A stretch of 64,000 bases of DNA from Blepharisma japonicum (lineage: Eukaryota; Ciliophora; Heterotrichea; Heterotrichida; Blepharismidae). Made by a program: the position numbers and the translations under genes. Position 1 is the stretch's first letter, and each line of letters begins with the position of its first letter. Below, in pieces: positions 1 to 64,000 of this stretch. Under the pieces are notes generated by a model, which searched no databases, was not told where the DNA came from, and saw only the letters and a list, made by a program, of their open reading frames with translations. The stretch is taken from the NCBI GenBank assembly GCA_949751835.1, contig CATKHK010000064.1, positions 216,001 to 280,000 of the forward strand, given 5' to 3'.

Positions 1-3000
1 TGCACAAATACTGGAGATTCCCTCACTTTATTGACAATTCCTCTCATGGAAGTCAATAAGCTGATCTCAAGTTTATATTTGTCAGGCTCAGCTGCATTTA
101 CAACAAGTCCTTCAATTATCAGTTCCAGTGATTTTTCTAAGTAGCTTGACATGTCAATAATATTATTCTCAAAGAGAAAAACTATTGCTTTTAAGACTGT
201 TGAGGTCTCTGAGTAATCGTCTTTTAATGGCAACTTAGGGAAAATCACAGGCAAAACTTGTGGTAGTGGCAGAGCTTGTGGAGCTGTGAAAATCATCCTG
301 GAAATTGCAGCCACTGCATTATCAACAGTAGCTGGCTCAAATTCTTGTGTGAAAAAGGCTTGCATTGATTGCAAATATTGTGGGTAATTAGAAGCGAGCT
401 GAGGAGCTTGCTGGCAGATCACGCCGAGGTAGTATAAAGTGTTTCTGTATATGGAAACCTCGTTGGAATGGAGATTGAGAAGTGCAAGTGAGGAAAAGTC
501 GCTGGAGTATTTTTGAGCAACAGAAGGCATGTGTTTTAAGGTATCAGCTAGAAGCCCAGTGAATAGAGTTCTATCACGTGGATTTCTCTCAGCTTTTGTG
601 AATTTAGCAATGCCTGGAAGTAAAGTCTCGAAATAAGGAGAAAAACGCTCACCATAGACTTTTGCGAGTTCTTGCAAAAGGTCACATAAGTCGCCCATAA
701 GAGTTTCGTCGTGGTCTCCTTCAGTTTCATCTCCTTCACGTTGGCACAAGGCTTGTTCACTCAATAAAATAGCGAATTTTTCTACAAGCTGCTTCATATA
801 GTCATCTTGTATTAATTCAGAGCCGACATCATGTAGCAATTCTTCAATAGCTTCTAAAACTCTGATGGTGACTTCTTTGCTTTCGTCGTCTGAAATAAAC
901 TCAATATACCTGTGGAAGACTTTAAGAAGCCAAAACTCTTGTGCGTTAGAGTATCCACCGTTAAGTTTGACTAACCCTTGAATAATCTGCTGAGCTGTTG
1001 TGACTACTTGCATTCTAATGTTTTCATGGAAATAATCGAACAAAATTTCGATATTTTCAGTAATTCTTGGCAAGAATGGTAGAATTTTTCCTGGACAAGC
1101 CTGAGATAAATGGCCGAGAGTATGTAAAGCTGCAGTTTTTTCGTCCAAAAAGGCAGTTCTTACCTTATAAGTGGACTCATCTTCTCCTTCTTCCTCATCA
1201 CTTTCGTCACTTTCTCCTTCTCCAACTTCAAGCCCTTCTCTGGCTTCACAAGTTTTAATGGCTTCTTCTACAACTTTGTCAATGTATGGCTCCATTTGCT
1301 CTTTGAGAAGTCTGCTTAATAGATAGAAGAATGCGAAGCCGGCTTCACGGAGTTCTAAAGTTTCAACTGATAAGCAATGGAAAGCCATTTCAATGCTGTA
1401 AGCTAAGTAAGGAGCAAAAATCTCAATAGTTGAGGATGAAGCCAAAGTTCCAAGGCATTGAATAGTTGTTGCTTTTAATGTCAGATCAGTTTCTCTAGGA
1501 TTATTCAAAAGTGCATTTAGCAACTCAATAATCTGGTTGAAATATGGTAAGATTTTTTGTTCAGCTGAAGAAATAGCTGAACTAAGAGCAGAAACTGCCA
1601 TTTGTCTTGATTTCGCATCTCCATCCTGCAATGCAATTGATATTAATTTAGGCACAAGCCCAGCTAGGTATTTTTCGACATCTTCATCGAAATTTTCGCA
1701 AAAAATGTCAATGGCATATAAAACTTTTTGCTTGACTTTTGTGACTGGCTGGTCAACAATCTCAATAAGTCTAGGCAAAATAACTTCATGAAGCTCCAAA
1801 ATGTCAGGCTTTAAGTGCTCAGAGCAGTATCCCAAAGAAAGTCCGGCACCTTCTCTTACAGACTGGTCAGCATCATATAGAGCGCTTATCAGCTGCTTAA
1901 CGATGGCTTCGAGGTCCTGTTTCATATAGTCAGAGCACCCTTCAGCAATGACTCCAATGGTAATTACTCCTGCTTTTCTGTGTATAGGAGATGGGTTTGA
2001 AATCAAAGCTTTGGCGAATTCAATAGCAATTGGGTAGACTGCTTTGTTAGGAAGGTCAATAGCTAAAGAATCTATAAGGCGAAATGCCATATCGACTGGG
2101 GTGGTTTCTTCTGGATCATCTTCACATTCAGTTGCTATAGTGAAAATGTGTTGGAAAAGGTATCTGAGAACTTCTGGGTTTCCGCTTAAAATTTTAGGAT
2201 TAGAAGAGCCAAGGGTTTCTAAGAAATCCATAGCACATTCTCTTGTGGACAAGTTAAGCTTAGGGTTGCCACCTACAGCTTCAATTGCCATTCTTACTAC
2301 AACTTCGAGATTTGGTCCAAAGTTGTGGCCACCGTCAAGAAGCTCGTCAAAGATATCAAAAGCGAAGACAACGAGCTCTTCATCGAGAGCTTCAACACAT
2401 TCTTTAACGACTGCCATAATTTTTGGGATCAGCTGGATCATGTATTGGACTTCTTCTTCCTCTGAGCAGGTCACATAATTTCCAAGGGCTTTAAGGCCAC
2501 ATTTCCTGATTTCTCTGCTGGAAGAGTCTTCAAGTGATCTTGCGAAGAGAGTCAAAAGCTTTTCTTGGTGAGGCTTTAAGAACTTGCAAATGTCTTCGTT
2601 TTCTAAGAGCTCTGCTAATAAATAAAGTCCGATTTCTCTGGCTGGAACTGATTCATTATCAATGCAGGTATTGATAAAGCCTAGTAATTCAGGCCAAGTT
2701 TGAAGAATATTTATGGCAAGGGCTGCTGCTAAGCTTGCAACATTTTTTCTAACAAGTGGCTCTGGCTCAATCGTAATCTGATTAACCAAAGCTGCTTTGA
2801 TCTGAGATTGCAGATCACTATTAAGGCTCAACCAGTGCTTGTTGATTTTTTTTCTAAGCAAAACGCTGGAGAGTTGTCGAATTTGTGGGTTGGTATTATT
2901 GACCATTTGATTCATCAGGTCTTGAATGCTTTGGGAAAGTTTGAGATAGCGCTTGAAGTATTTTTCAAGTTCTTGTGAGTTTTGACCTGATATGATCTGT

Positions 3001-3050
3001 CCTAGAAGAGTTGAGAGCTGCTCAGGATTGGGAGCTGCTGGATACTCCAT
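1..3050 (-). CDS. IPO4: Importin-4/Kap123-like karyopherin beta (3' end cut by window)
   Basis: Nuclear import receptor of the importin-beta superfamily, expected to carry ribosomal proteins or histones through the nuclear pore. About 1016 codons lie in the window and the frame runs off the left edge, so only the last part of a protein of roughly 1100 aa is missing. The N-terminus carries the importin-beta N-terminal signature (NPQIRQLSSVLLRKKINKHW) followed by repeated HEAT-like helices and an acidic loop (about residues 610-640, rich in E, S and D) as in Kap123/IPO4. No introns seen. All tryptophans are TGG. The start is the only ATG ahead of the conserved block. Other importin-betas (IPO5) are possible but fit less well. 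Confidence 0.87.
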   Translation of the reverse strand, partial: MEYPAAPNPEQLSTLLGQIISGQNSQELEKYFKRYLKLSQSIQDLMNQMVNNTNPQIRQLSSVLLRKKINKHWLSLNSDLQSQIKAALVNQITIEPEPLVRKNVASLAAALAINILQTWPELLGFINTCIDNESVPAREIGLYLLAELLENEDICKFLKPHQEKLLTLFARSLEDSSSREIRKCGLKALGNYVTCSEEEEVQYMIQLIPKIMAVVKECVEALDEELVVFAFDIFDELLDGGHNFGPNLEVVVRMAIEAVGGNPKLNLSTRECAMDFLETLGSSNPKILSGNPEVLRYLFQHIFTIATECEDDPEETTPVDMAFRLIDSLAIDLPNKAVYPIAIEFAKALISNPSPIHRKAGVITIGVIAEGCSDYMKQDLEAIVKQLISALYDADQSVREGAGLSLGYCSEHLKPDILELHEVILPRLIEIVDQPVTKVKQKVLYAIDIFCENFDEDVEKYLAGLVPKLISIALQDGDAKSRQMAVSALSSAISSAEQKILPYFNQIIELLNALLNNPRETDLTLKATTIQCLGTLASSSTIEIFAPYLAYSIEMAFHCLSVETLELREAGFAFFYLLSRLLKEQMEPYIDKVVEEAIKTCEAREGLEVGEGESDESDEEEGEDESTYKVRTAFLDEKTAALHTLGHLSQACPGKILPFLPRITENIEILFDYFHENIRMQVVTTAQQIIQGLVKLNGGYSNAQEFWLLKVFHRYIEFISDDESKEVTIRVLEAIEELLHDVGSELIQDDYMKQLVEKFAILLSEQALCQREGDETEGDHDETLMGDLCDLLQELAKVYGERFSPYFETLLPGIAKFTKAERNPRDRTLFTGLLADTLKHMPSVAQKYSSDFSSLALLNLHSNEVSIYRNTLYYLGVICQQAPQLASNYPQYLQSMQAFFTQEFEPATVDNAVAAISRMIFTAPQALPLPQVLPVIFPKLPLKDDYSETSTVLKAIVFLFENNIIDMSSYLEKSLELIIEGLVVNAAEPDKYKLEISLLTSMRGIVNKVRESPVFV

Positions 3051-3727
3051 TTCTAGGTTAAATTATGGTGTTTTGTGCAATTTTAGAAAATTAGGATGTA
3101 AGGATGGAGGATTTAGAAAAAATTATGGAAAATTATTAAAATTAGAGAGCTTTAGAAGGTAAAGATTGGCAAAGGGATGATAAATTATATTAAAAAATTA
3201 TTTGAGTTGAGTCTTAGCTTAGAATGAATATTTCGCATCAATAATTTTCTAAGATTCCAGAATACCCAATAAATAATCATATAAATAAACTTAATTTTCA
3301 ACTTAAATAAATTGTTTTATTAAAAATCTTGATTTTTTTCTAATTGTAGGGATTCTTTTAAAAAATAATTAGATAAGGTTTACTTTAATAAGATAAGTAA
3401 TTTCAATAACATAACAATTATTATTTAATTAAATAAGGAAAAAATTGCATTTAGCTATCTGAATAATTCCATTACAAAAATGGCATCTTGATAAGCTTTC
3501 CTATTTTTGTAAGATAATTAGAAAATCAAATGCATAGCATTTACAATTAAATATTCCCTTCAAGATTGCCCGTACACAAAGTCTTTGGATATGTTTTATC
3601 GCTACTTGATGATAAACTTAGAAAAAAATCAATTTTTTATCTATACTCTAGCATATAAAGTATTAAAATAATTAGAAAACTCTAGATTATGAGAAATTAA
3701 ATTATATGCTTATTTTAAAAATAAAAT
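3051..3727. other. Intergenic, AT-rich, divergent promoter region
   Basis: About 680 bp between the importin gene and the GSKIP-domain gene, which point away from each other, so it must hold both promoters. Very AT-rich with many A/T runs. I see no ORF of note, no tRNA and no repeat. Confidence 0.6.
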
Positions 3728-3991
3728 ATGAATATCGAAGAAGAAGTTGAGGATATTCGCCCTCATGTAAATGAATTAGTAATTAAAGGAAACGAAATAA
3801 GTATTCTTACAAAAGAAGGAATTGAAATTGATGTTGAAATGAACTCAAATGGGATTAGGGTTATAAGAGCAAGCATAGAAATTCAAAGAAATGGCTATGA
3901 TGATGTAAATCAGATGCTTACTGAAGTTTCTGAAGCTTACAGAGATTCTTTCTCGCAAGAGCTGATGAATAAATTGATGGGATTAACTTAA
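3728..3991 (+). CDS. GSKIP-domain (DUF727) small protein
   Basis: An 87-aa protein matching the GSK3-beta interaction protein fold. The C-terminal signature of the family, in human GSKIP 'LSPAYREAFGNALLQRL', is seen here as 'VSEAYRDSFSQELMNKL'; the preceding beta-strand region (ISILTKEGIEIDVEMNSNGIRVI) also fits. In animals GSKIP binds GSK3 and PKA; the same fold occurs at the N-terminus of CLU proteins. Here it stands alone. Single exon, TAA stop. The role in ciliates is inferred from the family only. Confidence 0.72.
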   Translation: MNIEEEVEDIRPHVNELVIKGNEISILTKEGIEIDVEMNSNGIRVIRASIEIQRNGYDDVNQMLTEVSEAYRDSFSQELMNKLMGLT

Positions 3992-4146
3992 TTTTTGATT
4001 AATAGAAACTATCTTTCTGTCTTATAAACACTCCTATATATAATTGATAAGAGCCAAGTACTTCATTTTTTAGCTAAAATTAGCATTTTATTCAAGATTC
4101 AACAATAAAACTGATGCACATAGAGTCCTAATTAATTTTTCATTTA

Positions 4147-4575
4147 TTAATTAAATTGAATTCTATTCCCCCAAATTAGTTCGATATGCAGCGCTTTCAG
4201 TTCTCTATAAGTCAAGAACACAATATATATAGCAATGATGTGAAAAAATATCTTCACAAAAGAAACTCCTGGGATAAAATAATGCTTAGCCTCATCTGCA
4301 AAGTAAAAATCTTCTATTAATTTTCATTCAGTATATATATCTGCTATTGACGCAAAAATATAAGTTATGCAGAGCACTCAGTTTTTGCGGACCGTTATAG
4401 TATAAAGTAGTAATAAGGATACAAGCATGCACAATCCTCCTACTGGGCTATATATTGATTGAAAAAAGCCCAACATCCCCTGTATTACACAAAGAAATCG
4501 CAACTTAGAGAATAGATTGTTTAGACGGGTACTAATGCGAATATCCATTAACTGAAATGGAAGAAAGTGTAGCAT
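4147..4575 (-). CDS. Small multi-pass membrane protein, unknown
   Basis: 142 aa when two in-frame TGA codons are read as Trp. Three clear hydrophobic helices (about residues 46-62, 67-83 and 105-125) and a possible fourth near 28-40. Ends on TAA. I do not recognise the family. The hydrophobic pattern continues smoothly through both TGA codons, supporting a real gene in this code. It lies convergent with the GSKIP gene. Confidence 0.55.
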
Positions 4576-4836
4576 TGAGAGCTATTATTTTTATATTTGT
4601 TATTTTTTGTTGAAAACTCCTATTTTTACTCACATTAATTCCATATTTCACAAATAAAATAAGTCGGCATTTATATTAATTTTTACATTTCATGATTAGG
4701 ATTCTTGAAAATTTTGTGATATTACTTTGTAAAATATGCATGAGCAAGAATAGTTTTTAAGGAGATAAAATGATAATTTGACTTCTTAACAAAAAATAAA
4801 AATAATTAAAAATCGTTTAGAATTTGAGATCTACAA

Positions 4837-6204
4837 CTAACCCCACCAAGAAGGCTGAACAACCATTCTTTGATAATTTTGCTGCCTTGGAATTCCAATA
4901 CTTGGCGGAACATTATCATATTGAGCTTTCAAAGCTTGAATTCTCTGTGCAATTGTGCCTTGCGCATAAGGCGAATGAGAAACTACTTGTGGAGCTTTAT
5001 CTAATTAAATTTTACAAGGTTGAACTCTTTGTCTTGAAAAAATATCATGGTCTTCTTTGTACTGCATCCTCCTCTCCACATTGTAAGGTCTCAAAGGCTC
5101 AATTTCAGGTAAAACAACTTTTTGTGGTAGCAATTCTCGTGGCTTTATTTCTTTTTCACTAAAGACTCTTGATTTTTGACTTTGAATTTCACTAGAAAAT
5201 CTATTAGATATTGTATCACTGGCATTGGACATATCTTTTGATTTTTTCATGCCCATTCTTTTACTAGCTGCTGGAACACTATGGAAACTTCTTTCTTTTT
5301 CGTAGCTGGCAGCCGGCAAATTATGTGAAAGACCTTTCATCTGCCTTGGAATTTTTATAGTCCCTAGTAGGTTATTTTCAGGCAAACTTTCTGTATGGGT
5401 TCTTGTATTCCTCTGTGAAACAGCTGACATGCTTAAAATTTCATCACATGTAGGTCTCCTAGAAGGATCCACTCTCAATAGTAATTTAATCAAATCTGAG
5501 AGCTGAGCTGAATATCTGCTCGGAAGGGGCGGGTATTCCCCTTTTATCACTTTTCTATATAATCCTTTCATATCTTGCGCCCTGAAGGGTGGATTTAAAG
5601 TTGCAGTTTCATAAATAACGCAGCCAAGGCTTCATATGTCACTTTTCGAGTCATAAGGTTTATCTTTCCATACTTCTGGGCTTGCATAATAAGGAGTCCC
5701 TGTCTGTGTGTAAACCAAACCTAATTTAGCTACTTTTGAAACATTCATATCCCCTAGTTTCACTGTCCCGTCGGCACACATGAATAAATTGGCACATTTT
5801 AAGTCCCTATGAAGAATATTGAGATCATGAAGAGCTTTAAGACCTCTTACAGCTTGGATAAAAATATCTCAGATTTCTGATTCTGAAAAATAGCTATTGC
5901 GCTTTTGATGATTTGTAATTTTTTGAAGTAAGTCTCCGTTATCTGCAAATTCCATGATAAGACATAAAGTATTGGTGGATTCATCTATGAAAGCTTCTTT
6001 ATATCCTATTACGTTTGGATGATTAATTGATGCTAAGATACGAACTTCATTTACAGCGTTTTCTTTTTCTTTATCTTTCAAAGGCATAAAGCGAACCTTT
6101 TTGAGGGCATAAGTTTTGCCATCTGATCTGCGGCGGACTTTAAAAACTGTCGAGTAGGCGCCTTCTCCAAGCTTTTCTAATATATCAAAATCTGTTACGG
6201 ACAT
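4837..6204 (-). CDS. NIMA-related (NEK) serine/threonine kinase
   Basis: 450 aa, exons 6204-5016 and 5000-4837, with a 15-nt intron. Kinase domain about residues 4-257: glycine loop LGEGAYSTVF, HRDLKCAN with catalytic D134, and a conserved DIW (Trp from TGA) in the SDIWSLGCV block. Position 152-154 is DMN instead of DFG, a variant met in some NEKs (xGDxNVSKV); Asp is kept so magnesium binding is possible. The tail (258-450) is basic and low-complexity and ends in Q-rich residues coded after the intron. NEKs in ciliates act on cilia length and basal bodies. Kinase call is firm; NEK subfamily follows from the HRDLKCAN/NVSK pattern. Confidence 0.88.
5001..5015 (-). other. 15-nt spliceosomal intron (NEK gene)
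   Basis: Minus-strand sequence GTAAAATTTAATTAG. Contains an in-frame TAA; removal extends the kinase by 54 codons to a TAG stop. A at position 10. Confidence 0.85.
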
Positions 6205-6518
6205 TTATAAATATCGAAATTTTGATTTGTTTCTTAATTTTATTAATGAAATAGTAAGGCCTGTTTAAGAGTTTCTTTAACTTTAAATAAAAAATGATGA
6301 GATTACTTTCATGGAATTTTGCAAAACTGTGAGCTCTGTAAAACGCAATAAAAGATCTAATCCATAGGAGAATTTATTATGATTTAAGCAGCAATAACTT
6401 CGTTTACTTCCCTCTGTAAGGTGAAAAAAAATTTATTATAATTTTGCAATAGTTCCCTTAAAACTTATTAATAGATTTCTTATTGTTTGTCCATTAAGAG
6501 TGTTAATAAGCATTAAGT
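6205..6518. other. Intergenic between NEK and SEC61G
   Basis: About 314 bp of AT-rich sequence that must contain the NEK promoter and the SEC61G 3' region. Nothing further seen. Confidence 0.5.
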
Positions 6519-6752
6519 TTATGGAGTGAGCAATATGTTGTTTATTGGAATAAATACCAACTTCACGAAAAACCCAATAAAGCCCATGACGGCAAATCCT
6601 ACAGCGCAAGCAGTAGCGATTTTTACGTATTCTGATTATATTTTACCTTTCTTGTCAGGTTTAGTGCAGCGGTTTAACAATCTTCTGCTGTCTTTAGCGA
6701 ATTCTGTCATGTCTGTGAGAGTTGATGAGACGATGTTTTGCTTCTCAGACAT
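6519..6752 (-). CDS. SEC61G: SEC61 gamma subunit of the ER translocon
   Basis: 72-aa tail-anchored subunit of the Sec61 channel. Exons 6752-6647 and 6631-6519 join across a 15-nt intron to give the family core: [19 protein letters not shown] followed by a single TM helix with the near-invariant GFIGFFVKL and IPINN. Length matches the family (68-72 aa). Without removing the intron the frame would carry VKYNQ inserted in the most conserved segment and break the match. Acts in the ER membrane, clamping the two halves of Sec61 alpha. Confidence 0.95.
6632..6646 (-). other. 15-nt intron (SEC61G)
   Basis: Minus-strand GTAAAATATAATCAG, interrupting the codon for Glu in the KKEYVK motif. Contains an in-frame TAA; removal restores the SEC61G core exactly. 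A at position 10. Confidence 0.93.
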
Positions 6753-7466
6753 TTTTATGCTTTATTATTACACGTATGTTTTTGACTGCTTTGTAAACAA
6801 AATAATAAACAAAATTAAATTTGGCATTTAATTTGGCTTATTTTTATCAAATAGATTCAAAAATGAAAAAAATGAACATGACTATTTTTGATCTTACTCA
6901 AAGCAAAAGATTATTGAAATATTCTGAATTATTAGGCATCAAATCATAACGAAGAAGTATTTTCTTATCAACATTGAGCGCAATAAATTCTCATATATGA
7001 ATTTCTGATGATTTTAAATAGATATTGGGATTTTATGATAAATTTGCATACTCACAATATAAGATATGTAGTATTCAAGAAGCGCTTTGTGAATAAGGCT
7101 GATAAAACCATCATTGCGATTATATAAGCTTTAAAATATAAAAATAAATAAATTCTGATTAAACTAAGAATTTTAACTTTGCACAATTTTAAATTATCTA
7201 GAAAAACTCACATAATCTTTATTTTCAAAAAAAAATTTTCTTTATTTCAAAAATTTTTACTAAAACCAGAGCGAATTTATTAGAGCAGTTTTATGTCTAT
7301 AATTAATTAAAAAATGGCACTCTAATTCTGATACCAAAGGCTGGCCTCCTAAACTTTTACTAAAATATTAGGTTACTTGCCTTTTTATATTTCATCACAT
7401 TGTTGTATATAATTAATTGCATGTAAAACAAAAAAACCTTAATTTTATTATAATAAAATTATACAT
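6753..7466. other. Intergenic, AT-rich
   Basis: About 710 bp between the divergent SEC61G and first-paralogue genes. A weakly coding-like but stop-punctuated plus frame lies at about 6880-7135; it is not more open than chance. No RNA gene or repeat recognised. Confidence 0.5.
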
Positions 7467-8348
7467 ATGAACCAATCATTCTCAAAGCAAACATTAGTTA
7501 GAGTTGCTGACTTAGATTTCAGAGACTTTCTGGATTTTCCCCAACCAGCCCCTATAAGAATTCCTGAGATTTCCACAGAAACAGAAGAACCTGTATCCAC
7601 AAGGAAATCGACTTCCGGCCGCAAGCAAATTGTTGACACCAAAATCCTCAACCGTTTTGAAAGCTTGTCTAAGCCAAAGCCTCCTAAAAAAGAGTACCTC
7701 CGCTGCAAGATGATAAGAGGACATAAGCGCGCGAATCGGCAGATCGAAAAAGGCACCCTTCCTCAAAAGACATTAAATGTCTTCTCAGAAAAAGCTCAAA
7801 GCTACTGGGATCAACTTACAAAGTGCTTCCATCAGTACAGATCCATCCTAAGCGAAGAAAGCAAAACTGAAGCAGGCCCAAAAACTGATGGCAAAGCTAA
7901 GCGAAAAGGTGAAGAAAATGATCTCCCTAAAAGCTTCAATGGGAAGTTTTGCAAGAAATACTTTGAGCCTATACAGGTTCGAGAGTCTTATTTCTACTAC
8001 ACAGAGTACATTTTTTCAGAATTCAACCCAGATGTTCTATGCAAAAAGTTTAAGTTGAGATGCTGCAGAGCTCCCCAACACTCTTCAGAATGCATGAACA
8101 GCTGGAAGCTACTGAAGTTTTACGTCCAGAAAATCATGTTTGATAACTTAGGTGTAGAGCCATGGATGTCCTTAGAAAGCACAGAAGCTTCAAGCTACGC
8201 TGATTCAGGAAACGAGAGCCAAGTCGAAAAAGGTATAGACGAAGTCATTGATGTCTGCTATAATGAAGAAATCAAGGACGAGCAATTTTACTCATTTCGA
8301 GAGGTGGATGATGGGGATTTCGATCCAGATTTGTTCTTTGGATTGTAA
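7467..8348 (+). CDS. Tandem paralogue A, unknown basic Cys-containing protein
   Basis: 293 aa, single exon, TAA stop. Not recognised. Visible parts: N-terminal DLDFRDFLDFPQPAPIRIPEI; a basic block (about 50-90, SKPKPPKKEYLRCKMIRGHKR); a Lys/Gly linker; a Cys-containing block (about 170-225) with FCKKYFEP, DVLCKKFKLRCCRAPQHSSEC and a helical SWKLLKFYVQKIMF; a variable stretch; and an acidic C-terminus EVDDGDFDPDLFFGL. The basic block and acidic tail suggest a nuclear or nucleic-acid-linked protein, but this is inference. The neighbour at 8887-9774 is a close duplicate. All Trp codons are TGG, and GC is higher than in nearby unique genes. Confidence 0.75.
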   Translation: MNQSFSKQTLVRVADLDFRDFLDFPQPAPIRIPEISTETEEPVSTRKSTSGRKQIVDTKILNRFESLSKPKPPKKEYLRCKMIRGHKRANRQIEKGTLPQKTLNVFSEKAQSYWDQLTKCFHQYRSILSEESKTEAGPKTDGKAKRKGEENDLPKSFNGKFCKKYFEPIQVRESYFYYTEYIFSEFNPDVLCKKFKLRCCRAPQHSSECMNSWKLLKFYVQKIMFDNLGVEPWMSLESTEASSYADSGNESQVEKGIDEVIDVCYNEEIKDEQFYSFREVDDGDFDPDLFFGL

Positions 8349-8886
8349 GTACTTATATATATACATAGATAATATTTACATGTTAATAAATCGTCTTTAT
8401 ACGAAAATGAAAGGTTCTATGCTTATTTATCTTTTAGTATTGTTTTTCATTAAAATAAAAAAATTTTCTTATTCTTGAAGAAGAAGAAATTAGCATTTTA
8501 ATTAAATAAAAAAACATTTATTCAGCGAAAAAAATGTATGTACATACTATTTAGATTCAACAAATAATTTATTATGAGTTATTTATTAAGATTATGAATT
8601 TTTAAATTGATTAAAAATTTTTATAATTTATACGGTAATGGCGTAAAGGACCATAATTACTTCGCTAATTTTAAACTTAAATTTGAGGGTAAAAAAACCA
8701 TTTTATTATAAGTATACAGACCATTCATTCTATCTGAATGATCTACCAAGCAGTCTTTTTATAAGCTCCAAAAGGAATTTAGCCCACAGAAGAATATCTT
8801 AAGAATTGCAAATGAATGATAATAGTTGCCACTAATATTTATTCAATATAATTTTTCTCTTGATAATTTTATATTACAAAAAAATA
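8349..8886. other. Intergenic between tandem paralogues
   Basis: About 540 bp of AT-rich sequence separating the two duplicated genes. I see no copy of the upstream region of paralogue A here, so the duplicated unit as visible is limited to the coding sequence. Confidence 0.5.
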
Positions 8887-9774
8887 ATGAATAACTCCAG
8901 CCAGTCCTTTGTAAGCCCTGCAGCATTAAATGCAAATGATTTAGATTTCAGAGACTTCTTGGACTTACCTCAGTCTTCTCCTGTCCGAGTTCCAGAAATC
9001 CCAATTGAAACTGAAGACCTTTATTCCACTAAGAAATCGACCGGGAGGAAGCAAATCGTTGACACCAAGATTTTAAATCGCTTTGAAAGCTTATCTAAGC
9101 CTAAACCTCCAAAGAAGGAGTATCTACGATGTAAAATGATCAGAGGCCACAAACGTGTCAATCGACAAATTGAAAGAGGTATCAAGCCTAAAAGGACTTT
9201 AAATGTTTTTTCAGCCAAGGCCAAAAGTTACTGGGACCAACTCCTCAAGTCTTTCAACCAGTATAAATCCATTCTTAGCCAAGAAAGCAAGACTGAAGCG
9301 GGCCCGAAAACTGATGGAAAAACTAAGCGTAAAGGTGAAGAAAATGACCTCCCTAAAAGCTTTAACGGGAAGTTTTGTCGCAAATATTTCGAGCCAATCG
9401 AAGTAAGAGAATCTTATTTTTACTACACAGAATATGTCTTTTCAGAGTTTGACCCTGATGTTCTGTGTAAAAAATTTAAGCTGAGATGCTGCAGAGCTCC
9501 TCAGCACTCTTCCGAATGCATGAACAGCTGGAAATTACTAAAGTTCTACGTCCAGAAAATCATGTTCGATAATTTAAGCATTGAACCCTGGATGTCAGTG
9601 GAGAGCACGAACGATGTGTCCAAGTTCTCAACAATTCAGAATAAGATTGTTGAAAAAGGCATTGACGAGATTATTGATGTGTGTGATCCTGAAGAATTCA
9701 AAGGAGAAAGCCTTTGCTTATTCAAAGAAGTGGATGATGGGGACATTGACCCTGATCTGTTCTTTGGATTGTAA
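8887..9774 (+). CDS. Tandem paralogue B, unknown basic Cys-containing protein
   Basis: 295 aa from the ATG at 8887, chosen because it aligns with the start of paralogue A; an upstream in-frame ATG at 8860 would add nine hydrophobic residues absent from A. By eye about four of five aligned residues match A, and the nucleotide differences fall mainly at third codon positions, suggesting purifying selection on both. The conserved core (ILNRFESLSKPKPPKKEYLR), the Cys block and the terminal EVDDGDIDPDLFFGL are kept, while about 20 residues before the tail differ. Function unknown. Confidence 0.75.
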   Translation: MNNSSQSFVSPAALNANDLDFRDFLDLPQSSPVRVPEIPIETEDLYSTKKSTGRKQIVDTKILNRFESLSKPKPPKKEYLRCKMIRGHKRVNRQIERGIKPKRTLNVFSAKAKSYWDQLLKSFNQYKSILSQESKTEAGPKTDGKTKRKGEENDLPKSFNGKFCRKYFEPIEVRESYFYYTEYVFSEFDPDVLCKKFKLRCCRAPQHSSECMNSWKLLKFYVQKIMFDNLSIEPWMSVESTNDVSKFSTIQNKIVEKGIDEIIDVCDPEEFKGESLCLFKEVDDGDIDPDLFFGL

Positions 9775-10045
9775 GCGTTTAATTATTAGTCGTCATTCTT
9801 TATTATTAAGAAATAACATTATAAATTATAGAAGATGTTTTTCAGGCGAAATAAAATTTCTAATATACTAGAATAGTCCAGATAAATAAAAATTTACAAA
9901 AATATAAGAAACGAGTAAACCAATATATCTAATAATTTATTGATGACATCAGCAAATTTTCTTATGAAAACTATGAGAAGGCAATTTAAATTATTTTTTC
10001 TATTAAGCCACTTAATTTAATTAACTTCTAAGACTTAATACCTTA

Positions 10046-10735
10046 TTAATCCTCGCTGGTCCAAATGGTAAGATTGTCCTTGATGAGTCCCAAAATTGAA
10101 GTGGCTTCCTTATAAGCTCTTTCGTCAAGTTCTTCCAAAGTTGGTAGAGCCTCATCAAAAGTTTTTCTGGCCAATTCGCAGGCTTTTTCTTGCTCTCTCA
10201 TTGCTTCATAGTAAAACACTGAAAAATTAAGTGCTAGTCCTAATCTCACTGGGTTGTTGGCTGGCAAATGAGTTGCTGCTTCTGAAGCGTTTAAATAGGC
10301 ATCAAGGCTGCTTTGGATGACTTGTTGGTCTCCAGATTCTGCTAAATATCTATAGTAGTCTCCTTTCATTTTCAAATAAAATACTTCTACTTCATCAGGC
10401 TCTCCTTTTTTTAGTAGCTTCTCATCCACTAGATGGACAACTTCCATACAGAGATCACGAAGTTCTTTATGGACCCTTTGCTTGTACTCAGTGATGATAT
10501 CTAGATGTTCAGAGCCCCTTGAGCGTTGCTTTTCTTCATAAGATGATAGAATCCTTGAAGCGTTTCTGCGCTCACCGACTGCTTGCTTATAAGCCACACT
10601 TAGCAGAGTTCTTTCCTCGCTGTTCAGGTCGCCTGCAGCTTCATCAATAAGCTGTTTTACGTAGCGGACCATATCAGCATACCTTTCAGCGTGCTCTGCC
10701 AGCTTGGCATTATAGATGAGCTCTTCTCTGGACAT
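10046..10735 (-). CDS. 14-3-3 protein
   Basis: 229-aa phosphoserine/phosphothreonine-binding adaptor. The whole fold is present: helix with LLSVAYKQAVGERRNASRI (binding-groove Lys/Arg), KGDYYRYLAE (Arg-Tyr of the basic triad), and the family signature RLGLALNFSVFYYE. Slightly shorter than the usual 245-250 aa, mainly at the C-terminal tail, which ends SED. No intron, only TGG for Trp. Acts as a cytosolic dimer binding many phosphoproteins, plausibly including targets of the kinases nearby. Confidence 0.96.
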   Translation of the reverse strand: MSREELIYNAKLAEHAERYADMVRYVKQLIDEAAGDLNSEERTLLSVAYKQAVGERRNASRILSSYEEKQRSRGSEHLDIITEYKQRVHKELRDLCMEVVHLVDEKLLKKGEPDEVEVFYLKMKGDYYRYLAESGDQQVIQSSLDAYLNASEAATHLPANNPVRLGLALNFSVFYYEAMREQEKACELARKTFDEALPTLEELDERAYKEATSILGLIKDNLTIWTSED

Positions 10736-10811
10736 ATTAATATTATAATTATCAGATAATTGCCTTATTATAGAAACATCTTAGAAATATGCCATAATTA
10801 TGAGGATAAAT

Positions 10812-12473
10812 TTACTCTATGAGATGCTTAAGCAAACTTTGTGTATCATTCAGGACTCCAATTACTTGGAATTGGTGAATAATATGCTCCAAGTCATGAG
10901 CAGCGTTTGGGGAGTCAAGCTTTATGTCACTTAAAGCTTCAATTGTGATCACGATTCCAGTTTCGATTATTTCTCCAGAAATGTGGGAAATTGTCATAAA
11001 TCTATGAAAAAGCTCACAAATTGCGTCAAATTCCCCTGTATGAGAGTATTCACAGATGACGTACTTTATTATTTGGTAGACCAGTTGACGATGTTTTTCA
11101 GAATTTCTGTGGAAAATTGGAGTTAGCTTTTCTATTGCTTTTTCAATATCACGATCTTGGATGAAGTTTCTGATTATAAGTTTTAGCTCAGCTTTGGTTT
11201 CTTCAGAAACAATCATTTTAAGAATTGAAGGTTTTGGGACTGTCGGACTTTGTTGCTCTTTTTCTTCTTCTTCGTCAGCAAACTTAACCTTCCCAATTTT
11301 CCTCACAACAGTTTCTTCAGGACTTTTCACAGCTGACACGTTAACTTTTTGGATTGGAGTCATTAAAATTGCTTTGGACTCGACAATATCTTGAACCATG
11401 AAACAAATTCTTTTGCTTAATCTCTTATCATTAGTTAGTTCAGCGATTTTTTCAAAATACTCGTTCAGCCTTTCCACTTGTCGTGCTGCTAATAAGTTTG
11501 AGCATTCCTTGAAGAGATGGCAACAAGTTTCAATCGTTTCATCTGAGAGGGTTTCTGGCTTTATAAGGACGTCAAAGCATTCAAACATGATGTCAGTTTT
11601 GATCATTCTTTGCTTGAATAATAAACCTATGAATTTTATATTTCCTATTAGTCTTCTACGTCTTTTATATTCTGCATCCATTAAAGCATCTCCTTGTTGA
11701 GGTTCGTCTTCTTTATAAAAGCATTCTCTGCATTTTTCAACCAATTTCACTTTAAAACCGCGAGAAAGGTCTGGGTCTTCAGCTTTGAATTTCTTGGTCA
11801 AAGATCCACAAAGGCTGGCATACATTTCAGCAAAGCTTTGAGCTGTTGCACGCTCAAATATGAATTTTACAAGTTCTTGTAGTAATTCATAGTTGTACTC
11901 GAAATCTTCAACAAGGGAATTCCCAAGTTTTTCTAAGTTTTCTGGAGAAAGCTTGTTTAAAATCAGTCTGATTCTTCTTGCTGATTTTTCTAAGTCACTA
12001 ACTTCTTTTTTTAATTTTTCAGATAATGGCTTTTCAGTTTTCACCAATATTGGGCACGATGTAAAAACGCTTTCTTGAGGTTTTATTTCGTCATCAATTT
12101 TTAGCCCTTCACCTTTCTTAGATTTTTTGCTTCTTTTTCGGTGTTTTTTTGATGATAAATTATAAGGGTCAGGAATACTCACATTTGAAGGTAATTCTGT
12201 ACAGAGTGGCCTTAAAGTTAAAAGAAAACTAATTGAGTAAACTTTTGGCTTTGGCTGAGAGGACTTAGTTTCTTCTATTGGTTGGCTAGGAATTTCTTCA
12301 CTCTCGAGAGATTTGCTCTCTTCTTTAAGAGAGGAAGAATCTGGTTTTAAATTTTCTGGCTCAAATGCATAAGCATGAGGATTAAGAGCTGATGTATCTG
12401 GAGATATAAAGCCTACTGGGGTGAACTCAGAGGCCTTCACATTTAATTGATAATCACTTGAGAATTTCGACAT
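10812..12473 (-). CDS. eIF4G-like scaffold with tandem PAM2-like motifs, MIF4G and MA3
   Basis: 553 aa. From the N-terminus: two PAM2-like motifs (LNVKASEFTP at 10-19 and LNPHAYAFEP at 30-39, both LNxxAxxFxP), the type that binds the MLLE domain of poly(A)-binding protein; an eIF4E-binding motif YSISFLL at 79-85 (YxxxxL-phi); a basic stretch; a MIF4G domain (about 160-375; RRRRLIGNIKFIGLLFKQRM is typical); and an MA3-like helical region (about 420-545). It should bridge cap-bound eIF4E, eIF4A and PABP. Much shorter than animal eIF4G. No introns; TAA stop. Could also be described as an eIF4G-related translational regulator. Confidence 0.85.
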   Translation of the reverse strand: MSKFSSDYQLNVKASEFTPVGFISPDTSALNPHAYAFEPENLKPDSSSLKEESKSLESEEIPSQPIEETKSSQPKPKVYSISFLLTLRPLCTELPSNVSIPDPYNLSSKKHRKRSKKSKKGEGLKIDDEIKPQESVFTSCPILVKTEKPLSEKLKKEVSDLEKSARRIRLILNKLSPENLEKLGNSLVEDFEYNYELLQELVKFIFERATAQSFAEMYASLCGSLTKKFKAEDPDLSRGFKVKLVEKCRECFYKEDEPQQGDALMDAEYKRRRRLIGNIKFIGLLFKQRMIKTDIMFECFDVLIKPETLSDETIETCCHLFKECSNLLAARQVERLNEYFEKIAELTNDKRLSKRICFMVQDIVESKAILMTPIQKVNVSAVKSPEETVVRKIGKVKFADEEEEKEQQSPTVPKPSILKMIVSEETKAELKLIIRNFIQDRDIEKAIEKLTPIFHRNSEKHRQLVYQIIKYVICEYSHTGEFDAICELFHRFMTISHISGEIIETGIVITIEALSDIKLDSPNAAHDLEHIIHQFQVIGVLNDTQSLLKHLIE

Positions 12474-13138
12474 TTTTATTAGTCATCGGATCTATTGGCT
12501 TTACGAGGATTTATCGTTCATGATCATATTTTGTAGGCTTTTTAGATAAAGAAAGTTATTTATAAGATCCTCTTGATAGAGAAATTATACTTTACTGACT
12601 TTTAAGGCTTTTTTAGGATTTTTATAAAAATTAATAAATTAATAGCAGCTTAGAAAATTGTTGGACTTAATTTTTCTAAGCACTGGTTAATCACCTTCTT
12701 ATTATTTCAAGATAAAATTTATATCAGAAATAGTCCATTCTTTGGCTTTAAACATATATAAAATTAATTTCAAAACCCACTAACAGCAACTTTGATATTC
12801 AATCCCTCTCTCTTATCCGATTCCTCAACTTCTTCTGTTTTTCCCTTCTTCCAAATTTTAGATTTTTATCTTCCTATTTTCCATTTCTAATAAAATTAAT
12901 AGTTCATATAATAAACAACTAGCTGCGATCATTTTCAAAATAAATATTTTTTCTTTAAATTTTTAAACCATCTGAATCCACCTCTTTACTTCCCAAAATA
13001 TAAAAAGTCAACCATTTTGTTTTCAATCTTCTAGTCCTGATCTGCCTTTGCTGTTTTTCTATTTCAAAGATCTTTCAGTCTCCTATCCTAAAATTTCGCT
13101 TTGTCAGGTATTTGATTAGCAATTACCATATTTACACC
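12474..13138. other. Intergenic, divergent, with pyrimidine-rich tract
   Basis: About 665 bp between the eIF4G gene and the Myb-like gene, transcribed away from each other. Holds a C/T-rich stretch near 12800-12860. On the minus strand that stretch gives a short coding-like frame with no usable start; I do not call a gene. Confidence 0.5.
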
Positions 13139-14207
13139 ATGAAAAAGCTAGAAGAAGGCAAGCTACCTAAGAAGGTACCTTTTTATATAGAGAGGCCGCT
13201 GGGCACGCAGAGATGAGGAAGGTCGCAAGAAGCAAGCAACATCAGAAGAACTTGAGAAGCTTAAGCACTTCTATACCTTCATCAGAGTGCTAATCAAAGA
13301 AGTAGACCCTTTTACTACTGAAGATATTGAAATTGCTCTATCCCAGGTTTCTGAGAAAACTGGGGGCAAGATATCGAAGGACGAATGCAAAGAGCTATTT
13401 CATGAGTTCATTTTAGATCCCCAGAAGCAGAAGAAAAGTAAAGAATATTTAGAGTTCACTGAGAGTAAAAAGCGATTTGATTTAGTTTGGAATTTAGAAG
13501 ATACTGAGCAAAATAGCTTAGCTGAATCAAGATTTCAAGCTTATCATGATCATCTACCAAAGTCACAAGACACAGTAGAAATTTTGAATTTCCTGTCTAC
13601 GATACATTCAAATCCTCCATTATCTAGCTTAGAAAGACGAAGAATCTTAAACAAAGCCCGGGAATTATCAGCAACCCCAATTCCTACCTTCAAAACAAAT
13701 TCCAGGTTAAAGCAAGAAATTCTCCCAGAAATTTTAAACCTGATACCTCCAGCAGAAGACCATCTAGGTATCCAAGATAAGCTGACACTTCTGCGAGGTA
13801 TCCAAAAACACTTAGGAGACTGGGAGAAAATATCTAGAGAGTTCAAAGACCGGGCTCTCAGTTTAGATGTCATAAAGCACACTTGGAGGCGCCTCAAAGC
13901 CACCATGCGAGAAGAAGTAAAGGAAATTAAGAAAAGGCTGCCCCAGTACCATTACATCAAATGGATTCGAGCAGCTATACGAAAGCTTGAGGCACAACTA
14001 GGGAAAAGGGCGCTTAAGTCGCCTCAGCCATCACCTATTGTAGACGCTACACAGAGGGTCAAGAAGATCGATATTTTGAATTTAATGGCTGATGCTGACA
14101 ATAATATGTACGAAGGGTTTCAAGACAACTCAATCTTGGCTTTAAGCTCTTCAAGCTCGTTTAAGAAGTTTGAAAAAATCACCTCAAAATGTGTTAGTCC
14201 CAGCTAG
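13139..14207 (+). CDS. Myb/SANT-like protein
   Basis: 350 aa from exons 13139-13174 and 13191-14207. The 36-nt first exon codes for MKKLEEGKLPKK; without splicing every frame hits a stop, and with it the protein continues RGRWARRDEEGRKK. A SANT/Myb-like helical segment is visible at about 205-250 (LLRGIQKHLGDWEKISREF then HTWRRLKATM), with the spaced tryptophans of that fold. Rest is charged, with a Ser-rich C-terminus. Probably a DNA- or histone-binding nuclear protein, but the family call rests on the pattern alone. Confidence 0.6.
13175..13190 (+). other. 16-nt intron (Myb-like gene)
   Basis: GTACCTTTTTATATAG. Removal joins the first 12 codons to the long frame downstream. It has A at position 11, which is the same distance (six bases) from the 3' end as in the 15-nt introns. 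Confidence 0.75.
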
Positions 14208-14555
14208 TGCAGAGTGCTGAAATTATAATTAGTTTAAAAATAATTCATAATAGTCTGTGTGAAAAATAGGATAATGAGAGTGAGGTTTCGAAATAATTAT
14301 CTAAGAAGATGGATAATAAATTGTTGGTGTAAATAAATTTCTAGAGTCTAAAGCTAAATTAGAGATTTTAAAATTTTATAAATTCATAATCAGCAGATTC
14401 TTATTGTTAATGCTTTCTCCATTTTTGGACGTAAAATAAATGGACTTCTTCAGTTATTTCTCTTACCATCTAAATGATTTAATAAAGCAAAAATTCTCCA
14501 AACATAACCACAGCCTCAATGTTTAACTTAAATAAGTATATTTTTTTAATAAATT
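14208..14555. other. Intergenic
   Basis: About 348 bp of AT-rich sequence between two plus-strand genes. Nothing recognised. Confidence 0.5.
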
Positions 14556-16211
14556 ATGATTTTATTCCATATTCTTTTTCATCTCACCTATGGGATTATA
14601 AGTGACACAGACATCAGCTTCAGCAAACCCTCTGCAAAATCATGGACATGATTTGACTTTGAAGAAGGTGGTTGGATTGCCCTGAATCTCTCTATTACCT
14701 CCAATAGCACTGGCTCATTAGGTATCTATCTCTGTGGACTTGGCGATGTCAACTCAATCGCTAAGGAATTTAAATCGAATTTCTGCATTAATAGCACAAA
14801 TGCTGGAAATTATTCTGATTGTGACTATAATTTTACATATCCTTTTTATGGGCCGGATTACAAGAATAATACTGATTTTCTCAATTATTTAAGAAAAATT
14901 AGAATCAATAAGTTTAGTCTTACAGAAGAGGATTGGGAATTCTATTTGGAGCAGTTTATATATGATCAGACTAAGAGTGATAGAAATTTGAAAGGCCAAG
15001 ATGGCAGTGATATCACAGCCAGAATAAACAAGTCAAAGTTATATTATTTTGTTGCTGCAAATTGTGTAGAAAACAAAGTTGAATTAAGCATTGATTATAC
15101 ATTCATGAATCCAGGTGGAGAAAATTTACCAGTTGGATATATTGAAATTAAATATGCAATGAATGGTGCACAAGTAGGCTGATTATCAATAATTGGTCTT
15201 TGATTATTATCATGAATTCTCGTCAGAAAACTCAAACTTTCATTAATCCAGATTTACTTAATACTCAACTCAATGATATGAGTAGGATTTTCTTGAATGT
15301 TTAAGATCTATTGAGAAGATTATTCTGATACAGGAAAATCTGATGAGGAATTAAAAAATTGAAGCCTATATTTATTTGCTACTTCTGAGTGCTTATTCTT
15401 TTGAATTGTCATAGTCATATGCGCAGGATCTGGGATCACGAAGTCATCAATACAATGCTGAACACTTGTAAAAGCAATTTTTGTAGTCGGGTCTCTTTTT
15501 TACTGCATGAGACTTTATGTAGAGATAGGAGATGATGGATTGTTTTCGCTTTCAGGGAGTTATATTCTGATTTTAGCTATTTGCATATGAGATACAACGA
15601 AAAATAGCAGAAATTTAGCTAAACAAATACAATTAATTTCTGAAGCAGGAATTGACCCTATAAACACTCCTTTTTGATTTAAATATAGAATGTTTAGATT
15701 TCTAAGGATCACATTGGTCATTTTTATGCTTGCTCTGAGCACTTGCGTGATAATAACTGTATTTTACCTTGAATATAAGCCTTGAGTGGCAATTAGCACT
15801 CACCTCAGCATTATTTATCAGTGTTATTTGGTTCTTTTTCTATTTTTCCATTTTAGAAAACAAGATCCATTTTTTGATCAAATTGAAACTTTAAGCTTAG
15901 GCGAAAACGGACCTTTAGTATCTTTAGATGACATTCTGCAAGGAATGTTTGACAGAAATACATTATTTGCATACTCAGAGGGTATGATGCTTGTAATCAA
16001 TATTTAGCCATACGAAAAAGAGAGATTTCTCCCTATAGTTGCTGAAGTCGCAGTGATAGAACAGCCTGGAGAAATTCCAAGCTTAACTTTGGGCATCCCA
16101 ATTCGCATATATAGTTCAGAAGATAAAGACAACGAAAATGATGAAAAAGGCCTTGCTTATCAAATTGAAGACAGCTGCATATCTTTAGAAGATGTAAAAG
16201 TTGAAATATAG
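14556..16211 (+). CDS. Seven-transmembrane protein with extracellular domain (GOST/IRR-like layout)
   Basis: 546 aa; exons 14556-15992 and 16008-16211. Signal peptide at the start (MILFHILFHLTYGIIS), then a ~200-aa extracellular domain with paired cysteines and N-glycosylation sequons (NST, NYS, NFT), then seven hydrophobic helices from about residue 210 to 430, and a cytosolic tail of about 110 aa coded partly after the intron. The layout is that of GOST/intimal-thickness-receptor proteins (TMEM87, GPR107), which sit in the Golgi or plasma membrane; a distinct ciliate receptor is equally possible. More than ten Trp codons are TGA, so the frame looks broken under the standard code. Confidence 0.62.
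15993..16007 (+). other. 15-nt intron (7TM gene)
   Basis: GTAATCAATATTTAG, carrying an in-frame TAG. Removal extends the cytosolic tail by 68 codons. A at position 10. Confidence 0.85.
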
Positions 16212-16288
16212 TACTAAATAAATTTACAAGAATTTATTACTTATAAAATTATATATGCTCCTATAATTGCTGGCAATAATAAAAAATC

Positions 16289-18175
16289 TTAAGTTAATAA
16301 TTGAATTGAGCAGGTTGAAAACACACTATCTTCATTGTATTCAAAGTTCGCCTTGCATTCCCAATGCGCTTTTACTCCTTTTCCAATTGCTAGAGTATTC
16401 CATACACAAACTCTCATAAGCTCTTTAATTGATTGAAATCCTTCTAACTCTTTCAGTAGGCTTCTAGCGCTATCAAATGATTCCTTGCAGTCTACAATGA
16501 GTCTATCAATTTCCACTGTTTTCGGCAAAAATTTTACTGTCTCATATGCATCATATTCCAGTTTCTGAGGTATCTGAAGTGCGTTAAAAGCTTTAAATCT
16601 CTTATTAAACCTTGGAATCTCAATTTCAGGAATAACATTTTCTATTAGGTTATATTTGATCAAGATTGCATGCAACCTAACCATTCCTCTGCACATTAGT
16701 CTTAGCCCTGACGCTAATTTATACTCATCTTGATAATATTTTGGGCATTTTAATTTTTTCTTTTTAGCTTGTTTTGATGTGAAAAATTCAATGGAAGCTT
16801 TTAAGCCATTTAAATAGGCACCATATAAGAAATCCATGTAAAACATTGCCATGCCAATTTCTGAGACTGCATAAAGTTTGAGTTCGAAGCTTAGTCTCAG
16901 ATAAAGGATCATTAACGACATCACTTGTGTGAAAATCCATTGGAAAATTAATTGACCTTGCCGTTGCTTGCCAAAAATTTGCTGCTCGACATAATTGGCT
17001 TCACTAATGAGGATGTTGAAATCAGAAAAATACTTGGGAAGGATCCTTTGCTGACGAGTTTTATTTTTAAGAGATAAAAGAATTGTTTCTTTATATACAA
17101 TTTCGACTCGTTTTAAATATGTAGTGAAGTCTCCATTCTGGCTTATTAGATTTATATCAATCCCATATTTTTGCATTGAATTCATGAGTACCCGTTGCAA
17201 TGAAACATTATGAAATACTTTGATTTCGTTATCCATAGTCTCAAATAGGTGATACTCATATAAAACTCTAGATGCAATATCGAATGAAGGAATAGAATTT
17301 AAGAAAGAAATCAAATGGTCTAAATCAGTTGCTTCTTGTATTGAGCATAGTCTTGAAAGAGACTCAATGAATGCTTCTATACGAGAAATAGCCATCTGGA
17401 ATGTGTAGTTTTCAACCTTGTAAATTTTGTTTGCTCCAAAATAAGGAACTTTTGTTAAACAGTATTTTTCATTGAAAACTTCTGAAAAAAATTCATTATT
17501 CCTGCCTTTTATTCCTTCCAGCTGCTTAGTTATAAAAGGGATATATGATTCAGCGGCACTAAGCCCAGATCCTTTAGGCTTAACTAAATTATTCATCAAA
17601 TAAAACAATGCCCTAAAAAACCTTAACGCTCCTAATATGTTTTCATTTTCTATCCCTTTTTCAGCTGCGAGAAGGTGTTGTTCAAGGTCATGTTCATCAA
17701 CCTCGAAAGCTTGGAATTTTATGCCTGAATATCCATAGTCATCTTCTCTTAAGCAAGTAGTCAAGTGTACAAGTTTATGGATGCTTTCAATAACAAAGAC
17801 ACAAGCCTCAAAACATGCTTTAATTATAAGATTTTCATTGAGTAACTCAGGAGTATGAAAATACACACAAGCATACATGGAATTAACCACAGATTGCCCT
17901 TCGATTCATAAAGCAAAATTTTTTATTTGCTGATCTAAAATTCCAAGAACTTGAAAATCTGTGAGATTTTGTGGATGAGGGATAGACCCATTAGAAATTA
18001 AATCAGAGATCAAAGGAAGAGCCATTAATTCCATCCCTGAATCAAGCTTTGGGTCCATCAGTTCTACTGCAGACATACTTTCGTAATAAGAGAACGCAGG
18101 TGCTGCTATAACCTGACTGTATTTTAAGTGCGTCGAAGCAGATCTAAGCCGTTCTGTAATGTCTGTGAAAGCCAT
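16289..18175 (-). CDS. NAA35: NAA35/Mak10, NatC N-acetyltransferase auxiliary subunit
   Basis: 628 aa as one exon when TGA at 17903-17905 is read as Trp. This TGA lies exactly at the family's conserved Trp (animal 'TWLEGHSLAQT', here FALWIEGQSVVNS). The N-terminal signature SAVELMDPKLDSGM matches the Mak10 motif 'SAIEMMDPKMDAGM'. NAA35 scaffolds the NatC complex that acetylates hydrophobic N-termini such as ML and MF. The remainder is helical without other motifs. It starts 11 bp downstream of the carrier gene stop on the same strand. Confidence 0.88.
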
Positions 18176-18186
18176 GCCTTAATAGA

Positions 18187-19008
18187 TTATTTATTTTTAG
18201 TTAAAACTAAGACTATTGTTTTAGCTAGGTTTTCATGAACAGCTAAAATTATAGCGGAATTCAAGACTGTGTGCATAAGCTTGGTGGAAAGGCCATTATA
18301 AAGCACACCGAATCCTTCTTTTTGGAGAATGAAATTCATGACTTCAATAAAGCCTAGAGCTTTTTTTTCTTCGATTTGAGTTCTAGTTCTAATAGTGAAT
18401 ATTGGATAAGTTACTAGTGTAGAAATGAATTTGGAAAAAGCGCCAAATAAAAAGTATATTAAAGCGCTTGATTTTTTACTGAATTTTTGCTTTATGTGCT
18501 CATAAATAGCAAACTGAATCATTGGATTTAATGTTAAAGCTAAACTTCCAGACAGTCCTTTAAATAATCCTAAAAAGCCTTCTTTTTCAACAATTTTTTG
18601 GAAGCATTCAATGATCCCCTGCTTGGATTTTTCTTTCATAAGCCTTGTGTTGACTGTCCATATAGGAGTATTAAGAACAGTAGTGATAGAGCTTGCGATA
18701 AAGCTGATAATGAGACTATCAAAGATTGATAATACTTTTTTAGATCTTTTAAAGTAACTTTGCATGATTCTATAGATGAGAAAATAAATCCCTTGTGTAG
18801 TTACTGCGCTAACAAGTGTTGAAAGAAACCCTGAATATAACGATTTTAAGCCTTCTGTTTTGTGAAGACTTTTAATGAAACTCAAAAAAGTAACTTTTTG
18901 GTGAGTTGCTTGCATACGAGTTCGGAGAGACTCAAATGGATGAAGAAGAATCGCAGCTATTAATGCGCTTAGAGATCCTGAAATTCCATGAGCCAGGGAT
19001 TCTTTCAT
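18187..19008 (-). CDS. SLC25 carrier, peroxisomal adenine nucleotide type (PMP34-like)
   Basis: 273 aa, three tandem mitochondrial-carrier repeats with signatures HPFESLRTRMQ, TPIWTVNTRLM and YPIFTIRTRTQ. The second repeat's PIWTVNTRL closely resembles PMP34/SLC25A17 (PLWVVNTRL), which exchanges ATP, CoA or FAD across the peroxisomal membrane; the following LALTLNPMIQFAIYE also matches that subfamily. Six TM helices. No signal needed. A plant or yeast ANT1-type role is the alternative within the same clade. Confidence 0.82.
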   Translation of the reverse strand: MKESLAHGISGSLSALIAAILLHPFESLRTRMQATHQKVTFLSFIKSLHKTEGLKSLYSGFLSTLVSAVTTQGIYFLIYRIMQSYFKRSKKVLSIFDSLIISFIASSITTVLNTPIWTVNTRLMKEKSKQGIIECFQKIVEKEGFLGLFKGLSGSLALTLNPMIQFAIYEHIKQKFSKKSSALIYFLFGAFSKFISTLVTYPIFTIRTRTQIEEKKALGFIEVMNFILQKEGFGVLYNGLSTKLMHTVLNSAIILAVHENLAKTIVLVLTKNK

Positions 19009-19297
19009 TTATACTAAGATTTATCCATTTTGTGACATAAGAATTTTCTTATAATATTTCTAATAAATTTAAATTTCCATAATTTCATAGCGTTTAAATA
19101 TTTATTGGCTTGATTTAGAGATTTCTCTATAATCATATTAATAGGAGCATTAGATTGCAGGAAACTGCATTTAATTTTATTAAGAATTTTAGGGCAAGAT
19201 AATAATTGAAGACAAATGCCCTTAAGAGAAATTTCCAAAAATATTTAAAATATATTAATTTTTAAAAATAAAATTTGGGGGCTTTTGTAAAAATATA

Positions 19298-20854
19298 ATG
19301 AACTCATTAGCATTTGACCCAAAAAGCGTTCTCGCTCGTGTATGACTTGCAGCACATTGGGACAAAAAACTTAGCAAGAATCAAATTTATCAGCATGACG
19401 TAACTGATTCAGTTATCGCAATAAAAAATGGAAGTCTTTATTCCTTAAGAATCTCTGGCTATCTTCTTCTTGGGCTCTCCAAAATCTACAACAAAAAAAG
19501 TTTCCTTACCCTTGAAGAAATTGAGCAACTAATGGACCAAGTCAGCCAAGGAATCCGTGTAAGTGGCGCTGAAACTTTAAAAAGCATGGGAATTACTAAT
19601 GCTCCTGAAAAACTCCGTCTAAACCCTTTAAAAATCTTGACTCCAGAAACTATGGCTATGAACCTTATGCAAGGCAATAAACAGCATCAAGAAAGAATGA
19701 GAAATAATGCTTCAGCTGACTCTTTGAACCTTCCTGACAAATTCTTAGGAAATGACCTGAAGTCAAACACAAATCAAAAAAAAGATTTATTAGGAAGAAA
19801 CACTACCTTTTTAGATGATGTGCAGCTAGCTGCAGCTTGGCTTCAAAAAGAAGGGGACGAACCATTACAAGAAGAAGAGGAAGAAGAAAATAAAGATGGA
19901 GAATTTCAGCCTGGAAATCCTACAAAAAGACCTAGAACTGACAAAACACCAGTATGGCAAACTTTGATTAACCCAAATCCTCCACCAGCTCAAGATACAA
20001 CAGCTCCCTCAGATGCTGCTCCTGATGCCGAGATGCCTCCTGCAATTGTACCGCTCTCAATGCAGCTAGATAATAGCGAAACCAAAGGCAAAAAAGCTCC
20101 ACCAAAAGTAAAAAAAGAAGAAGACGCAAAGCCGCCAGTCAAAAAAGAAGAACGACCACCACAAAAATCCCGTAGAGCTAAAGGAAAAACAGTTAGATAT
20201 GAGGACGCTTCTATTGTCCTTGACTACGATATGCAAGCTGGCCTTGACTCTACAGCAGATATTGTCAAAAACCCTCGCTTCTTTTATCCAATAGCTGACT
20301 TAGTTCCTCCTGATTCTGATACCATGCTTTATTCTACGACAGTTCCTGATATGAATCCAGAACTTGAAACTTTTTACATCTCCAATATCAAGCTTTTAAG
20401 GATGAAAACACATTTAAGAGAGCTTGAAGAAGAAAATAAAACTGTTCCTCAGCCGCGTCAGCATGCACATCCTGCTGAAAAGCCTAAAGCTATTGAAAAT
20501 TCTCATAATAAAGAAAATATCCCTGATAAGCACATAGAAAATCCTCCACAAGAAAATGTCCAAACTCACATAAATGAGCCAGTTATCAATAAGGTGGAGA
20601 AAACTGAAGAAACCAAGCTTGAAGATCAGTGAAATTCGAGGACTTTGAAGCTGCTAAAACTTCTGAAAATGAAGTTTAGCACTGTGGAAATGATCAACTT
20701 TGATGATTTATCAAAGAAAAAAGAAAGAAGGGTCATGGCTTGTGGTTTTTATGAGCTATTGCAGCTGGCGCTTAAAGATTTTATATTCCTGTCACAATTT
20801 GGAGGTCAAATTATAGTGAGGCCAACTGAGAGAATTAGGATACTAGATATTTAA
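19298..20854 (+). CDS. RAD21: Cohesin kleisin Rad21/Rec8
   Basis: 518 aa, no intron, two TGA-Trp codons. N-terminal kleisin domain: ARVWLAAHWDKKLSKNQIY, matching Rad21 'GKVWLAAHWDKKLTKAQIF', then SGYLLLGLSKIYNKK. Central region is acidic, Pro-rich and low-complexity, with candidate separase-type or phosphorylated segments. The C-terminal winged helix is present (RRVMACGFYELLQLALKDFI, then GGQIIVRP). It closes the SMC1-SMC3 ring. The N-terminus reads MNSLAFDPKSV where most kleisins have MFYSQFLLSKKGPL. I cannot tell mitotic Rad21 from meiotic Rec8. Confidence 0.9.
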
Positions 20855-20968
20855 TTGTTGTTTAATAAAATAATTGTATATTTATTAAGAAAAATATTAT
20901 TGAAAAAAATCGCAATCTAAATAATTATTTTATTATAGATAATTGATTTAATATAATTATTTTAAATA

Positions 20969-21598
20969 ATGAACTCAGATTGGTAGACTATAGACAGAGA
21001 TTGTCGCTTAAACCTGATATTTGTTGGATCAGAATGCACAGGAAAGTCTTCATTTATTTTGCAATTTGCTGATCGAGTATTTGCTGAAGATTATATCAAA
21101 ACAATTGGAATCGATTTTGTAAGAATTATACAGAAAATTGGCTGAGCTCAGCACTTAAATACAGCTTTTAAGCTGCATATGTGAGATACTTCTGGGCAAG
21201 AAAGATTTAAATCTATTACAGCAAACTACTTTAGAGGTGGTCATGGATTTTTAATATTTTTTAGTGTAATTGATAGAAGATCATTCGAAGAAGTTAAATT
21301 TTGAAAAGAGTTTATAGGGAGTCATAGTGATATAGTGCATGGATTTGTTTTAGTAGGAAATAAATGTGATTTAGAAAATGAAAGAGTCGTTTCTTATGAT
21401 GAAGGAAAAGAATTTGCAGATAGTTTAGGAATTCCTTATATTGAAGCATCTGCGAAGTATGGATTCAACATTGGAAGAACTCTAGAAACATTAATTCTTC
21501 ACATTACACCGTTTTTGACTTTCCAACAATATCCTAGAAATCATTTAAATGACTCAAATAAGTGATGACAATCTATGAAAAACTGAATTTTACACTAA
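20969..21598 (+). CDS. Rab-like small GTPase without C-terminal cysteine
   Basis: 199 aa after removal of introns 20983-20997 and 21119-21133. G motifs: GSECTGKSS (P-loop), WDTSGQERF (Trp from TGA), NKCD and EASAK. After splicing the second intron, the spacing from the switch I 'TIGIDF' to 'WDT' equals that of Rab proteins (16 residues); unspliced it is five too long. The C-terminus continues through three TGA codons to ...KNWILH and has no cysteine, so it cannot be prenylated in the usual way. Closest in style to a divergent Rab. Confidence 0.82.
20983..20997 (+). other. 15-nt intron 1 (Rab-like gene)
   Basis: GTAGACTATAGACAG, after the fifth codon; carries an in-frame TAG. The splice creates a TGA (Trp) across the junction. 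A at position 10. Confidence 0.85.
21119..21133 (+). other. 15-nt intron 2 (Rab-like gene), stop-free and in frame
   Basis: GTAAGAATTATACAG. No stop and a multiple of three, so it would read through as VRIIQ; Rab spacing shows it is spliced. A at position 10. Confidence 0.82.
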
Positions 21599-21800
21599 AA
21601 GCTTTAAGATTAATCATTTGTTTTATACTAAACTAAATGTAAAAAAATATGATATGCTATATCTATTAAATGCTTAGATAAATTGAGAAATATAAGGATC
21701 CAAGTGTAATTTTAAATATTTTGCTATCTTATCATATCAATTCAGAGTAAGTTTGAGAGGTAAATAATATATGAACAAATAAATACAGTTATATAACAAA

Positions 21801-23434
21801 ATGAAAAATAAAGGCGTTGACTTAAACTCATCAATAAGACTCTCTATGAGGAAGGTTCAAAATGCTAGAAACGAGTATTTAAATATAACAGAAAATACCT
21901 TGCCTCAAGATACTACTCAAAGGGTAGCTACCTGACGTAACTCAATTGATACTTTGCAAAAAGACCTCCGATCTCATGGCGAATTTTTAAAGCAACTCCG
22001 CAGAGAAACACCTTCGTCTATATATGAAGTTAATAAAGGCACCAGTTTTCTTATGAAAGTCTCAGAAAAGTTTTCAAACGATTTCAAAGTACTTATAAAC
22101 ATTTTGAAAAATTCTGCTCATCTTCCTAAAACATGCGAATTTAAAACTTGAGACTTAGTTCTTCAAAGCATTTCTATAGAAATTTCTAAATTAAATGCAG
22201 CCTCAGTCTCACAAAACCAAGAAGGAATCCAAGAAATTCTGTGTGAGCTTTATGATATCAAAGAACATCTAACCAGTCAGATTTTCAAATCAATGATGCA
22301 TAGAAAAATTGTTTTGTGAATGGATTTGAATATTTTGGAAACTGGCTATGTGAAAGGTGAAATATTAGATATTGTGCAGAATATTGTTGATTATAAAAAT
22401 GAGCATGGGTATATACCAGCAAAAATAGACTACGTTCATCCTAAGATAAGCCAAGAACTCCCACAGATAAATTCTTCACCAAAAGCAAAAGTAAATTTTA
22501 TTCAAACTTTAACTGCATTCACAGATGAATTCCAGACCATGATCAGGATGATTGAAAATAATTTTCAGCTAAATACAGTAATTTTCGATTAGAGTCTAAA
22601 AAAAAGTCTCCAAATGCGAAAAGCTTAAGAAACGAGCTAGAACAAACTCATAAAAATCAAGAAAAGCTAGAAGAAGAAGTCCAAAACTTAAGAATTATGA
22701 TGAGAAATCCTGACAGGCGTGAGTGGTTTCAAATGACGAGGGATTTAGAAGAAAAATCTATGAAAATCGAGCATGACTCCAGGCAGATCCAAAAAATCAA
22801 CATGGAAAAAATTTCTTTGGAAAGTGAAAATCTCCATTTAGCTCAACACGCCAAACAGCTTGAAGCTCAATTAGCTAAAATAAACGAAACATTTTTGCCA
22901 AGGCTTGAAGAAGCTGAAAAAATCCACGCAGAATTAATCCAAGAAATAAAAAATATTCGGCAAGATGCTGAATTGCTCCCTGGGATGTTTAGAAATGAAG
23001 CTTTTATGAAGAAAAAGATCAGGGACGAAAAAATAATAACCGAAGACAAAATGAATCAAGCAATAGACGAGCTCGAAAAAGAAAAGCAAAAAATCAAAAC
23101 AATTATCGAGGAAAAACAAAGAAAAGAAAAAATTGCTATGCAAGCTGTGGCTGCTAGAAATTTAATTGATAAAGAGTTGAAAGAAGCACAAGCTTTCATT
23201 GTGACACTGCAAGGGAAAATTACAGACCAGTCAAATTTTGAACAAGATATGAAGCAAGAGGTTGAAAAATACAAAAAAAGGCATGATGAAATGCAAGAGC
23301 ATATTTATGCTCAAAATAACAGAATTAATGAGCTGGAAGATCAGAAAAAAGTATTATTGAGTCAGCTAAAAGAATCAGGAGGCAGATCTCAAGCTCACTA
23401 TACATATAGAACTGTAAAAGGAAATAACCCATAA
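21801..23434 (+). CDS. Coiled-coil protein, two-part gene with abnormal junction
   Basis: About 538 aa. Part one (21801-22577) is helical with several TGA-Trp codons; part two (from about 22595 to 23434) is a long coiled coil rich in E, K and Q. Joining the frames needs removal of 17 nt (22578-22594, GT...AG) or a 15-nt intron plus one missing A in the following run of eight A. Two separate genes are less likely because the second frame is coding-like right up to the junction and has no ATG until 22697. Function unknown; a cytoskeletal or basal-body structural role is only a guess. Confidence 0.6.
22578..22594 (+). other. Probable intron of unusual length (15 or 17 nt)
   Basis: GTAATTTTCGATTAG followed by AG. 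The 15-nt reading gives a stop 12 codons on; the 17-nt reading joins the coiled coil. Neither form has the usual A six bases from the 3' end. Confidence 0.5.
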
Positions 23435-23446
23435 TAACTTAATAAT

Positions 23447-25501
23447 ATGAATTTTTCAGACGAAAACCAAGCACTTGCCAAAGCCAAAACTACTTTGAAT
23501 AAAACTTTATCTGAGCTAGAAGGCGATATTTCCTTAGTGCATGTAAGGATCAAAAAATTAATAGCAGATTTTAGAAAAAATCAAGAAAACTCTGCATTTG
23601 AACTCGCAGGAGCTTTAAATAGAGAAGTTGACACCCATAGACAAGTGCTATGCACATTGCATAAAGCTGCGTCAAATGCTTTACTAGAACCTATTGAGCA
23701 TTTAGGAAGCCTTTGTCCTGATCAGCCTGGATCTCTTAAAAGCATAGTAATTGCTCAGGCAAATATTTCACAAACAATTAACATTGTAAAGCCTTTTCTC
23801 AATTTGGAAAAAACATTGGCTGATTTAAGGAAAGATTTTGGAGATAAAGAAAAACTTGCTTCTATTGTAAACCAAGGGATCAAGCTATCTGATCACAAAA
23901 GAAAATTATTGGAAAAGGCTCCACCGAGCGTTAGAGAGGCACTTAAAAAGCAATTTGCTCCTTTGGATGAATTTGAAGCTGAGCTTAACACATCGATATG
24001 AAGAGTAATAGAAAATTCAATAGAAATAGCACAAAAACAACCTAAAGCTATTGTAAGGGTAATAAAAATTATTAGAAATATTCATGAGCAAGCTGAAGAA
24101 AAGGTAAGAGAGCACTTGGGATTGGGAATTGAAAAAAGGCTTCTATCGTTACTAAATATCGAAAATTTAGAAAAATTATCAGAAAATACTCATCAAGCCA
24201 TAAATGAACTCGGTGTAATGATAGAAAAAGTTTTGCCTTGTTTTCCTCCCGAGTATAATCTTTATAACTATTGTGTTAGCAAATACAGGAATTGCATACA
24301 AGCTGCAATCGAACCTCAATTATCTGATTTAGAAAAACTCCGAGCCTCTCCAGGGCTGCTTGTATTGATTTTTCAATGGGTTTCTGAATACAGCGAAGCA
24401 ATTAAAAAATACTGCGCTGATTCCTTGGAAGATGTAGACATTCAAATTCTTTTTGCTAAAGTAAAAGAGCTCATGCCAGATTTTATTCAACACATGGAAA
24501 ATCTTCTATCAGAATGAATAAATCGAGCCTTGCAAGCTCATTCATCCAACAACCAAATCATGGAAATGGCTGCTAAATATGAGCCACTTACAGACACTTT
24601 GCCAGAAGAAATGTTTTCAGCAGTCAACCAGCAGCTTAATTTTGTCTCAAATAGACTTTCAGGTGAAGTTCTAATTGAAATTTTTCGTGTCTGTGCAAAT
24701 CGACTGATATCTCAACAAAAAAAATTATCATCACAAATTTCTGAGATGATAAATCTGGAAGACCCTGAGCTGCAAGTCGCTTCATTATGTTTAAGTATAA
24801 ATAACAATCAGCGAGCTTCTAAACATACAGTGGATTTAATGAAATCTTGCAAGAAATATTATACAGAAAGTTTCCAATTAGAAAGAATTGAAAAAATGTT
24901 TGAAGGTGTTCAAAAAGGGTTTTTAACCCTTTGTGGAGAAGGCGCAAATGCACTTGCTATAAGTGTTTTAAGATCCATAGCCCCAGACACTGTTCTTGTG
25001 TTATTTACTACTAATTGGATTGCAAGTGGTCCAGTTCCTAGCGCATTTGCCACTATGGAAGACTATGATAAAGATATCTCCCAATGGCTGTCAACCGAAT
25101 ACTACGAAAGACGTTTTAAGCGACGCTTTTTTGAAGTTTATTTGCAAGCTTATCTAGAAAGGCTGGTCCAATCATTTTCCAAAGTTGTAAATGTCATATA
25201 CGATTATCAAGTTTTATTACTTATACAAGGAAATAACCAAGCATCTAAAAACAAAAAAGAAATGTCATTGGTACTCAGCCAGTTTAGAGAAACTGTTTAT
25301 AGGGATAAACATGATTTTATGGACTTTGCTAGTAAACTTGAAATGCAGATTCCGATAGAAACTCTTTTTAATGGACTGGTAGCATTGCAAGAGCAAGGGG
25401 ATCTTGATGTTGAGCAGCTTTCAGCTCTTATCCAGCCGTTTATACCAAACAGTGAGCAGCTGGCAAAAGCAATAATAACAGTAATTCAGCCACAAACATA
25501 A
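23447..25501 (+). CDS. EXOC3: Exocyst subunit Sec6/EXOC3
   Basis: 684 aa, one exon with two internal TGA-Trp codons. Helical-rod protein with the Sec6 C-terminal features: LPEEMFSAVNQQL, the LFTTNWIAS segment, then the DYDKDISQWLSTEYYERRF block leading to a helical bundle, as in the Sec6 family ('TVEDYFNDFRDWL'). Part of the octameric exocyst that tethers secretory vesicles at the plasma membrane. It starts only 12 bp after the upstream gene's stop, so promoter and 3' signals must overlap. Confidence 0.75.
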
Positions 25502-25533
25502 TAATTAACAAATATAATTCCCTCACCTAATAA

Positions 25534-27333
25534 ATGGCATATCATTTTGAATCATCTGAAGCTTATCTCTTTGATTTTGATTCCGAAACTTGGCAGAAAA
25601 TCGACATCGACTGGAACGAAAATTTTGGGACACGGTTTTGTGTAGTTTATTGCGGGACTTCTGTATTTCTTATTGGAGGTATTTATAATGGCACTTTAAA
25701 TAGAGTTTTGCAATTAGAAAATTCTTCTATTAGAAAACTAACACCTATGCTTTCTAATAGAGCTGACTTGTGTGCAGTATCTTCGTCAGACACAATTTAC
25801 GCTATAGGAGGATATAATGAAGAATCTGAACAAGCTTTAAACACTGTGGAAGCTTATAGTATTGAAAAAAATAAATGAACGTCTTTGCCTCAATTAATTT
25901 ACCCCAGGGTTAACTCAGCAGCAGTAATTAATGCACAATTTATCTACGTTTGTGGAGGAGTCGGAATTTCCACAATAGAAAGGTTTGACATAAATAATGA
26001 AGAATGGACTCTATCTGATTTGATTTTGCCTGTGAGCATTTCGTCGCTTGGGATTTTTATTGTAGCAAGTAGCTCTGTCATGGTTTTTGGAGGAAAAGAT
26101 GAGTCAGGGGCAGCTTTACAGAACGTGTGGATGTTTGATTTGCAGAATGAGTCAATCGTGATGCAACAGCAGCTAAGGAAGCCGTTTAGTGTAAATAAGC
26201 CTACAATATTGAGGTTTGGGATGATTTATTTGTTCAATAATAAAGAATTTACCACTTATAATATAGGGAGGCTGAGGGAAAGAACACTATCTGAGATAAG
26301 CTTGACTCCTTCAAAAATTGAGTATGTCAGAAATGAAGATTTCCTAAGAAATTCACTAGAACAAGGAATTTTTCATGTAGACAGACACTCAGTTAACTCT
26401 TTTAAAGTTTCATTACCAAACTCTCCTAAAGTTCTTATAGTAAGACGAATTGGCAAAGATGATGAAATCGAGTCAGTTTATATGAGAACAGTCAGGTATT
26501 TATTAGACAAAAACACCACAGTTTTCGTTGAAGCGGATAGGGCTAAAGACCTGAATCCCCAAGTCAGGAGGTTTCATGAAGGATTATGTGATAAAATAAA
26601 TTTAGTCATTACATTAGGAGGGGATGGGACTGTGATATGGGCTATAAGCCTTTTCAAACACAAATCAATGCCACCCTTGCTTGCTTTTAATATGGGGTCT
26701 CTCGGATTTATGACATCTTATAATGTAACTAATTTGACTGAAGTTTTAGATCAAGTTTTTACCTCCCCAAGTATTTATGTAGATTTGATGTCAAGGCTGA
26801 AATGCCATGTAAAAGATATCAGTGAAAAAGCTTGAGGCCAAGCTGCTAATGAAATATGTATTGATAGAGGTCCTGGAGTTTCTTTGTTGGAGCTAGAAGT
26901 TTATCTCAATGGAGAATTGTGCACAACAGCAATTGGAGACGGGCTGCTGATTGCTACACCATGTGGATCAACTGCTTATTCTTTATCTGCAGGTGGTTCT
27001 ATAGTACATCATGGAGTTCCAGCTATATTATTAACCCCAATATGTCCTCATTCTTTATCATTCAGACCAATTTTGCTTCCTGATTCTGTAACAATTACTA
27101 TTAAAGTCCCTGAAAATTCAAGAATACCTGCGTGGGTTGGTATTGACGGGCATTCAAAATTTAAACTTGCAAGAGGAGCATCGATGGATGTGACCGTTTC
27201 TAATTACCCTGTGCCAAGTAAGAGCTATTTAGATATAAATTTAAATCATGATATTGCGTCATGACTTGGAAGACTAAATAATATCTTAGGATGGAATGAT
27301 AGAAGACGTCAAAAACCTATTATACCTTATTAG
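25534..27333 (+). CDS. Kelch-repeat / NAD kinase fusion
   Basis: 599 aa in one frame (TGA = Trp at several points). Residues about 1-290 hold Kelch-type repeats, seen as GGIYNG, AIGGYNEES, VCGGVG and VFGGKDES with the spaced Trp/Tyr of a beta-propeller. Residues about 300-590 are a eukaryotic-type NAD kinase: LGGDGT at 361-366 (catalytic/ATP-binding), then PPLLAFNMGSLGFM, TPCGSTAYSLSAGGSIV and the ICPHSLSFRPILLPDS block. All residues expected for ATP-NAD phosphorylation appear kept. There is no stop, intron or start between the parts. The propeller may localise or regulate NADP synthesis. Confidence 0.9.
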
Positions 27334-27467
27334 TCACGTAAATTATACAGTAAAATCATGATTTATATAGATATAAATATTTCATATAAAAATTATTAAT
27401 TAATTTTTATTAAAAAATGTTGCAGGTATTCAAAATATTATTTTCACTATAAGGAAATGATTATTTA

Positions 27468-28112
27468 TTACATCTCTTTCATTGGTCTAGTCTCCAAGTA
27501 CTCTTTAAAGGTTTGTGAAGAATTTATCATTCTTTGACACCATTGAGCAAGCTTAGGAGCGTTCTGGTTAATAAGGTTTCCATATCTTTCTACTCTTCCT
27601 GGACACATCATATAGTTATAAATCATATCAAAAATCATGAAATCAGCTAAAGTCACATTATTTCCCATAAAGAATCTATTACCGTTTTGGACTCTATTAA
27701 GTCTGGCTTCAATTTTTCTTAAAATAGTTGGCATTTTTTCATTCATAAGTCTTTCAATTCCCTCCTGATCTCTATTCTTATAACACTCTTTAAAAATGTC
27801 TCTGACATGCTCTCTATAATTTGATAAAGAATCTACCATATAACAGTCAACAAGATTTGTGGGATTTGGGTAGTAATTAAGCTTTTGGGCCACATATTTA
27901 TAAGTTGCACAGGGTTCAGTCAATCTCATCCCATCGATGTCTAGACAAGGGAGCATATCGAACTCTGAAAATCCTTGGCCCATCATCTGGTTCCATTCTT
28001 GTTGATTTACACGGTGATCTACAAATGGAGTGTTGTGGTATTTTAGCATCATTCTGAGAGGCTCTCCACGTCCAAACATATCGAAATAGTGAAGGGTGAT
28101 TCCTTGCTGCAT
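27468..28112 (-). CDS. Glutathione S-transferase, sigma-like
   Basis: 214 aa. Thioredoxin-fold N-terminus HYFDMFGRGEPLRMML with Tyr9 as likely catalytic residue, MLPCLDIDG with the cis-Pro that contacts glutathione, and an all-helical C-terminal domain (TLADFMIFDMI). Sequence style is that of sigma/prostaglandin-D-synthase-like GSTs of invertebrates and protists. Cytosolic detoxification or peroxide reduction is expected. Trp codons are all TGG; no intron; the gene is GC-richer than its surroundings, as for well-expressed genes. Confidence 0.92.
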   Translation of the reverse strand: MQQGITLHYFDMFGRGEPLRMMLKYHNTPFVDHRVNQQEWNQMMGQGFSEFDMLPCLDIDGMRLTEPCATYKYVAQKLNYYPNPTNLVDCYMVDSLSNYREHVRDIFKECYKNRDQEGIERLMNEKMPTILRKIEARLNRVQNGNRFFMGNNVTLADFMIFDMIYNYMMCPGRVERYGNLINQNAPKLAQWCQRMINSSQTFKEYLETRPMKEM

Positions 28113-29341
28113 AGGATTTATTATTATTAATTGGTGAACTTATCTTACCGATCTGCATAAAAAAATGGCCATTGATATTGGTAACGCTAATATTGAAATA
28201 AAAGAAAAATGGACTAAAGATGATAAGAAAGGTCTGATTAGTATTTTTTTAATATTTTATAGGACTTTCTATAAAGTCTCTTGGCTAATCAAATAGAAAA
28301 AGCAAAGTGTACAACAAAAATATCAAAAGATAATCCAAGGCCAATAAATTAAGAAAATAGAAGTGAGAACTATAATAATCAGAAATAATGATAGTAACAG
28401 CAAAAGACATTAAAATCGATAAATTTATGTTTAAAATTGAGAAATGCTCTTATTTTGTTAAATTAAAGTGGGGGTCTGCTATTCACTAATAAAATTATGG
28501 TGAGTTTAAATTTATCCGCTAAACAATAAGTTAATAGGAAAAAATCGGCAGATGCAATCCAACTGGAGACTACAGTGACTTAGCACTGATAAACATCGAA
28601 GATGTCCTTGCTACAAAAAATCCTCGGATATAAAAGATTAGTCGACAACAGAACTGCGCACGCTTTATGATGGATTTTGAGCCTTCATAGACAGGTAGCT
28701 TCCATAGAGCATTCAGTAATCGTGTCTTTGTAACTATTTCTCTTTTTTAAGGGATGTGACTTGCGTGCCTAAATCCTCATCTATTCGGCCATAATAAGCA
28801 TTTTGAATGAATAGGAATATGTGCTGTATTTTTTGGGGTCACTATGCTTTTTAAGAAGCCTCTAAAAATAGTTAATGATGAAGATGTAAGTAAAGCTATG
28901 ATAAATACAATTAAAGCAAAGGATTTTTACCAAATTTATTGGAACACGTCGGAATAATTAAATATATTGAAGTGGGCTATATTAAACAGCAGCAGCTTAA
29001 GCCTTGAAGATAAGATCCATATGTATAATATTGCAAATTTTGAAAGCTCAAAAGAACAAGAATAACGTGCAGCTGTTGAAGCTACACTAGAAGATATCTA
29101 TTTTTCGTATGTCAACATATGCGAATAATTTATTTAATAATTATTTGCTTCAATCAATTCACTTTTATGAAACAACCTTCATACTCTTGTGATTAAAACT
29201 ATACATATTAATTACTATATAGATGCTATTTCTTGCTAGAAAATTACTTTGCTAAACTTGCCGCACTTAATTACACATAGTTAATAGCGAGAAATGGTTA
29301 TTTCTAATAAATACATTATAAATTCAACAAAAATTGGAAAA
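28113..29341. other. Largest gene-poor gap of the window
   Basis: About 1.2 kb with no intact gene. It starts with the GST promoter, holds a 43-codon ORF at 28165-28296 (TAG stop) and then a relatively GC-rich segment (about 28540-29110) described separately as a possible decayed coding frame. The last 200 bp are plain AT-rich sequence. Confidence 0.6.
28388..29130 (+). pseudogene. Possible decayed coding sequence (stop-punctuated frame)
   Basis: One plus-strand frame from the ATG at 28388 to about 29130 reads as protein-like segments (for example NPTGDYSDLALINIEDVLA, CARFMMDFEPS, KKPLKIVNDEDVSKAM) interrupted by ten TAA/TAG codons, with no frameshift needed. Two TGA codons would be Trp. Base composition is richer in GC than neighbouring intergenic DNA, which favours a coding past. 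The number of stops is not clearly below what AT-rich random sequence would give, so the frame could be an illusion. I recognise no family. Alternatives: a degraded gene, or noise. Confidence 0.3.
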
Positions 29342-32300
29342 TTAATTCATCCCCATACTAATTGCTTTTGCAAGAGTATTTCTTAGCTTTTTTCTGTGCT
29401 GGGGATTGGATGGGAATTTTTTTGAATGTAATTTTTGCAAGAAATCACTTGCCGTCCCAATTTCTTTCGGAATGCAGATTCACTCCATTAGCGCTCTGAC
29501 TTGATCTGCATAACTCCAAAGCTCTTTTCCTTTGTCTAGTGCTAAAAGTTTCTTACTAAGCATAGCAATGCGCACCAATGCTTCTTTAAATTCATATAGA
29601 GTTAATGATAAAGGAGACTCAGCGGTTGATATCTTATTTCTCGTTAAAACTCGGAATATTCTAGTTGTATCCTCATTGCCCATAAAATATGAAGAAATAT
29701 TAAATTGCGAACAGAATTTGTGGAATCCGACTAATGAAAGAGATTTCGAGCTTGTGGAATCAGGAAAGGTTTTTGTATAGAATTCATAAGCAGCTACAAT
29801 TGAATTGTTATATTCGGTTAAAACTTCATTTACCCATCTATCCATCATTGCTGAGCCAATATAATGCTTTACTTCCTGTTCTAGCTTCATTTTTTCATGC
29901 TCATCAATGACTATTTCATTTTTTTGATTTTTTCCTCTACTTTTAGATCTCATAGTAGATTCGAAGCTTTTAGAATTATCTCTGCTCGACTTTGACCTTT
30001 TTTTAGTTGGCTCTTCTTTAACAATCACTATTTCTTCTCTTTTCTCTTCAATTCTTTTCGGGCTCTGCTCTCTAATTTTTAGCGTCATTTTTAAAAACTG
30101 TTCTCTATCTTTTTTTCTTTTTTCTTCCATTTGTTTCTTCTCTTCTTCAGCCTCTAACAGTTTTCTTTCCTCTTCTTCTTGTTTTCTTTTTTTAAATTCT
30201 TGTATTTTAGGTTCATTTATTTCTTTCATTTTTTTAAGAGTATTAGCTCTTACCATCATTTGTCTTCTTTCTCTTTCTTCTTCAATTCTTCTCATTTCTT
30301 CATCTTCCCTCATTTTTTCTTCTTTTTCGAGTTTAATTTCTTTTAATTTGTATTCTAATGACTGTCTTCTTAGGAATCGTTTCCTCTCTAGCCGCTCTTC
30401 TTCTGCTCTTTGCTGAATTTCTTCATTTAATTTCTGTTCAATAAATCTATTTATAATAGATCCAGCTGGCTTCGGGTTTCTACTGATTACAGTAAAGCTG
30501 CTGTTTTCTACAGAATAAATTAAGTCATCAAGAGTTTTTGAACACTCTAACAAGATGTCATTTGGATAACTTCCTCTAAGCCTTGTGACTTCTACCTTAA
30601 TTCCAGGTGTTAGCTTTAAATAAGCAGGCAATGGTTTGATCTTATATTTACCTTTATTTGAAGGCACCCCAAAGGTTGGAGAGGTTTCTACTTCTGGCTT
30701 CGTTAAGGACCCTTTAGCATGGTAAACAGTTTTTACTGATATATTGTGCTCTAATAAATGAATTCCAATGGTATCGAAAAATAAATCGTCAAGAATCTCT
30801 AAAACAATTTTTTGATGACTTCATAAGCCGAGATGATTTGGAATTTTATAACTGACGTCAAGTGCTTTAGCTTTCACTTTTTGGTAACCTTCTGGCATCT
30901 CTATGTTAGAGTCATACTTAAGTAGCTCAGTAATACTTTTAGAGACATCTCGGTCACCAGCTCCATAATCGGGCTCTTCGTATAAGTGTAAAGGAATCCC
31001 ATTATCGACTGCCCGTTTTGAAAAATGCTCGAATAAAACTTGCACAGAAGCTGCATATGGGTAAGTAGTTAGCTCTATTGGTGGCCTTGAATAAATATAT
31101 ACAGCTATTTGAAATATGAAATTAAAATAGCCTTCATAACTCAACACAGGAATTTTCATTTTTTGGATTATCAAATTATATATTTTTTTCATTTCCATAA
31201 CAGAAATCATAGATTGAGTGACACCTTGCTCTCTTAATAATTTTGCAAGTTCTCCTTCAGTTATGCTGGATTTTGTCTCCTTTAGGCTTTCAAAGGTCCC
31301 ACTTGGCCCCATATCTTTTTTATGGCCTGAAGTGGAATATTTATCATATAATAAATTCGCTACCCTTAAATATTTTTTAAAAACAACATTTACAAGCTCT
31401 TGCTCATTTGGCGTTTCATTTTCTAATTCAATTAAACTTATTTGATCATCCACTGGTGTGTGGCTTTTAATTACCAAAGTATTTTCTGCACTTTTGCTTT
31501 CAATTCCAAGCTGAATTCTTCTCTTTTCAATTTGTATCTTTAATGCTTTTTTCGTTTTTTCTTCAATTGCTTTTTTCCTTTCAGTTTTGCTTATTTGTAG
31601 AAGCTCTCTTTCCATGCGTTTCTGTTTGATTTTTTCTAAATCATTTTGTACTCGACCATTTGGAACTGTTGTAAGGCTTGCTACTGCATATTTATTGTTT
31701 GGATCAGAAGTTGCTGATTTAAACGATCCTTTTGGCTCAGAATTAGGTGGGCTATCTGAATCAGCTTCATATTTGTTTATCATTTCAATTGGGTCACCTA
31801 ACAATGCTAAAATAATTAAAATTCCATTAAAATTTTCCCCACTAATTTTTTTCAATTCTGAATTTGTATATAATAGCTGATCTTTTAGCTGTGTATTTAA
31901 ATCCCAACATCTTAGTGCAATAAGTTTTTCAATAAGAGATAATGTTATATTTCTCATATGCAAATATTTAGTCTCATTTTCTGGGGAACTTTTTTTATTT
32001 TTTTTAGCTTTAAATAGCTTAATTACAGATTTCAGGCCAAAATTTGCAAATTTTGTTATATATTGTTCCATAGGCTTAAACTCAATATATCTTCCAGCTA
32101 GTAAAATTAATGGAACTTGTGCAGCTTTTGCATATATTGGATCATTATAATAAACTTTTCCAAGAAAATCAACTAATAAAATAACATGCTCTATTTCAAG
32201 CTTAGGATGCCTTACAATACTTACAAAAAAATCAAAATCAGAAATATTGTAAAGCTCATCAGCAACCTGCAATTGCTTGATTAAAGGGTCCAATAAAATA

Positions 32301-33742
32301 CTTAAAGGAATTTTTGGGTCATCTTCTATTAATTTAGCAAAACTTATATATAAAAATTCTCTGATGGCTAGGTTCGAATAGTTTTCTACAAGTGAAAATG
32401 TAAGTGACTTGTAAATAATTGGAGCATAAGAATTCTTAGCAGCTGAGAACGCAGATAGAAGTTTAAATAAATTTAAAAATGATGTGATTTTAATAATGCT
32501 GCAGTTATCTCTGTTTCCTGACTTCAGTGCGTTTAATATCAAATTTGAGCAGTCTTCTGTAATCTGGTAAGAGTTTGGTAAAATTTTTCATAATTCTGTA
32601 AGAAAATTCATAGGAAAAATCTGCTTTGGATTTTTTTCAGCTTCCATCAAGCCTTCATAAATCCAGTATGTATAAATATCTTGATTCATAAAAAGTTGAT
32701 TAAGTTTTATGTTTGAGCTAATCAATGGTGCAATAAGCAAAACAACATCAAAAAATCCGACTAAGTCTCCAGCACTCTGCTTAAAGCTTTCCCCAAAAAT
32801 TTTTCTTAGCTCTTTCTTTCCGCACTCTATAAGAAAATTCAATAAATTTTCAACACAATTTTCATTCATCGCTTTAATTATTAAGGATAATGTATCACTC
32901 CTCATAAGCCATTCGAAAATTTCATCTTCATACCATCCTCTCTTCATTTCTATAAATAATTCTATGCATTTCTCCATTGTTTCACTATTTTTGCTTGCGA
33001 GCCCTGGCTTTAGGGCAGTTAGTACAAGATTGAGTGCTCCTTGGTCAAACTCCTTCTGCACTAATTTTTTTAGATGAACCAAATTATTTAATATAGATTG
33101 GTATCACTCTAAAATCGGCTCAAACTTACCTTTTAAGCCTTTCATAATGACTTGAACCAAAAATTTTCCGTTTTGAGTCAGCAATCCTGCAGCTTGTTTT
33201 GGCTTAACCTGCAAGCACTTACACAAAGAAATTACAAGCATTTCTAAGCATGTTTCTGATTCACTTAAATCAATATTGATATCTATATTATCTAACAACA
33301 AAGCACCATCAGGCGTAAATTTCGGTTGTTTTGGTTTAGCTCTGGGTGATCCATTGAAATTTTTTAACGTTGCTTTATATATCATTTTGATGACCTCAAT
33401 TACCACTTGTTTATCACCTGCAACGATAAGGGCTTTCATATCAGAATCGATAGGAATTTCTAATGATTGCAAAGCTTTTATTATAAGGTTTCAATTAAAT
33501 AGTCGTGAACTTGCAGTATTAGCGTTTTGGAGGGTTGAAAAATCTGGCACCCCAAAACGATCACGTGTGGATCGTTTCATGGAATTTAAGAGCTGATTTA
33601 TTAAAGGAACGACTCCAAGACCAATTTCAAAAATATGAAGATCAAGTTCATGGATGATATAAGGAGGCTTTGAAGAGGATTGAGAGTTTTCTAGTAGATT
33701 GGTTTGAGTTAGGAAGTTAAAAAGATGTTCGTCTACTTCCAT
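29342..33742 (-). CDS. Giant CH-like / helical-repeat / coiled-coil protein with EF-hand-like modules
   Basis: 1466 aa, one exon; TGA-Trp codons join pieces that look like five ORFs under the standard code. N-terminus (about 1-125) has a calponin-homology-like pattern with NWNLIIKALQSLEIPID. Residues about 130-600 are ARM/HEAT-like helices. Two segments (about 790-920 and 1315-1420) have the TPPP/EF-hand-like spacing LYDKYS...LTEGELAKLLRE and FYTKTF...LVGFHKFCSQF...LTLYEFKEAL. Between them lies an E/K/R-rich coiled coil (about 1115-1270). A ciliary or basal-body structural role is likely from this architecture, but I cannot name the family. Confidence 0.65.
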
Positions 33743-34133
33743 AATTTAATTAAGAATTATTTTCGAAATTATTTTTATATGGTGGAGCTGAGAAATTAAA
33801 AAGGTTAAAAAAGATGATTTATTTTAATAGACCTTGAAATTTATTTTGAAAATATATTTCTCGGTTGAAGCAACTATAGAATATTTAAATTGAAATGGTT
33901 AATTGCTTTATTATTACAAATGAGACATTGAGAATTGAAATGAAAATATTTACCTCTGAGATTATAGCTGCTAAAAAGGGTAATTAAATCTATAAGCAAA
34001 GGGTTTGATGGCAAATTAAAGTGATAGTTAATAACTGCGTCTTCGCTCTCTAATTTATAAAATAATGTAACAAAGTTTAAGTGCTCATATATGATATTGA
34101 TTAAAGTTGAATTGAATTATTTATTTAATCAAA
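33743..34133. other. Intergenic, divergent
   Basis: About 390 bp of AT-rich sequence between the giant protein gene and the coiled-coil gene, transcribed away from each other. Nothing recognised. Confidence 0.5.
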
Positions 34134-35420
34134 ATGGAAGATATAGATGCAAGAATAGAAAGCTATCTAAACACAATGGATGCAATGGAAGATCAAATAA
34201 ACCGTTTAGAATCTAAGCTTTTAGAAATAAATAAAAGAACTGCTTCGAAAACTACTAAGCCTAATCTAAAAATTCTTGATACAAAAATTAATCAATCACA
34301 GCATGCAATATATAAACTACAGCAAGAAATTCAAGTTGAAAAAGACGTTTTCCAAGGTCTTACTGCTCAGTCAGAATCAGCTGATCTAGGCCAGCACACT
34401 GAGTATTTTATAAGTAGCAACCTAGAATTAATAAAACGATATGAGGAACTAACTGAAGAAAATAATAAGCTTATAGCAAGAAAAAATTATTTGGAAGGTC
34501 AGAATTCTCAAGCTTCTTCTGAGTTTATGAGAGTACTGAATCCAAAAATCCACTCACTCATGAACAAAGCTATACAAATTGAAGACCAAAATCAGCTTTA
34601 CCGTAATTTACTCATTGAAATTGAAGAAGAAAGAACTCGTATTCTCTCAGTATACGCAAAAATCACACAAGCATTGAATTTAGATGACAAAACTAAGCAG
34701 AAAGTTAAAGATTTAGAAGATTTGATACAAAATAAAACAATTATAATTTCTAAGCTTGAAGAAAGACTAAATTATAAAATGCAAGACTTAAAAGAAAAAG
34801 AATACGAAATTGCGAACTCTGAAGAGCAGCTCTTAAAAGAAAATAACCAAAACTTAGAAATAGAAATAGACGAGCTAGTAAAAACTCAAAATATTTTACT
34901 GGAAGAAATAAAAAAAGTAGACACTGAAATAATTGAAGAAAAGCTACGATCTAATGTATTGTCTCCAAAAGAAGCCCATTTTAGACTAAAAGAAGAAGCA
35001 AAAAAACTGGAAATTGAGATTATTGAAAAAAATAAAATTCTTAAACAAAAAGATAAAGCTTTATATAAGCTTAGAACAGACCTGCAAGAAATTCTTAAGA
35101 AGATTAAAAAACCTAAGTCAAGAAACTCTATAAGGCCAAGCTCCCACATGAGCACTCCAAGATTGTCAGAGTACAGGATCACCTCAACAACAGCATTTTC
35201 AGTGACTCAACAGTCTTTTGCAGTGCAACCTTCTGATCCTCGAAGAAATACCATCATTTCAAAAATCAGTAAAGAAGGGATTACAAAAGACTTGATGAAG
35301 ACTTTCAGGACTGTAGGGAAACCTGAGCAAAGCTTAGGCTCGAAAATTGTGGAACTAAACCGTGGACTTTTTTTGATGCGATTTAATTCAACTCCAGCAA
35401 TAAGCTCAAGTAGAGGTTAG
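34134..35420 (+). CDS. Coiled-coil protein, unknown
   Basis: 428 aa, single exon, TAG stop. Residues 1-330 are almost pure coiled coil (heptads of L, I, E, K), broken by a short loop near 130-150. The tail (about 330-428) is basic and Ser/Arg-rich (SRNSIRPSSHMSTPRLSEYR) with proline-directed sites, typical of microtubule- or cortex-associated proteins. No Trp at all. Family not recognised. Confidence 0.7.
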   Translation: MEDIDARIESYLNTMDAMEDQINRLESKLLEINKRTASKTTKPNLKILDTKINQSQHAIYKLQQEIQVEKDVFQGLTAQSESADLGQHTEYFISSNLELIKRYEELTEENNKLIARKNYLEGQNSQASSEFMRVLNPKIHSLMNKAIQIEDQNQLYRNLLIEIEEERTRILSVYAKITQALNLDDKTKQKVKDLEDLIQNKTIIISKLEERLNYKMQDLKEKEYEIANSEEQLLKENNQNLEIEIDELVKTQNILLEEIKKVDTEIIEEKLRSNVLSPKEAHFRLKEEAKKLEIEIIEKNKILKQKDKALYKLRTDLQEILKKIKKPKSRNSIRPSSHMSTPRLSEYRITSTTAFSVTQQSFAVQPSDPRRNTIISKISKEGITKDLMKTFRTVGKPEQSLGSKIVELNRGLFLMRFNSTPAISSSRG

Positions 35421-35465
35421 TGTTAGATAAATTAATCTTAAAAATTCCATTTAATTTTTGCGGCC

Positions 35466-38400
35466 ATGATTCGCCTTTTCAGGTCATCTCAGCTACTTTA
35501 TGGCAAAACCTGATGCTTTCCTTGCTTCAGAAATTTTTCATCGCTTGATCAAGCTGAATTTGAGCATCTCCAAGACCAAATCATTAAGAGCAGAAATATT
35601 GAAAGACTTTATGAGGTAATTGAGAATACACAAAATTTATCTATTCATACCTCAGCATTAAGACAGATAGGAGTATTTATAAGCAATGGAGCTTACATAA
35701 AAGAATGGTTTAGAAATGCTGAATATATTGGCATGATTGAAAATGTAAAAAAGAATTTAGAAGATTTAGGACCAAATGAAATTTGTGATTTGACTTATTT
35801 TTTAAAAAATACAAATTCTCATGAAATTGGGGAAAGAGAGGAGCCAAAGCTATTTGAAAGAATCGGCTTTTTGGCTGACGATGGAGCATTTACTATAGAT
35901 ACCTTAGCATATTTGTTCCATGATTGAAGCTTCCTTAAATATAGCAGTAAAATTTTTGACATGGCTGTATTAAATGCAATTGCAGCAGAAGGAAATAGAA
36001 TGAATTTTTTACAGATCAAGATGCTTTTAATTGGACTTAACAAAGTGAAGCACTATTATAGCAATGAAATTGCGGATACTTTAATACAAATGTTACTGAA
36101 TAAAAGTAGTGATGATTATGTATTGGCAGAAATTCCAGAATTGATGAGTAGCCTCTATGAAGTGTCCAAAGTGTATCCTGAAGGAGGCATGTGGAGAGCA
36201 ATAGACAAATTTGAGAATTATTTGGCAAATAATGAACTGAAAGGAGAAGAAATGGTTAAAATTTTGGAATTTTATTCAATAGCAAAAAATAGCAAGGCAC
36301 CACTTGTCCAGAAATGCATAGCAGGCTTAAATGATTTAGTAGCTAATAATCCAACATTTATAGAAGAGAATTTCTGGTTTTTGATAAAAGGGCTTCAGAC
36401 ATTTTGTAGCAGAACAGGAGTAAAAATGCCACAAGAATTAGTTAATAAAATTATTGACTTCAAAATGGAAACAATTGAACAAGATCACATAAATGACATT
36501 TCTGAACTTTGCAAAGCATTGGGATATATAGCAAATGAGATCCCAAAAGATCTTTTAGAATTTTTCCAAAAATCAGTTGAAAATGCTGAAACTATTCAAT
36601 TTTTACAATTGGCAACAGGCCTTTCCAAATTAGATCCAGAGTTTAATTTAGAGCATTACTCAAATTCACTCCATGCAATCAGAAAAAGAATTGTGGAATC
36701 ATCATTTATTTCAAAATTTATTATGGTTGATTTGATAGACAAACTAGAGCATCCTTCAGCCAAAACCATTTTAGCTGATTTGCTTTACCTAATTAATGAA
36801 GACAATATCTCCATTATTGGCACATATAAATTATGTTTAAGTTTTTTGAATAGCTTAGGAAATGCTAATTTAGATGAATCATCAATGAAAAAAGTTCAGC
36901 CATCGATAAGACATGTCATGGAGACTATAGGTAATAATTGGGATGATAAAAGGCCTTGGTTTGGACTGTTTAAGTTGCTGCCATTAGCAAAAGGGAATGA
37001 AAGTCTGTTTGAGGAAATTATCTCGACAAAAGATATTCCAAAAGGTTCTGTAGAGGCTGCTTTGGAAAGGGTAAGTAAAGCAGATATCCCGATAAAAGCA
37101 ATCCTCTCTATATTTGGTAAAAACCGTGGAAAACCTTATGCCGCTAGTCAAGTCCAAAGCATGAAACATGTGAGTTTGAGCACAGATAACTCAGAACTTG
37201 AACAATTACTTACCAAATTAGAGGAAAAAGATATAAATAGAGCAATTAACTATGATGACTTTGACTTAGCTTATTATCGCTTTTTTGAAGCAATTTATAT
37301 GAAAGGTTTACTTTTTAAAATAAAAACATATTTGCAAGAGTTCAATACTTATATTGATGATTTTCTAACAGAGCACAAAGGGCTTTATATTGGAGGCATG
37401 ATGGGAAGGGCAGGTGTTCTTGAAAGCCAAATTGGCTTAAAATTGCTAGAATTTCATCAAAATTCCTATGATTTGGCGTCATTAATCCGTGTAGCATCAG
37501 CCCTTCCAAGTATTCCTGACGATATAAAAGAAACTATTTTGGAAAAAATTTTTACGATTGATAAGCAGCGTTCTTTTAAGTATTTTTCTGACTATTTTAT
37601 GGAATATTTATATTCACCTTTAAATGGAGAAAAAAGAAAAGAGCAATTTATCGGAGAACTTAAAGAATTTATTGAATGCTTAAATGAATATGAATATGAT
37701 TCACTTGCATATGCTTTGAGTGTATTTCCTTCAGACTATAATGGCCCGCATCCTGAACTCGCTGAGGCATTTAATGGTGCATGCTTAAACAAAATAGCAA
37801 GCATTGCTAAGAGCTCAAGCAATGATATGAAAATCAAAGCCTTAAATGTATTAGCTGATCTTAAAACTTCCAACGCAGAATTATTCAATATAATCATAGG
37901 AAGCTTTGAAGATAGTACCAGCTATAATGATCTTAAAGGATTAGTGAAATGTTTAACGAAAAGGGGAATAAATAATGAAGGGATTTTACAATCTTTTTCT
38001 GAAGAAATTATGAAAAACCCGAAAGAGCACTTGGAAGATGGACCTATGATAGTACGCACACTTGCTGACCTTGGGCTACACACTCATCCATGGGCTTCTT
38101 CTCTAGTTTCTGCACTAGCCCAAGAATATGACAGTTCAAGCTATGACTTTTCCTCTAAAAATTCTTATGTCCAATGAATCTGGGGACTACTCCATTTCAG
38201 TATACCACAAGAAACAATAATAAATTCGATAGAAAAATACAACTCACTTAATCAAAAAGTTGGATTTAATCTTTACCTTCTAAATCTCTCCAACTTTTTC
38301 GTAGAGAGCCCTTATCCAGTGAAAATGAAGTTTAATAACCCATTAAAGGAGCTGAATTCATTTGTTGATGCACAAACTGATTTTGGGATAAAGCCTAAGA

Positions 38401-38693
38401 CATTTAAAGTGTTGGATGATATTTTACTAAGGAAAATTAAGCTTCTTACCAATAAAAATATCAGTGTCGGAAAGGTTTGGTCTCCTTATTATATACCATC
38501 ATTAAAAACAAGCATTTGGCCTATAAGCAAAGATGTCAAGCTTTTTAATAATAAGGACTTCAAAGGAACGTTTTTGTGGCATAAAAAGTCATTAGAGAAG
38601 AATTGCAAGATCTTGACTGTTGACCAAGATTTCTTGATTGATAGCCCAGGAGATAAGGTTGAAGATTGGATGATTACAAATGGGATTAAATAA
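35466..38693 (+). CDS. Mitochondrial helical-repeat protein (FASTK/OPR-like organisation)
   Basis: 1075 aa, one exon with several TGA-Trp codons. Begins MIRLFRSSQLLYGK and reaches CFRNFSS, an Arg/Ser-rich start without acids that fits a mitochondrial targeting peptide. Most of the protein is repeated helical pairs of about 35-40 residues. The last ~100 residues (VLDDILLRKIKLL to VEDWMITNG) are mixed alpha/beta and could be a RAP-like domain. Such proteins bind and process organelle RNA. Family assignment is inference from organisation; no catalytic motif seen. Confidence 0.55.
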
Positions 38694-38901
38694 AATTAGA
38701 TTAAGATAAAATCTAAAGATATGTGTTGTAAGAGATATTCCCTATATTATATTGCTCCATATTAATTATTTTTGACTAATTTTGTCCACCTAAATTTCTC
38801 ATCACATTTATGCGATATAATTAAATATTGCATTTTACGTGTGAAAATAGCTAATTATACCCCAATTTATAAAAATAAGAAGTAATAATTATAATCAAAA
38901 A

Positions 38902-40179
38902 ATGGAGGACATTAAGGACATTCTCAGCATTCCCCGAACCGACTCAACCAAGAAATCAGAAATAATCAGTCGCGAAGTTATCAACTTAACTGGCGGAATT
39001 CCCCCAATGAAGCCTTCGCTCTCTAAAAAAGCTTTAAAAGCCATCAAAGAAAAGCGAGTCGAGAAAACTTCCACGGAAAAGTGAATCTACGCGCCATTTA
39101 AAAACTCGGCTCGCGAAGATGACTTACAACTTTGCCATTGGAAAAAGTCCACAGACAAAGAAGAAGACTACGCCTTCAGCAAATTTAACAAAAAAATCGA
39201 ACTTATTGATTTCACAGACGAAGAATATGATAGTTTAAATGACCAAAGTGGCTGGTCTAAGGAAGAGACTCTCTATTTGTGGAGTTTGTGCAGGGAATAC
39301 GATCTGAGATTTATTATAATACAAGACAGATATGATGTCAGCCGATTTTGTGATAGAACAGTTGAAGACATAAAGGAAAGGTATTATTTTATATCCAAAG
39401 CAATTTTACAAAAAAGGGAAATAGAAGATCACCCAATTGTTGGCTTACCTTATAATGCAAATTATGAAAGAAAAAGAAAAGCTTTATTGGAAAAATATTT
39501 TTTAAGAACAAAAGAGCAAGATGATGAAGAAAAAGCTTTATGCGAAGAAGCAAGAAAACTAGATATTAGAATTAAAAAAGAAGAAAAAGAAATGAAAAAC
39601 TATGAAAAATTGATGAGCTCAAATTCAGAAGAAATCGACCTTCCTGAATGAAGTGCAGCGAAGAAAGAGCCTCCGAAAGCCCCAATATTGAGAAGTTACT
39701 TTTTAACCCAGCCGACTTTGCCATCTAGGCTGCAAAGAAAAATTGAAACAATTTTAAAGGTGATTGGAATACCTGACAGGCCGATGCCTACACAAGAAGT
39801 AGTGGAGCTGTATGAAAAACTGAAAAGGGAGTCATTAATTTTGCTGAATTTGCAGAAGCATGTGATTAAAAAAGAAATCGAAAAAAAATCTTTGGAAGAT
39901 AAAATAAGAGAAGTCAAAAATTCAGCCAATAAAAAATCAGCTGGAGGATACTCAGCGATAAAAAACACCCAAGCTCCAGCAATAATAAGTCAAATTCCAA
40001 AGCTGCCAACCCAAGTGCCTATTAGAAATCCTGTAGCAACTACAAAACAAACCATTCAGCCCATGAACAATTTACAGCAAACTGTCACAAGTAAAAGGGT
40101 GTCTGGAAAAGTGGTTAAGACTCAGGATCCCGAAGACAACTTGGATTCAGGACCTACAAAAAAGCATAAAAAAGCCTAA
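38902..40179 (+). CDS. DMAP1: DMAP1/Swc4, NuA4-SWR1 chromatin complex subunit
   Basis: 425 aa, one exon; TGA = Trp at two points. The family core is clear: WSKEETLYLWSLCREYDLRF, IIQDRYD and RTVEDIKERYYFISKAI, matching the SANT-like domain of DMAP1 ('FDLRFVVIHDRYD', 'RSVEDLKERYY'). N-terminal IYAPFKNSARED...LCHWKK also fits the family's DMAP-binding segment. C-terminal half has a Lys-rich coiled coil and a low-complexity tail. Shared subunit of histone H4/H2A acetyltransferase NuA4 and the H2A.Z exchanger SWR1. Confidence 0.92.
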
Positions 40180-40209
40180 CTCTATTAAATTCTGCATTAA
40201 TTGTCTAAA

Positions 40210-42939
40210 CTATTTTCTTCTTGCAGGGACTTCTTCATCAAACTGCTGATTAACACACAAAAATTCATTAAATGTTCTTGAGTTTTTTATAGATGGAATT
40301 GCAGCTAGCTCCATTAAATATTGTTGGCAAGCTCTTTTTTTCTCCTCTGTAGGAATCGGCTTTTTTGAGCTGAACAAGGAAGATGACTGCTGCTGCACAA
40401 ACAAATTTCCTGTGTCTGGCAGCTGAATATCAGAAAACTCCCTCTGTAAGCACACATGGAGATTTTCCAGCGCTTTAAACCTTTTATTGACAGTTCAGCT
40501 TTGCCCTCTATAAGTGACTGTAATAATAAACTCAGTATAAGATTTCTGGTCAGCTGAATCTTTAGTAACTGACTCTACAACAACAATGTTAAACTGTCCA
40601 GAGTCTCTAGACTGGCTCGCTCTCCTCGAGCAAAGCGATATATGTGCATTAAAAACTTTTCTCCCAAATGTTTCTCCACATAATTTGCATTGCAAAGCAG
40701 ACGCATTATCAACCATCTTTTTAAAATTGCTGTACTTTTCTAACTTCTCTTCAAGCATTTGGCATCGGTCTTCCATTTCGTCTACTGAATATGACATGAT
40801 TTTTTCAGCTTCTTTGGGCTTTTCGAAACTTTTGGCTTGTAGGGCTTTTACTAAAGCTTCCTGGATGTTTTTGTTATCGTCAATTTGGGACTTTAAACTC
40901 TCGACTTGACTCCTGAGGAAATTTCGCTCTCGGATTATGTCATTTGAAACTTCGTTTCCTTCCTGGTTTTTTGTGGATTGTGCAGATTTTAATTTTTTCA
41001 GTTCATTTTCGTTGGCTTCGTTTTCTTCTCGGGCTAATCTAAGCTGAGCTCTCATTTCTTTGAACAAAGAGTCCATTTCATCTCTTTTTTTCTTCAAATC
41101 GCTGATTTCTTGTGATTTTCAATTAATTTCTTGTCTCATTAAAGCAAGCTCTTTTTGAAGCCCATTGGCTTCTACTGAATGCTTCTGTTGTAAGTCATTA
41201 TATAATTTTTGTGTTTCTTCATATCTGGATCTAAGTTCACTATTTAATTCTTTTTGGTCATCTTTTAAAGTTTCGTATTTCTTTTTAAAATTGTTTTCAA
41301 GCCTTTCTTTTTCGTTTTTAAGCTCTTCTATTTTCATTTCATAGGCGGCATAAGCAGCTTTTAGACGATAATTTTCTGATTCAAGTTCTTGGATCCTATT
41401 TTTTAGATATTCTCTTTCCTTTGAAAATTCTTCTTTTTTAGACTCTAGTGAGGATTTCACGAATTCTAACTGGTGCGATATTTTTCTAGTCGCATTTTCT
41501 TGTTCTAGCATTGCACTTCTGCTAATATACTCAGCTCCTTCTGCCAATAAAGCAGATGAAACTTCTTTAAGCTTCCACTCCACAGCATTTCCTTGAGGGC
41601 CTGTTTTCTTTATGTCATTAATTTTTTTTTCAATTTCTCTTTTAAATACCTGAAAATCCCCAAATTCTCCTCTTTTCAACTTATCTTGCATTTCTTGCAT
41701 AAGTTCAGAACAAATATCATCACATTTTTCTAAAACCTTCTTTTCGTTCTGGGCATTGAAGAAACCAAATCTTTCTAAAAGCTTTTTTTTAAGTAAATGC
41801 TCAAAATGGGTTGTATCGTCTCCTAACGCTTTTTCTTTGAAAAATTTTATGGCATTTTTTTTGCAATTTTTATGGAGAGATTTTAGTTGTTCTGGGGTAA
41901 GAAGTTGGTTGGAAATTTGTGTGCGCATCAAATTATCATATTCATGAGAAGCTAAGTCTATGTTTTTCTGGCTTTCTGAGTTGCAGACGGCTTGCCAAGC
42001 TCCTTCTATTGTAGGGACTGCGCCTTTATTAATTGCATCAACATAAGAAATTGCTAGGCCTGCCAGAAGTTCTCCGTTTAAGTCCCTTCCATTGAAAGTT
42101 TTTATTTTGGCTCTTCTGTAAATCAATTTTTTTAAATTCGCTTTATCTCTTACAAATTCAGGTCTCAAATCAGAGTCTGGGGCTCTATCAAGTTCTTGCA
42201 GAACTCTTTCATCTTCAGATGGTCTAACTAATGCAAAGCAGTCTCTGTCTCTAAAAAAATGTTTCAATAATTTTCTTACTCTATTTTTTGACTCAATAGA
42301 ATCACTAATTCCTTTTTGAGGTTGTAAAGAATTTTCCAAATACTCTTTAGCTGTAATAGCATTTCCTTTTTGATCAACCAACTGCAATGCAAAGTCTCTT
42401 AGAACCCACAAAAAACTGGGGAAATAAGAAGAAACTTCATCGACATCCAATTCAGAATCACTTGATCTCACTTGCAAATTTTTGGTCAAATTCACAATTA
42501 GGCTGAGGTTGTTCAAAGCATTTTCATCAATACTCCCCACAGAGTTGTAGATGAAAAAAGAGCTTAAAAGCACTGTTAAAATGAAAATCCGAGTATCATG
42601 ATTTGCATCTTCATCAAATGCTCCAAGCCCTTCACTATCAATGACCAATAATGTTGCGTCTTCTCCATTCTGAGTCCTGAATTCTATCGGCTGACTTCAT
42701 ATTCATAGTCCTTTTGTACAAGGGTTAATAGTTGGGCCAACTCCAAAACCTTGGGAATTTATATTGAGGATAATTTTATTAAGCATATAGCTTTTGCCTG
42801 TTCTATATTTCCCTGCTACTGCAATTACAGCAATTTTTGTTTTAATAGAGTTTAAAAATTGAAGACCTTCAGGAGTCACTTTAAAGCCTTCACGGTCTAG
42901 ATACACAATAAGAGGGATTGCTCTGCCTGTACCTTCCAT
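40210..42939 (-). CDS. Guanylate-binding protein fused to coiled coil, zinc knuckle and PX domain
   Basis: 909 aa, one exon (TGA-Trp at several points). Residues 1-330: GBP-type large GTPase with P-loop GKYRTGKS (43-50), DSEG (101-104) and the family's RD motif at 181-182 replacing NKxD. About 330-500: helical GBP-C-like region. About 500-740: long coiled coil. C751, C754, H766 and C770 form a C2HC zinc knuckle. About 780-905: PX-like domain (FNIVVVESVTK..., WTVNKRFKALENL, KKRACQQYLMEL), expected to bind phosphoinositides. Likely a membrane-acting dynamin-like GTPase recruited to endosomes. Confidence 0.82.
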
Positions 42940-43096
42940 TGATATTTAAATTTATACAATAATTATTGGAAATGGCAATGAAGGGTTGGGCTATTTTGCT
43001 TCACTGAAATTTTTGAGTTCTTAAATAAATAGGTTTGATGATTTTTTTAAAAGACTTTTTATGAATAAAACGATAATTTTTTTCTAATATTAAATA

Positions 43097-46000
43097 ATGC
43101 TGCTGAGCTTAGGTTCATCTAGCAACTTAACATCTTTTATGGAAACTGATGCAAAAACAAAAGATTTTACGACACTGGCAGCAAAAGGAAAAATTGAGCA
43201 TCAATCATCAGAAGAAAAAGCTCTTAGCAAAATGATGCTCAGTGCAAGTAAATTTATTATCAATAGCGCTGAAGTTTCTATATCGCTTTCATCTACAATA
43301 TACAGCTTATTTATATCAGATGATAATGAACTTGTTTATCTTGTCACAGAAAAAGGCAATATCACTTGCTTTAATCTCAAAGAAGGAAAAATAGCTAATG
43401 ATGTATGCTTGGGAACTGGAGCTTTATATGATGCAATCATAGATGAAGAGAATAATCGTTTAATTGTCTGTGGCGAAAGCGAAATAATTCGATGCTACAA
43501 ATTATCAACATTCCAGCTTGAATTTGAACTCTTAGGGCATTCTGGGTCTGTTAAAAAACTATGCTATGATTTATATAGAGAAAAATTTTATTCTGCTGGA
43601 TTTGATGGCACAATTCGAGTGTGGGATTTAACAAATTTGCTGGAAAACAAAATATTAATCTCGCATCAAGGTAAAATCAATGATCTTGCGATTGCAGAAG
43701 ACAATTCCTTCATTGCAAGTGCAGGAGAGGATGGAATAATCAAGTTATTTGACCTAAGAACAGAAACTGAAATTACACAGCTTGCTCAAAGTTCAGTAAC
43801 TTGTTTAGCAATTAGTTCGAGTTTAAATATTTTGGGTTCTGGGAGTTCTGATGGGCGAGTTTCTATATGGAACACAATTGACTGGACCCTTTTGAAAAGT
43901 AAAGGAATCCATAATGGAGCAACTACTGCTTTACGATTATGTGAAACCAAGTCGCTGATTATAACAGGAGGCGAAGATGGCTTCGTAAATGTGTGAAACT
44001 TTGAAAAAGAGACTACAGAAAAACTTATGAAAGGCCACACAGATTCAATAAAAAATATCAAAATTTCCTCAGATATGAGTTTCTTTGTGTCTACAAGTAT
44101 AGACTCCACAGCTCACATATGAAGATTTCCTGATGAGTTCGAAGACTTCATTTTAAAGGATCTCAATAATTGCGAATACACCTCTGCAGCGTTTATCCCA
44201 GAAACTAATAATATTGTTTCTTGCGGAACTGACAAGATCGTGAAATACTGAGATGAGTCTGGCTCTCCGGTTCCTCTTATCAATACTCTAGGAAATGGCC
44301 TTAAAATTAGTGTGTCGCCAAATCAAAAATATATTGCAGTAGGGGATGAGCTCGGAACCCTTTATATTATTGATGGCTTTACTCTACAAGAACTCTACAG
44401 AACTGAAGCTCATAATGGCTTAATCCGAGATTTGTGCTTTTTACCTGATAACTCTCGGCTAATAACAGGTGGAGGAGATTCATTGATTTGTATATGAACT
44501 TTACCATCAATGAACAAGCTGCAATGCAAAGGTCACTGCCAAAGCATTTGGTCTGTGTGTGTAGGTAACACAGGAAGAAAAGTTTTTTCTGGCAGCAGTG
44601 ACCAAACCATCAGAATATGAAACGCTATGACTGCGAATCAATTAGGATGGTTCAATGCTAAAGAGCCTGTAAATGTGATGGCAGTTGATAAGAAAGATAA
44701 ACTATTGATAATTGGAGGTATGATAGGAGATGTATCAGTATGGAATATAGAAGAGCGCTGTGAGGAGTCAAGTTTTCATGTACATGCAGGGCTAGTTACA
44801 GGGATCGTACTAATGAAAAATAATGATTTGTTCATGACAGCTGGGAAAGATAAGAAAATCAATATAATTTCATTGAAATACCGAATCAAGATATCTTATA
44901 TGACCCATAAGCAACCCATTAACTGCTTGGCTATATCTCTTGATGAAACTTATATTGCAACTGGTCAAAGGTGCTACATTTCAGCAGAAGAAAATCCATT
45001 GACTACGAAAGAAACAAGATTAATAGGCCCATCAGAACACCATCAGCCTTTTCTTGCGTATATGCGAGATATACTTTTTGATCAAAACCCTGAGCATAAT
45101 CCAATTATGGACCAATTTGTTATAGTCCCTCAGCTGATAAATCCATTGCATTTTTACGTCTACCTCAACTTAAAAGAATATGTAATTCAGGCTCTTTGCT
45201 ATAATATATCTATTATAAGGTCGAAAGTTGGGTTTAACCCCTTTTATATTGCACTTTTGAAAGATTATAAAGCCATTAGAGACGAAATTGTTGACTCTTT
45301 ATGCTTAAATGCACAAATTAATCCTTTTTGGCTACAAATGCTGGAAAATGAGATAATAAAAATGAATGAAGTTGGCTTTGCAAAGCTAGCTGATATATAT
45401 GAGATAATTTATCAAGAAGTCAAAAGAAAAAGCTTCCCAAGATTCTGCGAGTCTAATGTTGTTTTGCCAATCTGCTTTTTATCCAATGAATTCCGAGCTA
45501 AAGTAAAAGATTTCTTTGATGAAGAAGACATCAGTACCCAAGGTGTTTCTATATGTTTTAAAGAAACATGCATCCCGTTCAACTTCTCTATGGGCAGCCA
45601 AGAAAGTATTGATTTACTCACCTCGATTTCTGAGTGCGAAAATAAAGACATTTTCAGAACTCCTATTATCTTGGATATAGCTCACTATAAATGAGAGTCT
45701 GCAAAGCTTCCTATGATTATCCAAGGCTCTGTGTTTTATATTTACTTAATAATGTTATCACTTTATACCTCTTTTTTCGCTAAAGACCCAACTTTTTTGA
45801 TGATAGTGTTTATTATGAATATTTTATTGATGTTTTATGAAATCTATCAAATGATTGTGTCTGGAAAATCTTATTTTAAATTTGTGTGAAATTATGTGGA
45901 TTGGGCAAGGACAATATTGCTGCTGGCTTATAATATAATTGAGTGAAGCCAGGATTATTTCAAAGACGTAAATAATCTGGTTTTCTTAGTAAAATATGGT

Positions 46001-46810
46001 AAAGATGAAGGATCCTCTCTTCATTTGTTTGGATTCGCGAATTCACTTTTTGCTCTAGTCACATTCATTAGCTGGGCTAGAGGAGTGTCTTATTTCAGAT
46101 TATTTAACTCAACAAGATATTTTATTAATTTGTTAATTCATTGCTTTGCTAGCATGGGAGGATTTTTAGTTATGATGACCTTTATGGCAGTTGGCTTTTG
46201 CTTCCTATTTGTGGTAATTGTTAGAGATCCAACTGGAAATATTGATTTCATGAATAATCTTAGAATATCTTATTGACTTATATTAGGTTCTACAGAAGCT
46301 GAAAGTTATGGCTTTATTGAGATGGGAGTGCTTACCTTCGGGATCATGATAAATCCTATCATTATGATGACAATCCTTGTAGCAAAAGTAACTGATGAAT
46401 ATGAGCAAATTCAATCAGACAGCATAGCAAGCGACACAAAAGAACTGATTGACATGGCAATTGAAGTCGAAAATATGATGTTTTGGAAGAGGAAAACAGG
46501 AAACAAACAATATTTTCAGTCTGTCAAAGAAACTGCTAAAGATGAAGATATGAGTTGGGAAGGGAGATTAGCAGCTCTTAATAAAATGATAGAAAGATCA
46601 AGTCTTGGAACTCAGGAATTCTATGAAAATTTGATTAAAAAATTAAGTGAACGAGAAATTTTAGTAACTAAGAACAAAGGTAAAGCAGAAAAGATTGAAG
46701 AGATTTGTGATAAAATCATAAAAGTGAGGGAAGAAAGGGAAGAGAGGCTCGCTAAAATAGCGGCTGCAAAAGAAGAGAATTTCGAGCAAGTGGAAAATAA
46801 AGAAGGATAG
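43097..46810 (+). CDS. WD40 propeller / cation channel fusion
   Basis: 1237 aa, one exon; nine or more TGA-Trp codons, several exactly at the terminal Trp of WD repeats ('TAHIW', 'LICIW', 'TIRIW'). About residues 60-640: ten or more WD40 repeats, probably two propellers. About 650-870: helical linker like those preceding TRP-type channels. About 875-1090: six or so TM helices ending in a pore-like segment (ILGSTEAESYGF) and a last helix (FGIMINPIIMMTILVAKV). Coiled-coil C-terminus (1100-1237). A calcium- or cation-permeable channel of the TRP/polycystin type is the best guess. Confidence 0.75.
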
Positions 46811-46849
46811 GATTTATTAAGAATAATAAAATTACCTGAAGTCTATAAA

Positions 46850-47476
46850 TTACCCACAGCATTGCTTTTTCTCTTTTTCATTAGTTTGATTTTGCTGCAC
46901 TTTAACTTTTTTATTCGATCTTGACATATATCTTTTGTTCTGATTAGACTCTGCAGATTTTTGCTGCGTTTCGTGCACTAACCTTCCCAATTCCTGGAAA
47001 ATTTCTTCTACACCTTTACCTGTTTTAGCACTGGTATCAAAATGTGTGACCCCAACTTTTTTTGCATACTCTAACGCTTCGGCTCTGGATATTTGCCTTT
47101 CACTTTCCCTGTCACACTTATTTCCAGCTATAACTATACAAATGTCCTTATCAGCTTGCATACCAAGCTCTCTGACCCATGAAACCACTCTATCAAATGA
47201 TGATCGATCAGTAATATCATATGCAATTATGGCTCCTTTTGCTTCTCGGTAATAATTTGGAGCAAGGGCTCTGAAGCGTTCTTGGCCTGCTGTGTCCCAA
47301 AGATTAAGCTTGATGTGAACTCCTTGAACTGTGATTTCTTTAATGAGGAAGTTGGCATTGACGGTAGACTGCTCATTTTCATGAAATACGTTTCTAGCTG
47401 CTTTTAATGTGAGAGAAGTTTTTCCAACTCTTCCTTCTCCAAGAGTAACTATTTTATACTCTTTAGCTGCTTCCAT
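46850..47476 (-). CDS. RAB21: Rab21-like GTPase
   Basis: 208 aa. P-loop GEGRVGKTS, switch II WDTAGQERFRALAPNYYR, NKCD and TSAK. The start EYKIVTLGEGRVGKTSL and the interswitch match Rab21, an early-endosome/phagosome Rab, better than Rab5 or Rab22. C-terminus is basic, ends KKQCCG with the double cysteine for geranylgeranylation. Trp codons are TGG. Convergent with the WD40-channel gene, with 39 bp between stops. Confidence 0.9.
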   Translation of the reverse strand: MEAAKEYKIVTLGEGRVGKTSLTLKAARNVFHENEQSTVNANFLIKEITVQGVHIKLNLWDTAGQERFRALAPNYYREAKGAIIAYDITDRSSFDRVVSWVRELGMQADKDICIVIAGNKCDRESERQISRAEALEYAKKVGVTHFDTSAKTGKGVEEIFQELGRLVHETQQKSAESNQNKRYMSRSNKKVKVQQNQTNEKEKKQCCG

Positions 47477-47698
47477 TTATTAGGAGATGAATTCGAATAG
47501 AATTATCTTTTATCGGTAGCATTATGGATTAATCATTGCATAATGTAGCTAAAAGCAGATTATTATGATACAAGTAATAATATGCTTGCCATTGTTATAG
47601 ATATAATAAATTCAAATTATAAATGAACTATCTGCAAAGAATCAGTTTTAAATCAAACTACTGCAAATATTTATTAAGTTAAATAAACATTATAAAAT

Positions 47699-48337
47699 TT
47701 ATTTTTCAATCTTTTGCTTCTTTAACTTCATATTTTCTTGTAAACTTTTTATATACAACGCAATGGACAAATGCGTCGCACATCTATGGTAATCCTGCCC
47801 TATTGATTTACTCTTTTGAGCAGCCATATTAATAGGCTTTGTGCTTCCTAAAGAATAGCTAAAAGAGCCTGATAACTGGCCATTGACTCCAGCTCTCTGG
47901 GTCATCCCTTTCATGAGCTGATGGATCTGAGACATCGGATTATGGTCAAAATTGTTGGGATTATTCTTACTCTGACTTACTCTCGGCTTCTTTTTCGGTA
48001 GCTCGGGCGCAGGTGCTGGCTCTTGAGAGTTAAAAGCTTCGATTTCACTGATAAATGAGGCCAGACCTAGGATCCCTGAGATATCGTCATCTTGCATAGT
48101 TTTTGGTTTCAAACATTTGGTTCTCTATGTGAAAAGTACTTTTGTATGCTTTCTGGGGTCGTAAGAGTCAAGCTCTGGGTACATGGATTGCTTGTTGTAC
48201 ATGATTTTCGAACTACACTCAGAGATGAGCTGGAGATCTCGCATAATTTCTGAATGAGTAGCTTTGATCCTCTGCCTGTTTACCGAATTGAAATCAGATG
48301 AAATGACTTCCTCTCTCCACGTCTTTCTCGTCTTCAT
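47699..48337 (-). CDS. Unknown protein with one 15-nt intron
   Basis: 207 aa from exons 48337-48140 and 48124-47699. N-terminal part is helical and charged (RQRIKATHSEIMRDLQLISE), the middle is low-complexity with PAPAPELPKKKPRV, and the end is a short Lys-rich helix. The basic PKKKPR stretch could be a nuclear signal. No family recognised. Splicing is supported by the TAG inside the intron and by smooth continuation of the charged sequence. Confidence 0.6.
48125..48139 (-). other. 15-nt intron (unknown gene at 47.7-48.3 kb)
   Basis: Minus-strand GTACTTTTCACATAG with an in-frame TAG. A at position 10. Confidence 0.78.
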
Positions 48338-48562
48338 GCTAAATTTAAGTATAAATTGTTAATATTAGATTGTATGTGTGGATCAAAAACAGTTTTAAAT
48401 AACCTCAACATCAGATTGAAATCTAAATCTGCATGCTGTAATTGATTAGTCTGAATGAATTATGCACAGAAAGAAACTGACAACATAACTGCTTATAATG
48501 TACTCTGAGTTGACAAACTGTTAAAAAAGCACCAGAAAGACTGGCATGCTGATTAATCATAT

Positions 48563-49144
48563 CTAAGTGAAGGTGGATCTGCTCTGAGGAGACCTCGACT
48601 TTCTTCTAGGGCTTCTGGAGCCTCTGCGATCTCTGCGGCTGTCTCTGTCCCGGTAGTCTCTGCTTCTGTAGCTGTCTCTTTCCCTTGAGCGGTCTCTGTA
48701 ATCTCTGTAGTCTCTGTCACGATCGCGATCACGGTAATCTCTATCTCTGCTGCGATTTCTGAAGTCCCTGTCTCTGTCACGATAGTCTCTGTCCCTTCTT
48801 GGACTTCTTCTATATTTATCATTTCCCATATACTTACCTGGTGTAGGGCCATATGCTTTATTTCTGCGAGCTTTCTCTACTCTTAGCTCTCTTCCACCTA
48901 CATTGCTATTATTAAGCTCATTTTTGGCCTTATCGGCGTCTTCGGGATTTTCATAGGTCACAAACCCAAATCCTCTTGACTTATTAGAAATTGGGTCTTT
49001 TATGATTTTGAAATCAACAATTTTCCCGTAGTCTTCAAAGGTCTTTTGAAGGTCTTCTTCTTTGGCGGAGTAGCTTAAATTGGTAATATATAAGCTTGCA
49101 CCTTCTAATTCCTTGTCAGGGCTATTTGAATGGCTTCTGGCCAT
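48563..49144 (-). CDS. Transformer-2-like RS-domain splicing factor
   Basis: 193 aa. One RRM (about 17-93) with RNP2 LYITNL and RNP1 RGFGFVTY. It is followed by AYGPTPGKYMG, closely matching the linker diagnostic of Tra2 proteins ('HTPTPGIYMG'), then a dense RD/RS domain to the C-terminus. Animal Tra2 also has an N-terminal RS domain, which is absent here apart from RSHSNS. Likely a nuclear splicing activator, relevant in a genome with 15-nt introns. No Trp, TAG stop. The repetitive nucleotide pattern at 48600-48800 is simply the RD/RS coding. Confidence 0.88.
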   Translation of the reverse strand: MARSHSNSPDKELEGASLYITNLSYSAKEEDLQKTFEDYGKIVDFKIIKDPISNKSRGFGFVTYENPEDADKAKNELNNSNVGGRELRVEKARRNKAYGPTPGKYMGNDKYRRSPRRDRDYRDRDRDFRNRSRDRDYRDRDRDRDYRDYRDRSRERDSYRSRDYRDRDSRRDRRGSRSPRRKSRSPQSRSTFT

Positions 49145-49606
49145 AAATTATTAAAAACTTGTAAAAATGATCATTTAAAACTCAGCTAATGGAATTCGAG
49201 AATAAAACCATTTCAAAATTAACTGAAAATTATCACCTTGATATATTATGAGAGTTTTACTTGCTGAACTCCGTTTATAAATTAATTGAAGTTTTTAATA
49301 CGATAAAAAATAAAACAGTGATGCAAATTATATTAATTTTTATTGTAAACCACATATTACCTATATGCATGGATTCTTTAAACTAATTTTCTCAATATTA
49401 TTTTAACAAATTTAAATTAAGAAAATTATATTCAAAATTAGAGAAACTTGGTGATTCATTAAATTAAATTTCAAAATTAGGAAAAAATCAAAAAGATATA
49501 AATTTAGACACTATACCATATCTCCTTAATTGTATAACATGAAGAAACCTATTTATTTACCCCGCTTATAAATTAGCTAAAAACAAAATTTCATAAAGTA
49601 GATTAA
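49145..49606. other. Intergenic
   Basis: About 460 bp of AT-rich sequence between two minus-strand genes. Nothing recognised. Confidence 0.5.
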
Positions 49607-50155
49607 TTAGTTAATTTCAATGATATCTGTATCTAAAATGACTAATTCTCTTGGCCTTGGCTTTAATTGATCAACAACTATTTTAGTAAAATAATAATTA
49701 TTGCCTGAAAGATAACGTCCTTGGCAGTGTGCCCAACCTTCTCCGTAAAATTTCACATCTTTTCATTGTGTGTCCATATAGAATTTTCCTTTATTACTGT
49801 TTGGTATATTTAATTTGTATCATAGCCATCCTAAAATGCCTTGATCATCAAAAGTAACTTTTGGCAAAGCTAAAAGTAGCGTTTTAGGTGAGATGTAGCG
49901 ATCTAAATCATCTGAACTCTCCAAATGATGCCTTAGAAGTCTATATGAAAATTACTGATTTAGCTTTGTTTTCCTTTCTTCTATTTCTGGAATTAGATTA
50001 AGCTCAATGATACCTAGTCGGTTTAAAACATTATATGCACAGCAAGCAAATCCTAGATAATGCAAAGGTTGGAACGGAAAGGCAAGTGTCCCCAAGCAAA
50101 ATGCAGAAGCACCAATTCAATATTTTTCCCTTTGAAATATAAACCTTTGCATCAT
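49607..50155 (-). CDS. Small membrane protein with intron, unknown
   Basis: 177 aa from exons 50155-49956 and 49940-49607. Invisible to a standard-code ORF scan because of TGA codons (read as Trp) and a 15-nt intron. N-terminus has a hydrophobic hairpin (about 13-48, WIGASAFCLGTLAFPF then HYLGFACCAYNVL). After the splice comes a soluble domain of about 110 aa (ILGWLWYKLNIPNSNKGKF..., YGEGWAHCQGRYLSG...). No family recognised, but the frame is coherent from ATG to TAA. The first of two adjacent ATGs is used; the second would remove one residue. Confidence 0.6.
49941..49955 (-). other. 15-nt intron (small membrane protein)
   Basis: Minus-strand GTAATTTTCATATAG, carrying an in-frame TAA. A at position 10. 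Confidence 0.75.
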
Positions 50156-50435
50156 TTTATAATTTTGGCATGCTCAATAGAGGCTTAATTCTGAATTATA
50201 CAGCTTTATTTATAATATCTAGAAAAATGATATTACTCTATTTATTATTTTATTAGCTACCTAGTGCTAAAAACTCTTCGATTGCAGAATATAAGCTATG
50301 CCTCTTCAAAATTTTTCCTGAATTTTCTCAAATCATATATCTAAAGAAATATTAATTCCTAGTAAGAAACATTTTTGGTTATTTATCAGCATATTAATTA
50401 TCACTGAATATTTTACTTGTAAAATATAAATAGAA

Positions 50436-51959
50436 ATGGGATGTTTATGCTCTGGAAAAACTGAAATAAGCTTAAATACAAATAATAGACCTAGAAGAAT
50501 GTCCTTTGACGTCCCCTATGAATATGAAACTATTGATATCTCTCCATCCGTCATAAAAACCCTATCTTTCTACCAAGTATATGAATTAGAGCCGAACCCA
50601 ATAGGTGGAGGTTTACATGGAGAGATTCGAAAATGCAAGCACAGACGTACTCAAGAAGAAAGGGTTGTGAAGATAATATCAAAGGAAGGCCAAGAGAGTG
50701 AACAGAATAACTCTGTATTAAATCAAGTAAACACTTTAAAAGCTCTTGATCACCCCAACATATTAAAGATGATTGACTTTTTTGAAGGGAAAACTGACTA
50801 TTTTTTGGTCTTGGAGTATCTCGAAGGAGGAGACTTGTGTGACAAAATCACAAGTGGGGTGAGTTTTTCAGAGAAGCAAGCTTGCTCTGCTATGAAGCAG
50901 ATATTATCAGGAGTAAGCTATATGCATAGTAGAAGGCTAGTACATAGAGACATGAAGCCTGATAATATTTTGATAGTAAATCCTGAGGGAAGTGACAATT
51001 TTTCACTAAAAATCATTGACTTTGACTTAGTGACAAGATGTCCTAAAGGAACGATGCTGAAAGAAATTGTGGGAACTGTTGATTATATGGCACCAGAAGT
51101 GTTTGATGGAAATTATAATGAAAAATGTGATGTATGGAGCTGTGGAATTATTCTTTATGCTCTACTTGATGGAACTTTGCCTTTCACTGGAAAAAATACA
51201 ACTGCTCTTATAAATAGTATCAAAAAAGGGAAATTTCCGATGACTCGGCCTAACTGGGATAGGATTTCTGAAGATGCCAAAGATCTACTAAGGAAGCTTC
51301 TGACTAAAGATCCTAAGCGACGCATATCTGCACATGAAGCCTTATCACACGCTTGGTTTAGAGAAACAATAATTGAAGATATCGACATTCCTTCCATTTT
51401 ATCTAAGCTTCAGTTTTATGAAACTTCTTCCAAACTGAGAGAAGCCTTAATTTCTTTCATCCTCAACCAAGTCATGCTTCAAAGCAACTTTTCTGAGCTT
51501 GAACTAGCTTTCCGAACAATGGATTTAAATGGCGATGGGGTTATTTCTCAAGCAGAGCTAGACTATTATCTACGAAAAACCATGAGCGAAAAAGAAGCGA
51601 AAATTCAGGCTGAGATAATAATAAATAAAGTTGACCGAGACTCCAATGGTGTTATCGACTATTCTGAGTTCATAAGGGCTACATTAGGCACCAAAGCAAT
51701 TTTTTCTCGAGAAAATATTATAAAAGCTTTTATTATGTTTGACCAAGAAAATAAAGGAGTGATTTCTAACGAAGATTTAATAAAGCTGGTTTCAGATCAG
51801 AATAATATTGATAGAGAACTCATGCAGGAATTTTTAAGAGAAGTTGACCCTGAAAGTACGGGTAAGTTTGAGGTCAAAGATTTTGAAGAAATGCTGATGT
51901 CAGATACTGAATCTATAGGAAAGTTTGATGAAAAATTGGAAGAGACGCTGGCGATTTAG
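50436..51959 (+). CDS. Calcium-dependent protein kinase (CDPK), N-myristoylated
   Basis: 507 aa. MGCLCSGK is a myristoylation plus palmitoylation start, so membrane-bound. Kinase domain about 47-305: VVKII lysine, HRDMKPDN (D172), GTVDYMAPE. At 195-197 it reads DFD rather than DFG; the metal-binding Asp is kept but the glycine is not. Autoinhibitory junction about 306-350, then four EF hands: DLNGDGVISQAE, DRDSNGVIDYSE, and two weaker ones (DQENKGVISNED, DPESTGKFEVKD). Expected to respond to calcium at the cortex. Trp codons are TGG, no intron. Confidence 0.93.
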   Translation: MGCLCSGKTEISLNTNNRPRRMSFDVPYEYETIDISPSVIKTLSFYQVYELEPNPIGGGLHGEIRKCKHRRTQEERVVKIISKEGQESEQNNSVLNQVNTLKALDHPNILKMIDFFEGKTDYFLVLEYLEGGDLCDKITSGVSFSEKQACSAMKQILSGVSYMHSRRLVHRDMKPDNILIVNPEGSDNFSLKIIDFDLVTRCPKGTMLKEIVGTVDYMAPEVFDGNYNEKCDVWSCGIILYALLDGTLPFTGKNTTALINSIKKGKFPMTRPNWDRISEDAKDLLRKLLTKDPKRRISAHEALSHAWFRETIIEDIDIPSILSKLQFYETSSKLREALISFILNQVMLQSNFSELELAFRTMDLNGDGVISQAELDYYLRKTMSEKEAKIQAEIIINKVDRDSNGVIDYSEFIRATLGTKAIFSRENIIKAFIMFDQENKGVISNEDLIKLVSDQNNIDRELMQEFLREVDPESTGKFEVKDFEEMLMSDTESIGKFDEKLEETLAI

Positions 51960-51996
51960 AAGGTTTTTAATGCTGTAATTAATAAGGATACATTAA

Positions 51997-53706
51997 TTAT
52001 ATAGCAGATTTTCTATTAAATTCGTTTTTCAAACCGAATTGCTCATATAAGTAATTGCAGAGATCAGAATTAGAAGCATCTTCAGCAATTTCTAAGACGC
52101 TTTTATTTTTTCTGTTTCGATGGGTTAATAAAGCACCATTTCCTACTAAATATTGTGTGACTCTGAATGCTCAGTTTTTTATAGCTGCGTCTGTTTCTTC
52201 TTTTTCCATATTTATACCATTTAGTTCAAAGAGTTCTTTTAATGTTTGGGTTGAGCAGCTTCTAATTAAAGTACCTAAATTCAGTCTTGCGACAAGTGTA
52301 ATAGGAGTTTCTCCAAATTTATCAGGGATATTTACATCAATACCTAATAAAACAACATATTTTATTAGATCAATTTCTTTGTTTTTCAAAGTTCTAACTA
52401 TAAAATAAGGGTCTTCTACAAGACAGTGCAAAATTGTTCCTTCACTAGAAATGCTAATTCTTTTATTTACATTTATATAAATATGCTTTCCAAGCCTCAA
52501 AAGTTCCAAAGACCTTATCAAGACTTCTGGATATAATTTGCATTGTCTCAAACCTGCAAGCATTTTCATATGAAAAGTTTCACTTTGCAAAATTGCATCA
52601 TTTTTTTGTATTAAAGTTGATACAATATAGTCAAATATTTCATAATTATAAGCAGCAGCCACTTTTAGGACTTCAGCACGAGTTTCATGTTCATATTTCC
52701 TAAACTGAACACGACCTCCTAACAATTTTTTAGCTTCTTCAGGGTTATTTTCTTTTATTTGTGCAGACACTACATGCATAAATTCTTGCTCCTTAGCTAA
52801 GTTTGGCTTGAAAAGATGAATTTTCAAATAAGTAAATGCTAAAAGGAGAAATGACATAGAAAGAGAAACGCTTAAAGATACACATACTAAAGTGTTAAAT
52901 GTCCTCATTTCTATTAAAAATAAAATTTGGATTACAAATTGTCCTATATCTTCTGAAAAAAATTTAATTGCTGGAAGAACGCTAGTTTTTTTAGCCCAAT
53001 TTCGCTTGTGTTCTTGACTTTTTTCACCTTCTAAGTACATTGTTTCATATTTTCCCAATAAATCGTATAATGCATTATATTCAGTCATTTGAAAACCTAA
53101 AATATCTTGCCGAATCCAAGACCTTACTTGAAGAGATATCATAATAACAGTTAGAACACATAAAATGATAAGAGAAAAAGGAGATAAAACGCTATCACAT
53201 GAATATGCAATTGATAAGAAACAAAAATCCGTATAAATATCAAGCTTTCCCAGCACACTTGTGACGAGTTTGATATGTTGAGTAATTGTAAGCTTAGTGT
53301 GCCCACTTAATGGCTGGATAATTTTAACAACTTTTCTTGCAGAAATATACTCAAAAATAAAGGTTCACCCTAGATAAATTCCACATACAACATGTGCATC
53401 TTCATAATGGCCTCCAGAACAGCCTACTACAAAAAGTGAAGGATAGATAAAAACAAGTAATCACAGACAAACTGTAAACATATAAGAATAAATAAAAAGC
53501 GATCTAACCAGAGGAATTAACTGCATATTCACCTCTCTAATTTTATCAGCCCGGGTTTGTCTGAAATCAGTTATTACAAACACATTTCCTTGCCTTCTGA
53601 AATTAACTTTTTCTATTGGAAATTTAACTTCTTCTATCACTGAATCTTCTTCAGAATCTTCACTAGATTCGCTAGAGACTAAAGATGATTTAATATCTTC
53701 ATCCAT
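51997..53706 (-). CDS. Multi-pass membrane protein with ankyrin-like tail
   Basis: 569 aa, one exon with TGA-Trp codons at four points. N-terminus is acidic and Ser-rich (SSESSEDSEED). Five or six TM helices between about 75 and 310, including the DIYTDFCFLSIAY and EDIGQFVIQILFL segments, the second of which recalls the EDxPQxxxQ helix of XK-family scramblases. After that come helical and ankyrin-type repeats (GETPITLVARLN, NGALLTHRNRKNKSVLEIAE). Could be a channel or lipid scramblase; I cannot decide. It is convergent with the CDPK gene, 37 bp apart. Confidence 0.6.
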
Positions 53707-53978
53707 TTTATCTTATATGCAAAATTATCTTGTTAATGCGCAGAATATTCTTAATGCATTGCTAAAGACTGTGGATTGAAATAAATATTTTAATGCTAGA
53801 AACTTTATTAAGGGATTTCTTAATAAAAATAATTCATGATTATGAGGAAGATGCTTAAAATAAGGTTTAAGCTATTCGACTGATAAAAAATAGAATTCAT
53901 CCTTAATCAAAAACATTAATAATCAAAGCAATCTTTAATTAAATTTATATTAAATTACATACTCATCTTTATGATGTG

Positions 53979-54629
53979 TTAAAAGTAGTGTTGACAGCTG
54001 CTTATGATTTTTAAATCAAATGTCAGAAGAGGGTTTTTAAGTGGTGACTTAGACTTATTTTGCATTTTTATTGGCGTTGAAGACTTACTCAAAGGTATCA
54101 AGCGGTTAAATAAGGATGTCCTTCTTAGTCTAGATCCAACTCACTTATGGGATTCATTAAGCTCAGTCTTAAAATGATTACTGTGAGCTCCAAAAACTGG
54201 AGGGCTAATACTTCCTTGTCTTTTTTGCTTAATTTTATATTCCTTTGTCATATCTGGTGTCATACATATTCCTCTATAAAATTCCGATCTGTTTATTTTC
54301 CGAGGCAAATGCTTATGAAAATTTTTTTTTTCAGCCTCATTGAAGAACTGAGATGAATTTCTGCGGTTTTTGGGATCCTTTTCTTGATACTTATTATCAA
54401 ATCTTGAATTCATGCTCGAAAAAGGTAAAGCACATTTTTTCACTTGGATGCGAGGCTTGAATTGGTTAATAATAGACCGACATTTTGGGATTTTTGGAGT
54501 GTCTTGTATTTCCATTGTGTTTGTACCAAAATCCACATACTCTGGCTGATGTGGAATTTGGATTTCCAAATAGTTTCTTGATTTTGGTGCTAAGTTATCA
54601 GGTTTGTCAAAGATGCTCCCAATCTCCAT
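53979..54629 (-). CDS. Basic low-complexity protein, unknown
   Basis: 216 aa from the first ATG (54629) to TAA. An in-frame TGA at 54141-54143 is read as Trp and extends the protein by 54 residues. Basic and Ser/Pro/Asn-rich, with no predicted TM or coiled coil. The style (IPKCRSIINQFKPRIQVKK, FYRGICMTPDM) is that of a disordered, possibly microtubule- or cortex-binding protein. No family recognised. Confidence 0.5.
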
Positions 54630-54833
54630 TTGTAAATGGAGAATAATATTCACATGAATTCTGGCAAATAATTTTTGACTTCATTAATTTCTTATTATTA
54701 ATAAAATGCTATAAGTTTAAACTATTTGAAACATCCCTTCTTGATCTGCCATTTTAAGTATTGTAATATTCCAAGGTTCTAATTATTTTATTATTTTATA
54801 TCTTTTTATCTTGTCTTAGAATAATAACTCAAA

Positions 54834-56849
54834 ATGGCAACGTTTTATATGCAAATACCTCATATGAAAAATTTCAAGCTTTATGAAGCTCGAGCTCTTG
54901 GCCCTTATCGCTCAGAATCTCCAACCAGGATATCTCTTAAGAACGGCCAAGAGGTAAAACTTTTAGAGTATGGGAAATATTGATCTTGAGCAGTAGATGA
55001 AGCAGGATCTTCAGGTTGGGCTCCTACACCATTTCTCAAAGTTGCTGAAGCAAAAATAAAAAACTCATCGATTTTTCAGCTTAACTTATCAATTGTGTGT
55101 AATCTTGCGAACCAATCACACACATTAACTTTTGAATCTGTGGAAGATGAAGCTGGTTTATTTTTCCGGTCATTTAGTGTAGCAAAATTTGATGAGGTCT
55201 CATTAGATGATAAAGTTTTAATTGTCCTTGAAAATAACCGAGTTGCAATATCTAGGCATGAGCTGTCATTAGAAGAAATTCAAGACAAAATGGTTAATGG
55301 GATTTTTATGGCGATTATTGAATTTAAACTTCACAGAAATTTCATATCAACTTGTGAAATTTTAGTGAAAATCTGTGATAGTCTTTCTATGCTGAGATCT
55401 GAAGAAGAGGAGTTTGCCAAAGAATCAATTGCGGAAATACATGAAGATCCGAAATTTTATGATGGTGAAGCAATTTTATACAACTCAGAGGTATCAGCTG
55501 TTTCTCCATGTCTAAGACTAGAAGGAATGCTTTATTTAACTACATTTAGAATTTATTTTCATTCTGACAGCCAATATTCCTATTTTTTTGGAATCCCACT
55601 ACTGTGTGTGGAAACATTAGAAATTCAAATAAATTCTGTAAAAATCAGCACAAAAGACTTAAGGAGCATTGAATTTATATACAAAAATGCTGAAGAAACA
55701 AAAAAATTTGCTGAAAGATATAACTCAGAGTATGGTAAAGTTTCATGCTTGAGGCATTATAATGCTACAAATCTACATGACAGCTATGGCTGGGATATAT
55801 ATGACCCTGTAAAAGAATTTACGCGTCTAGGCGCATTAGATGAAAACCAATATAGAGTTTCAGCTATAAACTCCACCTATGAATTTTGCAGTACTTATCC
55901 TTCATGCCTTATTTTGCCTATTGCTTTAACCCAAGAAGACCTCAGAGCAATTGCACTCTACAGAAACCGAGGACGGATTCCAACCCTCTGCTGATACAAT
56001 AAAGGCTTTGGCATTTTTCGCAGCAGCCAGCCTTCTGAAGGAGTTTCATTGAGATGCATCGAAGATGAAGAATTCATGGAAAGGTCACGGATAAAATACG
56101 TCATCGACATAAAATATAAAACTAATACAAAAACATCAAGCAGAGACTATGGAACTCCAATCTATACAGTCTGTCAAGTATTAACTGTAAATTTTCCTGA
56201 TATTTTGAAAATAAAAGAGAGTTTTGACCAATTAAAATCATTATATGAGAGAAAAGATTATTTTTTTACTGTGTTACACCATTCAAGATGGCTCCATAAC
56301 TTAAAAACTCTTTTATCTGTCTCCACATCTGTGGCTGATTATGTTCATTTCGAAAAAGCATCAGTCTTAGTGACTTGTCTAGATGGCTGGGATACGACCC
56401 CGAGTGTGACTTCATTAGCGCAAATCATTTTGGATCCATTTTATAGGACTTTTTGTGGGTTTCAAATTTTAGTGGCCAAAGAATGGCTGTCATTTGGTCA
56501 TAAATTTAGGGATAGGTGTAATGGCCAAGAAAGGTCGCCATGCTTCTTGCAGTTTTTGGATGCAGTCCATCAGATCATTGAACAATATCCGAATGAGTTT
56601 GAATTCAGTCAAAATTATTTAATTTTTCTTGCTGATGGGGTTAATTCAGGTTTGTATGGAACCTTTATGTCGAATTGTGAAAAGGAAACAGAAGAATTTA
56701 AGAAAGGCTCTTTATCAATTTGGAGAGAAAGGCAGCCAACATTTTTTATGGAGCGCTATATGCCATCATCTACTGAAATGCTAATGATTAAAACTTCAAT
56801 TGAGTCCTTGAAATTGTGGAAATACTTTTCAAGATGGCAGCTGTTTTAG
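54834..56849 (+). CDS. Myotubularin-family pseudophosphatase with N-terminal SH3-like domain
   Basis: 671 aa, one exon with TGA-Trp codons. About 15-72: SH3-like segment (ALGPYRSESPTRISL, VKLLEYGKYWSWAV, GWAPTPFLKV). About 220-300: GRAM/PH-like (LEGMLYLTTFRIYF). About 300-671: myotubularin domain with YGWDIYDPVKEFTRLG, FRSSQP and LWKYFSRW. The catalytic loop reads CLDGWDTT at 515-522, where active enzymes have CSDGWDRT. The Cys is kept but the phosphate-binding Arg is Thr521, so it should be catalytically dead, like MTMR9-13, and probably partners an active myotubularin. It may regulate PI3P on endosomes. Confidence 0.85.
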
Positions 56850-56949
56850 GATAGAAATATTGGAATAAAAATAATCATCGTTATGTTGAGGATTTACGTG
56901 ATTATCAAGAGTTTTATATATTAATTTCTTTTTTTCAAAATTCATTAAG

Positions 56950-57426
56950 TTATTGTCAAGGGCTTAGATTAATATCTCCAGTTTTATGAGAAGCTATTTT
57001 GCATGCCATCCTGGATTTAATTAATTTTTTGATGTTAATCATTAGCTTTGTTTCACAGCTTTTTTTAATTGGTTGCATTTTTGGCAGTTCACCTCAGCTT
57101 TTTGATTTTCTTTCCTTTCCCTTTTTCTTTTTTATTAAAGAACTAGGGAAAAAATCGGTATAGTCTTTCAAAGTTATAGATCTTTCGGCACATTTATAAT
57201 CAGAAGAATTATAATCAAGACCCTTTCTCTTATTAAGAATCTCATCATTTTTGCATCTACTCAAATTCCTAGACTTATTATAATTCAATGATATTTGCTT
57301 TTCTGATTTATTTTTGGGAATGATCTTCTTTTTTAAAATAATTGTCTTCGATTTAACCTCTAGCGGCTTTCTTACTACGCTAGCTGGCTTATAATTAATC
57401 AAGGCTTGCTTTAAGAGCTCTTGCAT
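56950..57426 (-). CDS. Small Lys-rich protein, unknown
   Basis: 158 aa when a TGA at 57094-57096 is read as Trp; TAA stop. Strongly basic, with alternating K-rich stretches (IILKKKIIPKNKSEKQ, LIKKKKGKERKSKSW) and no hydrophobic core, so likely disordered. Family not recognised. It overlaps nothing; its end is 100 bp from the stop of the myotubularin gene on the other strand. Confidence 0.45.
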
Positions 57427-57464
57427 AAATAATCTATTAACATCTATTAAACTAATTTAACAAG

Positions 57465-57812
57465 TTACCCCAGAGCTGATTCTGATGAGTAACGAACATA
57501 AAGAAAACCATCTGGATTTTTGAATTCATCATAAATACTTATCATCGTCTTATCTAATGCTGGCAAGTGGCCTCCTATTGATATAAATAATGCACTGGTC
57601 TTTGGTAAATTCATATTCTTCCTCAAGTTGAAGATAAACTCCTGAAATTTGAACCTTTTTGGGACCAAAAATCTGTTCTCCATAGTTTTGCTGTCGTTTA
57701 TTTCTTTGTCGTTTTCAAGGATGATTGGGATTTGATTAGGATGGGACTGCATAATTTTTTGACATTCTATTTTTCTCTGTTGTAAGTTTATTGAGTCTAG
57801 TTTGCGATCCAT
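57465..57812 (-). CDS. ATG8: ATG8/LC3-family autophagy protein ending in glycine
   Basis: 115 aa ubiquitin-fold protein. Matches ATG8: SHPNQIPIILEN (typical YPDRIPVIVE), KRFLVPKRFKFQEFIFNLRKN (typical KYLVPSDLTVGQFYFLIRK), FISIGGHLPALDKTMISIYDEF and FLYVRYSSES. It ends ALG followed directly by TAA, so the Gly that is joined to phosphatidylethanolamine is exposed without ATG4 cleavage. N-terminal helices are present but divergent. Acts on autophagosome membranes. Only 38 bp from the next minus-strand gene. Confidence 0.88.
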   Translation of the reverse strand: MDRKLDSINLQQRKIECQKIMQSHPNQIPIILENDKEINDSKTMENRFLVPKRFKFQEFIFNLRKNMNLPKTSALFISIGGHLPALDKTMISIYDEFKNPDGFLYVRYSSESALG

Positions 57813-58056
57813 TATAATTTATAAGTTAGATATAGGGAAAATAATTAAATCAGTGAAATTGGCAATATTCGATTAATCAGTATGGCAGTAGGCTATTGAA
57901 AATTTAATGAAAATAAGCTTTATTTATAGAGATGAATACTCCAACTTAATTGAAATGCATAACGAATCCGAAAAAGATATAGTTTTTTTAAAATTCGTCT
58001 TTTTATTAATAAAATATTTTATGTTTTCCAATTTGAATCCTTTGCTCATTTAATAA

Positions 58057-60210
58057 TTATATATTCTGTGAACTTGCTATATATTGCAGCTGCTGTTTAG
58101 CTCAATTTCCAAGTCGTTTCCTACAATTAATGTTAATGCAGGCCTCTTTGTCATGTGCTTGGCATTCAATGCATATATCTTGATTGCAGCATTCTTTCAT
58201 TATGAAATAATCTAAATTTTTTTTCTCCTGGCAAGGCCCAGCGCATCTCGCAAATAAAATCTTATCAAATTCCATTAATAAGTTGCGATCGGCAGCTATA
58301 CCGCATACTTTACATTTCTTCGCTAGATAACTTTCATTTATGCAACGATTACACATCAAATGACCCTTGCAAACTGTTCTCAAGCTATTTCCAATAAAAT
58401 ACAACAATTGATTGCATCCTTTGCAGATATCTTTCTCGTGTGAAATTTCCATTGAATAAGTTTCTCTACACAAAGGGCATCCTGTCTTTCCTCTTCTCAT
58501 GCTGTTCGCCAAGCATTCTTTACATTGGTGTTTGCATATATCATTTTCAAAGCACAATTCGTCTCTTAGCTGTTTTCGACAAGAACAACACTCATAAATG
58601 GTATCTTCAGTAAAATCCATATAGGCTTCTCTTTGTATCTTGTCTTGATCTATTTGTCGCTTATTTCTATCAAAGTCATAGATTTCATATTCATCTCCTA
58701 AAATAGCTTCCAAATCTTTTTCAAGCAATTTTTTTTTGCATTTTGGGCATATTGATTTGTATCTTTCTTCTTCATAAGTTGTTAGAAGAATTAGGTTTTT
58801 TGTGCTTTTTCGTAATACATCGATGGAACATTCTTTGCATAATTTATGATTGCAGCTTGTAACTCCCTGATAAAATTTAACCTGACATCTATCACAATGA
58901 AACGAAGATAAAAGAGAAGAAAAAGCGAGTTTCATTGGCTCAGGAGCATTCTCTGTTAAAGCATATAATGACTTATATATTTCAGTATGAGATCCACTAA
59001 GGAACATTTTACGATGATTTAGTAATCATGATAAATTTTCAAGAATGTCTGGTATTATTATCAATGATAATTTTTCTTCATTAATTTCGTCTTTTGGATC
59101 ATCATGATAATATACTTCAGCATTATCGCTATCGTATTCATCGCTATCATAGCTTTTATCAAGATCGATGTTTGCTACGTTTTTATGTGGGGTTTCCCTA
59201 TGCAATTTTACGTTGAAGATCTGAGGTGGAGTAGCTAATTTACTGGGAATTATATCTTTTCCATCAATCTCAAAAGGATTCTTTTTTTGTAAATTTTTTC
59301 ATGAAGGTGGTGGTATAATTTCAGTAATTTTGTTCTGCCAATCTACTTCAAATGAATCTGTCGTTTTTGAATCTCTACTCTGATTGCTTGAATTTTCGTC
59401 TTCACTCGAATTTCTTGAATTTTCATTTTGATGGAGAAGTGACTGAGGCTTATATTGAGGTGCTTGGCTTATCTGATCAGATTCTTCTTTAAAAAATTGG
59501 CTTTTTGGAATAAAAACAGAAGGAGTTGGGATATTTGCTTCATTAAAGATAGAGCTACTCTCTGATGGAACATTTCGCTCTGTATCATTTATTTCGTTTT
59601 CTGAAGTTTCATTAGAAATTGGATAATCATATATTCTCGGTTCTATGCCTAATGATGAAATCTCACATTCATGAGGATTTTTTTGGGAAATAGGAAATGG
59701 GCTTTTGTAATTAGATAAGGGTTCTTGAATTTTTGGATCTAAAATATTTTTATCAAGTTTATTTGGGAATATACTTGGTATCTCAGGAGTGCAATTTGAA
59801 GTAGAAAGTGGAGGAGGAGGAGGAGGATTAGGAGTAGGAGTAGGAGGATAAGGGTTAGATTTTGCAATGTCATCACGACTATGAAGTTTAAATTCACCTA
59901 CAGGGGGTGGAGGATGCTTATTTTCAAGTCTCTGAGTTTCTTTGAAATTTTGTTTTTGGTGATGCGTCTTTTCTTCTGCGAATGGGTTTGGAAATGAAAA
60001 AGGGTTATTTTGCATTTTATTTGGTGTTTCATTTTGGTTGGAAGGCAGAGGGTTACTAATTAAGGGTGCTGACTCTGCTTCCATGCTTCCATTAATAATT
60101 TTTCTTTCTTGAATCACTTCTAATAAATTCACAGTTTTATGAATTGATGCCTCTCTTAATTCTTCAGTATCTTCTACATTTTCATCATAGTTTTTGATTC
60201 TATCTGTCAT
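58057..60210 (-). CDS. Multi-RING zinc-binding protein with Pro-rich N-terminus
   Basis: 717 aa, one exon; TGA-Trp codons join pieces that look like separate ORFs. Residues 1-400 are disordered, with a polyproline tract (TPTPNPPPPPPL, about 123-134) and Ser/Asn/Glu-rich sequence. From about 435 to 700 there are several RING-like clusters: CDRCQVKFYQGVTSCNHKLC, CPKCKKK, CCSCRKQL...CKHQCKECL, CPLCRE, CKGCNQLL, CNRCI, CKVCG. This suggests a RING E3 ubiquitin ligase with repeated zinc modules, perhaps RBR-like, though I cannot map RING1-IBR-RING2 with certainty. Confidence 0.68.
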
Positions 60211-60471
60211 TTATAAAATTTTATTTAGTTAATCAAGCTTAATTAATAATTTAAGCACCTTTGTTTAAGAACTTATATACTTGCATGAATCCATTCTCCT
60301 CTCCTCAGAGATCACATTGATCTATGCGGTACATCTAAGAATTAGGAGGATAAGCTTTTTATCTCATCAATTTACAGTATATGTTCTTCATAAGAATTAT
60401 TTTTATTTTATGTTTTTCTAGTAATTTCTTTATTGATAATTGAAAATAATAATTTGAAATTCAGTTAAAAT

Positions 60472-61203
60472 ATGTCATTTGAACTAAACAGTCAAGACCA
60501 AGACACAGGTGACCATACTAGATTTGCTGAGGCTAAATCTATGCGAAAGCGTACTGAAGAAGATGCCAGGCTCTTAGCAAATCGTATAGCCCTTCTCAAA
60601 CAAGAAGAAGCCAAAGCTCTCAAAAAGATTGAAGAGACTAGAAAAAAGGCAAAAGAAATTGTTGACATGAAAGCCAGAAACATGGAAATGCAGCGCAAAA
60701 AAGAAGAAGAAAAAAAGCAGCAAGAAGAATCAGAAAGGAGACGCCAAATGGAAAAAAAGCAGCAAAAAGACCGAGAAAGGAAAATGAAGGAAAATCGTTC
60801 ACATTCGTTAAAAAATAAAATCCAGAATGAAGCTCAAGCACTTAAGCAAATGAGGCAAGAGAATTTGGAAGCGATAGAAGCCAAAAGAAACGAAGAAAGA
60901 ATGATGAAAATTTCGATAAAGGAAAAAATTAATAAGGATAAATTTGAAGCGGAAGAAAGGAGAAGGAAATTCGCTATGGAAAAGAAAATGGCCTTAAAGG
61001 CAGAAATGGAAAGAAAGATTGAGGAAGAAAATAAAATAAGAAGGGAGAAAGAGGAAGAAGTCAATAAAATGGAGCAGGAGGAACTTGAATTGATTCAAAG
61101 GCTACAAAACACACAACTTCTGCAACGAACTGCATATGAAGAACTAGAAACGGCAATTGCTGGACAAGTTGATGTGGATACTGTTTTAGGTTCACGATAT
61201 TAA
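60472..61203 (+). CDS. E/K/R-rich coiled-coil protein
   Basis: 243 aa, one exon, no Trp, TAA stop. Almost entirely a single charged alpha helix or coiled coil (residues 22-220), starting after a short Asp/Gln-rich head and ending with a small tail (VDVDTVLGSRY). Proteins of this make-up are common in ciliate basal bodies and cortex, but I do not recognise the family. Confidence 0.7.
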   Translation: MSFELNSQDQDTGDHTRFAEAKSMRKRTEEDARLLANRIALLKQEEAKALKKIEETRKKAKEIVDMKARNMEMQRKKEEEKKQQEESERRRQMEKKQQKDRERKMKENRSHSLKNKIQNEAQALKQMRQENLEAIEAKRNEERMMKISIKEKINKDKFEAEERRRKFAMEKKMALKAEMERKIEEENKIRREKEEEVNKMEQEELELIQRLQNTQLLQRTAYEELETAIAGQVDVDTVLGSRY

Positions 61204-61474
61204 ATGATATTTATTAAGCCATATAGATTTTTTATTTTAAAAATGAGATATCTTGAAATCAGTAAAAATATAAAGATAAAATTAAAATTTAACTTAATTT
61301 AATTTAATAAATTTTATTTAATTTCTTAAAAGATAAATGAGCACAGCTTTTATATATTACGAAATAAATTATTCTATAAAATATATTTCAAATTGACTAT
61401 TTTGATTTTTTAGCTCTTTATTAATTTAAAGCATATATTGCAAAGCTCTCATAAATATTTCATAGTTATTATAA

Positions 61475-63709
61475 ATGTTTAATGCTTTTCATCAAACTCC
61501 ATTCTTAACTACAGCTCATGAAACAACAGAGCTATATAGCACATCACCAGTGTCAACTTTAAATAAAGAATTTGATTTTCGAGATCAAGAATACGAAGAA
61601 TTTCCTGTTGAATATACAAGTGAAAGAACCAAATTTTTATGAAACCGAATAAGAAATGCAGCGTTTATTATAGCCAGGTTAAATTTGATGTCAAAAGATA
61701 TCCAAACATATGGATCTACAAGGCAATGCTTCAAAAACGTTGAAGACGATATTATAACTCAAAAAATGCCCAAATACTTATTTCACCCTTATGGAAAATT
61801 TAAACTGACTTGAAATTTTGTTATGATTCTGCTCATGCTTTATACAGGATTTATTACACCTTATATAACCTGTTTTATTGATAATATAAGTGATCCTTTA
61901 TTTTATACAGAAATTAGTGTAAATATTTTGTTCTTTTTGGACACCATTTTTACATTTAATTCGGCTTATTTTGATCGAGCAGAGATGCTTATTGTTAATA
62001 GAAAACTTATAGCAAAAAAGTATATTAAAACATGATTTATTGTTGATATTGTATCTATTTTTCCTTTTGATATAATCACAGGAAATTATTCTGGAGGATT
62101 GATCAATATTCTTAAGGTTTCCAGACTTTATAAAATGTTTAGATTAATAAGACTTATGAAAATGATGAGATTCGCAAAATCAAGAGCATTCTTAGACGAA
62201 TTTATTGATAAACTAAAATTAAGCAGCGGATTTATTAGTATGTGCAAATTTATGTTTATTGTTTTAGTCACTGTCCACATTATCGGATGTTTTTGATACT
62301 ATATAGCTAAATTAGAAGATTTCACTCCAGAATCATGAATAGTCAGAAGCAATTTAATTGATGGCTCAAATTTTGAAAAATATGTAGCTTCAATTTATTT
62401 TGTATTCACAACTTTGACTACTGTTGGATATGGAGATATAACTCCACTTAATAATGATGAAAAAATTTTTGCAATGTTTTTAATGGCATTTGGCATTACA
62501 TTTTTTTCACACATAATTGGTAATATCCAAAATATCTTGAACCAAAAAGACATATCAGAATTGTCATTAAGAACCAGAATTCAATCACTTCAAGAATTCA
62601 CAAGAATTGCAAAAATCCCTCCTGAACTTCATCAAAGAATCAAAACAACCATTCTAAAAACTCATCTTCAAAATGTGTCAAGGTGATCTGATCAAGAAAA
62701 TTTGCTGAAAAATATCCCTGCTAGGCTTAGAGTTGAAATTTCAACGCATTTAAATACAAGAATTGTAGAAAGGATTTATTTTTTTAAAAATAAAGAACAC
62801 TTATTTTTAAGTTTTGTAGTTCCTAAACTGAAAACTGCTCATTTATTATTTAGAGAATTTTTGTATAGAGAAGGGGATTATGCAGAGGAAATGTATTTTT
62901 TAGATATTGGTAGAGTGCACATTAAAGCTATCAATGGAATAACTTTTTGAACTTATTCCAGCGGGGCTTACTTTGGCGAAGTCGAGCTTATCAATGAAAT
63001 TTCAAGAGAGCATACAGTTCAAGTTTCATCAAAAACGATAGATCTATTGATATTATCTAAGCCAGATTTTCTTAAAATGTTAAAGAATTTTCCTCAGGAA
63101 GAAAAGGAAATTAAAGAAACATCAGCAATCAGAAAAATGAAGCTTGAAGTTGCTAAAAGTCATGTTTTAGACTTAGCCTTACCACATCTAAATCTTGAAC
63201 AATTAAATGAAGATTATGAGGATAAGTGCAGCATTGATATGACTCATGGATTAGAAAGAGGAACTACTCGAACAGAGATGCTATCAGATCTTACTAGAAT
63301 TGAGAAGAAAAATTTTACTCAGCTCTGATCTGATGCCATCAAGGGAAAGAATGTCAAAGAGCAGTGAATTTTCCCAAATAATTCACTTAGTAGTCCTTCA
63401 AGTTCAAATTATACTAAAAGAAATTTTTTATTTAAAAAAGTTAACAAGAAGAAAAAAAAAACAAAAGCGGAATGGCTAAGTGAACAAGGAATTGAAGAGA
63501 TCTTATATGGATTGTACAAAAATCCTTTCATAGAAACTTTTCATGAGATAAAGGAGACTAATGATTCAAAAGAGAATATTGCAAAACAAAATAAAGATGA
63601 AGAAGAGGAGGTTCAAGCAAATCTTCAGAACATTACAAATAATCAATTACTCTTTATGCAAAATATTGATACTTTAATGGAACTTTTAAAAATTGAGCAT
63701 GGGAGCTAA
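61475..63709 (+). CDS. Voltage-gated potassium channel with cyclic-nucleotide-binding domain
   Basis: 744 aa, one exon with TGA-Trp codons. Six TM helices: S4 carries spaced Arg/Lys (RLYKMFRLIRLMKMMRF), and the pore has the potassium filter TTVGYGD (GYGD at 318-321). A C-linker (about 345-440) leads to a CNBD (about 450-560) with GDYAEEMYFLDIGRV and FGEVELINEISREHTV, keeping the Glu and Arg that hold the cyclic phosphate. This is the EAG/HCN/CNG superfamily, likely at the plasma or ciliary membrane. C-terminus is Ser/Lys-rich with a final coiled coil. Confidence 0.92.
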
Positions 63710-63891
63710 TTTATAGTGCAAATAAAATTGTTTTCATATTTTATAATTAGTGTTAATTATAACTTATTTAATAGAATAATTTTTATTAAAATATATTTAA
63801 TGAAAATACTAATATAAACATTAAAATAATTATTTCAAATAAAACTAAAGATAAGACCTATACCCCAGCAGAGCTAAATATACAGGGGGTG

Positions 63892-64000
63892 ACAAATCGA
63901 AGGAAGGAGGCTGGATCTCAGTAGATCGTAAGACAAGCTTACTCTCGTACGTACAATCCCTCGTTCCATGTAAGTGGTCTGCAAAAGATTTGTCCCAGTC
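63892..64000 (-). rRNA. Large-subunit (28S-type) rRNA, 3' end only
   Basis: Read on the minus strand, the last 109 bases follow the eukaryotic LSU 3' end: a block GGGATTGTACGTACGAGAG then TTACGATCTACTGAGATC, then a final GATTTGT, paralleling the yeast 25S end (GGGTATTGTAAGCAGTAGAG ... TACGATCTGCTGAGAT ... GATTTGT). The mature 3' end is placed at about 63892. The rest lies beyond the window. It is convergent with the potassium-channel gene, 182 bp away. Confidence 0.88.

What the first reader, a model, noticed from the sequence alone, without database searches (positions are those of the whole stretch)
25534..27333. Kelch propeller fused to NAD kinase
A single uninterrupted frame joins about 290 residues of Kelch repeats to a full NAD kinase with GGDGT. 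I know of no such fusion as an established architecture. It could tie NADP supply to a partner or cellular site.
Basis: partly seen in the sequence, partly recalled or inferred. Interest (0 to 1): 0.7.

Follow-up and report, generated by a model that had tools for sequence, protein, structure and literature searches.

The report
Kelch propeller fused to NAD kinase
In this ciliate-like genome the two genes found for making the coenzyme NADP both carry a protein-docking Kelch domain at their front end, a combination that none of our searches showed to be already described.

Summary
Window 25534-27333 (+) encodes Kelch repeats (residues 1 to about 250), a linker and a complete NAD kinase (299 onward), in one frame once TGA is read as Trp (3 TGA). 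Code and gene density suggest a Blepharisma-like ciliate. A probable 15-base in-frame intron (27218-27232) lies in the kinase tail and does not separate the domains.

The fusion is not an assembly or annotation accident. The same genome holds a second full-length Kelch-NAD kinase (82% identical, dN/dS about 0.07) in a collinear duplicated block. No other NAD kinase passed the family cut-offs; three weaker hits are phosphofructokinases. No ATG lies between the Kelch part and the kinase's first strand.

The kinase has the family motifs and a confident predicted fold like human NADK. The Kelch part could not be modelled. Most likely this is a working NAD kinase placed or controlled through partners bound by the Kelch domain; the partner is unknown.

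Searches of open papers listed nothing that looked like this architecture, but I saw listings only and no other ciliate genome could be searched, so novelty is provisional.

The parts
25534..27333 (+). Kelch-NAD kinase fusion gene, 599 codons plus TAG (TGA = Trp)
   Evidence: second collinear copy in the same genome
25534..26283 (+). Kelch-repeat region, residues 1 to about 250; GG doublets at 48, 92, 141, 186 and a degenerate fifth (NN 233-234)
   Evidence: Pfam Kelch families over cut-off; Kelch chains of PDB; GG spacing
26284..26427 (+). linker, residues 251-298; no ATG; residues 246-298 are 83% identical between copies
26428..27330 (+). NAD kinase domain (PF01513 + PF20143), residues 299-599
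   Evidence: predicted fold
26617..26631 (+). GGDGT motif, residues 362-366
   Evidence: GGDG identical in 46 of 46 aligned bacterial NADKs, T in 44 of 46
26848..26853 (+). NE motif, residues 439-440
   Evidence: N in 46 of 46; D in 43 and E in 3 of 46
26956..26979 (+). Gly-rich motif TPCGSTAY, residues 475-482
   Evidence: seven of eight residues identical in 46 of 46; C477 is T in the 46 others
27218..27232 (+). probable 15-base intron GTAAG...TTTAG, phase 1, in frame
   Evidence: same place and phase in the second copy; removing it closes a 5-residue insertion against human NADK, score 112 to 124; no RNA evidence
25876..25878 (+). TGA read as Trp115
   Evidence: TGG in the second copy
26833..26835 (+). 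TGA read as Trp434
   Evidence: TGG in the second copy
27262..27264 (+). TGA read as Trp577
   Evidence: TGG in the second copy

Best explanation
It is an NAD kinase (ATP + NAD to NADP) of the human/yeast type, made as one polypeptide with an N-terminal Kelch propeller where human NADK has an unrelated N-terminal tail. The Kelch part most likely docks the enzyme onto a partner protein or structure, so that NADP is made or regulated there. If the enzyme is a tetramer like human NADK, each particle would carry several propellers and bind multivalently. Shown: the fused frame, its duplication and conservation, complete kinase motifs and predicted kinase fold, no other NAD kinase over cut-off in the assembly. 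Inferred: enzyme activity, a closed (probably six-bladed) propeller, docking, tetramer, partner.
For: Domains over Pfam cut-offs. Second copy at G000:C11:493989-495782(-), collinear end to end, 82% identical; dN/dS 0.07 overall, 0.096 Kelch, 0.052 kinase; linker 83% identical with saturated dS. PF01513 and PF20143 searches of the genome each give these 2 loci and no other over cut-off; at E <= 10 three more appear for PF01513, all three phosphofructokinases. Kinase motifs as in 46 bacterial NADKs. Model: 25 of the 27 ten-residue blocks from 291 to 560 have pLDDT 82-97, the other two 75 and 79; best Foldseek match human NADK 8kgc_A, E 9e-31, TM-score 0.87 by target length. Kelch modules are joined to other domains in this genome: of 10 Kelch loci examined (of 59 Kelch-only places listed), protein kinase in 2 and RING plus B-box in 2, as expected of a shuffled interaction module.
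Against: No transcript, protein or activity data. The Kelch part has no confident model: 13 of the first 25 ten-residue blocks are under 50 and the best is 77; mean 37 as a single sequence. The Kelch part diverges faster than the kinase between copies (72% against 90% identity), which could mean loose constraint rather than one conserved partner. The neighbouring genes examined (10 ORFs) suggest no partner.
Confidence: 0.6

Rival explanations
1. The Kelch part is mainly an in-cis regulator: it folds against the kinase and changes its activity in response to a ligand, a modification or redox state, rather than placing the enzyme.
For: The linker is conserved more than the Kelch part (83% against 72%), as for a packed hinge. 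Its start holds a basic-residue-directed S/T motif in the window copy (RLRERTLSE; FKERNGSE in the other); that such motifs suit AGC kinases is recalled from no call, and a motif this short is common by chance.
Against: No model of the interface; no assay.
Confidence: 0.25
2. The Kelch part serves only stability or assembly, with no specific partner; the fusion is a neutral accident kept after it happened.
For: Faster Kelch divergence than kinase; many Kelch modules in the genome from which one could be captured (61 places match, of which 59 match only the Kelch part of the query).
Against: dN/dS of the Kelch part is 0.096, with dS about 1.9: it is clearly constrained.
Confidence: 0.12
3. There is no fusion: two adjacent genes, or a splice, make separate Kelch and kinase products.
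For: Genes here lie close together (32 bases between the Sec6 stop and this ATG); no transcript data. Other GT...AG stretches of 15 (5 more) or 16 (11) bases exist in the frame and were not excluded one by one, though 16-base removal would break the frame.
Against: One open frame in two diverged copies; in the window copy no ATG between residues 230 and 317, in the other none between 209 and 316, while the kinase's first confident strand is at 299-304; linker 83% identical with saturated dS; the only GTA...TAG candidate of 15 or 16 bases is in the kinase tail.
Confidence: 0.03

Closest known systems
Human NADK (PDB 8kgc, 9cr3, 9cr4, 3pfn)
   Same: Kinase domain: best sequence and fold matches, 33-37% identical in the structural match; the match runs to the C-terminal WN-R-Q region
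   Different: No Kelch match in human NADK chains; the match begins at query residue 290-291
Yeast NADH kinase POS5 (3afo)
   Same: Kinase core, E 1.7e-44
   Different: No Kelch match; that POS5 is mitochondrial is recalled, and no mitochondrial presequence is evident here (our reading of the acidic N-terminus, not tested)
Kelch propellers of Keap1/KLHL proteins and SAKe6 proteins
   Same: GG doublets and Trp spacing; a profile of 12 Kelch regions of this genome matches them
   Different: No BTB or BACK domain in the Pfam scan; here the Kelch part is N-terminal and followed by an enzyme
Archaeal-type bifunctional NADP phosphatase/NAD kinase (NF010678) and plant NADK2
   Same: Other NAD kinases with an added N-terminal part: NF010678 matches the kinase at 1.2e-44, 153 bits, below its cut-off of 493; AtNADK2 has a calmodulin-binding region in its N-terminal domain (PMC5890153, passages seen)
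   Different: Different added domains
Paramecium NAD kinase orthogroup OG0001678
   Same: Ciliate NAD kinase
   Different: Annotated with kinase N- and C-terminal domains, no Kelch named (PMC9608856, passage seen); the sequence was not examined

Membership tests
NAD kinase (PF01513/PF20143) | GGDG, NE/D and Gly-rich motifs (as listed in PMC5890153, passage) | tested here: met
NAD kinase (PF01513/PF20143) | two-domain NAD kinase fold | tested here: met
   (predicted model)
NAD kinase (PF01513/PF20143) | phosphorylates NAD | not testable with these tools
   needs an assay
Kelch-repeat protein | repeats over Pfam cut-off | tested here: met
   relatives in PDB
Kelch-repeat protein | closed beta-propeller | tested here: inconclusive
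   low-confidence models; four clear GG repeats, a degenerate fifth and N-terminal strands
Keap1/KLHL (BTB-BACK-Kelch) adaptor | BTB and BACK domains | tested here: not met
   none in the Pfam scan at E <= 1
Gene of a Blepharisma-type ciliate | UGA = Trp | tested here: met
   both copies end in TAG; UGA = Trp is stated for B. stoltei in PMC9942806 (passage)
Gene of a Blepharisma-type ciliate | 15-16 base introns | tested here: inconclusive
   one conserved candidate in this gene; GTA...TAG 15-mers are not enriched in the window as a whole, 18 found against 17.9 expected

The most novel reading that the evidence does not exclude
In this lineage there is no free NAD kinase: NADP synthesis is obligatorily carried on a Kelch-tethered kinase, and the two copies kept after a block duplication have diverged in the Kelch part to serve two different partners or sites.
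Probability: 0.25. Interest if true: 0.7.

Novelty: new variant of a known kind. Interest (0 to 1): 0.45.

Why it matters
NAD kinase sets the cell's NADP pool, and how eukaryotes direct that supply to places is, to my knowledge, poorly known. A genome whose only detectable NAD kinases are fused to a docking domain offers a simple way to ask whether NADP synthesis is placed or controlled by protein contacts: identify what the propeller binds.

Tried and rejected
Chance or assembly chimera: rejected, two diverged loci share the fusion. Standard code: rejected, frame broken. Further NAD kinases in the genome: three sub-threshold hits are phosphofructokinases. NanM-type epimerase propeller: weak, 25 bits against a cut-off of 45. 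One of the 80, L075, has an open frame of about 373 residues upstream, not examined further. Viral contigs: no relative of the fusion (5 stretches matched a pattern, none confirmed) or of a Kelch region from this genome (29 stretches, none confirmed); a DNA pattern for Kelch found none; the 12-row Kelch alignment had no stretch fit for searching. Kelch structure: two predictions gave no confident propeller. Intron test on the alignment with bacterial NADKs: no support; gaps there do not fall at residues 562-567 but from 569 on, in 46 of 46 rows (residues 552-579 shown), where that alignment is plainly unreliable; the direct comparison with human NADK was used instead. Papers: besides the five Kelch/NAD kinase searches, (NAD kinase architectures; Kelch in ciliates; duplication in Blepharisma) were listings only; one listed paper held the word Kelch. 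Rows dropped from the duplicated block: three window ORFs (5005, 21179, 50436; 28-38% identity) also match the C11 stretch but out of order, one antisense ORF (34772) overlaps the 34134 match, and 46850 has a second weak match.

Full report
What is there. The frame at 25534-27333 (+) starts at ATG, ends at TAG and holds 599 codons, three of them TGA. By the standard code it falls apart; three ORFs of 60 aa or more are listed. Pfam finds Kelch repeats, the NAD kinase N-terminal domain and the NAD kinase C-terminal domain over their cut-offs. The kinase part is closest among solved structures to human NADK.

Genetic code and organism. The window lies in a genome of 45.2 Mb in 224 contigs. Reading TGA as Trp is supported inside this gene: in a comparison with the second copy, of 10 aligned positions that are Trp in both, 5 are TGA in one and TGG in the other and 5 are TGG in both. 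PMC9942806 (passages seen) states for Blepharisma stoltei UGA as Trp, short intergenic regions, predominantly 15 and 16 bp introns and a 41 Mbp somatic genome. The likeness suggests a Blepharisma-like heterotrich ciliate; the assembly is unnamed here, so this is an inference.

A second copy. PF01513 and PF20143 each find two loci over cut-off in the genome, the window's and one on G000:C11. The second is also a full Kelch-NAD kinase, 598 codons, 82% identical. A Nei-Gojobori count made here gives dN/dS 0.096 for the Kelch part (dS 1.9), 0.052 for the kinase (dS 1.22) and 0.07 overall; the linker's dS is saturated while 83% of its residues are the same. So both halves and the linker have been kept as protein in both copies. 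With E up to 10 three further PF01513 places appear; all three are phosphofructokinases, which share a GGD-type motif. Within the limits of a six-frame search of this assembly, which the tool says gives lower bounds for large families and ignores introns, every NAD kinase found is a Kelch fusion.

How the copies arose. Six genes of the window (14556, 25534, 34134, 35466, 46850 and 48563) have relatives in reversed, collinear order on C11 between about 481 and 505 kb, with protein identities from 41 to 92% (only 480.5-505 kb of C11 was compared). Three other window ORFs match that stretch at 28-38% out of order and were left out. The Sec6 gene just upstream has no second copy at E <= 1e-10. This is a duplicated block with gene loss; the fusion is older than it, and both copies were kept.

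Is it one protein? In the window copy there is no ATG codon between residues 230 and 317, and in the other copy none between 209 and 316, while the kinase's first confident strand is 299-304. A separate complete kinase could therefore not start with ATG. A 15-base GTAAG...TTTAG stretch at 27218-27232 is in the same place and phase in the second copy. Taking it out removes a five-residue insertion relative to human NADK and raises the alignment score from 112 to 124. I take it as a probable intron; the protein would then be 594 residues. It lies in the kinase tail and does not separate the domains. Against it: GTA...TAG 15-mers are no more common in the window than chance (18 against 17.9), the stricter pattern gives 2 against 0.65, reached by 13 of 100 shuffles, the alignment with bacterial NADKs does not place a gap there, and there is no RNA evidence.

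Kinase. GGDG, the N of NE/D and the Gly-rich motif are kept as in all 46 bacterial NADKs aligned, save Cys for Thr at 477. AlphaFold2 gives high confidence for the kinase (25 of 27 ten-residue blocks from 291 to 560 at 82-97, the others 75 and 79; the last 39 residues 53-70) and Foldseek matches it to human NADK with TM-score 0.87 by target length. It is very likely an active enzyme; this is inferred.

Kelch part. Four clear GG repeats (48, 92, 141, 186) and a degenerate fifth, plus N-terminal strands that resemble those of other Kelch proteins of this genome, suggest a six-bladed propeller. The models do not show it: confidence is low both in the full protein (13 of the first 25 blocks under 50) and alone (mean 37), as no permitted relatives were on hand to align. 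The search with the whole protein finds 61 places in the genome, 59 of which match only the Kelch part. Of the 10 examined, two carry a protein kinase and two a RING and B-box, so Kelch is a shuffled module here.

Mechanism. The best reading is a NAD kinase tethered or directed by its Kelch domain. Regulation in cis by the propeller is the main rival. The faster divergence of the Kelch part between copies (72% against 90% identity) could mean different partners or loose constraint.

Novelty. Five paper searches for Kelch with NAD kinase wording listed 1, 8, 2, 8 and 4 papers, some of them the same; none looked relevant by title and start of abstract, and I read none of them. A Paramecium NAD kinase orthogroup is annotated with kinase domains only (PMC9608856, passage). 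Eukaryote sequence collections were not open to search, so whether other ciliates share the fusion is unknown. I rate it a new variant of a known kind.

Noticed in passing
window 14556-49144 against G000:C11 about 481-505 kb (L017, L018, L019): Collinear inverted duplicated block: six genes with relatives at 41-92% protein identity, with gene loss between them. It may be part of a larger or whole-genome duplication; not surveyed beyond this block.
   Followed up: partly
L005, L007 and L006, L009: Other Kelch fusions in the same genome: protein kinase-Kelch (two) and RING/B-box-Kelch (two).
   Followed up: partly
L100, L101, L102: Three phosphofructokinase genes with a hydrophobic, membrane-anchor-like stretch near the N-terminus, to my knowledge unusual for this enzyme.
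   Followed up: no
window 14556-16007: 483-residue membrane-like protein with no Pfam match at E <= 0.001 and 13 TGA-coded Trp; a 73% identical relative lies on C11.
   Followed up: no
L075: Bacterial NAD kinase locus with an open frame of about 373 residues before the kinase; may be chance in a long frame.
   Followed up: no
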